From contig NZ_KI421504.1 in the NCBI RefSeq assembly GCF_000473165.1, forward strand, positions 3,076,094 to 3,140,093: 64,000 nucleotides of DNA, read 5' to 3'. The position numbers and the translations under genes were made by a program. The first letter of the stretch is position 1. Every line of letters starts with the position of its first letter. The DNA is from Leisingera aquimarina DSM 24565. Its GTDB lineage: Bacteria; Pseudomonadota; Alphaproteobacteria; Rhodobacterales; Rhodobacteraceae. Shown in pieces: positions 1-64,000 of the stretch. Under the pieces are notes generated by a model that worked only from the letters and a program-made list of their open reading frames with translations, made no database searches and had not been told where the DNA came from.

Positions 1-173
1 CACTCAATGCGAAAATCCGGATGGGCGCCGTGGTCCTGAGGAAAAGACAGCTTGCGGCCGAGCTCTGGCACCGCAAACCCTTCGGCCTCAGTACCCAGAC
101 CGGCATAACCCTGCGGCAGGGCTGCGGTGGCCCAGCCTGCGAGGAGGAACGGGAATATGGATCTAACGTTCAT
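1..173 (-). CDS. Lipocalin-like AttH/CrtC-fold protein, N-terminal fragment
   Basis: This gene runs off the left edge of the window and only about 57 residues are visible. The start is the ATG complementary to 171-173, overlapping the last codons of the upstream permease by 11 bp. A short hydrophobic N-terminus (IFPFLLAGWATAAL) looks like a secretion or lipoprotein-type signal. It is followed by the motif FPQDHGAHPDFRIE, which is typical of AttH/CrtC-type lipocalin-fold proteins (carotenoid 1,2-hydratase superfamily). In proteobacteria such proteins often follow an FtsX-type permease and a LolD-like ATPase, as here, and are thought to act on or carry a lipophilic substrate in the periplasm. 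The fragment cannot show catalytic residues, so no substrate is proposed. Confidence 0.7.
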   Translation of the reverse strand, partial: MNVRSIFPFLLAGWATAALPQGYAGLGTEAEGFAVPELGRKLSFPQDHGAHPDFRIE

Positions 174-2580
174 TGGCAAACACCTTGAGCAGTTCCGCAG
201 GATCCAGGCGGCTGAGACGGCGGGCGGGCAGGGCAGCCGCCACCACCGCTGCCAGCAAGGCCAGCAGAATAAGCCGCAGCCAGTCCTCTGGAAACAGATG
301 CATCGGCAGCTTCCAGCCAAACGCCTCAACATTGATGACGGCCAGCAGCGCCCAGGCCAAAACAAGCCCCAGCGGCAAGGCCAGAACCGCGGTGATCGCG
401 GCCAGAAGAAGGCTGCGCAGGATTTCGGCACCGGCCAGCTGGCGGCGGCTGAGACCCATCGCCCAAACCGGGGCAAGCTGCGGCAAACGCTGGCTCCATA
501 GGGTAAGAAGGCTGGTAAGCATGGCAAACCCGGCCACTCCCAGCGTCAGCAGATTCAGCGCGGAGGTTATGGTAAAGGTCCGCTCAAAGACGCCCAGAGA
601 GCGGGCTTTGATGCCCACCTGGTCGACGATGTTTTCTCGTGGTATTTCAAACGCTTCACGAATGTAGGTTGCCAATTCTGGAACATCTTCTGCAGGCAGT
701 CTCAGCCCGAACTGCCGGTTGGGAATATCCGGTGCGCGGGCTAGCAATGCGGCGAGAGAGGTGATCACTTGGCCATTCGGATTACCATAGTCGGAATAAA
801 TCCCGGCAATTGTCAGCTCCCAATCCGGAGCCAATGCCAAAGTACGCCCGGGCTTAAGGTCATGACGGCGGGCAAATTGTTCATTGACCAGCAGGGCCTC
901 TCCTGCGGCGACACGGTCCCAGACGTTCGGCAGCGCCTCCAGCAGCGGCCAATTCTGCCGGTAGGTCTCATCATCCGCAACGCCGTATATCCGCAGCGGT
1001 GCCCCCTTGTAGCGGATGTCACTGTGCCGGATCGGCAGCACGGTTATGCCGCGGTCTTCCAGCCATTGGGTTAGCCTCTCTCCCTGTTCATCGCTTGTCG
1101 TGGTCACATAAACTTCAGCCGGCAGGCGTTGATCCAGCCAACCGGTAAAGGTGAGCCTGAAACTGGAAACCATTGTTCCGACGCCAATATTCGTCGCCAA
1201 CGCCAGCAGCAGCGCCATCAGGGCAAGCGACATCCCCGGCAATTGCGCCCGGGTGTCGGCCCAAAGCCATTCGGCAAATGGACGTGTGCACAGCCGCGCC
1301 CCGATCCGCAGACCGGTGGAGATCAGCAGCGGCAGCATCAGTGCAGCCCCCAGCATAAGCCCGGACAGAAAGACAAAACCCGCAATAAGTCCTTGAAAAA
1401 TAAGGATTACCGTAAGGCCTGCAAGCAAACAAACGACACCTGCGATCGCCGCTGCCAGATGCGAATTGCTTGCCTGTTGTCCGCGGGCCTGGGTTGCAGG
1501 TGCAGCCAGCAAGGGCATCCGCCATAAAGCGTAAAGCGCCTGTGCCCCGGCCAGGAACGTGCCGCCGCAGGCCATTGCCAGCCCGGACAATACCCACTCA
1601 AGACGTAGGCTGAGGGCGCCATCCACCGAGGCGCCATAGAGGCCGGACAGCGTGGCCTGAACATCCGGCAGCAGTGCTGCAGCCACCAGATAACCGCCGG
1701 CCAGCCCCGCAATACCGGAAATCAGCGCAACAACCGCAAGTTCCGCTGCGAACAGGGCAACCAGAGCCCGCATCGGAACACCCAGACCGCGCAATGTCCG
1801 GATCATGCTGCGGCGCTGCTCCAGGCTGAGGCCGATGGTCCCTTGAACAATGAACAGCCCAACAGCAAAGGACAACAAACCAAAGGCTGTCAGGTTGAGG
1901 TGGAAACTGTCGGTAAGCCGCGCCGTATCTGCCGCAGCATTCCGGGCAGGAATGCGGGTCAGGCCAGGGGCAAGTTGCTCCAGCGGTGTCAGGCCGGGAA
2001 TTTGATCCGGCAGAATGATCAGGTAGCTGAGACTGTCCGGCTGGCGCAGCAGCCGGCTGGCCAAACTAATGTCGGCGATCAGCACACCGCGCGGCAACCT
2101 GTCCGTTTGGGTGACCGGGTGCTCACTCTGCGCAGCGGAAAGCATCTGCGCAGTTTCAGGGTGGGCAAAAAACCGGCCCGGCGGCAGCAGCGCATCCAAT
2201 GCAGGTGCGCTGTCCTGCTCTGCCGCTTCAGCCAGGGCCGGGACCAACGGATGGCTCAGCAGATCAATACCCATGATATCAAAGCTTTGCCGCTTGAATC
2301 TGACAGTTCCTTCCAGAACAGGCGTCAGCTGCCAGCCCGACCGGCGTAGGCTTGCGTATTGCCGCAGCGGGATTGAGCCGTCTTCCGGCGCCAGCCGGTC
2401 CGCAACTGTTGTGCCAAGCTGCTCCGCGGCGCGGGCGTAGCTGGCGCGGGCCTCGCCGTTGATCGCCTGAACTGCGGACCATAACCCCGTTGCAAGGGCC
2501 AGCCCGGCCATGAGCGTCACCAATTGCAAGGGATGCCGGCGCCAGTGCGACAGGATGGCACTCAGCGCGGTGCGGATCAT
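163..2580 (-). CDS. ABC transporter permease, FtsX/MacB type
   Basis: An 805-residue inner-membrane permease. An N-terminal transmembrane segment (residues about 15-40) is followed by a large extracytoplasmic domain, a membrane bundle around 225-450, a second soluble domain, and a C-terminal bundle of about three helices around 670-800. This duplicated FtsX-like layout is seen in LolCE/YbbP-like exporters. The start codon overlaps the stop codon of the upstream ATPase gene (ATGA at 2577-2580), so the two are translationally coupled. A lipocalin-like gene follows with an 11-bp overlap. Together they look like a lipid or lipophilic-compound export system. The substrate cannot be read from the sequence. 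Confidence 0.85.
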   Translation of the reverse strand: MIRTALSAILSHWRRHPLQLVTLMAGLALATGLWSAVQAINGEARASYARAAEQLGTTVADRLAPEDGSIPLRQYASLRRSGWQLTPVLEGTVRFKRQSFDIMGIDLLSHPLVPALAEAAEQDSAPALDALLPPGRFFAHPETAQMLSAAQSEHPVTQTDRLPRGVLIADISLASRLLRQPDSLSYLIILPDQIPGLTPLEQLAPGLTRIPARNAAADTARLTDSFHLNLTAFGLLSFAVGLFIVQGTIGLSLEQRRSMIRTLRGLGVPMRALVALFAAELAVVALISGIAGLAGGYLVAAALLPDVQATLSGLYGASVDGALSLRLEWVLSGLAMACGGTFLAGAQALYALWRMPLLAAPATQARGQQASNSHLAAAIAGVVCLLAGLTVILIFQGLIAGFVFLSGLMLGAALMLPLLISTGLRIGARLCTRPFAEWLWADTRAQLPGMSLALMALLLALATNIGVGTMVSSFRLTFTGWLDQRLPAEVYVTTTSDEQGERLTQWLEDRGITVLPIRHSDIRYKGAPLRIYGVADDETYRQNWPLLEALPNVWDRVAAGEALLVNEQFARRHDLKPGRTLALAPDWELTIAGIYSDYGNPNGQVITSLAALLARAPDIPNRQFGLRLPAEDVPELATYIREAFEIPRENIVDQVGIKARSLGVFERTFTITSALNLLTLGVAGFAMLTSLLTLWSQRLPQLAPVWAMGLSRRQLAGAEILRSLLLAAITAVLALPLGLVLAWALLAVINVEAFGWKLPMHLFPEDWLRLILLALLAAVVAAALPARRLSRLDPAELLKVFANER

Positions 2581-3233
2581 GCGGTTTGGCCAAGCTGCAA
2601 ATGCAGGCGCTGGTCCAGCATCCTGGCAATGGCGTCGGAATGCGTGACCAGAAACAGGGCCGCGCCGCTTTCCCGCACCAGCTCCAGCATCAGGTCCATC
2701 ACCGCTGCACTGGCGGTCTCATCCAGATTACCGGTCGGCTCATCCGCCAGCAGCAATTTTGGGCGCAAGGCCAGGGCACGGCCAATGGCAACCCGCTGTT
2801 GCTGCCCGCCAGAGAGCTGCTCTGGATAGCGATCAAGCAAGCCGGTCAGGCCAAGACGGTCCGCCAGCGCTTGCCCCCAGTCCGCGTCCCACCGGTTGCC
2901 CAACCGCGCATGCAACGAGATATTTTGCCAAATGCTGAGTGACGGGATTAGATTAAACTGCTGGAAAACGAGAGAAACATCTTTTCGCCGCAACGCCGCG
3001 CGCTGCCGGTCTCTGAGGTTTGAAAGCGGGGTGCCCGCAATTTCAATTTCGCCACTGTCAAAACGGTCCAATGCCCCGGCCAAATGCAGCAATGTGCTTT
3101 TTCCGGAGCCGCTGTCACCCGTCAGCGCCAGGCTGCTGCCAGCCGGCAAATCCAAAGACACCCCGCGCAAGACAGCGGTTTCCAGCGTCTGTCCCGGATA
3201 GGTTTTGGTAACATTGCGGATCTTCAAAACCAT
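2577..3233 (-). CDS. ABC transporter ATP-binding protein, LolD/MacB family
   Basis: A 218-residue ATPase subunit for the adjacent FtsX-type permease. Walker A GDSGSGKST lies at residues 39-47, the ABC signature LSGGQQQR at about 140-147, Walker B LLLADEP at about 160-166 followed by TGNLD, and a switch histidine in VTHSD near 200. I chose the ATG at 3233 because a GGAGG-type ribosome site lies just upstream; an in-frame extension to 3389 adds 52 residues with no homology to the family. It is the first gene of a three-gene minus-strand operon. The size and motifs fit the short exporter-type ATPases that pair with MacB/LolCE-like permeases. Confidence 0.88.
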   Translation of the reverse strand: MVLKIRNVTKTYPGQTLETAVLRGVSLDLPAGSSLALTGDSGSGKSTLLHLAGALDRFDSGEIEIAGTPLSNLRDRQRAALRRKDVSLVFQQFNLIPSLSIWQNISLHARLGNRWDADWGQALADRLGLTGLLDRYPEQLSGGQQQRVAIGRALALRPKLLLADEPTGNLDETASAAVMDLMLELVRESGAALFLVTHSDAIARMLDQRLHLQLGQTA

Positions 3234-3418
3234 TCCGCGGCACCCTCCTGCGCTTTGGTCTTCAATGCCTGCAACGGCACTCAATACCTCTGCCAGGAAG
3301 ATGTCCAGTGCGGCACAAAGGCTGGCCCATCGGGCATTCTTATGGTTAAGCGTTGCGGAATACATTTCTAAGGTGCCGAGAAGCCCCAAAACAGCTTCAC
3401 ACCGACGGGAGAGCCAAT

Positions 3419-3868
3419 ATGACGCTATGGAACCAGTTGCTGTGGGGCTCAGTCTATCTGAGTGTCTGTCTGATCCTCGAAATCTCTGTTTTGGTTTTGT
3501 GTTCCGCCGTGTTGAACAAGCTGTCGGCGGGCTTTCCCAAACCTTTCAGGCCCTGGCAGATCGGTATTTTGCTGGTGGTGGCGATTTTCATCATTCTGGG
3601 CAGTCATACGGCTCAGGTCTGGATCTGGTCCGCCGCTTTTGTTCTGGTCGGTGCGATCGGCGACTGGAACACATCAGTCTATTTTTCCCTGGCGACTTAT
3701 ACCACGCTTGGCTACGGCGATGTTGTTCTGGGTCCGGCGTTGCGGATATTTGCCGCCTTCGCCGCAGTCACCGGGTTATTCGGCTTTGGGATCAGCACGG
3801 CCTTTCTGGTCAGCGCAATGGGGCGGCTGTTTTCCCTGAACGGAGAAACGCATAGCGCAAAGGATTAA
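3419..3868 (+). CDS. Small two-pore-helix ion channel protein, K+-channel-like
   Basis: A 149-residue membrane protein. Hydrophobic stretches lie at about 8-33, 46-80 and 103-130. A potassium-channel selectivity filter TTLGYGD sits at residues 95-101, in front of the last membrane helix, as in Ion_trans_2 (PF07885) channels. No RCK/TrkA-N regulatory domain is attached, so any gating must be intrinsic or come from a partner. I chose the ATG at 3419, preceded by GGGAG; a longer reading frame begins at 3353. The gene converges on the cardiolipin synthase gene and the two coding ends overlap by 4 bp. The filter supports K+ selectivity by family knowledge; the physiological role is not known. Confidence 0.8.
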   Translation: MTLWNQLLWGSVYLSVCLILEISVLVLCSAVLNKLSAGFPKPFRPWQIGILLVVAIFIILGSHTAQVWIWSAAFVLVGAIGDWNTSVYFSLATYTTLGYGDVVLGPALRIFAAFAAVTGLFGFGISTAFLVSAMGRLFSLNGETHSAKD

Positions 3869-5280
3869 AGCACAGGAGCCAGCAAGCGCACGACGGGAGC
3901 CAGCAAGCGAATGCGCAATGCCTGCCGGTCCAGCGGCTGTATAAGCTCGGTAGATCGTTGGAAATCCCTGGCCAGCATTTCAGAGATTTCGCGCGCGGAC
4001 CGCGGGTCGAAAAACAAGGCCATGGTTTCAAAATTCAGCCGGAATGACCGGTAGTCGAGGTTCGCCGTACCTACACCCGATATCCTGTCATCGATAACAA
4101 AACACTTCTGATGCATGAAGCCGCCGCGGTAGCGCAGGATACGAACGCCAGCCTCCCGCAGCTCATCAAAAAATGCAAAGCCCGCTAGCCACGGCAGGTG
4201 GTGATCAATGGAATCCGGCAGAAGGATCCGGACATCCAGCCCGCGCAACGCGGCATGTTTCAAGGCAGCAAGCACCTCCTGATCCGGGACCAGATACGGG
4301 GAGGCCAGCCAAACTTTTTCCTGTGCCGCGGTTATTGCCGAGAAATACAGCATGGATCCGTTGCCAATGGTATCGCCGGGCCCTGTCGAGACGATCAGGG
4401 CGGGCCGGTTTTGCGGTGACCGTTCAGCGTCCCAATTCAACAGGTCCAGGACCGGCTCTTGCGTGCGCCAGTGCCAATCCTCAGCAAAGGAGAGCTGCAG
4501 CTGCTGAACAACCGGGCCGGAGAGGCGTACATGCGTATCCCGCCATGGCCCCATAACAGGGTCCAGCCCCATGTATTCTTCGCCGGCATTCAAACCGCCG
4601 GTAAAGCCTGTCCGGCCGTCCACAATGACGGTTTTACGGTGGTTGCGGAAATTGATGCGAAGCCGGTGCCAAGGACGCCGTTGCACCGCCGGATCAATCA
4701 TGTTGACACCTGCCTCCTCCAGCGCGCGGGTAAAGCTGCCGGGCAGATTCCGGCTGCCGATGCTGTCTGCCATGAACCAAACCGTTACGCCGCGTTCTGC
4801 GGCTTCTATCAGCTTTCTCTGAAGCTGCCTTCCCACTGTGTCCGCGCGCAGAATGTAGTATTGAACAAGAATATATTCCTGCGCTTTATCAATCTCTTCG
4901 AAGATGGCGCTAAAGGTATTTTCGCCGTCGATCAACAATTCCAATCCGTTCCCGCGGCAGACGGTCAATCCGGCAATTGTTTCAAAAGGCGCGGTGTTTA
5001 CCGGCAGTTTCTGTGCATCTTCGGACTGGGCGCTGGTATAGTTCCGCATGGCAGCAACAGCCTGTTCCGCGGCGCGGCGTGCCTTCCAGTATCCTTTGAA
5101 CCGGTGGTGGCCAAAAATCATATAGGCGGGCAGGGCGGCGATCGGGGCAGCCAGCAGGAAGACCGCCCAGCCGATCGCCCCTTGCGGCGTGCGCGCCGTT
5201 CGGGCCGCGCTGAGGGCAGCAAGCCCCGCAGCCGTCCAGGTTGCGGAAATAGCTGCGGTGCTGAGAACAATCCAAAACAT
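3865..5280 (-). CDS. cls: Cardiolipin synthase (phospholipase D superfamily)
   Basis: A 471-residue membrane enzyme. Two N-terminal transmembrane segments (about 3-25 and 36-57, a PLDc_N region ending in MIFGHHRFKGYW) are followed by two PLD domains. The HKD motifs are complete: H214-K216-D221 in HRKTVIVDG and H390-K392-D397 in HQKCFVIDD. Each is followed by the usual Gly/Asn-rich segment (GFTGGLN and GTANLD). The enzyme is expected to condense two phosphatidylglycerol molecules, or PG with another phospholipid, into cardiolipin at the inner membrane. An AGGA site precedes the ATG at 5280. It appears monocistronic and convergent with the channel gene. Length and domain order are normal for ClsA-like enzymes. 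Confidence 0.9.
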   Translation of the reverse strand: MFWIVLSTAAISATWTAAGLAALSAARTARTPQGAIGWAVFLLAAPIAALPAYMIFGHHRFKGYWKARRAAEQAVAAMRNYTSAQSEDAQKLPVNTAPFETIAGLTVCRGNGLELLIDGENTFSAIFEEIDKAQEYILVQYYILRADTVGRQLQRKLIEAAERGVTVWFMADSIGSRNLPGSFTRALEEAGVNMIDPAVQRRPWHRLRINFRNHRKTVIVDGRTGFTGGLNAGEEYMGLDPVMGPWRDTHVRLSGPVVQQLQLSFAEDWHWRTQEPVLDLLNWDAERSPQNRPALIVSTGPGDTIGNGSMLYFSAITAAQEKVWLASPYLVPDQEVLAALKHAALRGLDVRILLPDSIDHHLPWLAGFAFFDELREAGVRILRYRGGFMHQKCFVIDDRISGVGTANLDYRSFRLNFETMALFFDPRSAREISEMLARDFQRSTELIQPLDRQALRIRLLAPVVRLLAPVL

Positions 5281-5425
5281 CTGAAAGTCCTACGAGAGTG
5301 CTTTGCTTTCAAATTAGTACTGAAAGGCGGTGCCTGCTACACCCGGCCGGGCTGCGGCAAGCGGAAATCAGGGCGTTTGATCTTTGCCGCTGGCAATTTC
5401 CTAATGGTTGTGGAACCTTGCGCCT

Positions 5426-6292
5426 ATGCCGATCCTTCCGCCATTACGCTGCTGGCCTGCAGCCTTGCTGGACGCCGCCCGCCGTTTCAACCGGAAAAAC
5501 GGCTGGGTGATGAGCAGCCATATCGCCATGTCGATGATGCTGGCGCTATTTCCGTTTGTTCTGTTTACAGTGGCATTGGCGGGGACAGTCGCCGGTTTGC
5601 TGTCGCAGGACATCGCCATGGAAACCATGACGGAACAAGTGTTCAGCGTTTGGCCGGACACGGTGGCGCGGCCGATCCTGACCGAGCTTAAAGCGGTGCT
5701 GCAGACATCAAATACCCAGCTTGTCACCCTGGGCGGTCTGTTTGCGCTTTATTTTGCATCAAATGGCGTCGATGCCGTCCGCACTGCCATGGTGCAGGCT
5801 TATCATGATACTGATACAAGACCGTTTTGGCGGTCGAGGGCGCTGTGCATCGGGCTGGTCGTTCTGGGCGGGGCAGGTATTCTGGCCGTCACCGTATTTG
5901 AAGTGATACTGCCGCTCTATGTCAGGCACATCGCCCAATTGCTGCCCTTCGACAGTGTTCCAAAAGGCTGGGAGAAGGGCCTGAGGGGCGTTCTGGCGCT
6001 GGCTCTTCCCACCGGCGCGGTGCTGGCGTTTCATGTTCTGCTGCCGGGCCGCGTGCACCGTTTGCGGCGGATCCTGCCGGGCGCAATCCTGACCCTGCTG
6101 CTGTGGCTGGCCTGCGGCAGCGGCTTTGCGTTTTACGTGGGATCTTTTGCGCAATACTCGGCCACATACGCAGGGCTAGCCGGAGCCATGGCGGCAATGA
6201 TCTTCCTCTATCTGAATTCGGCCATCCTGATCTTGGGGGCCGAATTCAATGGTGCGCTGATCGAGATTGCCAACGGGATGGGCCGGTCGTGA
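5426..6292 (+). CDS. YihY/BrkB family inner-membrane protein
   Basis: A protein of about 288 residues with six predicted membrane helices, matching the YihY/virulence factor BrkB family (once mis-named RNase BN). Family hallmarks include the N-terminal SSHIAMSMMLALFPFVLF helix, the ASNGVDAVRTAMVQAY segment and the C-terminal GLAGAMAAMIFLYLNSAILILGAE run (written here only as a description of order). An in-frame TTG at 5408 would add six residues; I prefer the ATG at 5426, though neither has a convincing ribosome site. The family's biochemical role is unsettled. The gene stands alone between the cls gene and a small hypothetical gene. Confidence 0.8.
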   Translation: MPILPPLRCWPAALLDAARRFNRKNGWVMSSHIAMSMMLALFPFVLFTVALAGTVAGLLSQDIAMETMTEQVFSVWPDTVARPILTELKAVLQTSNTQLVTLGGLFALYFASNGVDAVRTAMVQAYHDTDTRPFWRSRALCIGLVVLGGAGILAVTVFEVILPLYVRHIAQLLPFDSVPKGWEKGLRGVLALALPTGAVLAFHVLLPGRVHRLRRILPGAILTLLLWLACGSGFAFYVGSFAQYSATYAGLAGAMAAMIFLYLNSAILILGAEFNGALIEIANGMGRS

Positions 6293-6420
6293 GAGCTGCG
6301 GATTTTCGGCAACTGTTTCCGTTTCTTCAACAATAAGGCAGTCCCGCCCCATTTGAGCCCGCCTTGCGGCCCAATCGCCTTGTAGATCTTCACGAAGAAG
6401 CGAATCCAGAAGGGGCCGTC

Positions 6421-6609
6421 ATGACAAAACTGCAAAACAAACTGCGTCACATGCGGCTGTTTGAACTGATGCGCCAGCGTGAAATGGCCAGCCATGTCAG
6501 CCGCAAGCTGCGGGTGTCCCGGCTGACTGACGGCGAGGGAGATGAGGCCATCCTGCTGCGCGATCTGGCGACCCGGTCGCTGACCGCACCGCACAGCCGC
6601 CGGGTCTGA
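6421..6609 (+). CDS. Small conserved-looking hypothetical protein, 62 aa
   Basis: A short basic, helical protein beginning MTKLQNKLRHMRLFELMRQ and rich in Arg, Leu and Met. It has no signal peptide, Cys pair or membrane segment. The ATG at 6421 follows a purine-rich AGAAGGGG stretch at a proper distance, which favours this start over one 19 codons upstream. It converges with rlmE, leaving 7 bp between the stops. I do not recognise a family. Codon usage (CTG, CGC, GGC) resembles the surrounding genes, which supports real coding. Confidence 0.55.
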   Translation: MTKLQNKLRHMRLFELMRQREMASHVSRKLRVSRLTDGEGDEAILLRDLATRSLTAPHSRRV

Positions 6610-6616
6610 CGGGATC

Positions 6617-7333
6617 TTAGCCCCGGAACCCGGTTGCCACCACAAATTTCTCGGAGCTGTCCGACCGTGAGGAGGGCGGTTTCATGTTTGTTACTTTGGT
6701 GAATTTCTGCTTCAACAGCTTTTGCAGCTCTCCTTCGGCACCGCCGGCCAGAACTTTGGCCACAAAGGTGCCGCCTTCCTCCAGAACGTCAAAGGCAAAA
6801 TAGGCAGCTGTTTCACACAATGAGATGATCCGCATGTGATCTGTCTGCTTATGGCCGGAACTTGCCGCCGCCATATCGGACATCACCACGTCAGCCTTGC
6901 CGCCAAGCCATTCCTTGACCTTATCGTCAGCCCCGTCGTCCATGAAGTCCAGCTGATGGAACTCGGCACCGGCCAGCGCTTCAACTTCCTGCAGGTCCAC
7001 GCCGATAATGCGGCCAACCGCCTTGCCCTGTTTCTCGCCCAGAGCATTGATGCGTTTTACCGCCACCTGCGCCCAGCCGCCGGGCGCACAGCCCAGATCG
7101 ACGATCCGGGCACCGGGTACCAGAAAGCGGTACTTGTCGTCCAGTTCCATGATCTTATAGGCCGCGCGCCCGCGATAGCCTTCGGCCTGGGCCCGTTTGA
7201 CATAAGGGTCATTCAGCTGCCGCTGCAGCCAAAGAGTCGAGCTGAGCTTGCGTCCTCGTGCGGATTTCACCTTGACCTTCAGATCGCGCTGACCGCGTCC
7301 GGATGTGTTCTTACCTGTCGGCGTCTTTGCCAT
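6617..7333 (-). CDS. rlmE: 23S rRNA (uridine2552-2'-O)-methyltransferase RlmE
   Basis: A 238-residue FtsJ/RrmJ-type methyltransferase that methylates U2552 in the A-loop of 23S rRNA during 50S maturation. The SAM-binding motif I reads [10 protein letters not shown], and the catalytic K-D-K-E framework is recognisable: Lys in [11 protein letters not shown], Asp in [12 protein letters not shown], Lys in FVAKVLAGG and Glu near [10 protein letters not shown]. An N-terminal basic extension of about 30 residues ([11 protein letters not shown]) is usual in alphaproteobacteria. Three close in-frame ATGs exist (7351, 7336, 7333); I use the one giving MAKTPTGKN. The next upstream gene on the same strand is the Ppx/GppA phosphatase. 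Confidence 0.92.
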
Positions 7334-7410
7334 CATCGTCACCATTTGCATCGGGGTGCGGAATTTTTCAAAAACTCCGGCCCGGAAAAATCCAATTTTT
7401 CCGGCCCCGC

Positions 7411-8523
7411 CTAGTAGGGGCCGTCCTCCAGAACGCCATCCGCGCTCATCTGTGCATAAAGCAGCCCCTCGCGCAGGCCGCGGTCCGCAACCGACAGCCG
7501 GTCGGTCGGCCAGCAGCGCAGCAATGCCTGCAGGATTGCAGACCCGGACATGATCAGCGCCTGGCGGTCCTCGCCGATGCGGGGATCGCGGCGGCGGCCC
7601 AGAGGTCCGAGTTCTAGATAACCCCGGATCACCTTGTCAATCTGATCGCTGGTCATCCGCAGCCCGTCCACCTTGGTCCGGTCATATCGTTTCAACCCCA
7701 AATGCGACGCCGCAACGGTTGTGACAGTGCCCGAGGTGCCAACGATCTGAAAACCGGCCCGGGTCTGCTCGTCCTTATAGGGCGCAAAATCAGCCAGGTT
7801 TTCCTCAAAGAACCAGCTCATCAGCGCAAAGCGGGCGGCGTCATCTTCCACATCGTTGAACTGGTCCCGCAATGTGGCAACCCCAAGGGGCACCGAAATC
7901 CAATCCACCACCTTGGCCGCGGGAAACGGGCTTTCGGTGGAATGGAACCCGTTATGCAGCCGCATGATAGCAGCGGGGCGGTCGCGCCGCGGCACCGAAG
8001 AGATGTCGATCCACACCAGTTCGGTCGAGCCGCCGCCGATATCGACCACCAGCAGCTGATCCGTTTTGGTAGAGACCAGCGGTGCGCAGGAAATCACCGC
8101 CAGCCGCGCCTCTTCTTCCGGCTGGATGATTTCAAGTGTCAGGCCGGTTTCCCGTTTCACCTGGCGGATGAAATCGCGGGCATTCTTTGCCCGGCGGCAG
8201 GCCTCGGTTGCCACCAGCCGCATCCGCCTGACCCTGTTCCGCTTAAGCTTTTGCTGGCAGATCCGCAGCGCCTGAATGGTGCGCGCCATCGAGGACCGCG
8301 ACAACCGTCCGGTCCGCTCCAGCCCGGCGCCGAGCTGCACCGACTTGGAGAAACTGTCAACCACATGGATGCCGCTGCCCTTGGGCTGGGCGATCAGCAT
8401 GCGGCAGCTATTTGTTCCCAAATCCAGCGCTGCATAAAGCGCATCAGGATCGGGACGGGCCGGTGCAGGGGTTTCGACCGCTTTGGGAAACGCACCCGCA
8501 CCTTTCGAGCGCCTGGGCGCCAT
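7411..8523 (-). CDS. Ppx/GppA family phosphatase
   Basis: A 370-residue ASKHA-fold protein of the exopolyphosphatase/guanosine pentaphosphatase family. The phosphate-1 loop is visible as [10 protein letters not shown] (about 34-43) and the second glycine loop as [13 protein letters not shown] (about 150-162). The C-terminal part has the [11 protein letters not shown] ending of this family. It is single-domain and lacks the extra C-terminal domains of E. coli Ppx, so specificity for polyphosphate versus pppGpp cannot be assigned. The first 30 residues are a low-complexity basic/Pro-Ala tail. It lies 77 bp upstream of rlmE, probably cotranscribed with it, an arrangement I believe is common in Rhodobacterales. 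Confidence 0.88.
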
Positions 8524-8806
8524 GATTCACGCCCTCCGATTATCGTGTTAACAATGACAATAGGTGCGCCCGGCCGGTGGCGCAAGCGCCTGCAAGCAGA
8601 AGCGAAGCAAATTCCGCTGCTTCGAGGAAATCTCATAATCCACATGAAAATTTTGGCAGGAACCCCCTGTGGCATTCGAAAGTGCACAAAGCTAGTGTCC
8701 CGGCAGCAAAACGTCGCTCTATCCCATCGTGTTGTCGAAAATCGACCAACGTGCGGGCGGCCGCCGCTCTAGAACGTGGTCTATCCAGGCTAGGAGGAAA
8801 TTAGGC

Positions 8807-9103
8807 ATGCCCGACGTTACGATCGTATACTGGCGCGATATCCCTGCGCAGGTCATCGTTGGCAAAGGCCGCCGCGGCGCCAAACGGCAGCTCGAAGAAC
8901 GGTTCGAGCAGGCCATCGACCGCGCGGCCATGAAGGTGAACGCCAAGGACGCGGACGCCTATCTTGCCGAGTGGCGCAAGGCCGCGCCTTATGCCGCCGA
9001 AGGCGAAGCGGCCGATGTTGCCGAAGCCGAGGCAACCCGCCTGGAAACAGAATACGATCAGGACCGCTTGAAGACCCTGATTGCAAATGACGGATGGGCG
9101 TGA
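8807..9103 (+). CDS. PF13769-type 'virulence factor' small protein, one-carbon operon
   Basis: A 98-residue acidic, Ala/Glu-rich protein starting MPDVTIVYWRDIPAQVIVGK. It matches my memory of the small family labelled 'Virulence factor' (PF13769) that is widespread in Rhodobacteraceae. That label says nothing of function here. The ATG at 8807 has a strong TAGGAGG site at 8791-8797. The gene is 26 bp ahead of metF, in the same orientation and followed by a corrinoid methyltransferase, so a role linked to methyl-tetrahydrofolate or cobalamin chemistry is plausible by context only. No signal peptide or membrane segment is seen. Confidence 0.75.
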   Translation: MPDVTIVYWRDIPAQVIVGKGRRGAKRQLEERFEQAIDRAAMKVNAKDADAYLAEWRKAAPYAAEGEAADVAEAEATRLETEYDQDRLKTLIANDGWA

Positions 9104-9129
9104 GCCTGACACCACTATGGGAGGCCGTG

Positions 9130-10056
9130 ATGGCTTTGCTGAACTTTAAGAAACGCGATTCTGGTGCTGGCCAGACTGCCACCCCCGAAATGGAAGCCTT
9201 CCTGAAAGGCTACTCCATCGAGGTGATGCCGCGCACTGCGGCCAAGGTCGATGATTTCCGCGATCTGCTGCCCGCCGGAACCCGTGTCTATGTCGCGCAC
9301 ATCGAAGGCACCCCGATTGAGGACATGGTCGACACTGCCAAGCGCATCGCCGGCGAAGGCTATGATGTGATGCCGCACTTCCCGGCGCGTATCATCAAGG
9401 ACAAGGCAACCCTTGGCGACTGGATCAACCGTTACCAGGGTGAAGCAGGCGTGAAGCAGGGCCTGATCCTGGCCGGCGGCGTGGCCAAGCCGCATGGCGA
9501 TTTCGATAGCTCGATGCAGCTGCTGGAAACCGGGCTGTTCGACGATGCGGGCTTTACCAACCTGCACGTTGCGGGCCATCCTGAGCCGAACCTGGACATC
9601 GACCCCAAAGGCGGCCGTGCCAACACCTATGCGGCGCTCGATTGGAAGCAGGAATTCTCCAAGCGCACCGACGCTGATATGGCGCTGGCAACCCAGTTCT
9701 GTTTCGAAGCACAGCCGGTGATCGACTGGGTGAACGAGCTGAGCGAGCGCGGCATGAACCTGCCGGTTCATATCGGCATCGCCGGCCCGGCCAAACTGCA
9801 GACCATGATCAAGTTCGCAATCGCCTGCGGTGTCGGCCCGTCACTCAAAGTGCTGCAGAAACGCGCCAAGGACGTCTCCAAGCTGCTGCTGCCGCATGAG
9901 CCGGGCGAGGTTCTGGCGGGTCTGGCAGCACATAAGGCGGCCAACCCCGATTTCGCAATTGAGAAGGTCCACTTCTTCCCGCTGGGCGGCATCAAGACCA
10001 ATGCCACCTGGGCGATCAACAACGGCGGCGATTCCGCAAAGCCGGTTAACTCCTAA
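9130..10056 (+). CDS. metF: Methylenetetrahydrofolate reductase, MetF-like
   Basis: A 308-residue flavoprotein-type TIM barrel that should reduce 5,10-methylene-THF to 5-methyl-THF. Family features include HIEGTPIEDM early in the barrel, LILAGGVAKPHG and GHPEPNLDI in the middle, and GIAGPAKLQTMIKFA plus FFPLGGIKTN near the end. It belongs to the divergent MetF branch common in Rhodobacteraceae rather than the E. coli-like branch. The ATG at 9130 follows GGGAGG. It sits 17 bp upstream of a methyl-THF:corrinoid methyltransferase gene, so the operon would make methyl-THF and pass the methyl group to cobalamin. Methionine synthesis is the likely use. Confidence 0.85.
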   Translation: MALLNFKKRDSGAGQTATPEMEAFLKGYSIEVMPRTAAKVDDFRDLLPAGTRVYVAHIEGTPIEDMVDTAKRIAGEGYDVMPHFPARIIKDKATLGDWINRYQGEAGVKQGLILAGGVAKPHGDFDSSMQLLETGLFDDAGFTNLHVAGHPEPNLDIDPKGGRANTYAALDWKQEFSKRTDADMALATQFCFEAQPVIDWVNELSERGMNLPVHIGIAGPAKLQTMIKFAIACGVGPSLKVLQKRAKDVSKLLLPHEPGEVLAGLAAHKAANPDFAIEKVHFFPLGGIKTNATWAINNGGDSAKPVNS

Positions 10057-10073
10057 GACCCTAAGGATCAAAA

Positions 10074-11135
10074 ATGACCCGTACAGTCGTAGAATCAAAA
10101 ACAAAAACCGCGGTCCTGGGCTTTGACGAGCCGTTCTGCGTCATCGGTGAACGCATCAACCCGACCGGCCGCAAGAAACTGGCCGCGGAGCTGGAAGCCG
10201 GCGATTTCTCCACCGTTGAAAAAGACGCTGTTGCTCAGGTTTTGGCCGGTGCGACCGTGCTCGATATCAATGCGGGCGTGGTTTACAATTCGAACCCGAA
10301 CCCGAACGAAACCGAGCCGCCGCTGATGCGCAAGATCGTCGAGCTGGTGCAGGGCCTGGTCGACGTGCCGCTGTGCATCGACTCCTCGGTGCCGGGCGCG
10401 CTCGAAGCCGGTCTGGAAATCTGCGAAGGCCGTCCGCTGCTGAACTCGGTCACCGGCGAAGAAGAGCGCCTGGAGCAGATCCTGCCGCTGGTCAAAAAGT
10501 ACAACGTGCCGGTTGTGGCGATCTCCAATGACGACACTGGCATCTCGGAAGACCCCGATGTGCGTTTCGCCGTCGCCAAGAAGATCGTTGAACGCGCTGC
10601 CGATTTCGGCATCCCGGCGCATGACATCGTGGTTGACCCGCTGGTGATGCCGGTTGGTGCAATGGCAACTGCCGGTCTGCAGGTGTTTGCGCTGGTCCGC
10701 CGCCTGCGCGAAGAGCTGGGCGTGAACACCACCTGCGGCGCGTCCAACATCTCCTTCGGCCTGCCGAACCGTCACGGCATCAACAACGCTTTCCTGCCGA
10801 TGGCAATGGGCGCTGGCATGACTTCGGCGATTATGAACCCGGTGGCGCTGCCCATCACGCAGAAGAAAATCGCCGAGAAGAAGGCCGAAGTTGAAGCGGC
10901 CGGCATCATCCTGCCCGAGGGCATGGAAGACGAAGCTTTTGTTCAGATGTTCGGTCTCGGCTCCACCAAGCCGCGGGCCGGTAAGGAGATGGAGGCCATC
11001 CGCGCTGCCAACTTCCTGACCAACAACGACCCGCATGGCGGCGAGTGGATCAAGTTCAACAAAGAGCCTGCCAAAGAAGGCGAAGAAGGCCGTGGCCGTG
11101 GCGGCCGCGCAGGCGGCCGCCGCCGCCGCGCCTGA
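10074..11135 (+). CDS. Methyltetrahydrofolate:corrinoid methyltransferase, with Arg/Gly-rich tail
   Basis: A 353-residue pterin-binding TIM barrel, the stand-alone equivalent of the folate module of MetH or of AcsE/MtvA-type methyltransferases. Recognisable segments are CVIGERINPTGRKK at the N-terminus, LDINAGVV, PLCIDSSVPGALEAGL, NSVTGEEERLE, and TTCGASNISFGLPNR, which carries the Asn used in pterin binding. The protein contains no B12-binding or homocysteine-binding module, so separate partners are needed. The last 15 residues, GRGRGGRAGGRRRRA, form a basic RG-rich tail not expected for this enzyme. The gene ends the operon; a strong terminator follows 23 bp later. A split B12-dependent methionine synthase, as reported for Phaeobacter, is the likeliest role. 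Confidence 0.85.
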   Translation: MTRTVVESKTKTAVLGFDEPFCVIGERINPTGRKKLAAELEAGDFSTVEKDAVAQVLAGATVLDINAGVVYNSNPNPNETEPPLMRKIVELVQGLVDVPLCIDSSVPGALEAGLEICEGRPLLNSVTGEEERLEQILPLVKKYNVPVVAISNDDTGISEDPDVRFAVAKKIVERAADFGIPAHDIVVDPLVMPVGAMATAGLQVFALVRRLREELGVNTTCGASNISFGLPNRHGINNAFLPMAMGAGMTSAIMNPVALPITQKKIAEKKAEVEAAGIILPEGMEDEAFVQMFGLGSTKPRAGKEMEAIRAANFLTNNDPHGGEWIKFNKEPAKEGEEGRGRGGRAGGRRRRA

Positions 11136-11158
11136 TCGGTGCAGGCAGACTAACCAAG

Positions 11159-11187
11159 AGGCCGGGCAGAAATGCCCGGCCTTTTTC
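11159..11187 (+). terminator. Rho-independent terminator after the metF operon
   Basis: A perfect stem (AGGCCGGGCA pairing with TGCCCGGCCT) around a GAAA loop is followed by five T residues. It lies 23 bp after the methyltransferase stop codon. Confidence 0.9.
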
Positions 11188-11364
11188 ATTTTATCAGCAA
11201 CTTGTACGGCGTGCTTCATTTCTCTGGCGTGATCCGGGCAGGGATCAGCTACTGGACGAAACCCGCCAATTCCCGCCTCCTGCACCTGGACTGAAGCAGG
11301 TGCCGTCTGTTGTGTTCTTGGAATACTTGCACCCAACGGACGGTTACTTTACGAAAATGGCCAA

Positions 11365-12378
11365 ATGGAACTGGTATCAGACAACACCGTCAAGATCCTT
11401 TTGCTAATCACGCCGAACTTCAATTTGGCTGCAACAGTTGGGTTTCTCGATCCATTCCGCGCGGCCAACTATCTTGAGGGGAGCGTCAGGTTTCAGTGGC
11501 ACATCGTGTCCCAACGTGGCGGACCATGTATCGCCAGCAATGGGTTGAGCATCGATACAGTTGCCTTGTCAGCTGTTCAGGACACAAACGCAGATATTGT
11601 GATCGTCTCCTCCAGTTGGGCTCCGGAAGCACATAACACAATTCCGTTGCACGCCGCGCTTTGGCGGTGGGCGCGGCAGGGCTGCACATTGGGCGGACTG
11701 GACACAGGCGCCTTCATTCTTGGTGAGGCCGGATTGCTAAAGGGCTGCAAAGCCACGGTGCACTACGAACATATCGACGCAATGATCGAGCTGTTCCCGA
11801 ATGTTGAAGTCAGCGAAGAGCTGTTTGTCTTTGACGGCAACCGCATCACCTGTTGCGGGGGCGTTGCAGTTGCGGATTTTGCACTGCACATTATTCAGGG
11901 CACACACGGAGATGCGGTGGCAAACGCTGCAGCAAGATATGTGTTTCTGCAAAGCGTTCGGCCGTTTGGGGCGCTGCAGAATCCTGGGTTGGCCGAGCCG
12001 ATCGGTCAGGTGGCGCCCAGTGCGGTCAAACGGGCGATTGCGATCATGGAGCAGAATCTCGAGGTGCCTCTGACGATCCCCGAGATCTGTGACGCGGTTG
12101 AGATTTCACAGCGGCACCTGAACCGTCAGTTCACGGCCTATGTTAAGAAGACGCCGACGTTGTATTACCGGGACATCCGGCTGGACCGGGCACGGGGCCT
12201 GGTGACTCAAACGCGGATTCCGCTGGCTGAAGTGGCGGTGGCCTCAGGATTTTCCAGCCAAGTGCATTTCAGCCGGGCTTACCGCGAAAGATTTGGTCTG
12301 GCACCGCGCAGTGACCGGATCGAGGGGCGTGTGCCATTTGAATTTCGCGCCTGGCCGATGCATCGGAAGACAGATTGA
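11365..12378 (+). CDS. GlxA-family transcriptional regulator (DJ-1/PfpI domain + AraC HTH)
   Basis: A 337-residue regulator. Residues about 8-175 form a DJ-1/PfpI-like sensor domain with the GlxA-typical GGLDTGAFILGEAGLL segment; the usual Cys of enzymatic DJ-1 proteins is replaced by Asp, so the domain senses rather than catalyses. Residues about 225-325 form an AraC/XylS double HTH (SQRHLNRQF and GFSSQVHFSRAYRERFG). Family members such as GbdR and CdhR control glycine betaine and carnitine catabolism. Placement 128 bp upstream of a codirectional cassette with a Rieske oxygenase, a choline-sulfatase-like enzyme and a carnitine-dehydrogenase-like enzyme suggests it activates that cassette in response to a quaternary amine. 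Confidence 0.87.
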   Translation: MELVSDNTVKILLLITPNFNLAATVGFLDPFRAANYLEGSVRFQWHIVSQRGGPCIASNGLSIDTVALSAVQDTNADIVIVSSSWAPEAHNTIPLHAALWRWARQGCTLGGLDTGAFILGEAGLLKGCKATVHYEHIDAMIELFPNVEVSEELFVFDGNRITCCGGVAVADFALHIIQGTHGDAVANAAARYVFLQSVRPFGALQNPGLAEPIGQVAPSAVKRAIAIMEQNLEVPLTIPEICDAVEISQRHLNRQFTAYVKKTPTLYYRDIRLDRARGLVTQTRIPLAEVAVASGFSSQVHFSRAYRERFGLAPRSDRIEGRVPFEFRAWPMHRKTD

Positions 12379-12506
12379 ACGCCTTTTGGCGAATAATGTC
12401 TGGTTGACGGCCAGCTACGCACAGAGACGACGCTTCTGAACGGCGATCCTTTTTCCAGCTCGACTCACCCGGTTCACAGCGGGAACGCCAGAGGAGAAGG
12501 TTTGCC

Positions 12507-13646
12507 ATGACTGAACTGCCGTCAAAAAAACAGTTTACTGAGATCGCCAACGGTTACAGCGAGAATGCCTCCGCTTCGCAGTCCTTGCGGGCAGAGGCCT
12601 ATACGGATCCGGCCTGGTATCAGGTGGACCTGAGGGAAATCATCTCCAGGACCTGGCAATGGGTCTGCCATGTGGAAAAGCTCCGCGAGCCAGGCAGCTA
12701 CACCACGATCGAAATTGCCGGGCAGCCCATCGCCGTGGTGCGTGACAGAGAAGGTGTTTTGCGCGCCTTCTACAACGTCTGCAAGCATCGCGCCCATGAA
12801 TTGCTTAGCGGCGAAGGCATCACAAGCCGGATCATGTGCCCCTATCATGCCTGGGTCTACAAGCTGGACGGCAATCTGATCCGCGCGCCCCATACGGAAA
12901 ACCTTGAGGGTTTTGACCCCAAAGATATCTGCCTCGACGAGGTCCAAGTCGAAGAGTTCTGCGGCTTTATTTATGTGAATCTGGACGCTCAGGCGCACTC
13001 CCTGTCGGAAATGTCAGGCGATCTGGAAACGGAAATCCAGCACTGGGCACCGGATATTGCCGATCTCACTTTTGCCCATCGGCTGATTTATGACATTAAG
13101 TCCAACTGGAAAAACGTGGTCGACAATTTTCTGGAATGCTACCATTGCCCGACAGCGCATAAAGACTTCTGCGATCTGGTAGACATGGACACCTACAAGG
13201 TGACAACCCATGGTATCTACTCCAGTCACATGGCCGATGCGGGCAACACCCCCAACAGCGCCTATGATGTCTCCAACGCGACGGTGAAAACCCATGCGGT
13301 TTGGTGGCTGTGGCCCAATACCTGCATCATGCGCTATCCGGGCCGGTCCTCAATGATTATTCTGAACATCATCCCGGCAGGACCGGACCGGACGCTGGAA
13401 ACCTATGATTTCTTCCTCGAAGAAAAGACTCCGAACGAGGCCGAACTGGAAACCATACGTTATCTCGACGAGGTGCTGCAGGTCGAAGATATCAACATCG
13501 TTGAGAGCGTTCAAAAGGGCATGAACACACCGGCGTTTGACAGTGGACGGATTGTGAATGATCCGCATGGATCGGGCATGTCGGAACACGCAGTCCATCA
13601 CTTTCATGGTCTGGTTCTGGATGCCTACAAGCGGGCTGCCGGATGA
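12507..13646 (+). CDS. Rieske non-heme iron oxygenase alpha subunit, quaternary-amine type
   Basis: A 379-residue ring-hydroxylating-type oxygenase. The Rieske [2Fe-2S] ligands are C92-x-H94 (VCKHRAH) and C111-x-x-H114 (CPYHAW). The mononuclear iron site is seen as E210-C-Y-H213-C-P-T-A-H218, with a likely third ligand D328 in VEDINIVES. Rieske enzymes with an ECYHC motif include carnitine, glycine-betaine and stachydrine oxygenases/demethylases, which favours a trimethylammonium or related substrate over an aromatic one. No reductase gene is adjacent, so electrons must come from elsewhere. GAGGAGAAGG precedes the ATG. The C-terminal KGMNTPAF region differs from the QRGL.S.GY signature I associate with CntA/GbcA, so the substrate is probably different. 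Confidence 0.82.
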   Translation: MTELPSKKQFTEIANGYSENASASQSLRAEAYTDPAWYQVDLREIISRTWQWVCHVEKLREPGSYTTIEIAGQPIAVVRDREGVLRAFYNVCKHRAHELLSGEGITSRIMCPYHAWVYKLDGNLIRAPHTENLEGFDPKDICLDEVQVEEFCGFIYVNLDAQAHSLSEMSGDLETEIQHWAPDIADLTFAHRLIYDIKSNWKNVVDNFLECYHCPTAHKDFCDLVDMDTYKVTTHGIYSSHMADAGNTPNSAYDVSNATVKTHAVWWLWPNTCIMRYPGRSSMIILNIIPAGPDRTLETYDFFLEEKTPNEAELETIRYLDEVLQVEDINIVESVQKGMNTPAFDSGRIVNDPHGSGMSEHAVHHFHGLVLDAYKRAAG

Positions 13647-13752
13647 GCGCACCCTGTTTCCCTGCGGCCTGCGCCAAGGCCGGGCCGATGGTATTTGAAC
13701 CGCCGCCACAGGGGCGGTGGTCTCAAATCATCAGCTGAACTGGGAGAGTAAA

Positions 13753-15282
13753 ATGTCCAGACGTCCAAACATCGTCATCATCATGGCAGATCAATTGGCG
13801 CCGCAGTATTGCGGTGCCTATGGTCATGCCGTTGCCAAGACTCCGCATCTGGATGCGCTGGCAGCGCGGGGGATGCGGTTTGACGCGGCCTATTGCAACT
13901 CGCCGCTTTGCGCGCCTTCGCGGTTTGCTTTCATGTCGGGTCAGCTGATCAGCCGCATCGCCGCCTATGACAATGCGTCAGAGTTCCGCGCCTCAGTGCC
14001 GACATTTGCGCACTACCTCAGAGGACTGGGCTATCGTACCTGCCTGTCGGGCAAGATGCACTTTGTCGGTCCGGATCAGAAACATGGTTTCGAGGACCGT
14101 GTCACCACTGATGTTTACCCCTCCGATTTTGCCTGGACCCCCGACTGGGAAGCCCATGATGAGCGGATCGACAAATGGTACCACAATATGCAGACCGTAA
14201 AGGAAAGCGGTGTCGCGATTGCCACTTTCCAGACCGACTATGACGATGAGGTGGGATTTGCAGCGCGGCGCTGGCTGATAGACCGGGGCAGGGACCGCGC
14301 CCAGGGAAGCGAAGCACCCTTTGCGATAGTGGCCAGCTTTATTCACCCCCATGACCCCTATGTCGCCCAGCCGGAATGGTGGGATCTCTATTCCGGCGAA
14401 GATATTGAGATGCCCGGATTTGTTCTGACCGCCGAGGAGCAGGATTCGTTCTCGCGCCGGGTCATGGACGGGATCGAGGCCAGCCATGTGCCGCTCAGCG
14501 ACGAGGAGGTCCGCCGGGCACGGCGCGCCTATTTGGCCAATGTCAGCTACTTCGACAGCAAAATCGGTGAGATCGTCAAAACGCTGGAAGACATTGGTGA
14601 ACTGGACAACACGATCGTAGTCGTCACCGCGGATCACGGCGACATGCTGGGCGAGCGCGGCCTGTGGTACAAGATGAACTTCTTTGAGCATTCCGCTCGG
14701 GTTCCCTTGATCATGGCCGGCCCGGATGTGGTACAGGGCACCGCATCAAACGCCTGCTCTCTGGTGGATATCCTGCCAACGCTGGTCGAAATTGCCGGTG
14801 GGGACAGTGCAACCTTCGCAGAACCTGTTGACGGGCGCAGCCTGATGCCGCTGGCCAAAGGAAAAGCCGATCCTCTGGATGAAGCGATTGGTGAATATTG
14901 CGCCGAAATGACACCCTGTCCGGTGTTCATGATCCGGCGCGGGACCTTGAAATACATCCATTGCGACTTTGATCCGGCGCAGCTCTTTGATCTGGAAAAG
15001 GATCCGTTGGAAAAGGTGAATCTCGCCCGTGATCCAGCCTATGCCGGACAGGCAAAGGCCTTCGCTGCCGAGGTAGCAGAGCGCTGGAACGGCGAGGAAC
15101 TGCGCCGCGATGTCATTGCTGCACAGAAATCCCGTCGCGCATTGCATGCTGCGATGGCGGCAAGGGCAGGGGCAGGTGAGACCTGGGATTACAACCCGCC
15201 TTCCGATGCCAGTCAGCAATATGTCCGCAACCACATGGATTGGACCGTGGCAGCAGGACGTTATCGGTTTCCCCCGGTTTGA
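13753..15282 (+). CDS. betC: Choline-sulfatase-like type I sulfatase
   Basis: A 509-residue alkaline-phosphatase-superfamily sulfatase. The N-terminal metal site IIMADQ (D13, Q14) and the formylglycine motif C53-A-P-S-R57 are intact, so the Cys should be converted by a formylglycine-generating enzyme. Segments LSGKMHFVGPDQKHGFE, TTDVYPSDF.WTPDW and SFIHPHDPYV closely follow choline-sulfatase (BetC), as does the C-terminal domain ending DASQQYVRNHMDW. No signal peptide is seen, so it acts in the cytoplasm on an imported sulfate ester. The ATG at 13753 follows GGGAG. There is no betA/betB/betT nearby; the neighbours are a Rieske oxygenase and dehydrogenases, so the real substrate may be a relative of choline-O-sulfate. 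Confidence 0.82.
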   Translation: MSRRPNIVIIMADQLAPQYCGAYGHAVAKTPHLDALAARGMRFDAAYCNSPLCAPSRFAFMSGQLISRIAAYDNASEFRASVPTFAHYLRGLGYRTCLSGKMHFVGPDQKHGFEDRVTTDVYPSDFAWTPDWEAHDERIDKWYHNMQTVKESGVAIATFQTDYDDEVGFAARRWLIDRGRDRAQGSEAPFAIVASFIHPHDPYVAQPEWWDLYSGEDIEMPGFVLTAEEQDSFSRRVMDGIEASHVPLSDEEVRRARRAYLANVSYFDSKIGEIVKTLEDIGELDNTIVVVTADHGDMLGERGLWYKMNFFEHSARVPLIMAGPDVVQGTASNACSLVDILPTLVEIAGGDSATFAEPVDGRSLMPLAKGKADPLDEAIGEYCAEMTPCPVFMIRRGTLKYIHCDFDPAQLFDLEKDPLEKVNLARDPAYAGQAKAFAAEVAERWNGEELRRDVIAAQKSRRALHAAMAARAGAGETWDYNPPSDASQQYVRNHMDWTVAAGRYRFPPV

Positions 15283-15295
15283 AAGGATGGCAGAT

Positions 15296-16090
15296 ATGAA
15301 GCTTGAAGGAAAATTTGCGCTGGTCACGGGCGGGCGCGGCGGCATTGGCCGCGCCATCGTGGCGCGGTTCCTGCGCGAGGGTGCTGTTGTTTACGCGGCC
15401 GACCTCAGCCCGCAGGGCTCTTTGGCAGATCATGACGAGGATGGCAGCCGTTTTGTACAGATGAACGTGGCCGATGAAGCCGCTGTGCAGGACGCGATGG
15501 CACAAGTCAGGAGCGCGTGCGGCAAGCTGGACATTCTGGTCAATGCGGCTGGCATCGAGATCGAAAAAACCATTGAGGAAACCTCGCTTGAGGAATGGAA
15601 CCAGAGTTTCGCGGTGAATTGCACGGGCACTTTCCTGACTTCCAAACATGCACTGCCCTTGATGCGGCAAGCAGCCAAATCCGGCACCAGCGCCAGCATC
15701 ATCAATTTTGGCAGCTATGACGGGTTCATCGCCGATCCCGGTCTGGCGGCCTATTGCGCCACCAAAGGGGCGGTGCACGCACTGACCCGGGCGATGGCCT
15801 GCGACCACGGGCCCGAGGGCATCCGTGTCAATGCGATCTGTCCCGGCTATATCGACACGCCAATGCTGCAAAGTTTCTTTGCCGGCGAAGGGTCTGGCGG
15901 CGGCGGCGGCAATATCGAAACCCTGCAACAGGCGGTGCGCGACGTGCATCCGATGCGCACCTATGGCACACCGGATGATATTGCAAATCTGGTCAACTGG
16001 CTGGCCTCGGACGAGGCGCGCTATGCCAGCGGTCAGCTCTGGGTTCTGGATGGCGGCCTGTCTGCACAGGTTCAGCAGATGAGACTCTGA
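15296..16090 (+). CDS. SDR family NAD(P)-dependent oxidoreductase (first)
   Basis: A classical short-chain dehydrogenase of 264 residues. The cofactor loop TGGRGGIG is near residue 12-19, and an Asp at the end of beta-2 (YAADLS) suggests NAD preference. The conserved NNAG motif reads NAAG here. The catalytic Ser lies in INFGSYDG and the active-site Y-x-x-x-K is YCATK. A Gly-rich insert SGGGGGN sits in the substrate-cap region. I chose the ATG at 15296, eight bases after AAAGGA; an ATG at 15287 is an alternative. It begins 13 bp after the sulfatase gene and belongs to the same operon. It probably oxidises an alcohol produced in that pathway. Confidence 0.82.
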   Translation: MKLEGKFALVTGGRGGIGRAIVARFLREGAVVYAADLSPQGSLADHDEDGSRFVQMNVADEAAVQDAMAQVRSACGKLDILVNAAGIEIEKTIEETSLEEWNQSFAVNCTGTFLTSKHALPLMRQAAKSGTSASIINFGSYDGFIADPGLAAYCATKGAVHALTRAMACDHGPEGIRVNAICPGYIDTPMLQSFFAGEGSGGGGGNIETLQQAVRDVHPMRTYGTPDDIANLVNWLASDEARYASGQLWVLDGGLSAQVQQMRL

Positions 16091-16101
16091 GGAGATAGAT
16101 C

Positions 16102-16854
16102 ATGGCAACACAGGAAGCTGCAATCGTCACCGGCGGCAGCCGCGGCATCGGCCGGGCCATCGTCGAACGCTTGATGGCGGACGGCACCAATGTGGTGACT
16201 TGCGGGCGCGGGCCGCGCCCGGACGATTTGCCCGAATCTGTAGTCTGGGTACAGGCCGACGTGTCGCTGACCGGCGACGCTGCCCGCCTTATCAAAGCTG
16301 CAAACCATGCTTTCGGGCGGGTCAATCTGCTGGTCAACAATGCAGGTGTTCAGGTCGAAAAGACGGTGGCCGACAGCGACGACGACGATTGGAACCTGGT
16401 GATGAACGTCAATTGCAAAGGCGTGTTCAACATGTGCCGTGCGGCCCTCTTGGATATGGCGGCACATGGCGGCAACATCATCAATATCGGCTCGATCTCG
16501 GGCAGGGTCGCGGACCCGTCCATGGCTCTTTACAATGCGTCCAAGGCTTTCGTGCATGGGCTGACCCGCTCAATCGCCGTTGACCATGGGCCAAAGGTAC
16601 GCTGCAATGCTATCCGCCCCGGCTGGATCATGACTGAAATGGCCGGGGATGCCTTTGCCTTGGCAACGGATCCGGAAAAGGCCATGACCGATGCGCTGGC
16701 GCGCCATCCGGCTGGGCGGCTCGGGAAACCGGCCGATATTGCCAACATGGTTGCCTGGCTGGCGTCGGACCAGTCTGCCTATGTGACCGGCGAATGTTTC
16801 ACTGTCGACGGCGGCATGACTGCTGCGTCACCACTTAATCCGGGATTGTTCTGA
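16102..16854 (+). CDS. SDR family NAD(P)-dependent oxidoreductase (second)
   Basis: A 250-residue classical SDR with TGGSRGIG, NNAGVQVEK and active site YNASK; the catalytic Ser is in INIGSISGR. The C-terminal CFTVDGGMTA is typical of FabG-like enzymes. It lies 11 bp after the first SDR and its stop overlaps the start of the carnitine-dehydrogenase-like gene (TGATG). The two SDRs are clearly related but not close duplicates: the first has NAAG and a Gly-rich insert that this one lacks. A gluconate/3-ketoacyl reductase-like chemistry is possible; the substrate is unknown. Confidence 0.82.
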   Translation: MATQEAAIVTGGSRGIGRAIVERLMADGTNVVTCGRGPRPDDLPESVVWVQADVSLTGDAARLIKAANHAFGRVNLLVNNAGVQVEKTVADSDDDDWNLVMNVNCKGVFNMCRAALLDMAAHGGNIINIGSISGRVADPSMALYNASKAFVHGLTRSIAVDHGPKVRCNAIRPGWIMTEMAGDAFALATDPEKAMTDALARHPAGRLGKPADIANMVAWLASDQSAYVTGECFTVDGGMTAASPLNPGLF

Positions 16855-17780
16855 TGGAATTTGCACATACTGCGTCTCTTGGCGGCGGCGTCATCGGCGC
16901 CAGCTGGACCGCGTTGTTTCTGGCATCAGGACGGACCGTGGCCGTGTTCGATCCCGCTCCAACTACCGAAAAACAGGTGCGCGGCTACATTGAGACGGCC
17001 TGGCCGGCGATGACTGAACTGGGATTGACGGCAAACGGCGATCCCGATGCGGTCACCTTCCACGCCTCAGCACCGGAAGCCGTCCGGGGTGCTGCGTTCA
17101 TTCAGGAAAGCGTTCCGGAACGGCTGCCTGTTAAACATGCCCTTTTTGGCAAGATCGAACGGGAAATGGACAAAGATGCAATACTTGCCAGCTCGGCCTC
17201 TGGCCTGACCTTGGGACAGATGCAAAGCGGCTGGAAGGATCCGTCACGGATAATCCTGGGCCACCCTTTCAACCCGCCGCACCTTATCCCCTTGGTCGAG
17301 GTGATGGGCAACGACAAGACTGCGGATGGGATCGTGGAGGCCGCCGAGCGTTTCTATGAAAGCACCGGCAAAACAACCATCCGCGTTAACAAGGAAATCG
17401 CTGGTCATGTTGCCAACCGCCTGCAAGCCGCAGTCTGGCGCGAAGCGATCAGCCTTGTGATGCAGGGTGTTGCCTCGGTTGAAGACGTAGACAAAGCAAT
17501 GTGGGCCGGACCGGGCCTGAGATGGGCGGCGATGGGGCCAACCATGCTGTTCAATCTTGGCGCCGGAGAGGGCGGCCTGGCAGCATTCTGCGATCACTTC
17601 GCCGAAACGTTCAACGGCTGGTGGGATGATCTGGGGCAGGTGCACCTGAATGAAGACGTGGCGCAAACCCTGATCATGGGCGTGCAGGACGAAGCACAGG
17701 GTCAAACCCCGGCCGAGCTTTCAACCAAACGGGATGCCCTGATCACCGCCATGCAGAAGGCCACCGCCGGTCTGCGTTAA
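16854..17780 (+). CDS. 3-hydroxyacyl-CoA dehydrogenase-family enzyme, L-carnitine dehydrogenase-like
   Basis: A 308-residue two-domain dehydrogenase. The Rossmann loop is LGGGVIGASW near residue 9-18; the catalytic region ASSASGL...GHPFNPPHLIPLVEV carries the His of the HAD family; the C-terminal helical domain has GPGLRWAAMGP. The GPGLRW..MGP segment is one I associate with L-carnitine 3-dehydrogenase rather than with fatty-acid HADs. By that analogy it would oxidise a beta-hydroxy quaternary amine or acid to its 3-keto form. It is the last gene of the cassette that begins with the Rieske oxygenase. No terminator is obvious before the mobile-element remnant about 170 bp downstream. Confidence 0.78.
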   Translation: MEFAHTASLGGGVIGASWTALFLASGRTVAVFDPAPTTEKQVRGYIETAWPAMTELGLTANGDPDAVTFHASAPEAVRGAAFIQESVPERLPVKHALFGKIEREMDKDAILASSASGLTLGQMQSGWKDPSRIILGHPFNPPHLIPLVEVMGNDKTADGIVEAAERFYESTGKTTIRVNKEIAGHVANRLQAAVWREAISLVMQGVASVEDVDKAMWAGPGLRWAAMGPTMLFNLGAGEGGLAAFCDHFAETFNGWWDDLGQVHLNEDVAQTLIMGVQDEAQGQTPAELSTKRDALITAMQKATAGLR

Positions 17781-17948
17781 CGCTATTGGAAATTAAAGAA
17801 AGCCTTTGAACCGGTACCTCGCTGTCATCGGCGCCGGGCATGGACGTACAGCCGGTGACGGAATATTCGGCGTTTTCGCAATCGACGCTCGTAAAAGGGC
17901 TCAAGGCCAAACCGGCACATTTGGAAAATGCGAGTTAGGGTCAGGATG
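17781..17948. other. Non-coding boundary between catabolic cassette and mobile remnant
   Basis: About 170 bp with no convincing gene. A TTG-initiated frame from 17806 (about 45 codons, with VIGAGHG) ends at 17936-17938 just before the insertion-sequence end; it could be a gene start cut off by the insertion, but this is weak. Confidence 0.4.
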
Positions 17949-18206
17949 GGCGTTGTTGCGTAGCTCCAGCCTGAAACGTGACTGCCCCTTTTCCCCTTGG
18001 TGTCAGGCGACGCGTTCGATCCCGGCTTGGCCGAGCGCGTTGAAGCGGTTCATGAGTGCAATGCGGATGTGGATTTCGGCGGTTTGGCGGTCGGGGTCTC
18101 GCGATGCGGCCCTCTCGCCAAAGGATTTGAGACCGCGCATCTTCGCCTCGACCCGACTTCGGACGTGATAGCCCGACCACCGCTTCCAAATGGCCCGCCC
18201 AAGGGT
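17949..18206 (-). mobile_element. IS5-type insertion sequence remnant (3' end only)
   Basis: The left edge carries GGCGTTGTTGCGTAGCTC, which resembles the terminal repeat of Rhodobacteraceae IS5-type elements (GTTGTTGC core). Then comes about 200 bp encoding the C-terminus of a DDE transposase on the minus strand. The 5' part of the element is missing: at about 18200-18213 the sequence switches abruptly to a serine recombinase gene on the other strand. No second terminal repeat was found nearby. Confidence 0.7.
18003..18206 (-). pseudogene. IS5-family transposase, C-terminal fragment
   Basis: Reading leftward, about 68 residues remain. They include GRAIWKRWSGYHVRSR, EAKMRGLKSFGER, RDPDRQTAEI and IRIALMNRF, ending at TGA 18003-18005. 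This is the usual C-terminus of IS5-group transposases, with the catalytic Glu in SRVEAKM. The DDE aspartates and the whole N-terminal two-thirds are absent, so no function is possible. Confidence 0.8.
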
Positions 18207-19652
18207 GACGGTCTGGCGTCGCAAGAAAGCCGTTGTCGCGAATGCGCGCGGTATAAGGGCTATGAGGTGATTGAGGTCTTTAACGATAATAAATCAGGTG
18301 GCGATGCTGACCGTCCTGCCATGATTGCCCTTCTGGCGTACCTGAAAGTGCAAAAGGAAACCTGTGTTGTCATCATCGATGACATCAGCCGTTTCGCGCG
18401 GGATGTGGTTGGACATTGACAACTGCGGACGCTGCTGGCCGAAGCGGGCGGCAAGCTGGAAAGTTCGTCAATAGAATTTGGCGAGGACAGTGACAGCATT
18501 CTGGTTGAGAACCAGCTGGCGTCTGTGTCCCAGCACCAAGGCCAGAAAAAACGGCGAACAAACTAAAAATCGTATGCGGGGGCGTGCGCTTAATGGTTGC
18601 TGGGTGTTCCGTGCGTCGATTGGTTACAAGTATGAGCGCGTTGCAGGGCATGGCAACATGCTGGTGCGGGATGAACCTTTGGCTTCCATCATCCAAGAGG
18701 CCTTGGAAGGGTTTGCCTCCGGCCATTTTGAAACGCAGGCCGAAGTGAAACGGTTTCTGGAATCAAAACCTGCATTCCCGAAAGATTTTGCCGATGGCAC
18801 AATTCGTTTTGAGCGGATCATCCGCCTGATGACTCGCACGCATTTTGCGGGTTACATCGAAATCCCCGAGTGGGATGTGTCACTGCGCAAAGGCCATCAT
18901 GAAGGTCTGATCTCACTTGAGACCCATGAATTGATCCAGCAACGGATCAAGGACGGAGGCAGAGCTCCCGCTCGCAAGGATATCAACGCGGACTTCCCTC
19001 TGCGGGGATTCGTGTGCTGCGATGACTGCAACACACCTCTGACGGCCTGCTGGTCCACCAGCAAGTCGGGCAAGAAACATCCGTATTGCCTCTGCCACGC
19101 CAAAGGCTGTCCCAGCTATCGTAAATCCATCCGCCACGATGTGCTGGAAGGTGAGTTTGATACATTGATGCAAAGCCTCACACCCTCCGAGGGCATGTTT
19201 GCCATGGCGTCAAAGATGTTCAAAGACGCTTGGGGACAACGTGCGGGACAAATGGAGGCTGTCAAACGCCTGATCAGCACGGAGCGCAACCAATTGGATA
19301 AGCAAATCGAAGGCCTTTTGGATCGTGTCGTGGACGCGGACAGCCCAACCCTGATCACGGCCTGTGAAAAGCGTATCGAAAAATTGGAGCGTGAGAAGTT
19401 GATCTTAGACGAAAAACTGCAAAACAAAGGAAAGCCAATGCATACCTTCGAGCAAATGTTCGAACACGCACAGCAATTCCTGTCAGACCCTTGGAAACTA
19501 TGGAAAAGTGGAAACCTGATTGCCCAAAGAACTGTCCTGCGACTGGCCTTTGCAGAGAAAATTAGCTTTGCACGAAATAAAGAACTTCGAACACCAAAAA
19601 CCACCTTGCCACTCAAGATGTTAGAGGGGGTTTCTTACCAAAAGAAGATTAA
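18207..19652 (+). pseudogene. Broken serine recombinase of a tRNA-Ser-associated element
   Basis: Remnant of a large serine recombinase. The N-terminal resolvase part (from ASQESRCRE, including VIIDDISRFARDV) is truncated by the IS5 junction. An in-frame TGA at 18418-18420 replaces what is probably a Trp (GH*QLRTLL). A run of six A at 18546-18551 shifts the frame by +1; removing one A restores ...GQKNGEQTKNRM. The remainder is intact: Recombinase domain, a zinc-ribbon CCDDCN...CLCHAKGC near 19014-19110, and a coiled coil (about 19230-19440). The frame has no stop before the tRNA and runs on to 19893, so its natural end was probably set on the other side of the attachment site. The gene is dead by three separate lesions. 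Confidence 0.85.
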
Positions 19653-19742
19653 TGGCGGAGAGACAGGGATTCGAACCCTGGGTGGGCTTGCACCCACAAC
19701 GGTTTTCGAGACCGCCCCGTTCGACCACTCCGGCACCTCTCC
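19653..19742 (-). tRNA. tRNA-Ser (anticodon CGA)
   Basis: The complement of 19653-19742 folds as a 90-nt tRNA with a long variable arm, GGTTCGAATCC T-arm and an encoded CCA end. The anticodon loop is CTCGAAA, giving anticodon CGA for the codon UCG. Its 3' end abuts the recombinase pseudogene, marking it as the integration site of a lost or decayed element. Confidence 0.96.
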
Positions 19743-19864
19743 GCGGGGGTCTGGTGGGGCAGCGTTTAAGGTTGATTCCGGGTGCGCGCAAGTGGGAAAT
19801 GCGGCTTTGCCAAAAAAAGCCGGTCTGCCGTTGCCAGCCAAAGGTTTTTGCCTAAATTTGCTTT

Positions 19865-20716
19865 ATGCAGATGACCCTCAAAACCCCCGCTGAGCTCTTG
19901 CGTTTCCTGATCCTGCTGTGTTTCGCCGTTGCGGGAATGCCGCAGACCGGCCTGGCCGCAGAACGGGACCGGGTTGAGGCGTTTCTGGAAGTGACCGGTT
20001 TTGACGTCGCGCTCGACAGCATTGCCTTGTCTGCCTCCAGCGCACCGGACATGCTGGGGCTGGATGCAGGCGCCTTTGGCAGCCAGTGGACCGAACTGTC
20101 CGAGGATGTTTTTGATACCGCTGAAATGCGCGGCCTGGCGCTGGAGATCCTCGAAAATACGCTGGACGACGAAGCTCTGGACCATGCGGCAGCTTTTTAT
20201 GCCAGCGATCTGGGGCAGCGCCTGGTGCGGGCGGAAAACGCCTCGCATAAGGTCGAAGATGACGCGGTAAAGCAAATGGCAGGCAACCGCATCGTTTCAG
20301 ACCTGGTCAAAGCCGGCAGCACACGGGTCGCAATGTACCAGCGGATGGGAACCGCAATTGATGCCGCTGGCGCAGGCGTGAAGGCGCTGCAGCAGATCCA
20401 GTTCCGCTTCCTTATGGCCGCCGCTGCTGCCGGGGTGATCAAGCTGGAATTGGACGCCGATGGCTTGCGCGCCCTGATGAAGGCGCAGGAAGGCGAGCTG
20501 CGGCTCAGCCTGCAGGCCTCCAGCCTTGCGGCCTCGGCCTATACCTATCAGGAATTCAGCGATGCCGAGGTTGAGGCCTATGTTATGGCCCTGGAAGAGG
20601 CGCCGATGCAGCGGGTTTATGAGCTGCTCAACGCTGTGCAGTATGAGATCACCGCCAACCGCTTTGAAGAACTTGCGCACCGGATGGCAGAGCTGACACC
20701 CGGGCAGGATATCTGA
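19865..20716 (+). CDS. DUF2059-containing periplasmic protein
   Basis: A 283-residue protein with an N-terminal signal peptide (hydrophobic LLRFLILLCFAVAGM followed by an AxA-like TGLAAE cleavage region). The body is almost all alpha-helical and acidic. The central part, with AAFYASDLGQRLVRAE, matches the DUF2059 pattern. The function of that family is unknown. A second in-frame ATG lies two codons downstream. No ribosome site is obvious for either. The gene is separated from rplU by a clear promoter, so it is probably a single-gene unit. Confidence 0.78.
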   Translation: MQMTLKTPAELLRFLILLCFAVAGMPQTGLAAERDRVEAFLEVTGFDVALDSIALSASSAPDMLGLDAGAFGSQWTELSEDVFDTAEMRGLALEILENTLDDEALDHAAAFYASDLGQRLVRAENASHKVEDDAVKQMAGNRIVSDLVKAGSTRVAMYQRMGTAIDAAGAGVKALQQIQFRFLMAAAAAGVIKLELDADGLRALMKAQEGELRLSLQASSLAASAYTYQEFSDAEVEAYVMALEEAPMQRVYELLNAVQYEITANRFEELAHRMAELTPGQDI

Positions 20717-20753
20717 ACCTGCACGGGCTGATGGCGCAGGTTGTGAAAAACAG

Positions 20754-20782
20754 TTGACACCTTGGGAGTTCCGAACCATAAG
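20754..20782 (+). promoter_or_regulatory. Sigma-70 type promoter of rplU-rpmA
   Basis: TTGACA at 20754-20759 is followed after 17 bp by CATAAG at 20777-20782. The leader to rplU would be about 130 nt, long enough for ribosomal-protein autoregulation. Confidence 0.6.
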
Positions 20783-20920
20783 CCCGCATCCCGGCCCGGA
20801 ATCCGTGCGCCGGGGTTTATTTGTAATACGCCCATCACATGGGCGCGCTGTTCGAGGCGGCATTTGCCGAAAACACCCGCAAGGGGGCCGTAGGACGCGG
20901 GTAGAAAAGGAAAGACGCAC

Positions 20921-21475
20921 ATGTTTGCGGTCCTCAAGACCGGCGGCAAGCAGTACAAGGTTCAGGCGGGCGATATCCTCCGCGTTGAGAAACTTGCTGC
21001 AGACGCTGGCGAAACCATCCAGTTCGACGAAATCCTGATGCTGGGCGGCGACGCACCTGTTGTGGGTGCTCCGCTGGTGGACGGCGCTGCCGTCAAGGCG
21101 GAAGTGATCGACCAGATCAAAGGCGAAAAGCTGATCAACTTCGTCAAGCGCCGCCGGAAGCACTCTTCCAAGCGCACCAAAGGCCACCGTCAGAAGCTGA
21201 CCCTGGTCCGGATCACCGAGATCCTGGCATCGGGCGCAACCAAAGCTGCTCCGAAAGCCGCTGCCAAAGCTGCACCTGCCGCTGAAGCCGCCGGTTCGGA
21301 CGACCTGACCCAGCTGACCGGTGTTGGCCCTGCCGCCGCCAAGAAGCTGAACGAAGCCGGCCTGACCAGCTTTGCCCAGATCGCAGCCTTGTCCGAAGAC
21401 GGTATTGCTGCTATCGAAGCGGTCAAAGTGAAGCCCGAGTGGGTTGAGCAGGCCAAAGAGCTGGCTAAAGGCTAA
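20921..21475 (+). CDS. rplU: 50S ribosomal protein L21 with C-terminal helix-hairpin-helix extension
   Basis: A 184-residue L21. Residues 1-103 are the standard L21 fold ([18 protein letters not shown] ... [10 protein letters not shown]). After an Ala-rich linker ([16 protein letters not shown]) comes a domain of about 55 residues, [20 protein letters not shown] and onward, of the helix-hairpin-helix type found in many alphaproteobacterial L21 proteins. L21 binds 23S rRNA; the tail may add nucleic-acid contacts. An AAAGGAAAG site precedes the ATG. It is cotranscribed with rpmA, 11 bp downstream. Confidence 0.97.
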
Positions 21476-21486
21476 GGAGAGAGAGA

Positions 21487-21756
21487 ATGGCACATAAAAA
21501 AGCTGGCGGTTCCTCACGTAACGGCCGCGACTCCGCGGGCCGCCGTCTTGGCGTGAAACTCTTCGGTGGCCAGGCGGCCATCGCAGGCAACATCATCGTG
21601 CGTCAGCGCGGCACCAAGTTCTGGCCGGGCGAAAACGTAGGCATTGGCAAGGATCACACTCTGTTTGCCACCGCCGAAGGTGCCGTCACCTTCCGCAAGG
21701 GCCTGAAAAACCGCACCTTTGTATCGGTTCTCCCAGTGGCGGAGGCCGCTGAGTAA
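21487..21756 (+). CDS. rpmA: 50S ribosomal protein L27
   Basis: An 89-residue L27, starting [20 protein letters not shown], the canonical N-terminal tail that reaches the peptidyl-transferase centre. No N-terminal propeptide of the Firmicute type is present. AGGAGAGAGA precedes the start. A strong terminator follows 29 bp after the stop. Confidence 0.98.
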
Positions 21757-21785
21757 GCCGACCCGAAGGGTAAAGAAATCTTTAG

Positions 21786-21818
21786 GGGGACCGGCTATAA
21801 GGCCGGTCCCCTTTTCTG
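21786..21818 (+). terminator. Rho-independent terminator after rpmA
   Basis: A perfect 10-bp stem GGGGACCGGC/GCCGGTCCCC with a TATAAG loop is followed by TTTTCTGTTTT. Confidence 0.92.
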
Positions 21819-22038
21819 TTTTCCGGATGCGAGTGAAAATGATTTTCCTAAGAATGACCAAGGGCGTGGTTTCTGCTGAAAATCACAGTGGCGCTCACGC
21901 CCGGCCAACAGGAAGTTTTGCACAAATTGAACAGCCTATGCCTTGCCACCGGGGCAGGGCATGCACATCTGAGGTTGGCCGCCGCAACAACAAAGGCAGT
22001 TACAGCCAGAAAAACTTTGGCAGAGGAGGAGCACATCC

Positions 22039-22575
22039 ATGAATTTGGAACAGATTGTGTGCCAGCAGGTAATCGACACGGACCGCTTTATTCTGCGGCC
22101 CTTGCGAAAATCCGATGCCGGCCTGATTGAACACTACGTCAGCGATGCGCGCGTTGCCCGCATGACCCGCTCGGTGCCCCATCCGCTGCCGCCCGGCGCC
22201 GCCGAGGCTTTTGTGGCCCGAGCCATGGCCGAAGAACGCGACGAGGATGTCTGGGTGATCGATGGCACTGCCGAAGGCGACGCGGAGCTGAAAGGCGTGA
22301 TCGGCCTTAAGCGGATGGACCGCAACCAGTCGGAAGTGTCCTATTGGACGGCTCCGCCGTTTTGGAATACCGGGCTTGCCTCTGCCGCGGTGAAGGCATT
22401 GGTGGACGCAAACCCGCAGGGCAACGCGGCGATGTTTGCCTCGGTGTTTCAGGACAACCCGGCGTCTGCCCGGGTGCTGATCCATTGCGGCTTTGATTAT
22501 CTCGGCGACGCCGAAAGCTATTCAGTGGCCCGCGATGCCTCTGTCCCAACCTGGACCTACAGCCGAAAACTGTGA
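22039..22575 (+). CDS. GNAT family N-acetyltransferase, RimJ/RimL-like
   Basis: A 178-residue acetyltransferase of the Acetyltransf_3 type. It begins with TDRFILRPLRKSDAG, typical of RimJ-like enzymes, and has the acetyl-CoA region as FQDNPASARVLIHCGF near residues 134-149 (motif A is less regular). Such proteins acetylate ribosomal protein N-termini or small molecules; the target cannot be inferred. A GAGGAGGAG site 9-10 bases upstream supports the ATG. It sits alone between the rpmA terminator and a strong hairpin upstream of obgE. Confidence 0.85.
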   Translation: MNLEQIVCQQVIDTDRFILRPLRKSDAGLIEHYVSDARVARMTRSVPHPLPPGAAEAFVARAMAEERDEDVWVIDGTAEGDAELKGVIGLKRMDRNQSEVSYWTAPPFWNTGLASAAVKALVDANPQGNAAMFASVFQDNPASARVLIHCGFDYLGDAESYSVARDASVPTWTYSRKL

Positions 22576-22616
22576 TTGGCGCGGCGCGCGCTTTGCGGTA
22601 AGGCAAACGAAACATT

Positions 22617-22644
22617 CCCGCCAGGGCCCCGGGGCTTTGGCGGG
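22617..22644 (+). terminator. Strong hairpin between acetyltransferase gene and obgE
   Basis: CCCGCCA pairs with TGGCGGG, with a GCCCC/GGGGC inner stem, making an almost continuous 14-bp hairpin. There is no U run after it, so it may be a weak terminator or an mRNA-end structure. Confidence 0.45.
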
Positions 22645-22687
22645 ACACTTGTACTGCGCGGGCGGGCACGCGATTCCGCCGCATTAA

Positions 22688-24825
<2,138 letters not shown>

Positions 24826-24901
24826 GCAGATCATCTGATAGTTTATTCCAGCCGGCAGGCACCCGATGTGCCAAACAAGGACCGGCAAGGGCGCGAGACA
24901 C

Positions 24902-26167
24902 ATGAAAGACAATGAAAACATCCCCGCCGTGATGGCAGAGCTTGGCAAACGTGCAAAGCAAGCGGCGCAAATCCTGGCCACGGCCAGCGCTGAGCGCAAA
25001 CATGCGGCCCTGATCGGCGCAGCCGAGGCGGTGTGGAGCCGCCGGGCAGAAATCATCGCTGAAAACGCCAAGGACTTGGAGTTCGGCCGCGGCAAGGGCC
25101 TGTCCGGCGCGATGATGGACCGTTTGATGCTGGACGAGCCCCGCATACAGGGCATCGTTGACGGTCTGCGGGCGGTGGCAGCGCAGCCCGATCCGGTGGG
25201 CGAGGTCATGGAACAGTGGGAACAGCCCACAGGCCTCAAGATCCAGCGAGTCCGCACTCCGCTGGGGGTGATCGGGGTGATCTATGAAAGCCGCCCCAAT
25301 GTGACCGCGGATGCCGGCGCGCTCTGCCTGAAATCGGGCAATGCCGTTATCCTGCGCGGCGGTTCGGAAAGCTTTCATTCCAGCCAGGCGATCCACGCCT
25401 GCCTGGCTGAGGGCCTGAAATCCGCTGGCCTGCCCGAAGACGCCGTGCAGCTGGTGCCGACCCGCGACCGGGCCGCGGTGCAACAGCTGCTGACCATGAC
25501 GGACTATGTCGACGTCATCGTGCCCCGCGGCGGCAAGGGCCTGGTGGGTCTGGTCCAGCGCGAGGCGCGGGTGCCGGTCTTTGCCCATCTCGAGGGCATC
25601 GTGCATATCTACCTCGACAAAGCCGCCGATCCGCAAAAAGCCTTGGATGTGGTGCTGAATGCCAAGACCCGCCGCACCGGGATCTGCGGCGCCGCGGAAT
25701 GCCTATTGATCCACCAAGATATTGCGCAAACCCTGGGCAAGGCCGTTCTGGACAGCCTGTCTGCTGCCGGCGTGGAAATTCGCGCCGAAGCGGGCTTGCC
25801 GGGGCCTGAGGGTATGGCAACCGCCACCGCTGAGGACTGGGGCAAGGAGTATCTGGATACCATCATCGCAGCCAAACAGGTTGCCAGCATTGACGAAGCA
25901 ATCCAGCACATCCGCACCCATCATTCCCAGCACACCGATTGCATCATCACCGAGAATGAAGCTGCGGTTCAGAAATTCTTTACTGAACTCGACAGCGCGA
26001 TTCTGATGCACAATGCCTCCACCCAGTTTGCCGACGGCGGAGAATTTGGCATGGGTGCGGAAATCGGCATTGCCACCGGTAAAATGCATGCGCGCGGTCC
26101 CGTCGGCGCCACCCAGCTGACCAGCTTCAAATACCTGGTCCGCGGCGACGGTGCCACCCGGGCTTAA
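24902..26167 (+). CDS. proA: Gamma-glutamyl phosphate reductase
   Basis: A 421-residue NADPH-dependent enzyme of the aldehyde dehydrogenase superfamily that makes glutamate-5-semialdehyde. The catalytic Cys is in [11 protein letters not shown], and [20 protein letters not shown] is a ProA signature. I chose the ATG at 24902 ([11 protein letters not shown]), as the upstream extension to 24866 has no family similarity. Ends before a strong terminator. Confidence 0.96.
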
Positions 26168-26183
26168 GCGATAAAAAACGCAA

Positions 26184-26213
26184 AACGCCGGGAAAATGTC
26201 CCGGCGTTTCTTT
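26184..26213 (+). terminator. Rho-independent terminator after proA
   Basis: Perfect 10-bp stem AACGCCGGGA/TCCCGGCGTT followed by TCTTTGC. The 5' A run makes it partly bidirectional, so it may also serve the chpT gene converging from the right. Confidence 0.88.
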
Positions 26214-26230
26214 GCATAAAATGCTGATGA

Positions 26231-26827
26231 TCAGAACTGCAGCGTGATCTTTTCCAGGTTTTGCTCCAGCCGGACGGTGCGGTCTGCTTCTCTGGCGGCC
26301 CCGGGGAGCAGAGCGAATTGCACCAGCGCCGGTGTGATCTCAGCATTTGAATTGCCACCGCTTACCCGCGCCCACAGCTCGTCATCCACGTTCAGTTTGC
26401 GGCCTTCGCCCATCACTGTCCATTTCCCGTCGGCACAGAAAATCTTGACCATTCCGCCATAGGGCAGGGCGGATTCCAGGCACAGCGCCGCCAGCAGGGT
26501 CAGGCGTGCCTCGCTGCGGGTGCAGCCTTCCAGCGGCGACCATTGGTATTTGATGCGTCCGCCCTTGCTGATGTCTTCCAGCACTGAAACCACTTCGGCC
26601 CGGCCCATCTGCTGGTCGCCGGCTGCGCCAAAGGCAATACGGAAAAAACGGATGCGGGCGTTGGCATTGGCCACGCTGTCAGAGATCAGTTCCAGCTCGG
26701 GGCCGGACATGCTGCCAGCCATTCCAAGCAATTCCAAGCCGTTGTTGATGGCACCGACAGGGCTGATCAAATCATGGCAGATCCGGGACCCTACCAATGC
26801 AGCCAGATTGGCGTTATCTACACCCAT
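26231..26827 (-). CDS. chpT: Histidine phosphotransferase ChpT
   Basis: A 198-residue ChpT-like protein that relays phosphate from the kinase CckA to CtrA (and CpdR) in alphaproteobacteria. The phospho-accepting His is H18 in SRICHDLISPVGAINNGLELL-type helix, followed by a degenerate kinase-like ATPase fold. In Rhodobacterales this relay controls motility, gene transfer agents and quorum-linked traits. It faces away from the DUF3553 gene. Its presence makes the CtrA-like TTAA array at 40.45 kb more credible. Confidence 0.9.
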   Translation of the reverse strand: MGVDNANLAALVGSRICHDLISPVGAINNGLELLGMAGSMSGPELELISDSVANANARIRFFRIAFGAAGDQQMGRAEVVSVLEDISKGGRIKYQWSPLEGCTRSEARLTLLAALCLESALPYGGMVKIFCADGKWTVMGEGRKLNVDDELWARVSGGNSNAEITPALVQFALLPGAAREADRTVRLEQNLEKITLQF

Positions 26828-26861
26828 AACTTATACTTCCTCCGAACTGGGCCACCCGCCA

Positions 26862-27044
26862 ATGAATGACCTCAACGCAATTTTAGCCCCCGGCATGTTC
26901 GTCCGGCACCCGGATCACCCTGAATGGGGTGTAGGGCAGGTGCAATCGAACGCGGGCGGCAAGATCACCGTGAATTTCCCCGACCAAGGCAAGCTTGTGA
27001 TTGACGGAGCACGCATCTCCCTTATTCCCGTCTTTGATCCATAA
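26862..27044 (+). CDS. DUF3553 domain protein, 60 aa
   Basis: A 60-residue protein with the pattern PGMFVRHPDHPEWGVGQV followed by a short SH3-like beta region (ITVNFPDQGKLVI), matching DUF3553. Function of the family is unknown; the same fold occurs at the C-terminus of UvrD/PcrA-type helicases, so a nucleic-acid or polymerase contact is possible. It is divergent from chpT with only 34 bp between the starts, so they share a very compact promoter region. Confidence 0.8.
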   Translation: MNDLNAILAPGMFVRHPDHPEWGVGQVQSNAGGKITVNFPDQGKLVIDGARISLIPVFDP

Positions 27045-27151
27045 CGGTTTATGAAGAGTTAACGAACTCAATCTAATTCGCCTTAAAAGCTGCGCGTTCT
27101 TTGCCTCAATAGAGGGATGCGCTCAAGCCTGATCGACGCAAAGGTGATCGA

Positions 27152-27913
27152 ATGCAAGACTCCCCTCCGGAATTTTCCGTCAAGATCGCGGAAACAGACG
27201 CAGAGCTGCGCGCCGCGCAAGCTCTGCGGTATGACGTGTTTGTGCGGGAGCTTGGCGGCGGCGGCGCGCTGGTGGACCATGATGCGGGGCTGGAGCGGGA
27301 CGGGTTCGATCCGTTCTTTGACCACATGCTGGTGATCGATGACGCTAAAGGCAGGGTGGCCGGTGTCTACCGCCTGTTGCGCGATGATCAGGCCGCAAAA
27401 GCCGGTCAGTTCTATTCCGAAGACGAATATGATCTGACCGTCCTGAAGACTTCCGGCCGCCGGCTGCTGGAGCTGGGACGCTCTTGTCTGCATGCGGATT
27501 ACCGCGGCGGCATGGCGATGTTCCATCTCTGGTCCGGGCTGGCAGACTATGTGGAGACCCATAGTATCGAGGTTCTTTTCGGGGTCGCAAGTTTTCACGG
27601 CACTGATCCCGCTGCTCTGGCCAATCCTTTGGCGATGCTGCACCACAATCACCTGGCGCCGCCCGAGCTTCGCGTGCGGTCAAAAACGTTTCAATCCATG
27701 AACTTGGTAGCCGCAGGTGATCTCAACCGCAAACGTGCGATGGTGGAAACCCCTGCGCTGATCAAAGCGTATCTGCGGCTGGGCGGATACGTCGGCGACG
27801 GCGCCTATGTCGATCAGGCCTTCAACACCACCGACGTGTGCCTGATCCTGGACACCGCGCAAATGAACGACCGCCAGCGCAGGATTTATGCCGGAGGCAA
27901 GGGGCGGGAATGA
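27152..27913 (+). CDS. olsB: L-ornithine N(alpha)-acyltransferase OlsB
   Basis: A 253-residue GNAT-fold enzyme that transfers a 3-hydroxyacyl group from ACP to ornithine, giving lyso-ornithine lipid. Family-typical segments are ALRYDVFVRELGG, DHMLVIDD, ELGRSCLHADYRGG and FHGTDPAALANPL. An AAAGGTG site precedes the ATG. Its stop overlaps the start of olsA (ATGA at 27910-27913), so the two steps of ornithine-lipid synthesis are translationally coupled. Ornithine lipids replace phospholipids under phosphate limitation in many marine alphaproteobacteria, but no Pho box was recognised here. Confidence 0.9.
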   Translation: MQDSPPEFSVKIAETDAELRAAQALRYDVFVRELGGGGALVDHDAGLERDGFDPFFDHMLVIDDAKGRVAGVYRLLRDDQAAKAGQFYSEDEYDLTVLKTSGRRLLELGRSCLHADYRGGMAMFHLWSGLADYVETHSIEVLFGVASFHGTDPAALANPLAMLHHNHLAPPELRVRSKTFQSMNLVAAGDLNRKRAMVETPALIKAYLRLGGYVGDGAYVDQAFNTTDVCLILDTAQMNDRQRRIYAGGKGRE

Positions 27914-28740
27914 GCGTCAGCTGGCAAAGCGAAGAGGCGCCGGATCCGGTCCGGATCGGAGCCTTGGGCTGGACACTCGTGCTGGTGCGCGGGCTGCCGC
28001 TGGCGGTGCTGGTGTTTGGCGGGCTGCTGGTTTTGCTGGCCCTGCGGCTGATCGAACGGCCGGTATTCGGCCTGCAGCGGCCGGTCACGCCCTTTATCAC
28101 ACAGTTTGTCTGCCGCAATGCCTTTCGCATTCTCGGGATCAGCTTCAAAACCCGCGGAACGCTGATGCGTCAAAAGGGGGCCGTGGTGGCCAATCATGCC
28201 TCCTGGCTGGATATCTTTGCTCTGAATGCGCGCAAGCGGATCTACTTTGTCTCCAAGGCGGAAGTCGCCAAATGGCCGGGGATCGGCTGGCTTGCGCGGG
28301 CCACGGGCACTGTGTTCATCGAGCGCAATCCTAAGAAGGCCAAGGAACAGGCAGACATGTTTGAACAGCGCCTGCAGGCCGGCCACAAGCTGCTGTTTTT
28401 TCCCGAAGGCACCTCAACCGATGGTTTGCGGGTCTTGCCCTTCAAAACAACGCTCTTCGCTGCGTTCTTTTCGGATCACTTGCGTGAGGATGCGCATATC
28501 CAGCCAGTCTCTGTCCACTATCGCGCACCCAGTGGCGCCCCGGCACGGTTTTATGCCTGGTGGGGAAATATGGATTTCGGGCCGCATCTTCTCAAGATCC
28601 TGGCAGCCCAGCGGCAAGGCCAAGTGGAGCTGATTTACCACCAGCCGTTGAAGGTTGCCGCCTTCCCGGACCGCAAAGCCCTGGCCGCCACAGCCGGAAA
28701 ACTGGTAGAAGACGGCCACCGGCGCGCCTTGGATGGCTGA
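27910..28740 (+). CDS. olsA: Lyso-ornithine lipid O-acyltransferase OlsA
   Basis: A 276-residue PlsC-type acyltransferase. An N-terminal membrane helix (about 20-48) is followed by the acyltransferase motifs NHASWLD (H96-x4-D101), the GTVFIER block and FPEGTS (164-169). It should acylate the hydroxyl of lyso-ornithine lipid; as with other OlsA/PlsC enzymes, some lysophosphatidate activity is possible. The assignment to OlsA rests on its coupling to olsB. Confidence 0.88.
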   Translation: MSVSWQSEEAPDPVRIGALGWTLVLVRGLPLAVLVFGGLLVLLALRLIERPVFGLQRPVTPFITQFVCRNAFRILGISFKTRGTLMRQKGAVVANHASWLDIFALNARKRIYFVSKAEVAKWPGIGWLARATGTVFIERNPKKAKEQADMFEQRLQAGHKLLFFPEGTSTDGLRVLPFKTTLFAAFFSDHLREDAHIQPVSVHYRAPSGAPARFYAWWGNMDFGPHLLKILAAQRQGQVELIYHQPLKVAAFPDRKALAATAGKLVEDGHRRALDG

Positions 28741-28750
28741 AAAATGAGGC

Positions 28751-28764
28751 GGAAACCGGTTTCC
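28751..28764. repeat. 14-bp palindrome in the rpsB upstream region
   Basis: GGAAACCGGTTTCC, a perfect palindrome 11 bp after the olsA stop. It could be the base of a terminator-like hairpin or an operator. Confidence 0.4.
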
Positions 28765-28776
28765 TCCTGATCCGCT

Positions 28777-28792
28777 ATTGTCAGCTGACAAT
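28777..28792. promoter_or_regulatory. 16-bp perfect palindrome upstream of rpsB
   Basis: ATTGTCAGCTGACAAT is exactly self-complementary and lies about 140 bp before rpsB, in a region that must contain its promoter. The sequence looks like a dimeric-regulator operator. No known regulator is assigned. Confidence 0.4.
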
Positions 28793-28931
28793 TTCTGCTC
28801 TATGAGCGCGCCTACGAACCCGCAGGCGGGGTTTGGCCTGATCAGGGGAGACATCCCTGACGGACCGCCGGTTGGAGCATACGCTCTAGATAACCCCCGC
28901 CGAGGATAGAAACCGGAAAGGATATAATAGC

Positions 28932-29708
28932 ATGGCTCTTCCTGAGTTCACCATGCGTCAGCTGCTTGAAGCTGGCGTTCACTTCGGCCACCAGACTCAG
29001 CGCTGGAACCCGCGTATGGCACCGTTCATTTACGGTTCGCGCAATGGCATCCACATCATGGACCTGACCCAGACTGTTCCGATGCTGGACCAGGCGCTGC
29101 AGGTTGTCCGTGACACCGTTGCCAAAGGCGGCCGCGTCCTGTTCGTCGGCACCAAGCGCCAGGCAGCCGGCCCGATCGCCGAAGCGGCTGAAAAGTCGGC
29201 TCAGTACTTCATGAACCACCGCTGGCTCGGCGGCACCCTGACCAACTGGAAAACCGTTTCCCAGTCGATCAACCGCCTGAAGGAAATCGACGAGAAAATG
29301 GCGGGCGGCGCCGAAGGCCTGACCAAGAAAGAGCGTCTGGGCATGGAACGCGACCAGGAGAAGCTCGAAGCGTCTCTGGGCGGCATCCGTGAAATGGGCG
29401 GCGTGCCGGACCTGCTGTTCGTCATCGACGTCAAAAAAGAAGCGCTGGCCATCGCCGAAGCCAAGAAACTGGGTATTCCGGTTGTGGCTGTTGTCGACAC
29501 CAACTGCTCCCCCGATGGCGTGGATTTCATCATCCCCGGCAACGACGACGCATCGCGCGCCATCTCGCTGTACTGCGATCTGGTTGCCCGCGCGGCACTT
29601 GACGGCATGTCCGCTCAGCTGGGTGCTGCAGGCGTTGACCTGGGCGCGCTCGAAGAAGCGCCGGCCGAAGAAGCCGTGGCTGAAGAAGCCGCTGCTGCTG
29701 ACGCCTGA
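28932..29708 (+). CDS. rpsB: 30S ribosomal protein S2
   Basis: A 258-residue S2, starting [20 protein letters not shown] with the expected [21 protein letters not shown]-type block (first 20 residues of that run are canonical). A short acidic Ala/Glu-rich C-terminal tail ([18 protein letters not shown]) is usual in alphaproteobacteria. AAAGGATAT precedes the ATG. It is followed by tsf, the universal neighbour, with a hairpin in between. Confidence 0.98.
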
Positions 29709-29734
29709 TCCGTCCCGTCACGGAACTGACATGC

Positions 29735-29767
29735 GGGGCAGGGTATCACCTGCCCCAAATCTGTTTT
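29735..29767 (+). terminator. Hairpin with T tract between rpsB and tsf
   Basis: GGGGCAGG/CCTGCCCC stem with a six-base loop, then AAATCTGTTTTT. It is a partial terminator or attenuator that could lower tsf relative to rpsB expression. Confidence 0.55.
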
Positions 29768-29787
29768 TGAATTGAGGAGAGCCTAAG

Positions 29788-30663
29788 ATGGCAATCACTG
29801 CTGCTATGGTGAAAGAACTGCGCGAATCCACCGGCGCAGGCATGATGGACGCGAAGAAAGCCCTGGTCGAAAACAACGGCGACATGGAAGCCGCGGTTGA
29901 CTGGCTGCGCACCAAAGGCCTGGCCAAGGCTGCCAAGAAATCCGGCCGTACCGCCGCAGAAGGCCTGGTTGCCGTGATCGTTGAAGGCAACAAAGGCGTT
30001 GCCGTCGAAGTGAACTCGGAAACCGACTTTGTCGGCAAGAACGCTGAATTCCAGGAAATGGTCGGCAGCATCGCCAAAGCTGCCCTGAACGTTTCGGACG
30101 TTGAAGCGCTGAAAGCTGCCGACATGGGCGGCAAGACTGTTGCTGAGACCATCACCGACAAGATCGCCACCATTGGCGAAAACATGTCGGTCCGCCGTAT
30201 GGCCGCGCTGGAAGGCGAAACCGTTGTGTCCTACGTGCACAATGCCGCCACTGCTGGCATGGGCAAAATCGGTGTTCTGGTTGCCATGAACGGCGGCGAC
30301 GCAGCGATCGGCAAACAGATTGCAATGCACATTGCAGCTGCCAACCCCGCCGCGCTGTCCGAAGCCGATATGGACGCCTCTGTGGTTGAGAAGGAAAAGC
30401 AGGTTCAGATGGACATCGCCCGCGAATCCGGCAAGCCGGAGCAGGTGATTGAAAAGATGATCGTCGGCCGGATGAAGAAATTCGTCGCAGAATCGACCCT
30501 GCTGAACCAGCAGTTCGTTGTGAACCCGGACCTGACCGTTGAAGCCGCAGCCAAAGAAGCAGGCGCAACCATCACTGGTTTTGCCCGCGTCGAAGTCGGT
30601 GAAGGCATCGAAGTCGAAAAAGAAGACTTCGCAGCCGAAGTGGCCAAGGCCGCACAGGGCTGA
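29788..30663 (+). CDS. tsf: Elongation factor Ts
   Basis: A 291-residue guanine-nucleotide exchange factor for EF-Tu. The N-terminal UBA-like domain ([20 protein letters not shown]) and the core TDFVGKN motif (in [12 protein letters not shown]) are present. GAGGAGAG lies 10 bases before the ATG. It is followed by a strong terminator. Confidence 0.98.
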
Positions 30664-30697
30664 TTTGGGCTGATCAGCCCTCACGCTTGAATTCAGG

Positions 30698-30728
30698 AAC
30701 CGGCAGGGACATCCCTGCCGGTTTTTTT
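30698..30728 (+). terminator. Rho-independent terminator after tsf
   Basis: Stem CCGGCAGGG/CCCTGCCGG, extended by AA/TT, followed by seven T residues. Confidence 0.93.
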
Positions 30729-30793
30729 GTGCGCATCGTCCGCATACGGACGCTGCCCCGGCGGCTGATATCGGAGGAAGGGATTGCGAGGGA

Positions 30794-30876
30794 CCCCACT
30801 GATGGGGATGGGCGAGGCCCCTCTGTATCCGGAATAGACGCGGAACAATACGCGTCTACTCCTGACCAGGTAGGAG
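30794..30876 (+). other. Cluster of three stem-loops in a gene-free region
   Basis: Three short perfect inverted repeats follow one another: CCCCA-CTGA-TGGGG (30794-30807), TAGACGCG with an 8-nt loop and CGCGTCTA (30835-30858), and CTCCT with AGGAG (30859-30876). The last arm doubles as a Shine-Dalgarno-like sequence for the small frame at 30881. This could be an mRNA leader or a small RNA. No known RNA family is recognised. Confidence 0.4.
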
Positions 30877-30880
30877 AGCC

Positions 30881-31036
30881 TTGAAATCACAAGGGTCGTT
30901 ACCCATTAGTTCCTTGGCTAAAGCCACCACTCACGGAACAGGGGCAACATGCAGAAAATCAACCTATAACGGTAGTATAGAATTCCATACTTCTTACGGC
31001 TTAGTTCAGACCGGCATGGTCAGTAAAACCGGTTAA
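30881..31036 (+). CDS. Candidate small ORF, 51 aa, TTG start
   Basis: An uninterrupted frame of 51 codons starts with TTG four bases after GGTAGGAGAG and ends at TAA 31034. It reads MKSQGSLPISSLAKATT, then HGTGATCRKSTYNGSIEF and a short tail ending SKTG. Base composition is visibly more AT-rich than the neighbouring genes, and the usage of TTA, AGT and AAA codons is unlike theirs, so it is either an acquired gene, a leader peptide, or chance. No family is recognised. Confidence 0.22.
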   Translation: MKSQGSLPISSLAKATTHGTGATCRKSTYNGSIEFHTSYGLVQTGMVSKTG

Positions 31037-31137
31037 GTTTCCGTCGCTTGCAAGCGATCTGAGAAGGTCCGGCGGCGTCTGCAATTGCCGCGGCAGCAGC
31101 GGCGGCACGGCCTGGTCATCCACAGCCAAGCAGCAGT
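31037..31137. other. Short spacer with a 14-bp palindrome
   Basis: Between the candidate small ORF and the end of the LuxR gene there is only the palindrome TCGCTTGCAAGCGA (31044-31057) and GC-rich sequence. With its position downstream of luxR on the minus strand it may be part of a terminator, but it has no T tract. Confidence 0.35.
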
Positions 31138-31893
31138 TTATGCATCCATGATATACATCTGATTGTGCAGCGCTGCCTTCAAAACAGCCTGGGCGGTTGT
31201 CTCGACCGACAGCGATTCCCTGGCAAGACGCAGGTGTTTTTCAATCGTCGCGGGTGTAAGTTCCATCAAGAGTGCAATGTCCTGCGTGGTTTTGCCATCT
31301 CCAACCCATTGTAGAACCTCCCGCTGCCGTTTGGTAAGGCTGCGGTTTGGTGCAGTATAGGGCAGGGTGAGGATCTTCAGATGGGCGACATTGTTCATCA
31401 ATACGATGTCATCGCCCGACTTCTGCCACAGCGCATCCACCGCATCCTGAGACATGCCCGGTTTTGCGGCCAGTGATATCGCGCCTTTGTAGCGGGGAGA
31501 AGCAGAGTAGAAACTGACGGTATAACCGGCATTCATGTCGAGCTTCTGATTGAACTCATGCACCCGCTGGGCTTCGGGCCCAAGTGTCCCGTCGGCAATC
31601 ATGTCCTGCACAATACGCCAGCTGCCGGCGCCTTCGTTCTCCAAAGCCCAGCGAAGCATCGGCGCATGGAAATACAGGCCCTTATGCAGGAATCCGTGCA
31701 GATACTCGCTGTCATGATTGGACAGGATGACAAAATCATCCGGATCCCCCAGCGACGTTTCCGTTTTGTAACGGGTGTAACCGTAGATCAGCCGGTCGAA
31801 CCCGAACCTGGACATTTGCCGGACATGCCCGTGCCACAGCTCTTCCAGACTTTGAGCGCCGCAAATGGAGTTCAGGTATTCCTTTACATTCAT
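31138..31893 (-). CDS. LuxR-type regulator with autoinducer-binding domain (solo)
   Basis: A 251-residue regulator. Residues about 15-165 match the autoinducer-binding domain (PF03472) and the C-terminus is a GerE/LuxR HTH (SLTKRQREVLQWVGDGKTTQ). Counting back without gaps from the conserved Trp in GAGSW, the TraR W57-Y61-D70-P71-W85 positions become Y, F, A, P and W. The Asp that binds the amide of N-acyl-homoserine lactones is therefore missing. No luxI lies in the window. The ATG at 31893 overlaps the aroQ stop (ATGA), so expression is coupled to a shikimate-pathway gene. A non-AHL ligand is the natural inference. Confidence 0.85.
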   Translation of the reverse strand: MNVKEYLNSICGAQSLEELWHGHVRQMSRFGFDRLIYGYTRYKTETSLGDPDDFVILSNHDSEYLHGFLHKGLYFHAPMLRWALENEGAGSWRIVQDMIADGTLGPEAQRVHEFNQKLDMNAGYTVSFYSASPRYKGAISLAAKPGMSQDAVDALWQKSGDDIVLMNNVAHLKILTLPYTAPNRSLTKRQREVLQWVGDGKTTQDIALLMELTPATIEKHLRLARESLSVETTAQAVLKAALHNQMYIMDA

Positions 31894-32339
31894 GCTGTTG
31901 CGGCCACTTTCAAATGTGCTTTCAAAGCATCCAGCGCCAACAGGTACCCCTGCGCGCCAAAACCGCAAATCTGCCCCAGCGCCGCCTTGGCGATATAGGA
32001 GGTGTGCCGGAATGGCTCGCGTGCATGAATATTGGAGAGATGCACTTCAACGGCCGGAAGCTCTACGGAAATCAAGGCATCCATCAGGGCAATTGACGTG
32101 TGCGTGTAGGCGCCGGCGTTCAGGATGATCCCATGATGCTGACCCTTGGCCGCATGAATAGCATCAATCAACGCCCCTTCATGGTTCGACTGGAAGCAGC
32201 TGACCGAGACCCCGAGTGTCTGAGCATGATCGGCGCAGGCCTGCTCCACCATCGCCAGAGTGACCGAGCCATAGACGTCCGGCTGCCGGGTACCAAGCAG
32301 GTTGAGGTTGGGGCCGTTCAATACCAGAATGCTCGTCAT
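31890..32339 (-). CDS. aroQ: 3-dehydroquinate dehydratase, type II
   Basis: A 149-residue type II dehydroquinase (dodecameric, shikimate pathway step 3). Signature LVLNGPNLNLLGTRQPDVYG contains the catalytic Arg and Tyr loop (R18, Y23 region), followed by the FQSNHEGALID lid, LNAGAYTHTSIAL and the EVHLSNIHAREPFRH active-site histidine. It overlaps the start of a LuxR-type gene by 4 bp. It is the first gene of a two-gene unit. Roseobacters may carry a second dehydroquinase; whether this one is biosynthetic or serves quinate/regulatory metabolism cannot be told. Confidence 0.93.
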   Translation of the reverse strand: MTSILVLNGPNLNLLGTRQPDVYGSVTLAMVEQACADHAQTLGVSVSCFQSNHEGALIDAIHAAKGQHHGIILNAGAYTHTSIALMDALISVELPAVEVHLSNIHAREPFRHTSYIAKAALGQICGFGAQGYLLALDALKAHLKVAATA

Positions 32340-32417
32340 CGGATCTATTTCCTTTTCGTCCTTCCCTTTGAACTTCTAAGACAAATTTATTGCAAATGCG
32401 AACACGCAAACGCGCAT

Positions 32418-32446
32418 GAATTGAAAAAATTCAAATTTTGGAATTT
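32418..32446. promoter_or_regulatory. AT-rich triple GAATT element upstream of aroQ
   Basis: Within 348 bp of gene-free DNA between aroQ (minus) and the serine-hydrolase gene (plus), GAATT, AATTC and GAATT occur at 32418, 32428 and 32441, forming two overlapping inverted repeats (AAATTC-N8-GAATTT). It lies about 80 bp upstream of aroQ, in the right place for an operator. The rest of the gap, to 32687, shows no gene. Confidence 0.35.
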
Positions 32447-32687
32447 ACTGAACCCGCTGCTGCAAGCGTTTGCCCGGCACTTTCAGAAGCCTTCTATTCC
32501 AGCCAATTTTCGAATTCACCGCTGTCACTGCGGTTGGAACCGTCATCGGGTTTTTGGGAATTTCATTCTGTCTGTATTCCGGCACCCGCGCTCCGAAGCC
32601 TGAAACGCAACGTCTCCCGGCTCGTCTCCTTTAGAAACACAGTATACAGTCCGGATGGATGAGGCAGAGCAGTAAGGGGGCGCAGTG

Positions 32688-33899
32688 ATGAGATCAGACC
32701 GGCTGGAACGCATCAGGCGCTGGCAGCAACGTTATGTGGATGAAGGAAAATATCCCGGAAGCTCCCTTCTGATCCGCCGCCACGGTAAGGAACAGTATTT
32801 TCACACGGCAGGCCTGCGCAACATCGAGGAGAGCCTGCCATTCACCCGTGACACGCTGGTGCGCCTCTATTCGATGACCAAACCAGTGACATCAGTGGCT
32901 GTGATGTCTCTTCTGGAGCAAGGGCTGTTCCACCTGGATGCCCCTGTCAGTGATTTTCTTCCGGAATTCAATGATATGCAGGCGCTGATACCCGAAGCCG
33001 GGCATATCAGCCAGACCGAGCCTTGCGCTGTTCCGACACTGCAACAGCTGCTGACCCACACCAGCGGGCTGAGTTACCCGTTCAATCCCGGCCTCCTGCC
33101 GGAAGTCATGGCCAAGGAAGATTTGCTGTTTAAGCCGGACCACGGATCACTGGCCCCAATGGTGACGCGGCTTGCGCGCCTGCCGTTGGCTTTTCAGCCA
33201 GGAACCCGTTGGGAGTATTCCGTTGCGACTGATGTGCTGGGCCGCGTTGCCGAGGTTGTTTCGGGCAAGCCCTTGGGCCGGCTCCTGCAAGAGGTGATCT
33301 TTGAGCCGCTGGGAATGTCGGAGACCGGGTTCCAGCCGCCCAGCGGGGCAGGGAGCCGGTTTGCCTCTCTCTATACTCCGCTGGCGGGTGATGCCCTGGC
33401 GCTGAATTCCGCAGAGACCGGCACCGACAGCCTGCGCCCGACCGACAGTTACCCGCATTCTCCCTTCTGGCAGGCCGAAATGCACTCTGGCGGAGGCGGA
33501 TTGATCGGCACGATCGACGACTATATGAAATTCACCGAAATGCTCCGGTGCCGCGGCCGCTGCGGAGACGGCTTTATCATCAGTCCGCAAACTTCTGATT
33601 TTATGATGCAAAATCACCTTTCCGGAGATATCGCTTCGATGGGTCCGCAAAGCTTTGCTGAACAGCCGATGGAAGGCATGGGTTTTGGCCTTGGCGGCGC
33701 TGTTGTTCTGGATCCGGCACGGGCGCGGTGCCCCGGATCCGTTGGTGATTTCAGCTGGGGCGGCATTGCGTCGACGTTCTTCTGGCTGGACCGGCAGCTT
33801 GATATGTCGGTGGTGTTTCTGACTCAGCTGGCGCCCTCCAGCTCGTACCCGTCACGGCCGGAACTCAAGGCGCTGGTTCATGGCGCCATTGCCGAGTGA
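32688..33899 (+). CDS. Beta-lactamase-family serine hydrolase (EstB/class C-like)
   Basis: A 403-residue penicillin-binding-fold hydrolase. The catalytic S62-M-T-K65 motif (SMTK) and the second-motif Tyr in WEYSVATDVLG are in place; the third motif is probably HSGGGG in the C-terminal part. No signal peptide is seen, so a cytoplasmic esterase or peptidase role is more likely than drug resistance. The ATG at 32688 is eight bases after AAGGGGG; a GTG three bases upstream is also possible. It is followed by tesB after 54 bp, suggesting acyl-ester metabolism, but the substrate is unknown. Confidence 0.85.
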   Translation: MRSDRLERIRRWQQRYVDEGKYPGSSLLIRRHGKEQYFHTAGLRNIEESLPFTRDTLVRLYSMTKPVTSVAVMSLLEQGLFHLDAPVSDFLPEFNDMQALIPEAGHISQTEPCAVPTLQQLLTHTSGLSYPFNPGLLPEVMAKEDLLFKPDHGSLAPMVTRLARLPLAFQPGTRWEYSVATDVLGRVAEVVSGKPLGRLLQEVIFEPLGMSETGFQPPSGAGSRFASLYTPLAGDALALNSAETGTDSLRPTDSYPHSPFWQAEMHSGGGGLIGTIDDYMKFTEMLRCRGRCGDGFIISPQTSDFMMQNHLSGDIASMGPQSFAEQPMEGMGFGLGGAVVLDPARARCPGSVGDFSWGGIASTFFWLDRQLDMSVVFLTQLAPSSSYPSRPELKALVHGAIAE

Positions 33900-33953
33900 C
33901 TTCCAACTGCCGCAGTTCCAGGTAAGATAAGCGTTCTGTACAAAAAATGACCA

Positions 33954-34832
33954 ATGAAAGCGCTGCAAATGCCGGATACCGCCAAAGTTCTCCTTGATCT
34001 GCTGGATCTGGAAGCGCTTGATACCAATCTCTACCGCGGATCCGGTTCCGGTGGCGAAACGCCGACCCGCATCTATGGCGGCCAGGTGATCGCACAGGCG
34101 CTGACGGCGGCATATGCAACTGTTTCCGGGCGGTTATGCCATTCTCTTCATGCCTATTTCATTCGTCCGGGCGACCCGTCAAGGCCGGTCATTTACGAGG
34201 TTGACCCGGCCCGGGACGGCCGCAGTTTTACCACCCGGCGGGTGGTGGCCATGCAGAACGGCAAACAAATCCTGAACCTGGCATCTTCCTTCCACGCACC
34301 GGAGCCTGGATGGGAGCATCAACACAAAATGCCGGATGTTCCAGCGCCGGCCATGCTGGAGCCGCGTGACAAAATTCTCCTGCGAAATGCGTTCCGGGTT
34401 GACCCGGCCAAACGAGATGAATTCACAAGACCGCGGCCATTCGAGATCCGCGAAATTGCGCCGCGGGATCCTTTGGAGCCGGAAGAAACCTCTGATATCA
34501 ATCATATGTGGATCAGAATGGAAGCCGCTAAAGGAGCCGGTCCTGAGCTGCAGCATATCTTGATGGCCTATGCGTCGGACTTTGGCTTGCTCGGATCGTC
34601 GATGCGGCCGCATGGGCTGACGTTTCACAAACCCGGCGCTATGACCGCAAGCCTGGATCATGCGATGTGGTTTCATGCACCGGTCCATTTTGAGAACTGG
34701 CATCTTTACACAATGGATGCACCGTTTACCGGCAACGGCCGTGGTTTCAATCGCGGGTCTATCTACACAGAGGACGGCCAGCTGATCGCCAGCGTTGCCC
34801 AGGAAGGCTTGCTGCGCCCGACAAGTGATTGA
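33954..34832 (+). CDS. tesB: Acyl-CoA thioesterase II (TesB)
   Basis: A 292-residue double-hotdog thioesterase. N-terminal hotdog: RIYGGQVIAQALTAAYATV and CHSLHAYFIRPGD; C-terminal hotdog: LDHAMWFHAPVHFENWHLY with the catalytic Asp and GNGRGFNRGSIY. It hydrolyses medium/long acyl-CoA in the cytoplasm. Two close ATGs (33954 and 33969) are possible starts. The insertion of an IS30-type element begins about 105 bp after its stop. Confidence 0.92.
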   Translation: MKALQMPDTAKVLLDLLDLEALDTNLYRGSGSGGETPTRIYGGQVIAQALTAAYATVSGRLCHSLHAYFIRPGDPSRPVIYEVDPARDGRSFTTRRVVAMQNGKQILNLASSFHAPEPGWEHQHKMPDVPAPAMLEPRDKILLRNAFRVDPAKRDEFTRPRPFEIREIAPRDPLEPEETSDINHMWIRMEAAKGAGPELQHILMAYASDFGLLGSSMRPHGLTFHKPGAMTASLDHAMWFHAPVHFENWHLYTMDAPFTGNGRGFNRGSIYTEDGQLIASVAQEGLLRPTSD

Positions 34833-34937
34833 AAATTAATATTTTTTAACCGCTCTGACGCAGTGTTTTGACAGAGGAAGAATTAACATAATTCTCATTA
34901 TGGGGCATTGATGTGTACGCGGGGCACATTCTAGATT

Positions 34938-35983
34938 GGGTTGCGACAGTTCCCCTATCTTGCTGGCAAGCAAGGAGAATGGAAGATGGCCCACATAGAG
35001 CTGGATTTGCGTGAACGGCGCGCAATTGAGGATATGCTGAACGCAAAGACGCCCGTGAGCAAGATCGCGGCTGCGCTCGGCAGGCATCGCTCTACTGTCT
35101 ACCGCGAGATCAAGCGCAACCGCTTTGAAGACCGTGAACTGCCAGATATCTGAACGGCTACTAGGGTGTGAACGCGCAGCGAACCGCGGCCGCCAGACGC
35201 ATGCGCCGCCGCAAACTCGTGCGATTGAAAGAACTGCGCAAAGCAGTGATCACCCAATTGAAGGAAGGCTGGTCACCAGAGCAGATTGCCGGCCGCCTTG
35301 GGTTTGAAGGCCAACCGGTGCGTGTGAGCCACGAGACCATTTACGCTTACGTCTATGGCCCCGATGGCCAATCCGAAGAACTGGCGCGCCACCTGCCGAG
35401 CCGGCGCAAGAAACGGCAGCCGCGCGGCCTTGTTTTCCCGCCGGAGCGCTCCATTCATCAGCGCCCGGAGCACGTGAAGTCCCGCGAGACATTCGGTGAA
35501 TGGGAAGGCGATCTGATGATCTTCGAACGCGCCCAGGGCAATGCCAACGTGGCCACGCTTGTAGAGCGAAAGACGCGGTTTGCCGTCTTGTTCAGAAACC
35601 AAGACAGGAGCACCACACACCTGATGAACCGGCTGATGGACGTCATGGAACCCCTGCCCCAGCCGGCGCGGCGGTCCATCACCTTCGACAGAGGGATCGA
35701 GTTCCGGAACTGGCGCAAGCTCAAGCCTGGGATCGGAACGGAGGCGTGGTTCTGCGATCCCCAGGCGCCCTGGCAGAAAGGATCCGTCGAGAACCTCAAC
35801 AAGCGGGCGCGCCGCTACCTGCCACGGGATACGCCTGTGGCCGCGCTCTCAAATCGCTCAATGAAGGCGATTTGCGACCGCTTGAACGGCACACCCAGAA
35901 AATGCCTCGGATGGCGCACACCGGCTGAAGCCTTCCGGGACGAACTCATGAAGCTAGGATAGCAGGAAGCGTCGCAACGACCC
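34938..35983 (+). mobile_element. IS30-family insertion sequence, about 1.05 kb
   Basis: The ends carry imperfect inverted repeats: left GGGTTGCGACAGTTCC (34938 on) and right, read on the other strand, GGGTCGTTGCGACGCTTCC (ending about 35983). They enclose a single transposase frame in the usual IS30 arrangement. Exact ends and target duplication could not be fixed by eye. Confidence 0.8.
34986..35962 (+). pseudogene. IS30-family transposase, disrupted
   Basis: The N-terminal HTH part (MAHIELDLRERRAIEDML, ALGRHRSTVYREIKRN) starts at 34986 after AAGGAG. At about 35146-35151 two extra bases (GATATCTG where GATCTG is expected) shift the frame, and a TAC-to-TAG change at 35162-35164 adds a stop. 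From 35168 the rest is open: EGWSPEQIAGRL, the DDE core with GEWEGDLMI, ITFDRGIEF and WQKGSVENLNKRARRYLP. All three catalytic acidic residues survive, but the protein cannot be made in one piece. Confidence 0.88.
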
Positions 35984-36011
35984 TTGAGCCTCCATAAGCA
36001 ATCCCCCCTGC

Positions 36012-36050
36012 AGTCAAGAAAATGGCTTCCTCTGAAACCAGAGGAAGCCA
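36012..36050 (-). terminator. Rho-independent terminator downstream of nrdJ
   Basis: Perfect 12-bp stem TGGCTTCCTCTG/CAGAGGAAGCCA with AAAC loop. On the minus strand it is followed by TTTTCTTG, so it terminates leftward transcription from nrdJ, about 170 bp after its stop codon. Confidence 0.65.
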
Positions 36051-36218
36051 GTTATCACCGGTCAGGCTCCTTCATTGACTGCCCGAAAGTTTTCTTACCT
36101 GGGCCTTCGCGGTGTTCAGAACGGGCGCACCCGTTCCTGATAGTGTCAGAAGCAGTTATTCTGCTCCCAGTTTCCGTCTGCGCCACCGAGGGAAAATCAG
36201 AGGCGCAGACGGTGTCCT

Positions 36219-39200
36219 TCAGCTGCAGCCGGAAGTCCCGCCGCAGGTGTTGCACTTCATACAGGTGCCGTTGCGCACCAATGTGTAATTGCCGCATTCG
36301 CCGCAGGCTTCGCCCTCATAGCCTTGCATTTTCGCCTTGGCGCGCGCGTCCATGCCGCCACCGGGCTGCACGGTTGCATCACCGGTCTCTGGCACAAGCG
36401 ACTGCAGCGCGGCAACGGGGTCCGTTCCGGTGCCCAGTGCAGTTGTTTCGGTCTGGCCGCCTTGCAACACCACCAGTTCCTGCGGCAGCCGTTTGCGCAG
36501 ATAGCCAGTCGAGGAGATTTGCTTCAGCACTTCCAGCGACCGCGAGGCGGCGTTTTCACTCAGCTCGCTCAAGTTCGACACGCCTTCTTCCTCACCGCGG
36601 CCAAGGTCGTCGAAACTTGCACCTTCAGGCTTCACATGCGCCAGGTCGGTGCGGTCCAGATAGCTAACCGCAAGTTCCCGGAACACGTAATCGAGGATCG
36701 AGGTTGCGTTTTTGATCGAGTCGTTGCCCTGAACCATGCCTGCAGGCTCAAACTTGGTGAAGGTGAAGGCGTCAACAAACTCCTCCAGCGGCACGCCGTA
36801 TTGCAGGCCGACCGAGACTGCGATGGCAAAATTGTTCATCATAGCCCGGAAGCCAGCACCTTCCTTGTGCATGTCGATGAAGATTTCGCCCAAGGTGCCG
36901 TCAGAATATTCACCGGTGCGCAGATAGACCTTGTGACCGCCGACAACCGCCTTTTGGGTGTAGCCCTTGCGGCGCTGCGGCATCTTCTCGCGGTGGCTGC
37001 GGACCAGCTCCTTTACCACCACTTTTTCGATGATCTTTTCCGCCAGAACCGTGGCCTTTTCCTGGGTTGAGCCGCTTTCAAGCACCTCCGCAGCCTCGTC
37101 GTCATCCTCAACCAGTGCCGCCGCCAGCGGCTGGCTCAGTTTGGAGCCGTCACGGTACAGCGCGTTTGCCTTTACCCCCAGGCTCCAGCTCAGCTCATAA
37201 GCCTTTTGGCAGTCTTCGATGGTGGCCGAATTGGGCATGTTGATGGTCTTGGAAATCGCACCGGAGATGAAGCTTTGGGCGGCTGCCATCATGTAGATAT
37301 GGCTGTCAACACTCAGGAAACGCTTACCTTTCTTGCCGCAGGGGTTGGCGCAATCAAAGATCGCATAGTGTTCCTCCTGCAGATGCGGCGCGCCTTCAAG
37401 GGTCATGGTGCCGCAGACATGGTCGTTGGCCGCGTCAATGTCCGCCTTGGTAAAGCCGAGGTGGCGCAGCAGGTCGAAGGTCGGATCGTTCAGCTTGGGC
37501 GCCGGGATGCCCAGTACGCCGGTGCAGAAATCCTCGCCCAGGGTCCATTGGTTGAACACAAACCGGATATCAAAGGCCGTTTCCAGTGCAGCGTCCACCT
37601 TGGCCAGCTCATTGGGGCCAAATCCGTGACCGGCCAGCGACGTATGGTTGATCCCCGGCGCGTTGCCGATGGAGCCGTGGCCCACCGCATAGGACGCGAT
37701 CTCCTCGATCTGGGCAGAGCTGTAACCCAGCCCCTCCAGCGCCGACGGAACCGAGCGGTTGATGATTTTGAAATAGCCGCCGCCGGCCAGCTTCTTGAAC
37801 TTCACCAGGGCAAAGTCCGGCTCGATGCCTGTGGTGTCGCAATCCATCACCAGGCCGATGGTGCCGGTAGGTGCAATCACTGTAGTCTGGGCGTTGCGGT
37901 AGCCGTGCTTTTCGCCCAGCTCCAACGCCTCATCCCAAGCGCTGGCGGCCAGATCGGCCAGCAGCGCATCCGGGCAATTGGAAATGTCCAGCGGCACCGG
38001 TGTGACCGACAGCGCCTCGTAGCCATCCGCGATGCCCTTTGCAGCGTTGCGGTGATTGCGGATCACACGCAGCATGTGATCCGTGTTTTTTGCATAACCC
38101 GGGAAGGGCCCAAGTTCTGCCGCGATTTCGGCCGAGGTGGCGTAGGACACGCCAGTCATTAGCGCGGTCAGCGCACCGCACAGCGCCCTGCCCTCATCCG
38201 AGTCATAGCTGTAGCCCATGTTCATCAAGAGGCCGCCGATATTGGCATAGCCCAGACCAAGGGTGCGGAAATCATAGGAGCGCTGTGCGATCTCCTTGGA
38301 CGGGAACTGCGCCATCATCACCGAGATTTCCAGCGTCAGCGTCCACAGGCGGCAGGAATGCATATAGTCATCCGCCTGGAACAGCCCGCCCTTCAGGAAG
38401 CTGAGCAGGTTCAGAGACGCCAGATTGCAGGCGGTGTCGTCCAAGAACATGTATTCTGAACAGGGGTTTGAGCCGCGAATTTCACCGTCTTCCGGGCAAG
38501 TGTGCCACTCATTGACGGTGTCGTGGAACTGGATGCCAGGATCGGCGCAGGCCCAGGCCGCATGGCCGACCTTCTCCCATAGGTCGCGGGCTTTGACCAC
38601 CTTGGCAATCTTGCCGTCGGTACGGTTGATCAGCTGCCAGTCGGCGTCTTTTTCAACCGCGTGCAGAAAGGCGTTGGTGACCCGGATCGAGTTGTTGGAG
38701 TTCTGCCCGGAAACGGAGCTGTAGGCCTCGGAGTCCCAATCTGTGTCATAGGTCGGGAACTCGATCGAGGTATGGCCTTGCTTGGCGTAATCCAGCACCC
38801 GCTTGACATAGGTTTCCGGGATTGCCACCTTTTTCGCTTCACGGATCGCGCCCTTTAGCCCGGTGTTGACCGCCGGGTCATAGGCATCCGCTTCACCGCC
38901 GTCCCAGCCGCGGATCGCCTCGAAAATGCCGTTCAGCATCTTCTCGTGCATCTTTGAGCCTGCGACGATGGAGGCAACCTTCTGCTCCTCCAGAACCTTC
39001 CACTCGATGAATTGCTCAATATCCGGGTGATCGGCGTCGACGATCACCATTTTTGCTGCCCGACGGGTTGTGCCGCCTGATTTGATGGCACCCGCTGCAC
39101 GGTCGCCGATTTTGAGGAAGCCCATCAGGCCAGAGGATTTTCCACCGCCTGACAGCGGCTCGCCTTCAGCGCGCAAATGGGAAAAGTTGGTGCCGGTGCC

Positions 39201-39863
39201 GGAGCCGTATTTGAACAGGCGTGCTTCGCGCACCCACAGATCCATGATGCCGCCGTCCTTGACCAGATCATCCGACACCGACTGGATGAAACAGGCATGC
39301 GGCTGCGGGTGTTCATAGGCGCTGTCCGATTTGGTCAGCTTGCCGGTCTTGTAATCGACGTAATGATGGCCCTGCGCCGGGCCGTCGATGCCATAGGCCC
39401 AATGCAGACCGGTGTTGAACCACTGGGGCGAATTGGGGGCCGAGCGCTGGGTTGCCAGCATATACCGCATCTCGTCGTAATAGGCGCGGGCGTTGTCTTC
39501 GGAAGAGAAATAGCCGCCCTTCCAGCCCCAATAGGCCCAAGCGCCGGCCAGCCGGTCGAATACCTGCTTGGAGGAGACCTCGCCGCCCAGCACCGCACCG
39601 TCGGCGGGGACCGAACGCCACAGGAACTCGGGAACGCCTTTTTCGCGGACTTTTTTCAGCCGCGACGGTACGCCGGCCTTGCGGAAGTACTTTTGGGCAA
39701 TGACATCGCTGGCGACCTGGCTCCAGGATGCAGGAATTTCGATGTTGTCGAGCCGGAAAACAATGGTCCCGTCCGGATTGCGGATCTCCGATGTGGCCGA
39801 GATAAAGGCCAGATCAGCATAGGCATCCTGTCCGGGTTTTGTGAACTTCCGTTCGATCTTCAT
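36219..39863 (-). CDS. nrdJ: Vitamin B12-dependent ribonucleotide reductase (class II)
   Basis: A 1214-residue class II reductase that converts ribonucleotides to deoxyribonucleotides with adenosylcobalamin. Visible landmarks are the N-terminal [17 protein letters not shown], the active-site loop [20 protein letters not shown] with the Cys and Glu, [32 protein letters not shown], and a C-terminal [20 protein letters not shown] region whose cysteines form the redox tail. I chose MKIERKF (ATG at 39863) with AAGGGG upstream rather than the frame start 7 codons earlier. Class II use makes cobalamin essential for DNA synthesis, matching the B12-dependent methyl transfer operon at 9-11 kb. Confidence 0.95.
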
Positions 39864-40209
39864 GCTCAGCCCCTTTTCAAGCATTCGTCATCTATTTGTC
39901 GCGGCGCCCCCAAGCGCCAGTCAGATCCGGTCACGGAACACACAAACACCCGGCGCACACCGCATATAGCGCGCTTGCGGCCCTCGCCGGCCATTCTCAC
40001 AGGACTGTCTGCTGTTTTCAGCGTTGTTGCTTCGGCTCTGTTACCCACCAGATCTAGTGCCGTCGCAACCGGTGTCCACAATTTGGCGTATTCGGACACT
40101 AAGGGTCAACGCAAAATTTACACTTTGGCAACTATCTTTGCTGTTGACGGTTTCAGCGGATTGAAGGGTCTGCGGCAGGTCATTGATTCATCCACAGGCC
40201 CTGCCCCGT

Positions 40210-40392
40210 TCAACGCCTTCTGGCTGCGCTGCCGCCTGTTCGGATTTCCTTTGACCGCTGAGTGACTTGCTGCCTTGCAGAAGGAAAGCGGCCGTACCGG
40301 CCAGAGGTGATGGATGTGTAAAACCATGCAGTTGCACTGGCTGAAAACAGGGCGCACATCTTAGAAGCGATATTCTTGAGGTCCCGTGCCAC
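40210..40392 (-). CDS. Candidate small ORF, 60 aa, below the TTAA array
   Basis: A leftward frame beginning with GTG at 40392, four bases after AGAAGG, and ending with TGA at 40210-40212. It reads MARDLKNIASKMCALFSAS with a short hydrophobic stretch (CALFSASATAWFYTSI) and a basic C-terminus (RRR). The TTAA array lies 58-94 bp upstream of its start in the direction expected for a promoter. No family is recognised; coding bias is unclear. Confidence 0.2.
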   Translation of the reverse strand: MARDLKNIASKMCALFSASATAWFYTSITSGRYGRFPSARQQVTQRSKEIRTGGSAARRR

Positions 40393-40449
40393 AGACCTTC
40401 TGGTAGTCAGTCTCCGGTTAACCTTCTGATGCGGCTCGGCGGCAATTGG

Positions 40450-40486
40450 TTAAGGGTGTCTTAACAGTGTATTAAAGAAGTATTAA
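40450..40486 (-). promoter_or_regulatory. Four TTAA boxes at exact 11-bp spacing (CtrA-like array)
   Basis: TTAA occurs at 40450, 40461, 40472 and 40483, each separated by exactly 7 bp. This gives three overlapping TTAA-N7-TTAA sites, the core of the CtrA-binding consensus. The leftmost pair, read on the minus strand, is TTAAGACACCCTTAACC and carries the additional C of the full consensus. Confidence 0.6.
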
Positions 40487-40589
40487 CACTGCCGATTGAA
40501 CGGAACAGATTCAGTTCATCAAATGCGGGAAACGAATCTTTGTTCCGGTTGATACCGGCAAAGATTCGCTGCAACTTATTGAAGAAGTG

Positions 40590-40666
40590 TGGTCGGGGCG
40601 GCGAGATTCGAACTCACGACCCCCTGTACCCAAAACAGGTGCGCTACCAGACTGCGCCACGCCCCG
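40590..40666 (-). tRNA. tRNA-Pro (anticodon UGG)
   Basis: The complement of 40590-40666 forms a 77-nt tRNA: acceptor CGGGGCG, anticodon stem-loop CTGTTTTGGGTACAG with anticodon UGG, T-arm GAGTTCGAATCTC and encoded CCA end. Confidence 0.96.
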
Positions 40667-40709
40667 GACCGTGCGCCTTCCTATCTCTGCCGAACTGATT
40701 TGGAAACCC

Positions 40710-41183
40710 CTAACAGGGCCAAACTGCGCCGCTGCGGGAAAAAATTTCATGGCGCATCTGCGAGCCTGCCGCGATACCGTACTTGCGGGCAAGCCCGCCG
40801 TTGATTTCCAGCACCGCAAAGACAGCGTCACCGCCCGGAATCGGGGTCAGATCGCCAGGCACGGCGTTCTCGTGAACCGAGGTCACCAGACCGTGTTCAT
40901 TCAGGAAAATGATATCAAGCGGGATCAGCGTGTTCTTCATCCAGAACGCCACGGGCTGCGGGCTGTCATAGACAAACAGCATCCCTGCGCCGCGCGGCAG
41001 GTCTTTGCGGAACATCAGCCCTTGGGCGCGTTCCGCCTCTGTATCGGCAATTTCAACTGCGAAACCCGCCTGCCCCCAGTTCCCGCGCAGATCGGCCTGT
41101 GCAAGCTTGCACTCAGACGCCAGTGCAGTCCCGGCGGCAAATGTCATGCAGGCGGCCAAACTCCACTGAAGCAGGCGCCGCAT
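40710..41183 (-). CDS. DUF192 secreted protein
   Basis: A 157-residue protein with a signal peptide (MRRLLQWSLAACMTFAAGTA, cleavage after ALA) and a DUF192 domain. Landmarks are EIADTEAERAQGLMFRKDL, GMLFVYD, FWMKNTLIPLDIIF and VLEINGG. The family is of unknown function and sits in the periplasm or outside the cell. The ATG at 41183 follows AAGG and lies only 7 bp after the cold-shock gene stop, so they are cotranscribed. That pairing is frequent in Rhodobacterales as far as I recall. Confidence 0.88.
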   Translation of the reverse strand: MRRLLQWSLAACMTFAAGTALASECKLAQADLRGNWGQAGFAVEIADTEAERAQGLMFRKDLPRGAGMLFVYDSPQPVAFWMKNTLIPLDIIFLNEHGLVTSVHENAVPGDLTPIPGGDAVFAVLEINGGLARKYGIAAGSQMRHEIFSRSGAVWPC

Positions 41184-41190
41184 CAAGACC

Positions 41191-41730
41191 TTAGTCCTCG
41201 TCGCCTGGGAGCATTGCAGCCTCCCAGGCCAGCACTTCAACCGCCATGCGGCCGCGTTTGCCGTCGATCACCCGCATTGCCAAAGCTTCCCCCGGCTGCA
41301 GATCCGCCAGCCCGGACTGCCGCAACACTTCGACATGCAGGAAAACATCCTCGCCGCGGCCAAACACATTGGCAAAGCCGAACCCTTTGCCCTTGTCGAA
41401 CCATTTGACCCGGGCAGGCTCCAGCGGTTCGTTCTGCAGGCTGGTCATATCCAATTCGGCAAAATCGCTCAGCACCGGGGTATCATCACGTTCGGGCGGC
41501 TGAATGGAGATCACTTCAACTGCTTGAACACCGCGGCCGGTCTGATGGGTGACAATCTCGATCCGGGCGCCGTCCGCGACAGAGCTTTGGCCGAAATTAC
41601 GCAATACATTCACATGGAGCAGAATATCCGCGCCGCCCTCGTCAGATACGACAAATCCGTATCCTTTGGCTGGATCAAACCACTTCACCAGCCCCTGAAT
41701 TTGCTGCAAGCTGCTGAGATCTTCTGCCAC
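41191..41730 (-). CDS. Cold-shock protein with two CSD domains
   Basis: A 179-residue protein with tandem cold-shock domains (about 11-75 and 105-170). Both keep the RNP1 motif (KGYGFV and KGFGFANV) and the VKWFD start, and the second has DVFLHVEVL as RNP2. It should bind single-stranded RNA/DNA as an RNA chaperone. The start is GTG (41730), with AGGGAA upstream. The leader to the next gene (pdxH) is about 135 nt and AT-rich, which could hold a cold-responsive 5' UTR. Confidence 0.92.
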   Translation of the reverse strand: MAEDLSSLQQIQGLVKWFDPAKGYGFVVSDEGGADILLHVNVLRNFGQSSVADGARIEIVTHQTGRGVQAVEVISIQPPERDDTPVLSDFAELDMTSLQNEPLEPARVKWFDKGKGFGFANVFGRGEDVFLHVEVLRQSGLADLQPGEALAMRVIDGKRGRMAVEVLAWEAAMLPGDED

Positions 41731-41865
41731 GTACTTTTCCCTACCGCGTTTTTTTTATTTTGATGGTGCCCTGATGCGCGATTCTGACCTTGGATTTCAA
41801 GCTAAAAAGACTTGAAATTGTCACGAAACTGCTATTGACCCTAGGTAAACCATTATCTTTTCCAC

Positions 41866-42471
41866 TCAAGGATTGAGCCGCAGAATTTCCCATTCTGCAG
41901 CTGCATTCATGCGGCGCCAGCGAAACCGGTCATGCAGCCGGAATGCGCCATCTGCCCAAAATTCTATTTCAACCGGCACCAGGCGGAAGCCGCCCCAAAA
42001 CGGCGGGCGGTCCGGGTTCGGACCCTTCATGGCTGTTACCTTTGCCACCTCGGCCATCAGCGTGCCGCGGCTGTCCAGCGGCTGTGATTGCTTCGAGGCC
42101 CAGGCCCCCAGCCGGCTCTTGAGCGAGCGGGACTTGTAGTATTCATCCGCCTGCGGCCCGTCTTCGCGTGTGATCGTGCCGCGCACCCGGATCTGGCGGC
42201 GCAGCGATTTCCAATGCACCACAAAGGCAGCCTTGCCGGCCTGATCCAGCTCTTGTGCTTTGGTGCTCTCGTAATTGGTATAGAACACAAAGGCGCCGTC
42301 TTCGATTTCCTTGAGCAGAACCATGCGGCTGTTCGGCAATCCGGTCTCATCCACCGTGGCCAGGGCAATGGCGTTGGGATCGTTGGGTTCGGCCTGTTCC
42401 GCCTCTCCCAGCCAGGACCGGGCGATGGCAAACGGATCGTCACCTGCAAATATACCTGTACGGTCGGTCAT
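41866..42471 (-). CDS. pdxH: Pyridoxamine 5'-phosphate oxidase
   Basis: A 201-residue FMN enzyme that makes pyridoxal phosphate. Signature pieces are [37 protein letters not shown], the [20 protein letters not shown] block (first residues) and the C-terminal [10 protein letters not shown]. It is divergently transcribed from fabI, with 132 bp between starts. Length is normal for the family. Confidence 0.95.
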
Positions 42472-42603
42472 CGGGCACCTCTTTGCGGATTTCGATGCAA
42501 CCTATGCAGCTTCCTGCCCCGCGACAAGGGCGTGCACCCTTGAAGCGGCCCGCGCGGCATACTAAACACCGCGTAATTCACAGATCACAGGCGGAGAACC
42601 TGC

Positions 42604-43407
42604 ATGTCTAATCACCTGATGGCCGGCAAGCGCGGCCTTATCATGGGCCTGGCCAATGATAAATCCATCGCTTGGGGGATTGCCAAGGCCTGCGCCGATG
42701 CCGGCGCCGAGCTTGCCTTTTCTTATCAGGGCGACGCACTGAAAAAGCGGGTCGACCCGCTGGCAGCGCAGCTGGGCAGCGATATCGTGCTGCCGTGTGA
42801 CGTCTCGGACGAGGCGTCGATTGATGCCCTGTTTGCCGGGCTGGAAGCCAAATGGGGCAAGCTGGACTTTGTTGTCCACGCCATCGGCTTTTCCGACAAG
42901 AACGAATTGCGCGGCCGCTATGTCGACACCAGCCGCAGCAATTTCCAAATGACCATGGACATCTCGGTCTTCTCGTTCACCGCGGTGGCAAACCGCGCCG
43001 AGAAGATGATGAGTGACGGCGGCTCGCTGCTGACCCTGACCTATTACGGTGCCGAGCAGGTGATGCCGCATTACAATGTGATGGGTGTGGCCAAGGCAGC
43101 GCTGGAAGCGTCGGTCAAATACCTGGCCGAGGATCTGGGCAAAGACGGTATCCGCGTCAACGCGATCTCGGCCGGCCCGATCAAGACCCTGGCCGCCTCC
43201 GGCATCGGTGATTTCCGCTACATTATGAAGTGGAACGAATACAATTCGCCGCTGCGCCGCAACGTGACCATTGATGACGTCGGCAAATCCGCGCTTTATC
43301 TGCTGTCCGATCTCAGCTCGGGTGTGACCGGAGAGAACCTGCATGTGGATGCCGGCTATCACGTGGTGGGCATGAAGGCGGTGGATGCGCCGGATATCTC
43401 CAAGTAA
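42604..43407 (+). CDS. fabI: Enoyl-[acyl-carrier-protein] reductase (NADH)
   Basis: A 267-residue FabI, an SDR-type enoyl-ACP reductase completing fatty-acid elongation. The atypical cofactor loop GLANDKSIAWGIAKA, the DVSDEASID block and the active-site Y-x6-K (YNVMGVAK) are present. It ends SSGVTGENLHVDAGYHVVGM. A GGAGAACCTGC sequence precedes the ATG. A hairpin separates it from gpt. Confidence 0.95.
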   Translation: MSNHLMAGKRGLIMGLANDKSIAWGIAKACADAGAELAFSYQGDALKKRVDPLAAQLGSDIVLPCDVSDEASIDALFAGLEAKWGKLDFVVHAIGFSDKNELRGRYVDTSRSNFQMTMDISVFSFTAVANRAEKMMSDGGSLLTLTYYGAEQVMPHYNVMGVAKAALEASVKYLAEDLGKDGIRVNAISAGPIKTLAASGIGDFRYIMKWNEYNSPLRRNVTIDDVGKSALYLLSDLSSGVTGENLHVDAGYHVVGMKAVDAPDISK

Positions 43408-43419
43408 CTGAATACAGAG

Positions 43420-43446
43420 AGAAACCCAGGGGCATCCTGGGTTTCT
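43420..43446 (+). terminator. Hairpin between fabI and gpt
   Basis: Perfect 11-bp stem AGAAACCCAGG/CCTGGGTTTCT with a GGCAT loop; no T tract follows, so termination may be partial. Confidence 0.5.
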
Positions 43447-43480
43447 GCAAGCTGACGCGACTTCGCGGGGAGCAAGTAAC

Positions 43481-43984
43481 ATGACCGATCGTCTGCCGCA
43501 CGAAAAAGGCTTTCACATCAGCTGGGACCAGATCCACCGCGACAGCCGTGCCCTGGCCTGGCGGCTGGACGGGCAAGGCCCTGACAATGGCGCCTGGCGC
43601 GCCGTGGTGGCGATCACCCGCGGCGGCATGGCGCCGGCGATGATTGTCAGCCGCGAGCTGGACATCCGCACCGTTGACACCATCTCGGTGCGGTCCTACC
43701 ACCATCAATCCCAAGGCGAAGCCGAAGTGCTGAAGGCACCGGATGCCGATCTGATGGGGGATGGCGAAGGCATCCTGATCATCGACGATCTGGTCGACAG
43801 CGGCAAAACCCTGGATCTGGTGCGCCAGCTGTACCCCAAGGCGCATTTTGCCACCGTCTATGCCAAGCCCAAAGGGCGGCCCATGGTGGACACCTTCATC
43901 ACCGAAGTCAGCCAGGATACCTGGATCTTCTTCCCCTGGGATATGGCGCTGCAATATGTGGAGCCTTACCGCGGCAAGGACTGA
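43481..43984 (+). CDS. gpt: Xanthine phosphoribosyltransferase
   Basis: A 167-residue purine-salvage PRTase (xanthine/guanine). The PRPP loop is [17 protein letters not shown] and the N-terminal [18 protein letters not shown] matches Gpt. It converts xanthine or guanine plus PRPP to the nucleotide at the membrane face. It follows fabI and precedes a strong terminator. Confidence 0.92.
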
Positions 43985-44010
43985 TCCGCCTTGAATGGAA
44001 TTCCCCTGAA

Positions 44011-44036
44011 GGGCGCGCTGCAAGGCGCGCCTTTTT
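44011..44036 (+). terminator. Rho-independent terminator after gpt
   Basis: GGCGCGC/GCGCGCC stem with a TGCAAG loop followed by TTTTT, 28 bp after the gpt stop. Confidence 0.88.
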
Positions 44037-44180
44037 CCGTTTGTGCACCTCCGGCCGAAGCACCCGCCGCTCCGGTCAGGCATAATCGCTTGAGAAGCCG
44101 GAAACGCCGTGCCAGACATAGTCCGGAGCGCAACCCGCTGCGCCTGACCATCTTCCTTTTTCCGGCGCCCGGAGCCTTTC

Positions 44181-45356
44181 ATGCCCCTTTCCCGCACCCA
44201 AGCCACCTTTGTCTCGCCCATCGTCGAATCGCGCCGCTGGGTGGCCGGAGTTGAATTTCCGCCAGAGCGCCCGCTGCTGAACGTCAGCCAGGCCGCGCCG
44301 GCAGAGGCACCGCCCCAAGGTCTGCGCCAGGCACTTGCGGATGCTGCCCTGAACGATGCCGAGGCGCATCTCTACGGACCCGTCCTCGGCAGTGACCCGC
44401 TACGGCAGGCGCTGGCCATTCAGATCTCCGGTCATTACCGGGGTGATGTGCAAGCGGAACAGATTGGCATCACCTCCGGCTGCAACCAGGCCTTTGCCGC
44501 CGCCATTGCTGCGCTGTGCGGCGAGGGCGACGAGGTGATCATACCCGTCCCGTGGTATTTCAATCACAAGATGTGGCTGGACATGGCCGGCGTCACCGCC
44601 GCGCCGCTGCCGGTTGGCGACGGCATGCTGCCGGACCTGGCCGCTGCTGCTGCGCTGATCACGCCCCGCACCCGCGCCATCGTGCTGGTCACCCCGAACA
44701 ATCCCTGCGGTGTGGAGTACCCTTCCGGGCTGGTGCAGGCCTTCTTTGATCTGGCCCGCAACCGCGGCCTGGCGCTGATCGTGGACGAAACCTACCGCGA
44801 CTTCGACAGCCGCGAAGGTGCTCCGCACGGGCTGTTCCAGATACCGGATTGGGACAGCACCCTGATCCACCTCTATTCTTTCTCCAAGGCCTACCGGCTG
44901 ACCGGCCACCGGGTCGGCGCTGTTGCAGCTTCGCCGGACAAGATGTTCGAAATGGAGAAGTTTCTGGACACAGTGACTATCTGCCCTTCGCAGCTGGGCC
45001 AGACCGGCGCCCTTTGGGGAATTGAAAACCTGCAGGGCTGGCTGGCGGGGGAACGTCAGGAAATTCTCGACCGCCGCGCGGCAATTGAAGACGGGTTTCC
45101 GGTGCTGGCGGAGAAAGGCTGGAAGCTGCTCGGATGCGGCGCCTACTTTGCCTATGTTGAACACCCGTTCGGCCTGCCGTCGGAGGAGATCGCCAAACGG
45201 CTGGTGGCGGAGGCTTCCGTCCTGATGCTGCCGGGCTCCATGTTCATGCCCGCAGACGATCCCGTCGGCGCACGCCAGTTCCGCATTGCCTTTGCCAATG
45301 TGGACCGGACAGGCATCCGGACGCTGTTTGACCGGCTGGCGGCCTTTAATCCCTGA
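44181..45356 (+). CDS. PLP-dependent class I/II aminotransferase
   Basis: A 391-residue fold-type I aminotransferase. The glycine/Asn binding segment is LVTPNNPCG, the aspartate is in LIVDETYRDF, and the Schiff-base Lys is in YSFSKAYRLTGHRVG. It resembles aspartate/aromatic aminotransferases of the AAT_like group (older label 'aminotransferase class I'). Substrate specificity cannot be read. It is a single-gene unit between the gpt terminator and the foldase gene. Confidence 0.88.
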   Translation: MPLSRTQATFVSPIVESRRWVAGVEFPPERPLLNVSQAAPAEAPPQGLRQALADAALNDAEAHLYGPVLGSDPLRQALAIQISGHYRGDVQAEQIGITSGCNQAFAAAIAALCGEGDEVIIPVPWYFNHKMWLDMAGVTAAPLPVGDGMLPDLAAAAALITPRTRAIVLVTPNNPCGVEYPSGLVQAFFDLARNRGLALIVDETYRDFDSREGAPHGLFQIPDWDSTLIHLYSFSKAYRLTGHRVGAVAASPDKMFEMEKFLDTVTICPSQLGQTGALWGIENLQGWLAGERQEILDRRAAIEDGFPVLAEKGWKLLGCGAYFAYVEHPFGLPSEEIAKRLVAEASVLMLPGSMFMPADDPVGARQFRIAFANVDRTGIRTLFDRLAAFNP

Positions 45357-45474
45357 TCACGCAGCAGTTTGATCCGCAACCATCTTGCCCCTCTGCGGGC
45401 AGCCGCGTATTCAGTCAGCGGCATTTCCCGCCGCAAGGCGACCCCTTGCACGGCAGAACAATAAAGAGGGCATC

Positions 45475-47313
45475 ATGGCCGCAGGCATGAAACAGCTATC
45501 CAAAACCTTCATCTGGATCCTGATGGGGATGCTGATCGTCGGCCTCGCCGGATTTGGCGCGGTGAATTTCACCAGCTCCGCCTCCTCGGTCGCCAGTGTC
45601 GGTGACGAAGAAGTCAGCATCGGCACCTATGTGCGGGAATTGCAGCGGGAACAGCGTGCCCTGCAGGCGCAAACCGGCCAGGCCGTTTCGATGGCACAGC
45701 TCAGTGCCTTTGGTCTTGACCGGGTGGTCCTTGGCCGTTTGATCTCGCTGGCAGCCCTTGATCACGAAGCCAAGGACCTGGGCCTGTCGATCGGTGACGA
45801 AAACCTGATCGAAGAGCTTGGCTCGATCGATGCCTTCCAAGGCGTGAACGGCGCTTTCGACCGCGAGGCCTATAGTTTTGCCCTCAGCAACGCAGGCCTG
45901 TCGGAAAAAGAATTCGAAGAGGACCTGCGCCGCGAAGCCGCCCGCACCATCGTCCAGAACGCAGTTCTGTCCGGCACTAAAATGCCTGGGATCCTGACTG
46001 AAACCCTGACCGGTTTCATCGGCGCGCGCCGCAGCTTTTCTTATGTGCAGATCAACGCCGCTGACATCGCGCTGACCGCCCAAGTTCCTGCGGATGCCGA
46101 GCTGCAAGCCTTTTATGAGACAGCGCAGGACCAGTTCATGCTGCCGGAAACCAAGGTGATCACCTACGCCGCCCTGCGCCCCTCTATGCTGTTGGATGAA
46201 GTGGAGATCGACGAGGCCGCCCTGCGCCAGCTGTTCGATGACCGCTCCAGCCAGTACCAAGTACCCGAGCGCCGTCTGGTGGAGCGTCTGGTGTTTGCCG
46301 ATGATGCTGCTGCTGCCAGCGCCAAGGCACAGCTGGAAACCGGCGGCGCGACTTTCGAAAGCCTGGTCGATGACCGCGGCCTGACCCTGCAGGACATTGA
46401 CATGGGCGACGTGACCATGGGCGCGCTCGGCGCCGCAGGCACCGATGTGTTTGCCGCCCAGGTCGGCGATGTGGCAGGCCCCCTGCCCTCTGATCTCGGC
46501 CCGGCACTCTACCGTGTGAACGGCCGTCTGGAGGCGCAAATCACGACCTTTGAACAGGCAATGCCGGACCTGCGTGAGGAGCTGGCGTCCGCCCGCACCC
46601 GCCGGTTGGTAGAGGCCCAGGCCGAAGACATCGACGATCTGCTGGCCGGCGGCGCCACGCTCGAAGAACTGGCAACCGAAAGCGGGCTGGAGCTGGTTCA
46701 AATCCATTGGACAGACAATGCCAGCGACGGCATCGCGGCTTATGAGGGTTTCCGCACCGCCGCTGCCGCCGTCACCGCCGAGGACTTCCCGGCTGTGGAC
46801 TTCCTGGACGACGGCAGCCTGTTTGCACTGCGCCTGGACGAGGTTCTGCCCGAGCGTCCGGAACCCTTTGCCGATGCCCGCGACAAGGTCCTCGCCGCCT
46901 GGCAGGCCGACCGCCTGAGTACAGCGCTGCGTGAGCAGGGCGAGGCGCTTCTGACCCAAGCAGAGAGCGCCGGCTTTTCTGAAGGCGCAGAGGTCAAAAC
47001 CGAGACCGGTCTGACCCGCACCGCATACATCGACACAGTGCCCGCAGATCTGGTCACTCAGGTGTTCGAAATGGAAGTCGGAAACTTCCGTCTGGTGCAG
47101 GACGCGGAGTCAGCCGTGGCTGTCCGCCTCGACGGCATCCTGCCGCCGGAAGCAAGCGATGACATGAACCTTCTCACTCAGGCTCTGCAGGCGCAGCTGG
47201 ACCAGGCGCTGGCACAGGAAATGTTCCAGGCCTATGTGCAGGACGTCCAGGCCCGGGCCGAACCCCGTGTCGACCAGCAGGCGCTGAATGCAGCGCAGGC
47301 AAACTTCCAGTAA
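45475..47313 (+). CDS. PpiD-like membrane-anchored peptidyl-prolyl isomerase (SurA N-domain)
   Basis: A 612-residue periplasmic foldase. A single N-terminal transmembrane anchor (residues about 10-30, FIWILMGMLIVGLAGFGAVN) is followed by a SurA-like N-domain, a parvulin-type PPIC region in the middle (ERRLVERLVF to about residue 360) and a long acidic C-terminus. It helps outer-membrane and secreted proteins fold. AAGAGGG precedes the ATG. It is followed by trpE after 15 bp, the usual ppiD-trpE order in this group. Confidence 0.88.
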   Translation: MAAGMKQLSKTFIWILMGMLIVGLAGFGAVNFTSSASSVASVGDEEVSIGTYVRELQREQRALQAQTGQAVSMAQLSAFGLDRVVLGRLISLAALDHEAKDLGLSIGDENLIEELGSIDAFQGVNGAFDREAYSFALSNAGLSEKEFEEDLRREAARTIVQNAVLSGTKMPGILTETLTGFIGARRSFSYVQINAADIALTAQVPADAELQAFYETAQDQFMLPETKVITYAALRPSMLLDEVEIDEAALRQLFDDRSSQYQVPERRLVERLVFADDAAAASAKAQLETGGATFESLVDDRGLTLQDIDMGDVTMGALGAAGTDVFAAQVGDVAGPLPSDLGPALYRVNGRLEAQITTFEQAMPDLREELASARTRRLVEAQAEDIDDLLAGGATLEELATESGLELVQIHWTDNASDGIAAYEGFRTAAAAVTAEDFPAVDFLDDGSLFALRLDEVLPERPEPFADARDKVLAAWQADRLSTALREQGEALLTQAESAGFSEGAEVKTETGLTRTAYIDTVPADLVTQVFEMEVGNFRLVQDAESAVAVRLDGILPPEASDDMNLLTQALQAQLDQALAQEMFQAYVQDVQARAEPRVDQQALNAAQANFQ

Positions 47314-47328
47314 TCAAGGCAAGCACTC

Positions 47329-48840
47329 ATGGCTCTGACCCCCGATTTCGACACGTTCTCCAAGGCTTACGAGGCCGGCGAGAACCAGGTCGTCTATACC
47401 CGCCTTGCCGCTGACCTCGACACGCCTGTTTCGCTGATGCTCAAGCTGACCGGCGCCCAAAAGGACGCCTTCATGCTGGAGTCTGTCACCGGCGGCGAGG
47501 TGCGCGGCCGTTATTCGATCATCGGCATGAAACCGGATCTGGTCTGGCGCTGCCACGGGGAACAGTCCAGCCTGAACCGCTCGGCGCGGTTTGACGCGGA
47601 TGATTTCACTCCGCAGGACGGCAACCCGATGGACAACCTTCGGGCCCTGATTGCCGAGAGCAAAATCGACCTGCCTGATGATCTGCCCCAGGCTGCAGCC
47701 GGCCTGTTCGGATACCTTGGCTATGACATGATCCGGCTGGTTGAACACCTGCCGGACGTGAACCCGGACCCGCTTGGCCTGCCCGATGCGCTGATGCTGC
47801 GCCCTTCGGTGATTGCGGTGCTGGACGGCGTCAAGGGCGAGGTCACCGTGGTGTCGCCGGTCTGGTCCAGCGACGGCCAGACCGCCAAGGCCGCCTATGC
47901 CCAGGCCGCTGAACGCGTGATGGACGCGGTGCGCGATCTGGAGCGCGCCATGCCCGCCGAAAGCCGCGATCTGGGCGACGCGGACGAGGTCGCGCCACCC
48001 GTGTCGAACTTCACCAAGGACGGCTACATGGCCGCGGTGGAGAAGGCCAAGGACTACATCCGCGCGGGCGACATCTTCCAGGTGGTGCCGGCACAGCGCT
48101 GGACGCAAGCGTTCCGCCAGCCGCCTTTCGCACTGTACCGCAGCCTGCGCCGCACCAACCCGTCGCCCTTCATGTTCTACTTCAACTTCGGCGGCTTTCA
48201 GGTGGTCGGCGCCTCCCCCGAAATCCTGGTTCGCGTCTTCGGGCAAGAGGTTACTATCCGCCCCATCGCCGGAACCCGCCCCCGCGGCGCCACGCCCGAG
48301 GAAGACAAGGCGCTGGAGGCCGATCTGCTGGCCGACAAGAAAGAGCTGGCCGAGCATCTGATGCTGCTGGATCTGGGCCGCAACGACACCGGCCGGGTTG
48401 CCAAAATCGGCACCGTGCGCCCGACTGAAAAATTCATCATCGAGCGCTACAGCCACGTGATGCACATCGTCTCCAACGTCGTCGGCGAATTGGCTGAGGA
48501 CAAGGACGCGCTCGACGCCTTCTTCGCCGGCATGCCCGCGGGCACCGTCTCGGGCGCTCCCAAGGTGCGCGCGATGGAGATCATCGACGAGCTGGAGCCG
48601 GAAAAGCGCGGCGTATATGGCGGTGGTGTCGGCTACTTCTCGGCGGGCGGCGACATGGATATGTGCATCGCGCTGCGCACTGCCATCGTCAAGGATCAGA
48701 ACCTCTATATCCAGGCCGGCGGCGGCGTGGTCTATGACAGCGATCCGGAAGCTGAATATATGGAGACTGTCCATAAATCCAACGCCATCCGCCGCGCGGC
48801 AGCGGACGCTGCCCGTTTTACCGGCAACGGCAACCGCTAG
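47329..48840 (+). CDS. trpE: Anthranilate synthase component I
   Basis: A 503-residue chorismate-binding enzyme that forms anthranilate with the TrpG glutaminase. The N-terminal feedback region LLESVTG-like motif reads FMLESVTGGEVRGRYS, and the C-terminal core has GDIFQVVPAQRW, IAGTRPRGATPEED, DLGRNDTGRVA and SGAPKVRAMEII. It is separated from trpG by a minus-strand gene of 1.5 kb. A GC hairpin follows the stop. Confidence 0.97.
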   Translation: MALTPDFDTFSKAYEAGENQVVYTRLAADLDTPVSLMLKLTGAQKDAFMLESVTGGEVRGRYSIIGMKPDLVWRCHGEQSSLNRSARFDADDFTPQDGNPMDNLRALIAESKIDLPDDLPQAAAGLFGYLGYDMIRLVEHLPDVNPDPLGLPDALMLRPSVIAVLDGVKGEVTVVSPVWSSDGQTAKAAYAQAAERVMDAVRDLERAMPAESRDLGDADEVAPPVSNFTKDGYMAAVEKAKDYIRAGDIFQVVPAQRWTQAFRQPPFALYRSLRRTNPSPFMFYFNFGGFQVVGASPEILVRVFGQEVTIRPIAGTRPRGATPEEDKALEADLLADKKELAEHLMLLDLGRNDTGRVAKIGTVRPTEKFIIERYSHVMHIVSNVVGELAEDKDALDAFFAGMPAGTVSGAPKVRAMEIIDELEPEKRGVYGGGVGYFSAGGDMDMCIALRTAIVKDQNLYIQAGGGVVYDSDPEAEYMETVHKSNAIRRAAADAARFTGNGNR

Positions 48841-48880
48841 GACTTGCAGCGCAGGGCTGCTCTGCGGCTTCTTTCTGGTT

Positions 48881-48924
48881 CAAAATACCCTCGCCGAAGG
48901 CGCGGCGCCCGCCTTGGGCGCCGC
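48881..48924 (+). repeat. Gene-end repeat element, copy 1 (with GC hairpin)
   Basis: CAAAATACCCTCGCCGAAGG is followed by a 9-bp hairpin GCGGCGCCC/GGGCGCCGC (48902-48924). A very similar block lies after moeA. It sits between the convergent trpE and deacetylase genes and may serve as terminator for either. Confidence 0.6.
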
Positions 48925-48925
48925 T

Positions 48926-50437
48926 TCACTTTGCCGGCAGGTTTGCTTCCAAACTGGCCGAGACCGGCGCCAGTGCAATCCGGGCAGCCCGGTCCTGCAG
49001 GCCCCAGATCAGCAGTGCTGAAATCGTGTCGGGGCGCAACCGTCCCAGCATGATCACCGCGCCTTCCTGTCCGGCCCGGAACGCTGCCTGATCCAGAAAC
49101 CGCCGGATCGCCCGGGGATTCTGCCCGGCGCCGTCAAAGTCGCGGAACACAATTCCTGCCGGCACGCCATCGCGCAGCGCCAGCTTCTGTACCGTGTTCA
49201 GCCCGCTGTTCTGGGTCACCAGCCCGTAGCCGGCCGAGGCCGCGGCTGCTGCAACCTGATCCGCCAGCGGCCGGTTGCCTTGCACCCCGGTCTCTATGCC
49301 TTCAAGGATCGCCATGGCTTCCGGCAGTTTGCTGCGCCAAACCTCCAGCGCGGTCTCCGCGTCCTGCGGCGATGCAGATCGCGGCAGATCCGCCAGCATC
49401 AGAACCTCGAACCCCGCCGCCCTGCGCGCGGCCATCTTAGACGCAGCCTGCGGGTCTTCCGGATCAATGGCAAAACTCAACGGATAGGGGAATTCCGCCA
49501 GCGCTTCAGCCCCGACAGCCCCTTCGTCGTCGATCAGTACAATCGACATCAGCGGCCGGTCTTCCGGATTGTCAAAAGGTTCCGCATAGGCCGTAAACGG
49601 CGGCTGGTCCGTTAGCCCCGCAGAGGCAAACCCGGCGTCCTGCGGCTTTTCCCGGTCGGTCAGCGGGACAACCGGCGTGCCGATGCTTGGCGCCAGAGCC
49701 TCTTGCCCTGCAACAGCAGATTCCTGAACTGTTTCGCTGTCAGAGATACTCTCATCACTGTCGCCGCCAGCCTCTGGAAGAACCGGCGCCGCACCGATAA
49801 CCGGCAGCGTGGTTGCCTGCGGCGCACTGCCGATATCCGGGGCCAGAACGGCGGAAGTTTCAGGCGTTTCCGCAGGCGCCGGCTCCTCCTCAACCTCAGG
49901 CTGCACAGCGGCTGCCGCATCCTCTTGCGCTTCTGCGGACGCCTCGGGCGCGGGTTCCGGTGCAGGCTCAGTGGCAGCTATAACGGCGGCCTCAGCGCCC
50001 GGGGCCTGCGGCACGGACGGCTGAACGGCCCGCGGTAGAGGCGTATCTGATCCCTTCGTCAAACCGGGCGCGGCCGGTGTTTCCGGGCCGCCGGAAGCCA
50101 GGAGCGCGGCTGCCTGCCCGACCTCAGGCTTACCGGCCGGCGCGGTATCCGCCCCGGCAAGCGCGTTCAGGTCATCGCCTCCATCGGTTTCGGCCGGTGC
50201 GGCCGGCTGTGCTTCAACAAGATCTGCATCACGTCCCTGGCTGTTGCCGGGCGCCTCGGCGGCGTCAGTGCTGCCATTTGGCATCTGCGGCGCATCGCCA
50301 GGGTCATGCGCGGCAGGCGCAGGCACCGCTGCCGTATCGGCCCCTGTATCCGGCAAGGGCACCGACAAAGACAGCATCGCCAGCCCGCCCGCGGCCAGCA
50401 ATGCCCCGACACTCACGCCGCCCAGAAATCCACGCAT
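48926..50437 (-). CDS. Divergent polysaccharide deacetylase family protein (DUF610) with long acidic linker
   Basis: A 503-residue protein. A hydrophobic N-terminal segment (GVSVGALLAAGGLAMLSL) is followed by about 230 residues of Pro/Ala/Glu-rich low complexity. The folded C-terminal part (about 265-500) has LMSIVLIDDEGAVG, FEVLMLADLP and GVPAGIVFRDFDGAG, as in the YibQ-like divergent deacetylases. The family is linked to envelope or murein metabolism, but chemistry is unproven. I chose ATG 50437 (GAGAGG upstream); a TTG six codons earlier is less likely. It interrupts trpE and trpG on the opposite strand. Confidence 0.82.
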   Translation of the reverse strand: MRGFLGGVSVGALLAAGGLAMLSLSVPLPDTGADTAAVPAPAAHDPGDAPQMPNGSTDAAEAPGNSQGRDADLVEAQPAAPAETDGGDDLNALAGADTAPAGKPEVGQAAALLASGGPETPAAPGLTKGSDTPLPRAVQPSVPQAPGAEAAVIAATEPAPEPAPEASAEAQEDAAAAVQPEVEEEPAPAETPETSAVLAPDIGSAPQATTLPVIGAAPVLPEAGGDSDESISDSETVQESAVAGQEALAPSIGTPVVPLTDREKPQDAGFASAGLTDQPPFTAYAEPFDNPEDRPLMSIVLIDDEGAVGAEALAEFPYPLSFAIDPEDPQAASKMAARRAAGFEVLMLADLPRSASPQDAETALEVWRSKLPEAMAILEGIETGVQGNRPLADQVAAAAASAGYGLVTQNSGLNTVQKLALRDGVPAGIVFRDFDGAGQNPRAIRRFLDQAAFRAGQEGAVIMLGRLRPDTISALLIWGLQDRAARIALAPVSASLEANLPAK

Positions 50438-50627
50438 GCCTGTTTTGCCTCTCAATCCGTTTTTCAGTACCGCGCCGTTCCAGCGTGCCTGAGCGAACCC
50501 TGTTTCTGCTCACTCCGGCAATCGCTTATCCTGCTCTTGACGCTGCCCCGTATCCCTGAACATGTATGTTGCGACCACTATACTGCGGCGCGCACCTCGC
50601 CCGCCACCCTTAAAAGAGCCCGCTACG

Positions 50628-51209
50628 ATGCTGCTGCTGATCGACAACTACGATTCCTTTACCTACAACCTCGTCCATTATCTGGGTGAGCTGGGCGCAG
50701 AAATGGAAGTGCACCGCAACGACGCCATTAACGTGCAGGAAGCCATGGCAATGAAGCCCTCTGGCATCCTGCTGTCGCCCGGCCCCTGCGACCCGGATCA
50801 GGCCGGCATCTGCCTGGCGCTGACCGAAGCGGCGGCTGAAACCAAGACGCCGCTTCTGGGCGTTTGCCTTGGCCATCAGACCATCGGCCAGGCCTTTGGC
50901 GGCAAAGTGATCCGCTGCCACGAGATCGTGCATGGTAAGATGGGCAAAATGCACCACAAGGATATCGGTGTTTTCAACGGCTTGCCGACACCATTTGACG
51001 CAACCCGCTACCACTCCTTGGTGGTGGAACGCGAAAGCTTCCCTGACAGCCTGGAGATCACGGCTGAGCTGGAAGACGGCACCATCATGGGCCTGCAGCA
51101 CAAGGAGCTGCCGATCCACGGTGTGCAGTTCCACCCGGAATCCATCTCCTCCGAACATGGTCACGCGCTGCTGAAAAACTTCCTCGACGTGATGCAGGTG
51201 CCCGCATGA
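50628..51209 (+). CDS. trpG: Anthranilate synthase component II (glutamine amidotransferase)
   Basis: A 193-residue class I glutaminase. The nucleophile is C80 in [15 protein letters not shown], with the His/Glu pair in [10 protein letters not shown]. It starts [20 protein letters not shown], and supplies ammonia to TrpE; in many bacteria it also serves PabB. The ATG at 50628 follows AAAAGAG. It overlaps trpD by 4 bp (ATGA). Confidence 0.95.
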
Positions 51210-52225
51210 GCGACCGCCTGAAACCGTTGATCGGCGCTGCGGCGGAACGGTCCCTGACCCGTGAAGAAGCTGAAACCGCCTTTACCCTGCTGTTCGAGGG
51301 CGAGGCCACGCCCAGCCAGATCGGCGGATTGCTGATGGCGATGCGCACCCGTGGCGAGAGCGTCGACGAATACGCGGCAGCCGCCGCCGTGATGCGTGCC
51401 AAATGCAACCCGGTGAAAGCGCCCGCAGGTGCCATGGACATCGTCGGCACTGGCGGTGACGGCAAGAACACTCTCAACATTTCCACCGCCACGGCCTTTG
51501 TGGCGGCAGGCGCAGGTGTGGTGGTTGCCAAACACGGCAACCGCAACCTCAGCTCCAAATCCGGTACTGCGGACATGCAGTCCCAGATGGGCATCAACGT
51601 GATGGTTGGCCCGCAAGTGGTTGAAAAGGCGATCAATGAAGCCGGTATCGGTTTCATGATGGCACCGATGCACCACCCTGCCGTGGCCCACGTGATGCCA
51701 ACCCGGTCCGAACTTGGCACCCGCACTATCTTCAACATCCTCGGCCCGCTGACCAACCCGGCGGGTGTCAAACGCCAGCTCACCGGCGCCTTCAGCCGCG
51801 AGATGATCCGCCCGATGGCCGAAACGCTCAAGGCGCTCGGGTCCGAGCATGCATGGTTGGTGCATGGCTCTGACGGCACGGACGAGCTGACAATTACCGG
51901 TGTCAGCTGGGTCTCCGCTTTGGAGGAAGATGGCAGCATCCGCGATGTCGAACTCCACCCTGAGGACGCGGGCCTGCCGGTGCACGGCTTTGACAAAATT
52001 GTCGGCGGCACGCCGGAGGAAAACGCGATGGCCTTCCGGGTGCTGCTGCAAGGCACCCCTTCGGCATACCGCGACGCGGTTCTTTTGAACGCATCGGCGG
52101 CTCTGGTGGTTGCCGGCAAGGCTGCCGACCTCAAGGAAGGCGTCGCGCGTGCTGCCGAGTCCATCGACAGCGGCGCGGCCAAGTCCAAGGTCGAGGCACT
52201 GGCGCGGATTACCTCAGCCGCATGA
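51206..52225 (+). CDS. trpD: Anthranilate phosphoribosyltransferase
   Basis: A 339-residue enzyme joining anthranilate and PRPP. Diagnostic motifs are [14 protein letters not shown] (PRPP site), [12 protein letters not shown] and the [20 protein letters not shown]-type region (seen as [13 protein letters not shown]). It overlaps trpG at its start and the uracil-DNA glycosylase gene at its end, both by 4 bp, showing tight coupling. Confidence 0.97.
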
Positions 52226-52893
52226 CCGATTTACACTCGGGGCTGGGCGCCTGGTCCAACCTGCCTTTTTTTACTGACTACTGGCCCGGGATCTCAGCCG
52301 CAATTGCTGAGGATCCCAGGAACATCCTGCCGCCTGCGCACCAGCGGTTCGCTGCGCTGGAGCTGACCCAGCCAGAGAACACTCGCGTTGTGATCCTGGG
52401 CCAGGATCCCTATCCGACCCCGGGCCATGCCCACGGGCTTGCCTTTTCAGCAGAGCCGCACGTCCGCCCCCTGCCCCGCTCTTTATCCAATATTTACAAG
52501 GAGCTGGAGGATGATCTTGGCGTCACCCGCCCAAACGCGGATCTGCACGGCTGGGCGCGCCAAGGCGTTTTGCTTTTAAACACTGCACTGTCAGTTCCCG
52601 CAGGCGAGGCAAACGGCCACAAACACCTCGGCTGGCACCATCTGGTGCATCAGGTGCTGGAACTGGCCTCGGAAACCCCCACCGCCTGCATTCTGTGGGG
52701 AAATGCTGCGCAAAAGCTTGAAAAACATATCAAACCGGGCGATCACCTGATCCTAAAGACCGCCCATCCATCGCCCCTGTCGGCGCGGCGCGGCTTTTTC
52801 GGGTCCCGGCCCTTTTCGCAAGTAAACAATTGGCTCGCCGCCCGCGGTGAAACTGCCATAGACTGGAACGCAGGAACGGAGGCCCAGGCATGA
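52222..52893 (+). CDS. ung: Uracil-DNA glycosylase, family 1
   Basis: A 223-residue UNG that excises uracil from DNA. The catalytic water-activating D62 is in GQDPYP and the H182 loop is [16 protein letters not shown] corresponds to the LLLNT.LTV motif. The overall length is normal. It is unexpectedly inside the trp operon: its ATG overlaps the trpD stop and its stop overlaps the trpC start (ATGA at both joints), so it is cotranslated with tryptophan genes. Confidence 0.93.
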
Positions 52894-53717
52894 GTGGAAC
52901 TGGTATGACCGAAAACGTGCTCGACAAGATCAAGGCCTACAAACTGGAAGAAGTGGCTGCCGACAAGGACGCCAAGCCGCTGGAGGCCGTCGAGGCCGAA
53001 GCGCGCGAAGCTTCCCCGGTGCGCGGCTTTGCAGACAGCCTGATGCAGGCCAACCGCAGCGGTTACGGCCTGATTGCCGAGATCAAGAAGGCCAGCCCCT
53101 CCAAAGGTCTGATCCGCCCGGATTTCGAACCGGCTGAGCTGGCCAAGGCGTATGAAGACGGCGGCGCCACCTGTCTGTCGGTTCTGACCGACACCCCCAG
53201 TTTCCAGGGCGCCAAGGACTTCCTCACCCAGGCCCGCGCGGCCTGTTCGCTGCCCGCGCTGCGCAAGGATTTCATGTACGACACCTATCAGGTGGCCGAG
53301 GCCCGCGCGCTTGGGGCCGACTGCATCCTGATCATCCTCGCCTCGGTCTCCGACGCCCAGGCGCAGGAACTGGAGGAAAGCGCCTTTGACTGGGGCATGG
53401 ACGTGCTTTTGGAGGTGCATGATGCCGAGGAGCTTGAACGCGCCTGCAACCTGAAATCGCCGCTGATGGGCATCAACAACCGCAACCTCAAGACGTTTGA
53501 GACCACACTGGACACCACCCGCGAACTGTCGCGTATGGTGCCAGCCGACCGCACCATCGTCTGCGAAAGCGGGTTGTTTACGCCTGAGGATCTGAGCGAC
53601 ATGGCCCGTTATGGCGCCCGCACCTTCCTGATCGGTGAAAGCCTGATGCGCCAGGACGATGTCGCCGGTGCCACCCGTGCGCTGCTCGCCAATCCCTTGA
53701 TGCCCGGCATGATGTAA
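52890..53717 (+). CDS. trpC: Indole-3-glycerol phosphate synthase
   Basis: A 275-residue TIM barrel. The signature [13 protein letters not shown] and [13 protein letters not shown], plus [12 protein letters not shown] and the SGLFTPEDL block, are typical of TrpC. No TrpF domain is fused. The start at 52890 follows GGAGG and overlaps ung; another ATG lies 15 bases downstream. It is followed 12 bp later by moaC. Confidence 0.97.
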
Positions 53718-53729
53718 AGGAGGACCGCA

Positions 53730-54200
53730 ATGAGCCTCACCCATTTCGATACCAAGGGCGCCGCCCATATGGTCGACGTCTCGGACAAGGCAGTGACCTC
53801 GCGCGTGGCCACCGCCGAGGGCCACATCATCATGGCGCAGGAAACCTTTGATATCATTGCTGAAGGCCGCGCCAAAAAGGGTGATGTCCTGTCCGTGGCC
53901 CGCCTGGCCGGCATCATGGGCGCAAAGAAGACGCCCGACCTGATCCCGCTCTGCCATCCGCTGCCGGTGACCAAGGTTGCGGTGGAGCTGACGCTGGACC
54001 CGGACCTGCCCGGCGTGCGGGTTGAGGCAACCGTCAAAACTACCGGCCAGACCGGGGTTGAAATGGAGGCGCTCACCGCCGTCTCCACTGCCGCGCTCAC
54101 CGTCTATGACATGGCCAAGGCCGTGGACAAGGCGATGCAGATCGGCGGCATCCGCGTGACGCTGAAAGATGGCGGAAAGTCAGGCAAGTACGAGGCGTAA
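53730..54200 (+). CDS. moaC: Cyclic pyranopterin monophosphate synthase MoaC
   Basis: A 156-residue molybdenum-cofactor enzyme converting the MoaA product to cPMP. Landmarks: [30 protein letters not shown] and [26 protein letters not shown] precedes the ATG. Its stop is directly next to the moeA start (no gap), and both lie in the trp transcription unit. Confidence 0.96.
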
Positions 54201-55376
54201 ATGATCCCGGTCAGCGAAGCCCGCGCGCATCTTCTGGCGCTTGTTCAACAGCTGGAAACCGAACAGGTTCCGCTGGCACAGGCTGCGGGCCGGGTGCTGG
54301 CAGCTGACCTGCAAGCACGCCGCGACCAGCCGCCGTTCTCCGCCTCCGCAATGGACGGTTACGCTGTGAACGCGGCTGAGGTCGAGCTGCACGCCATGTT
54401 CAAAGTGATCGGCGAAGCCGCCGCAGGCCACGCGTTTCAAGGCCGCGTGGGCGCGGGACAGGCCGTGCGCATCTTTACCGGCGCACCAGTGCCAGAAGGC
54501 GCTAATTTCGTTGTTATCCAAGAGGATATATCCCGCAACGGAGACCTTATCACAATCACCGATGCCCCCGGCAGCAACCACAACATCCGCCCCCGCGGCG
54601 GCGATTTCACCGATGGCCAGACCGTCACGGCCCCCAAATGCCTGACACCGGCAGACATCGCCTTGCTGGCGGCAATGAACATCCCCGCGATACCGGTCAC
54701 CCGCCGCCCGCAGGTCGCCCTGATCTCCACCGGCGATGAGCTGGTGATGCCCGGCGACACGCCCGGACCGGACCAGATCATCGCCTCCAACACCTTTGGC
54801 CTCAAAGCGATGCTCGAAGACCTTGGCGCACGGGCCCGCATCCTGCCCATCGCCCGTGACACCGAAAGCTCCCTGCGCACAGCCTTTGAACTGGCCGAGG
54901 GCGCTGATCTGGTTGTCACCATCGGCGGCGCCTCCGTCGGCGATCACGATCTGGTCGGCCAGGTGGCGCAGGACCTTGGGATGGAGCGCAGTTTCTACAA
55001 GGTAGCGATGCGCCCCGGCAAACCGCTGATGGCCGGCCGGATGAATGGCGCTGCCATGGTTGGCCTGCCCGGCAACCCAGTATCGGCCATGGTCTGCGGC
55101 CACGTGTTTCTGGCCCCGATGGTGCGATCCATGCTGGGGCTGCCTGCACCGGCGCAGGAGCAGCTGCTGATGGCCGCCCTTGCCGCCCCTCTGACGGCCA
55201 ATGGCCCGCGCGAGCACTACATGCGCGCAAATGTGCAAAACGGCATGCTGACTGCCTTTGACAATCAGGACAGCTCACTGCTCACCATTTTGGCTGATGC
55301 AAACGCCCTGCTGGTCCGCCCGCCCAAGGACGGCACGCGCAGCGCAGGCGATACCGTGCAATACTTGCCTATCTAA
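54201..55376 (+). CDS. moeA: Molybdopterin molybdotransferase MoeA
   Basis: A 391-residue MoeA that inserts molybdate into adenylated molybdopterin. The motifs SAMDGYAVN, IFTGAPVPEGANFVV, VALISTGDELVMPG, IGGASVGDHDL and GLPGNPVSAMV follow the family order. It starts immediately after the moaC stop codon and ends the trpGD-ung-trpC-moaC-moeA unit; a terminator follows. Confidence 0.96.
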   Translation: MIPVSEARAHLLALVQQLETEQVPLAQAAGRVLAADLQARRDQPPFSASAMDGYAVNAAEVELHAMFKVIGEAAAGHAFQGRVGAGQAVRIFTGAPVPEGANFVVIQEDISRNGDLITITDAPGSNHNIRPRGGDFTDGQTVTAPKCLTPADIALLAAMNIPAIPVTRRPQVALISTGDELVMPGDTPGPDQIIASNTFGLKAMLEDLGARARILPIARDTESSLRTAFELAEGADLVVTIGGASVGDHDLVGQVAQDLGMERSFYKVAMRPGKPLMAGRMNGAAMVGLPGNPVSAMVCGHVFLAPMVRSMLGLPAPAQEQLLMAALAAPLTANGPREHYMRANVQNGMLTAFDNQDSSLLTILADANALLVRPPKDGTRSAGDTVQYLPI

Positions 55377-55390
55377 CTCCCCTTCACCTT

Positions 55391-55438
55391 TGCAAAAATA
55401 CTCCCGCCGGAGGCACGCGCCCCAGGCGCGTTCTCTTT
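55391..55438 (+). repeat. Gene-end repeat element, copy 2, acting as moeA terminator
   Basis: GCAAAAATACTCCCGCCGG-AGGC precedes a 7-bp hairpin ACGCGCC/GGCGCGT (55415-55431) and the T-rich TCTCTTTTG. It matches the block after trpE in order and sequence and is a good terminator for the trp/moa unit. Confidence 0.65.
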
Positions 55439-55462
55439 TGCACCACGCCAGGGACTGCGATA

Positions 55463-55491
55463 TTGACACAAAACGGGAACATGCGTAGAAC
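55463..55491 (+). promoter_or_regulatory. lexA promoter with SOS box
   Basis: TTGACA at 55463-55468 and TAGAAC at 55486-55491 are 17 bp apart. The alphaproteobacterial LexA box GAAC-N7-GAAC (55477-55491) overlaps the -10 element, so LexA should repress its own gene. Confidence 0.85.
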
Positions 55492-55523
55492 AAAAGAAAA
55501 CATGAGGCGCGGAGGGAGCGGCG

Positions 55524-56231
55524 ATGCTCACAAAAAAACAACTGCAACTGCTGGAATTCATACACAAACGTCTGCAGCGTGACGGCGTGCCTCCCAGTTT
55601 CGATGAAATGAAGGTCGAACTGGACCTACGATCGAAATCAGGCATTCACCGGCTGATCACTGCATTGGAAGAACGCGGCTTCATCCGCCGCCTGCCGCAC
55701 CGCGCCCGTGCGATTGAGATTATCCGCCTGCCGGACAGCCTGGGCGGTGCGCCGGACGCGCAAGGCTTTGCGCCACAGGTGATTGACGGCGGTCAAACGC
55801 AGCCCGCACCGCCTGTACCTGCCGCAGCAGACCCAATGCGCCAGGCTGCCGTGGAACTGCCGGTGATGGGCCGCATCGCCGCCGGTGTGCCGATTGAAGC
55901 GATCAGCCAGGTGTCACATCAGGTGGCGGTTCCGGGCGGCATGATCGCGCCGAACGGCCAGCATTTCGCGCTGGAGGTAAAGGGCGACTCGATGATCGAA
56001 GCCGGCATCAATGACGGCGACATCGTAGTGATCCGTGAAACCGGTGCTGCAGAGAACGGCGATATCGTTGTTGCACTGGTCGAGGGGCACGAGGCCACGC
56101 TGAAACGCTACCAGCGCCAGGGCAGCATGATCGCGCTGGAAGCCGCGAACCCGGCCTATGAAACCCGGCGCTACCCGGAAGATCAGGTGCAGATCCAAGG
56201 CCAGCTGGTTGGGTTGATCCGCACTTATTGA
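55524..56231 (+). CDS. lexA: LexA repressor
   Basis: A 235-residue SOS repressor-protease. The winged HTH (residues about 4-65, with [18 protein letters not shown] as the recognition region) is joined by a Pro/Ala linker to the S24-type domain. The self-cleavage bond is A120-G121 in GRIAAGVP, and the catalytic pair is S156 (KGDSM) and K194 (ATLKRY). GGAGGGAG precedes the ATG. It lies 32 bp downstream of its own SOS box. Its last 7 bp overlap the comEC end on the other strand. Confidence 0.96.
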
Positions 56232-58294
56232 GGGCTTTCCTGGCCAATAATCCTCCGGAGGCGGCTGATTTCTGCCCCCTCCGGCTGCCATCCCGTCCAC
56301 AACCGCTGTCCCGACACACTGCGGGATGTCTGTAAGCCGCCTGTCGTGGTCACGGCGATGCTGCCCGTTTGGCGCATCACTGCCGGCGTCAGAAGCAGAC
56401 AGTTTTCCGGTGTTTGCGCCGTGACCGTGGAAACGACGATATCTCCTTTTTTACAAGTGCTTGCCTGCGCGAGTTTACGTTTTCCAGGCGCATGAACCAG
56501 GCGGAATCCAGGTCCCTGCCAAACCGGCAAAGCGTCTGTTTCCTCCCTCCACCGCGCCGCGGCGGCGATCTGTCCAGCCGGGTCGCCATCATTCTCCAGC
56601 CAGATTTTCGCAATAAACCCCTGCCCTTTGGCCCGGGACAAGGCCCGGCCTTCCGGTGCCATCACGCCAACCAGCCCGCCGGAATCAGCAATCAGGACAA
56701 CAGGACGCTCTGCCGCGCCCCACATCAACAGGGCACTGGCCGCCGGCAGCAGCCCTGCCAGCCGCAGCCGGCCTTGCCAGATCACTGCAAACAGCATGCC
56801 CGCAGCAAACAGTGGCAGAACCCAGGCGCCCGGTGCCGGCACATGAGACAAAGCCCCCTCAAATTCTGAGACGGCCTGCGCAACTGCAAGGATCCAGTCC
56901 AGCCCCCATCGCATAATTGTCAACCCGATCATTTCCAGGCCCAACGGCACCAGGCACAGTGCTAGAACTGCAGCCGGAATAACGACCGAGCCCATGACTG
57001 GCACCGAAAGCAGGTTCGCCAGCAGCCCGTAGTGCGGCACCGTGTTAAAATGCGCCGCTGCAATGGGTGCGGTTGCCGCCCCGGCCACCGCAGATGAAAT
57101 CACCAGCGCCACAACCGGCTGCAACCAGCGCGGCCCCATCGGCACCTCTTTGTTTCTGAGCGCAGCAAATACCGCAACCAGCGCGGCTGTCGCGGCAAAA
57201 CTCATCTGGAAACCAGGGCTCAGCAGGCTTTCCGGCCGCCGCAGCAGCACAATCCACGCAGCAACTGCCACCGCGCGCAGGGTAATCGCACGCCGGTTCA
57301 GCAGCACAGCGCCAAACATCACCGCCACCATGACAAAGGCCCGTTCTGTCGCCACATTACCGCCTGACAAGGCAAGATACCCCGCGCCGGCAGTCAGCGC
57401 CGCAAGCGCTGCCAGCTTCTTGACCGGCCAGCGCAGGGCTAGGACAGGTATCAGATTGAGCACAACTCTCAGCGCCGCAAAGACAAATCCGGTCAGCAGA
57501 CCCATATGCAATCCGGAGATCGCCAGCAGATGCGCCAGGTTGCTTTGCCGCAGGGCAGTCAGCGTTTGCTGCCCCACGCCGCTGCGGTCGCCGGTGGTGA
57601 TTGCGGCTGCAAACCCGCCGGTCTCTCCTGCTATACGGTCTTGCAAGCCATGCGCCACGTTCCGGCGCAGGCGTTCGACTGGCAGGCTTTGGCTAGGTGC
57701 CTCTGCCAGCAGCACCGGAACGCTTGTGTATCCCAGCCCGCCCAACTGCTTGAACCAAGCGTGGCGGCGGAAATCGAACCCGCCTGGTTCGGCAGGCCCC
57801 TGCGGCGGCAGCAAATGTGCGGTGGTCATGACCCTGGCGCCCGGCGGCGGCACCTGTTCCAGCGCTTTCAACGAAATGCGGACACGGGCCGGCGTGTTTT
57901 CCGCGGCCACCCGGTCCAGCCGCAGCAGATCCAGGGTCAGCCGCAGGACGTCGGTCGGCGAACGGTCGACAGCCACGACACGTCCCTCCACGGCCCCGTA
58001 ATAGCGGAAATCCAAAACCGGAGCCGACACCCGGTGCGCGCGTGCTCCGGCCAGGCAAAGCCCCGCTGCTGCAAGTGCAGGCGCCCACAGCAAAAATGCC
58101 AGCGACCGCCGGGACATAGCGCCGGCTGCCATCAGCAGCGCACACATCGCCAGCCCGGCAAACACGGCGGCGCCAGGCTCCGACTTCATAGAAAAATAGG
58201 CTCCGATCCCGGCCCCGAGAAAAACTGGGGTCCAGGGGAACAGATTCCCCCGCTGCGCCTGCAGCAGGTCTGCGATGGTTGCGCTCAGCCGCAT
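56225..58294 (-). CDS. comEC: ComEC/Rec2-family DNA-uptake membrane protein
   Basis: A 689-residue polytopic protein. An N-terminal pair of membrane helices and OB-like region (DUF4131 type) leads into the competence domain with [39 protein letters not shown] and [21 protein letters not shown], which are ComEC hallmarks. The C-terminal metallo-hydrolase domain seen in long ComEC proteins is only vestigial: the last 150 residues lack an HxHxDH motif. It should form the inner-membrane channel for single-stranded DNA. The start at 58294 is divergent from gltX by 79 bp. Confidence 0.88.
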
Positions 58295-58373
58295 GCTTGC
58301 CCCCCGCCTTCTGGCCCGGTAGACAGGCTGAAACTCTAAACCTCACATGGTTTCCAAAAGGTAAATCCTGCTC

Positions 58374-59774
58374 ATGACCCAACCGGTTGTCACCCGTTTC
58401 GCGCCTTCTCCCACCGGCTTTCTGCATATTGGCGGCGCCCGTACCGCGCTGTTCAACTGGCTCTATGCCCGTGGCCGCGGCGGTAAGTTCCTGCTGCGGA
58501 TCGAGGATACCGATCGCGAGCGTTCCACGCCTGAGGCGACCGCCGCCATCCTGCAAGGCATGGCGTGGCTGGGCCTGGATCATGACGGCGAGGTGATCAG
58601 CCAGTTCGAGGGTGCCGGACGCCACGCTGAGGTGGCCAGGCAGCTCCTGTCGGAAGACAAGGCCTATAAATGCTTTGCCACCCAGGACGAAATCGCCGCC
58701 TTCCGTGAACAGGCCAAGGCCGAAGGCAAGTCCACCCTCTACCGCTCGCCCTGGCGCGACACCGATGCGTCCAGCCACCCGGATGCACCCTATGTGATCC
58801 GCATTAAGGCGCCGCAAAGCGGCGTTACCGTTATCAAAGATGAGGTTCAGGGCGACGTCACCATCAAGAATGAACAGCTTGATGACATGATCCTGCTGCG
58901 CTCGGACGGCACGCCGGTTTACATGCTGGCGGTTGTGGTCGACGATCACGATATGGGCGTCACCCATGTGATCCGCGGCGATGACCACCTGAACAACGCC
59001 GCCCGCCAGATGATGATCTATGAGGCGATGGGCTGGGACGTGCCGGTCTGGGCGCATATCCCGCTTATCCATGGGCCGGACGGTAAAAAGCTCAGCAAAC
59101 GCCATGGGGCCTTGGGGGCGCAGGAATACCAGGCGATGGGCTATCCGGCGGCAGGCATGCGCAACTACCTGGCCCGTTTGGGCTGGTCGCACGGCGATGA
59201 CGAATTTTTTACGGACGATCAGGCCAAGGCGTGGTTTAACTTTGACGGTATCGGCAAAAGCCCGGCCCGGTTCGACACCAAGAAGCTGGAGAATCTCAGC
59301 GGTCAGCATATCGCCGTTAGCGACGACGCCGCACTGCGGCAAGAAATCAGCGCCTATCTGGGCGCGGCCGGAGAAACCGCCCTGACTGACGCGCAGTCAC
59401 AGGGTCTGGAAGCTGCGATGTATTGCCTCAAGGACCGGGCACGCACCTTCCCTGAACTGCTTGAAAAAGCGCATTTTATCCTTGCATCACGGCCAATTGA
59501 CCGGGATGCGAAGGCTGAAAAGGCGCTATCTTCTGTATCCGATGGTATACTGGAAGAATTGACGCCGCAGCTGCAAAATGCTAGCTGGGTCCGTGACGAT
59601 CTGGAGGCGCTTCTGAACGCATTTGCAGAAGCCCATGATACCAAGTTCGGCAAGCTGGCAGGCCCTTTGCGGGCGGCACTGGCGGGCCGGGCGGTAACGC
59701 CTTCGGTGTTCGACATGATGCTGATTCTGGGCCGCGAGGAAACCCTTGCCCGGCTCAAAGACGCAACAGGCTGA
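58374..59774 (+). CDS. gltX: Glutamate-tRNA ligase
   Basis: A 466-residue class I aminoacyl-tRNA synthetase. The HIGH-type motif is [15 protein letters not shown] (preceded by RFAPSPTG), and the KMSKS-type motif is KKLSKRHG. The anticodon-binding helical domain follows. Alphaproteobacteria often carry two such enzymes and use GatCAB for glutamine; whether this copy is discriminating cannot be told. It is followed by gltA after 127 bp. Confidence 0.95.
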
Positions 59775-59901
59775 GTCCGGTCCTTAACTCCCGGGTAAGC
59801 CTGTTTTGATACGACAACCCCTGCGCGAATCCGCGCAGGCGCTGCCCCGCATGAAGACGCCTGCACGGCCGCTCTCGTGCCTGTAACAGGAAGGGACATC
59901 C

Positions 59902-61197
59902 ATGACCGAGACACAGAAATCTGCCACGCTCAGCCTGAATGGCGAAACCTACGAGCTGCCCATTTTCTCGCCAACGGCCGGGCCCGATGTTCTCGACATC
60001 CGCAAGCTCTACGCGAAGGCAGGTGTGTTCACCTATGACCCGGGCTTCACCTCGACCGCCAGCTGCGACAGCACCATTACCTATATTGACGGCGACAAGG
60101 GTGAACTGCTGCACCGCGGCTACCCGATCGACCAGCTGGCATCGAAATCGCACTACCTCGAGGTTTGCTATCTGCTGCTTTACGGCGAATTGCCGACCGT
60201 CACCCAGCTGGAGGATTTCGAGACCCGTGTGACCCGTCACACCATGGTGCATGAGCAGATGCACAACTTCTTCCGCGGCTTCCGCCGTGATGCACACCCG
60301 ATGGCAACCCTGGTTGGCGTGGTCGGGGCGATGTCGGCCTTCTACCACGACTCGCTGGACGTCACCGATCCGTGGCAGCGCGAAGTTGCGGCAGTCCGCC
60401 TGATCGCCAAGCTGCCGACCATCGCTGCGATGGCCTATAAATACTCGATCGGCCAGCCGTTTGTGTATCCCAAGAACGATCTGGATTACGCAGCCAACTT
60501 CCTGCACATGTGCTTCTCGGTTCCGGCTGAGGAATACCACGTGAATCCGATCCTGAGCCGGGCGATGGACCGCATCCTCACTCTGCACGCGGATCACGAA
60601 CAGAACGCTTCGACCTCCACCGTGCGTCTGGCATCCTCCTCGGGCGCAAATCCGTTTGCCTGTATCGCAGCCGGTATTGCCTGCCTCTGGGGACCGGCCC
60701 ACGGCGGCGCCAACCAGGCCTGCCTGGAAATGCTCAAGGAAATCGGCTCGGTCGACCGTATTCCCGAATATATCGCACGCGCCAAGGACAAGAACGATCC
60801 GTTCCGCCTGATGGGGTTCGGCCACCGCGTCTACAAGAACACCGACCCGCGCGCGACCGTGCTGAAGCAATCCGCGGACGAAGTTCTGGATCTGCTGGGT
60901 GTCGAGGACAATCCGCTGCTGCAAGTTGCCAAGGAACTGGAGCAGACCGCGCTGAACGATCCCTACTTCATCGAGAAGAAGCTGTTCCCGAATGTCGATT
61001 TCTACTCGGGGATCATTCTTGAGGCGATGGGCTTCCCGACGTCGATGTTCACCCCGATCTTCGCGCTGTCGCGCACCGTCGGCTGGATCTCGCAGTGGAA
61101 AGAGATGATCGCCGATCCGCAGAACAAGATCGGCCGCCCGCGCCAGCTGTACCTGGGCGAGACCATGCGCGACTACATCGACATCGAAAAGCGCTGA
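59902..61197 (+). CDS. gltA: Citrate synthase, type II
   Basis: A 431-residue citrate synthase. Catalytic residues are visible in the expected order: His in [13 protein letters not shown], His in [14 protein letters not shown], Asp in [10 protein letters not shown], and Arg near FALSRTVGW. The N-terminal beta domain with [20 protein letters not shown] is typical of NADH-sensitive type II enzymes. AGGAAGGGAC precedes the ATG. A strong terminator follows. Confidence 0.97.
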
Positions 61198-61220
61198 CCG
61201 CCAGCTGCAATGAAGGTCCA

Positions 61221-61249
61221 AACGCCCCGCAATTCGCGGGGCGTTTTCT
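61221..61249 (+). terminator. Rho-independent terminator after gltA
   Basis: Stem AACGCCCCGC/GCGGGGCGTT with an AATTC loop, followed by TTCTTTT. Confidence 0.9.
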
Positions 61250-61498
61250 TTTGCCGACTCCGGGGAGCCTGCGATTTTCTGGGCGAGGCCCCAAAGCCCA
61301 TGCCACCGCAATAGCCGTAAAATGGCGACAATTCCGGATCTTGGCTCAGACTGTTTCTATGGGAAGTTCAATATTTAGCAGTGTTTGACTAAAACGATTC
61401 AACTCAATACCAAACCGCCTGCTTTACTTATTTCTGGCAGAGCGGCCCCGCGCGCATTTTGCAAGCGCCGTCTGCCAGGTGACTACGGGATTGGTGAC

Positions 61499-62308
61499 AT
61501 GGAACTTTTGATCTTGCTCGGTATCGGTATGACCATCGGCGGCGTCGCTATTGCTCTGGATGATGACGGCGATGACATTACCAAAGGCGACACCACCGCC
61601 GACGCCACAGAAGGTAACGACGACCTGGCCGGCGGATCAGGCGAGGACACGATATTCGCCAAGGACGGCGACGACATGGTAGACGGCAATGCCGGAAATG
61701 ACCGGCTGTTTGGACAGGACGGCACAGATGCGCTGGCCGGCGGTGAAGGCAATGACTTCCTGCGCGGTGGTGACGGCAACGATGTCATCATAGATGGGCA
61801 GGGCAGCGATACGCTCGTCGGCGATCTGGGTGACGACTTTATTGTCGCAACCAGTGCAGTTGACGCGGATACTGCGTTTCAAGCGCTCAGAGATTGGATT
61901 GCCGATGAAGACCCGGATGTTGACGTTCAGCTGGAACCTGAGCTGAGCCAGGATACTGACGAAGATGCGGATGTGATCCAGGCGGGCCGCGGAAATGACG
62001 ATGTTGTTGCAGGCAACGGCGACACAGTGAGCCTAGGAGAAGGCCGAGATGAACTGATCCTCGGCGACTGGATCGAGGCCGGCGATGAACCGGTTGTTCT
62101 GACAGACTACAGCCGCCTTGAGGATGTAATCGTCTATTCCCATGATGGCGAAGGCACGCCACCTGAAATCACCGTTGAGAACACGCTTGACCAATTCGGT
62201 GATGAGGATGACGCCCTGCTGCTGGCAGATGGCGAGGTTTTTGCTCGTATCCAAGGTGCCGGGGGCCTGATTACAGCAGACAACATCATGGTGCTGACTC
62301 GCGCCTAA
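61499..62308 (+). CDS. RTX/hemolysin-type calcium-binding repeat protein
   Basis: A 269-residue acidic protein (many Asp/Glu, no Cys). Residues 1-20 (MELLILLGIGMTIGGVAIAL) are a short hydrophobic stretch, atypical for T1SS cargo. Residues about 40-115 hold six GGxGxDxxx-like nonapeptides (GGSGEDTIF, GNAGNDRLF, GGEGNDFLR, GGDGNDVII), and about 160-185 hold two more (GRGNDDVV, GNGDTVSL). The C-terminal domain (VLTDYSRLEDVIVYS ...) resembles the region after RTX blades. Ca2+ binding is likely; secretion is not proven. The first 250 bp upstream hold a weak TTGACT promoter-like site. The ATG has no strong ribosome site. Confidence 0.72.
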   Translation: MELLILLGIGMTIGGVAIALDDDGDDITKGDTTADATEGNDDLAGGSGEDTIFAKDGDDMVDGNAGNDRLFGQDGTDALAGGEGNDFLRGGDGNDVIIDGQGSDTLVGDLGDDFIVATSAVDADTAFQALRDWIADEDPDVDVQLEPELSQDTDEDADVIQAGRGNDDVVAGNGDTVSLGEGRDELILGDWIEAGDEPVVLTDYSRLEDVIVYSHDGEGTPPEITVENTLDQFGDEDDALLLADGEVFARIQGAGGLITADNIMVLTRA

Positions 62309-62315
62309 AATGAAA

Positions 62316-62345
62316 TGCCGGAGAATCTCTCCGGCACCTTCTTTC
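62316..62345 (+). terminator. Terminator after the RTX-repeat gene
   Basis: Perfect stem TGCCGGAGA/TCTCCGGCA with an ATC loop, followed by CCTTCTTTC. Confidence 0.75.
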
Positions 62346-62369
62346 AGTTTTCAGCTGGCCTGAAGCTAC

Positions 62370-63149
62370 TCAGCGCCCTTCGAACTTCGCGGGGCGCTTT
62401 TCCATGAAGGCTGTGACACCTTCCAGAAAATCCCGGGTCTTGCCGCATTGGCCCTGCAGATGAGCCTCTTCCGACAGCTGCTCGGCTAAAGTGCGGCCGA
62501 AACTTTCGCGCAGGGCGGATTTGGTGGCGGCAAAGGCCTTGCTGGGGCCGCTGGCCAGATAGCTTGCGCGTTCCCGCCAATGGGCATCGAATTCCGCATC
62601 CGGCACCGCTTCCCAGATCATGCCCCAGTCGCAGGCCTGCCGGGCGCTGACGCGGTCGGCAAACAGGGCTGCCCCCATTGATTTCGCCAGGCCGATCTGG
62701 CGCGGCAGGAACCAGGTCCCGCCTGCGTCCGGGATCAGGCCGATCTTGCTGAAGGCCTGCATGAAAAAGGCGCTTTCCGTGGCGATCACCACATCGGCGG
62801 CCAGCGCCAGATTGGCGCCCGCCCCGGCAGCGGCGCCGTTGACGGCCGCCACAACCGGCACCGGGCAATCATAGATCGCCTGCAGCATCGGCAGGTATTC
62901 GTCGCGCAGCGTGCGTTCCAGATCCAGCTGGCCGCCGTTGCTGCCAGCGTCGCTCAGATCCTGGCCCGAGCAGAACGCGTCGCCGGCGCCGGTCAGCACC
63001 ACAGCGCGGGCCTCGGAAGAAGCCATGCGCATCGCATGAGTGATCTCGGACCGCATCCGGCTGTTCAGTGCGTTCTTGCGCGCTTCACGGTTCAGGGTGA
63101 CAACCGCCAGCCCGTCCTGCAGAGAAAACAGGATTTCCTTATAGTCCAT
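62370..63149 (-). CDS. Enoyl-CoA hydratase/isomerase family protein, PaaG-like
   Basis: A 259-residue crotonase-fold protein. The oxyanion-hole segments are DAFCSGQDLSDAG and VNGAAAGAGANLALAADVV; IGLIPDAGGTWFLPR places the Asp typical of PaaG isomerases rather than the hydratase Glu pair. It may isomerise ring-1,2-epoxyphenylacetyl-CoA or a related acyl-CoA. No other paa genes lie nearby, so the pathway is open. It stands alone, with 105 bp to ccmH. Confidence 0.85.
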   Translation of the reverse strand: MDYKEILFSLQDGLAVVTLNREARKNALNSRMRSEITHAMRMASSEARAVVLTGAGDAFCSGQDLSDAGSNGGQLDLERTLRDEYLPMLQAIYDCPVPVVAAVNGAAAGAGANLALAADVVIATESAFFMQAFSKIGLIPDAGGTWFLPRQIGLAKSMGAALFADRVSARQACDWGMIWEAVPDAEFDAHWRERASYLASGPSKAFAATKSALRESFGRTLAEQLSEEAHLQGQCGKTRDFLEGVTAFMEKRPAKFEGR

Positions 63150-63254
63150 CGGAGTGCCTCACAATGCTTGCATTCAGGGGCCAAGAGCGTATCCGTCTGG
63201 CCGTTTGCCGGTATGGTGACGGAAAGCCCGCCTGCCGGAAAGCCGGACCCAGCG

Positions 63255-63734
63255 TCAATCCTTCAGGATTTTCCGTAGCCGCTCCCGCTCGTCAGCGCTC
63301 AGCCCCTGCTCGGCGGCCTTGGGCGCGCGGGCGCGTCCCCGCACATAGAAGACGGCGATCACAAGCGCGGCCAGCAGCATCAGCGGACCAGCAGCCCACA
63401 ACAGCCAGTTGGCGCCGCCGGTCGTCGGGCGCAGCAGCACATACTCACCATAACGGTCGACGATAAAATCCATCGCCTCGCGGTCGCTGTCGCCCGCCAC
63501 CAGCCGCTCGCGCACCAGGACGCGCAGATCTCGGGCCAGTTCGGCATTGGACTCATCAATGCTCTCATTGCGGCAAACCAGGCAGCGCAGGTCCTTGGAC
63601 AGCTCCCGCGCACGGCTTTCAAGTGCGGGATCGGCCAGCACCTCATCCGGCTCCACCGCCAAGGCCGGCGCCGGTGCAAGCACAGAGACCGTCAACAGCG
63701 CTGCAACCGCCAGGATCAAAAGTCGCAACATCAT
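63255..63734 (-). CDS. ccmH: Cytochrome c maturation protein CcmH
   Basis: A 159-residue thiol protein for cytochrome c biogenesis. A signal peptide (LLILAVAALLTVSVLA) is followed by the redox motif LRCLVCRNESI and one C-terminal membrane helix (GGANWLLWAAGPLMLLAALVI). It keeps apocytochrome CXXCH thiols reduced for heme ligation. Its ATG overlaps the ccmF stop (63731-63734). No CcmI gene follows it; the next gene is unrelated. Confidence 0.94.
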   Translation of the reverse strand: MMLRLLILAVAALLTVSVLAPAPALAVEPDEVLADPALESRARELSKDLRCLVCRNESIDESNAELARDLRVLVRERLVAGDSDREAMDFIVDRYGEYVLLRPTTGGANWLLWAAGPLMLLAALVIAVFYVRGRARAPKAAEQGLSADERERLRKILKD

Positions 63735-64000
63735 TCTGCCGGCACTCCTGCTTCAGGTGATTTGCGCGCGCCTGCAGCGACGCGGAAGCGCCGGTCGCTG
63801 AGGCTCAGCAGCCCGCCAAGGGCCATCAGGATCGAGCCGCCCCAGATCCAATTGGCAAGCGGCTTGATGTACGTGCGCATGGTCCAGCTGCCATCGGCCT
63901 GTTGATCACCCAGAACCACATAAACATCGCGGGTGACACGGTAGTCGATTGCCGCTTCGGTGGTTGGCATCCGGCTGACCGGGTAGTCCCGCTTCTCCGG
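63731..64000 (-). CDS. ccmF: Heme lyase CcmF, C-terminal fragment
   Basis: The visible 89 residues (PEKRDYPVSRMPTTEAAI, ...VTRDVYVVLGDQQADG, then a membrane helix ANWIWGGSILMALGGLLSL) are the C-terminus of CcmF, the membrane heme-handling subunit of the Ccm lyase complex. The gene runs off the right edge. It overlaps ccmH by 4 bp, the normal arrangement of the operon. Confidence 0.92.
   Translation of the reverse strand, partial: PEKRDYPVSRMPTTEAAIDYRVTRDVYVVLGDQQADGSWTMRTYIKPLANWIWGGSILMALGGLLSLSDRRFRVAAGARKSPEAGVPAE

Follow-up and report, generated by a model that had tools for sequence, protein, structure and literature searches.

Leisingera aquimarina DSM 24565 carries a six-gene operon that belongs to a conserved set of many marine bacteria, also present in soil bacteria related to them but lacking the sulfatase there, and this set probably degrades a candidate choline-like compound. 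Judging from the sequences, we consider it fairly likely that the operon encodes a catabolic pathway for a small trimethylammonium alcohol that is related to choline and carnitine but is neither of them, and that reaches marine bacteria as a sulfate ester. On our best reading, this pathway is so far un-named.

The operon lies at positions 11365-17780 of the window, that is, of the whole stretch of 64,000 nucleotides analysed (contig NZ_KI421504.1, positions 3,076,094 to 3,140,093). A preliminary description of this DNA had listed six codirectional genes with their motifs, small gaps and a 1-bp overlap, and an ORF check of the window DNA found all of these present, with the six ORFs intact on the + strand:

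11365-12378, + strand: GlxA-family AraC regulator, GbdR-like (domains DJ-1/PfpI and HTH_18; score with the GbdR profile NF052371)
12507-13646, + strand: Rieske oxygenase with the group Va signature (CntA as nearest structure; residue mapping)
13753-15282, + strand: type I sulfatase with CAPSR motif, subgroup of the choline-sulfatase family (TIGR03417; BetC 6fny; residue mapping)
15287-16090, + strand: SDR1 oxidoreductase (PF13561; orthologues elsewhere)
16091-16101, no strand: SDR1/SDR2 junction, 11 bp here, the site of BKACE and ALDH in many relatives (neighbourhood comparison)
16102-16854, + strand: SDR2 oxidoreductase (PF13561; orthologues elsewhere)
16854-17780, + strand: carnitine-dehydrogenase-like beta-hydroxy-acid dehydrogenase (3HCDH), here CDH, without a fused thioesterase domain (PRK07066)

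From the regulator to CDH the intergenic spacings are 128, 106, 4 and 11 bp, and finally the 1-bp overlap. The sulfatase start is placed at the ATG at 13753, with an alternative GTG possible at 13717. Against the GbdR profile the regulator scores 235 bits, below the cut-off of 480.

Rieske orthologues were found in 28 of 295 genomes of the family, and at these 28 loci (the window included, some of them on short contigs) SDR1 is present in 26, SDR2 in 23, CDH in 19, BKACE in 18 (one broken), the sulfatase in 16 (one broken) and ALDH in 9. Among 80 GTDB loci, which are the best 80 of 510 confirmed stretches and no census, the figures are 77 for SDR1, 75 for SDR2, 74 for the regulator, 72 for CDH, 59 for BKACE, 54 for the sulfatase and 50 for ALDH, and the regulator, the Rieske gene, both SDRs and CDH occur together in 67. 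Some genomes are in both sets, and the rows are thus not independent. The conserved order is Rieske-(sulfatase)-SDR1-(BKACE)-(ALDH)-SDR2-CDH, and plasmid-borne copies include those of Shinella, Mesorhizobium and Pseudomonas sp. MPC6. Since the gene set is conserved in other genera, a chance neighbourhood is excluded and the genes form one unit, as had been proposed. A gene order confined to this strain, which would have spoken against a common pathway, was not what we found: the order is conserved in other genera, although it varies in the position of the sulfatase (upstream of the Rieske gene in 4 of the best 80 of 510 loci) and in Roseovarius THAF9, where the last operon genes are reshuffled.

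The window operon is a shorter version of the set without BKACE and ALDH, both of which are missing from the SDR1/SDR2 junction and from the rest of the operon; the earlier reader could not have seen them. A search of the genome for the operon-type BKACE turned up four members of the BKACE family, all of them short of the NF053538 cut-off of 430, and a search for the operon-type ALDH gave no match at E 1e-100 or better; one ALDH, 34% identical to the operon type, adjoins the genome's BetC. At loci with at least 7.5 kb of downstream DNA, BKACE is absent in 15 of 69 (among the best 80 of 510 GTDB loci), which, like the gaps in this genome, counts against a pathway ending with BKACE throughout. 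A canonical carnitine module is found in 217 of the 295 family genomes, too commonly to show whether it replaces the missing operon BKACE.

The sulfatase scores 692.9 bits with the TIGR03417 choline-sulfatase profile (cut-off 433.45) and matches the structure of BetC (6fny) with E 1e-145; profile score and residue mapping agree with the choline-sulfatase-like enzyme with an intact CAPSR formylglycine motif first described. In the comparison with Sinorhizobium meliloti BetC (PDB 6fny/6g60), D14, C54, R58, N75, K102, H104, H201, D296, H297 and K309 are all kept, and so are Y123, W129, W143, Y144 and H145 of the clamp for choline. The gate of BetC-type enzymes lies between subunits, and it is here that the window sulfatase differs, with W142K, N498D, L499W and D500T at or near it (BetC W142 and L499 are K141 and W497 in its own numbering). 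Among linked sulfatases the clamp is intact in 68 of 69, the sole exception being a broken gene, L499W is found in all 68 readable and W142 is replaced in 69 of 69. Further differences from BetC are the neighbouring Rieske, SDR and CDH genes and an identity of 47% to the BetC of its own genome; the family matches listed form two separated groups (57-84% versus 44-50% identity), and the gate residues differ between the operon group and the single BetC read. These comparisons place the window sulfatase in a subgroup of its own within the choline-sulfatase family. As the catalytic residues and the clamp for a quaternary ammonium are kept and the gate is altered, its predicted products are sulfate and a quaternary-amine alcohol.

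This subgroup (at least 57% identity) was found in 22 of the 28 Rieske-positive genomes and in 15 of the 267 others of the family (p 3e-18; the counts here and for the DUF1989-GcvT gene below are hand tallies, and neither these tests nor the transporter test below corrects for relatedness or genome size), a co-occurrence that bears out the idea that sulfatase and Rieske enzyme belong together. Seven of the 22 co-occurring sulfatases, in draft assemblies, are unlinked to the Rieske gene, and the 15 genomes that have the subgroup and lack a Rieske orthologue argue against an exclusive tie, as the sulfatase can serve other routes. Within the operon it is an optional part. It is absent from 13 loci of soil-type Rhizobiales genera (Rhizobiales and soil or sea labels were given by hand from record titles and are not habitat data) and, outside Rhizobiales, a linked sulfatase is absent in 13 of 61 loci, both among the best 80 of 510; the latter figure counts against the sulfate-ester reading. 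Loci with a linked sulfatase tend to lack an adjacent TmoX/ProX-type transporter, and the reverse (p 2e-5): among the best 80 of 510, the 66 loci with enough upstream DNA comprise 2 with both, 45 with the sulfatase only, 10 with the transporter only and 9 with neither.

In the Rieske oxygenase we read the motif NFLECYHCPTAH. Its best NCBIfam model is GbcA (NF058607), at 157 bits against a cut-off of 670, and its nearest solved structure is CntA (PDB 6y8j, E 2e-73). F208 aligns to CntA Y203, E210 is the bridging residue and H213/H218/D328 form the iron site; the aromatic residue at CntA position 203, the bridging Glu and the Cys-X-X-Cys pair are those of group Va. Phe stands at position 203 in 28 of 28 orthologue rows. 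One orthologue (L047) has Leu where an iron-ligand His is expected, which counts against the favoured reading. The Asn of the group Vb N-demethylase GbcA is not found there, and 4qup, which we take to be Stc2, has Asn at this position. As grouped in the available part of PMC7948474, N-demethylases have Asn at the CntA Tyr203 position, unlike group Va, to which choline monooxygenases belong. By its residues the window enzyme bears the quaternary-amine group Va signature and not that of N-demethylases; its earlier placement in the quaternary-amine group stands, and the demethylation proposed with it is less likely because the residue at CntA Tyr203 is Phe, not Asn. Besides this Phe, the differences from CntA concern the carnitine pocket, where only Y225 and Y295 of six residues (Y225, F258, N270, Y295, Y315, F319) are kept and F258T, N270M, Y315L and F319L are found, and the adjoining genes of relatives: a ferredoxin reductase downstream of the operon in 13 of 13 sulfatase-free Rhizobiales loci, and a PDR/VanB-type reductase, together with a carnitine-type thioesterase, in the Pseudomonas operon.

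It had been noted that neither bet nor cnt genes accompany the six genes, which is right for the locus; a canonical BetC, beside the ALDH mentioned, and two canonical carnitine dehydrogenases, each beside a BKACE, are found elsewhere in the genome, and choline sulfate and carnitine therefore explain the operon poorly. A second choline-O-sulfate pathway, in which the sulfatase would yield choline, the Rieske enzyme would be a choline monooxygenase and the SDRs and dehydrogenase would act on something else, agrees with the TIGR03417 score and with the inclusion of choline monooxygenases in group Va, but it is improbable given that separate BetC, the two sulfatase groups with their unlike gates, and a CDH and BKACE left without a role. 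Still less probable is a pathway for L-carnitine or carnitine sulfate: the Rieske enzyme is CntA-like and the dehydrogenase CDH-like, but four of the six pocket residues differ, a canonical carnitine dehydrogenase-thioesterase is already present in 25 of the 28 operon-bearing genomes, and CDH scores far under the carnitine cut-offs (244 bits against 414 for PRK07066, 241 against 592 for PRK07531). Its nearest structures are lambda-crystallin, and by sequence it is a relative of L-carnitine dehydrogenase and not a member.

BKACE and ALDH in the operons of relatives point to a pathway via a beta-keto acid cleaved with acetyl-CoA. In the scheme we favour, for the non-choline, non-carnitine alcohol, the sequence itself shows a regulator similar to GbdR, which is a choline/betaine regulator, the sulfatase with its clamp and the group Va mark of the Rieske enzyme, while the reactions from the Rieske step on are inferred. 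CntA oxygenates the carbon adjoining the nitrogen; the group Va Rieske enzyme may do the same here, trimethylamine leaving and an aldehyde staying, and a ferredoxin reductase whose gene lies elsewhere in the genome may supply the electrons. An ALDH, operon-borne in many relatives and some other one here, would give the acid, SDR1, SDR2 and CDH would oxidise hydroxyls to a beta-keto acid, and BKACE, in relatives that have it, would form acyl-CoA and acetoacetate with acetyl-CoA. The steps from the Rieske reaction onwards may follow another order, and trimethylamine release could equally come last. A DUF1989-GcvT gene, presumably of TMAO demethylase architecture, is a weak positive sign of trimethylamine use or release, occurring in 13 of 28 Rieske-positive and 56 of 267 other genomes (p 0.0045, modest) or, with a looser limit, in 16 of 28 and 64 of 267 (p 0.0005), the limit having been set after the scores were seen.

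Early release sits less well with the Pseudomonas thioesterase. Its top NCBIfam model is carnitine 3-dehydrogenase, matched over the thioesterase domain at the C-terminal end (112 bits, positions 345-492), and this would fit a retained trimethylammonium group. If that group is kept, a sulfated choline homologue would be desulfated, SDR and ALDH would make a betaine such as gamma-butyrobetaine, the Rieske enzyme would hydroxylate it in place of BBOX, CDH would oxidise it, BKACE would give a betainyl-type CoA and a thioesterase would hydrolyse this. Such a route, which we regard as rather unlikely, has a role for every operon enzyme, and one further product of the Pseudomonas operon is choline-binding by its TIGR03414 match (440 bits, cut-off 379). 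As far as the available part of PMC12421898 goes, an Arctic SAR11 betaine island groups an ABC transporter, choline (alcohol) and aldehyde dehydrogenases, CDH, BKACE and acyl-CoA thioesterase in the same way, but with BBOX dioxygenases replacing the Rieske enzyme; the genes it names for the island include no sulfatase. Against retention, the operon BKACE is 30-33% identical to those beside the genome's own carnitine dehydrogenases and is of the NF053538 type (3,5-dioxohexanoate, cut-off 430; 508 bits for L036 and 492 bits for L206, the two scanned). Moreover, C3 hydroxylation of gamma-butyrobetaine is not known for any Rieske enzyme of group Va. The carnitine dehydrogenase-BKACE-thioesterase pathway to glycine betaine likewise shares enzyme classes with the fuller operons (the thioesterase in Pseudomonas sp. 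MPC6), and differs in the CDH under carnitine cut-offs, the other BKACE subfamily and the extra Rieske, SDR and sulfatase genes.

No description of the operon was found in literature titles and abstract openings, subscription journals lying outside this scope; in the available parts of two papers containing both "choline sulfatase" and "Rieske", the terms stand in unrelated places. The substrate first suggested, a sulfate ester of a beta-hydroxy trimethylamine, is still a candidate. More tentatively, and with somewhat less than even confidence, we propose that the sulfate ester of a non-choline trimethylammonium alcohol is an overlooked, widely used marine osmolyte with this operon as its dedicated degradation pathway, that the sulfatase subgroup evolved for it from choline sulfatase, and that soil bacteria use the same core on the unsulfated compound. 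Where an operon of this kind has a gene labelled betC, as in the first five plasmid matches, that gene may not encode a choline sulfatase; the sulfatase signature K142/W499 with the Rieske gene could be a metagenome marker, and knockouts of the operon could be used to track down the compound. If true, this would be a conserved, so far un-named marine route to carbon, nitrogen and sulfate from a quaternary-amine sulfate, possibly releasing trimethylamine.

The operon at 11365-17780 (+) is real, conserved, un-named and catabolic, and it is built of known enzyme families. The preliminary description, which saw here six codirectional genes as a candidate catabolic pathway, was right in essence, but the cleavage half of the pathway, missing from the window operon, lay out of its sight. 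All six genes are intact. In gene order, the first four spacers measure 128, 106, 4 and 11 bp, and SDR2 and the last gene overlap by 1 bp. Profile matches and searches against solved structures assigned the genes, all within 11365-17780 (+), as follows:

REG, regulator, GlxA/AraC, GbdR-like (family profiles)
RIE, Rieske oxygenase, closest to carnitine monooxygenase CntA (solved-structure search)
SUL, sulfatase of the choline-sulfatase family (profile and solved-structure search)
SDR1 and SDR2, two SDR oxidoreductases (family profiles)
CDH, last gene, a 3HCDH protein, kin of carnitine dehydrogenase scoring well under its cut-off

Just 3' of the operon (17997-19893) lie serine-recombinase-like pieces, of which one weakly matches a recombinase zinc ribbon, next to a tRNA-Ser gene (19653-19742, -), an arrangement that suggests an integration scar. 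Among the genes 5' of the operon (8729-11135), one encodes a 320-aa protein without any match in Pfam or NCBIfam, and another a pterin-binding corrinoid methyltransferase (PRK07535, 408 bits) that by type may be comparable to the MtgD / split methionine synthase subunit of PMC12478193.

RIE orthologues of at least 64% identity were found in 28 of 295 family genomes, the window's included, in the order RIE-(SUL)-SDR1-(BKACE)-(ALDH)-SDR2-CDH, with REG, where present, upstream or just downstream of the set. These 28 loci, some on short contigs and one (L058) with SUL and BKACE broken, contained SDR1 in 26, SDR2 in 23, CDH in 19, BKACE in 18, SUL in 16 and ALDH in 9. One locus, L045, has RIE without the other operon genes, and the broken copies of operon genes in L058 and L060 indicate that certain lineages are losing the set. 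From a GTDB contig scan, the best 80 of 510 confirmed stretches were kept, mostly Rhodobacterales and Rhizobiales (Ruegeria, Leisingera, Roseovarius, Shinella, Ensifer, Mesorhizobium, Phyllobacterium and Labrys among the genera). Plasmid-borne copies are known from Shinella, Mesorhizobium and a Pseudomonas, among others. SDR1 was present in 77 of the 80 GTDB loci, SDR2 in 75, REG in 74, CDH in 72, BKACE in 59, SUL in 54 and ALDH in 50. REG, SDR1, SDR2 and CDH occurred all together in 67/80, and in 62 of the 69 loci with at least 7.5 kb downstream. Exceptions to the order were SUL 5' of RIE in 4/80 (L127, L134, L147 and L149) and CDH ahead of both SDRs in Roseovarius THAF9. A search of the window genome found neither a BKACE above the NF053538 cut-off nor an ALDH that matches the operon type with an E value of 1e-100 or below.

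A ferredoxin-reductase-type gene adjoins CDH in 18/80 GTDB loci, including each of the 13 Rhizobiales loci that lack a sulfatase and none of the six Rhizobiales loci that have one, and is followed in six loci by a 2Fe-2S ferredoxin-type gene (L088 was scanned). Away from its operon, the window genome encodes a ferredoxin reductase that shares 59% identity with the Shinella one. In the Pseudomonas copy a PDR/VanB reductase stands in for the ferredoxin reductase, and that operon also includes a choline-binding protein and a thioesterase with a match to the thioesterase portion of carnitine 3-dehydrogenase. A betaine-type ABC binding protein accompanies 16/80 loci, its closest solved structure being 4xz6, presumably TmoX of Ruegeria.

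The position of CntA (6y8j) Tyr203 is Phe in all 28 RIE orthologues, Tyr225 and Tyr295 are retained, and four other pocket residues are altered in the window RIE. At this position 4qup, which we take to be Stc2, aligns with Asn. According to PMC7948474, N-demethylases have Asn here, and an aromatic residue marks group Va, whose substrates are carnitine, choline and benzalkonium. Since Phe is of the group Va type, the sequence speaks for oxidation at carbon (release of trimethylamine, TMA, or aldehyde formation) rather than demethylation. The L047 RIE has Leu where an iron-ligand His is expected and is possibly inactive, or a sequence error. A 43% RIE relative with a different pocket signature (W, Q, Q) adjoins an ABC transporter of the glycine-betaine type (L064, 1075-10425), together with a DUF1989-GcvT protein presumably of the TMAO demethylase kind. 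DUF1989-GcvT genes are modestly enriched with the operon (13/28 vs 56/267 genomes, p 0.0045; 16/28 vs 64/267 under a looser limit).

While the sequences establish enzyme families, residues, gene order and co-occurrence, the class of substrate, the succession of steps and TMA release are inferred. Precedents are the conversion of carnitine to glycine betaine by CDH and BKACE (PMC12482172), the deoxyribonate route through an SDR and BKACE (PMC6365646) and a SAR11 island with CDH, BKACE, ALDH and BBOX together (PMC12421898). The Pseudomonas thioesterase argues for a quaternary amine that is kept as far as the BKACE step, and the type of RIE for TMA release; both would be reconciled if TMA were released last. 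In the literature searched, to the extent it was accessible, no publication describing this operon was found.

Elsewhere, the window genome has an ordinary BetC (choline-O-sulfatase) gene, next to which lies an ALDH sharing 34% identity with the operon type, and two canonical carnitine dehydrogenase-thioesterases, each adjoining a BKACE of 30-33% identity to the operon type. The canonical carnitine enzyme is present in 25/28 operon-bearing genomes and in 217/295 family genomes overall. On BetC of S. meliloti, with residue roles from PMC9063841, the window sulfatase retains the catalytic residues and the quaternary-ammonium clamp and carries W142K, N498D, L499W and D500T; the genome's own BetC has W at 142 and L at 499. 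In 69 further operon-linked sulfatases, from two overlapping locus sets, the clamp is intact in 68 (the exception being the broken gene of L058), residue 499 is W in 68/68 readable sequences, and 142 is K in all but one (68), which has H. A second dedicated set with shifted specificity residues points to a substrate other than choline sulfate or carnitine.

This sulfatase subgroup (at least 57% identity; ordinary BetC matches stand apart at 44-50% among the matches listed) occurs in 37/295 family genomes, 22/28 RIE-positive vs 15/267 RIE-negative (p 3e-18, kinship ignored). In seven of those 22 it is unlinked to the operon (draft assemblies; six regions read). Among the best 80 of 510 GTDB loci, it is missing from all 13 of Ensifer, Shinella, Phyllobacterium, Mesorhizobium and Labrys, present in Labrenzia, Roseibium and four Rhizobiales metagenome bins, and the remaining 61 comprise 48 with and 13 without it. 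Loci tend to have either a linked sulfatase or an adjacent transporter, seldom the two together (66 loci: both in 2, sulfatase only in 45, transporter only in 10, neither in 9; p 2e-5). We infer that the sulfatase is an entry module that joined the pathway where its substrate is supplied in sulfated form. In 20 subgroup sulfatases read away from a RIE gene (L186-L205), residue 499 was W in all and 142 was K in 17, R in two and A in one; TmoX-type transporter genes lie in four of these stretches (L199, L200, L201 and L202). Because the subgroup is found away from the Rieske operon, sometimes with such transporter genes, it may feed other routes as well.
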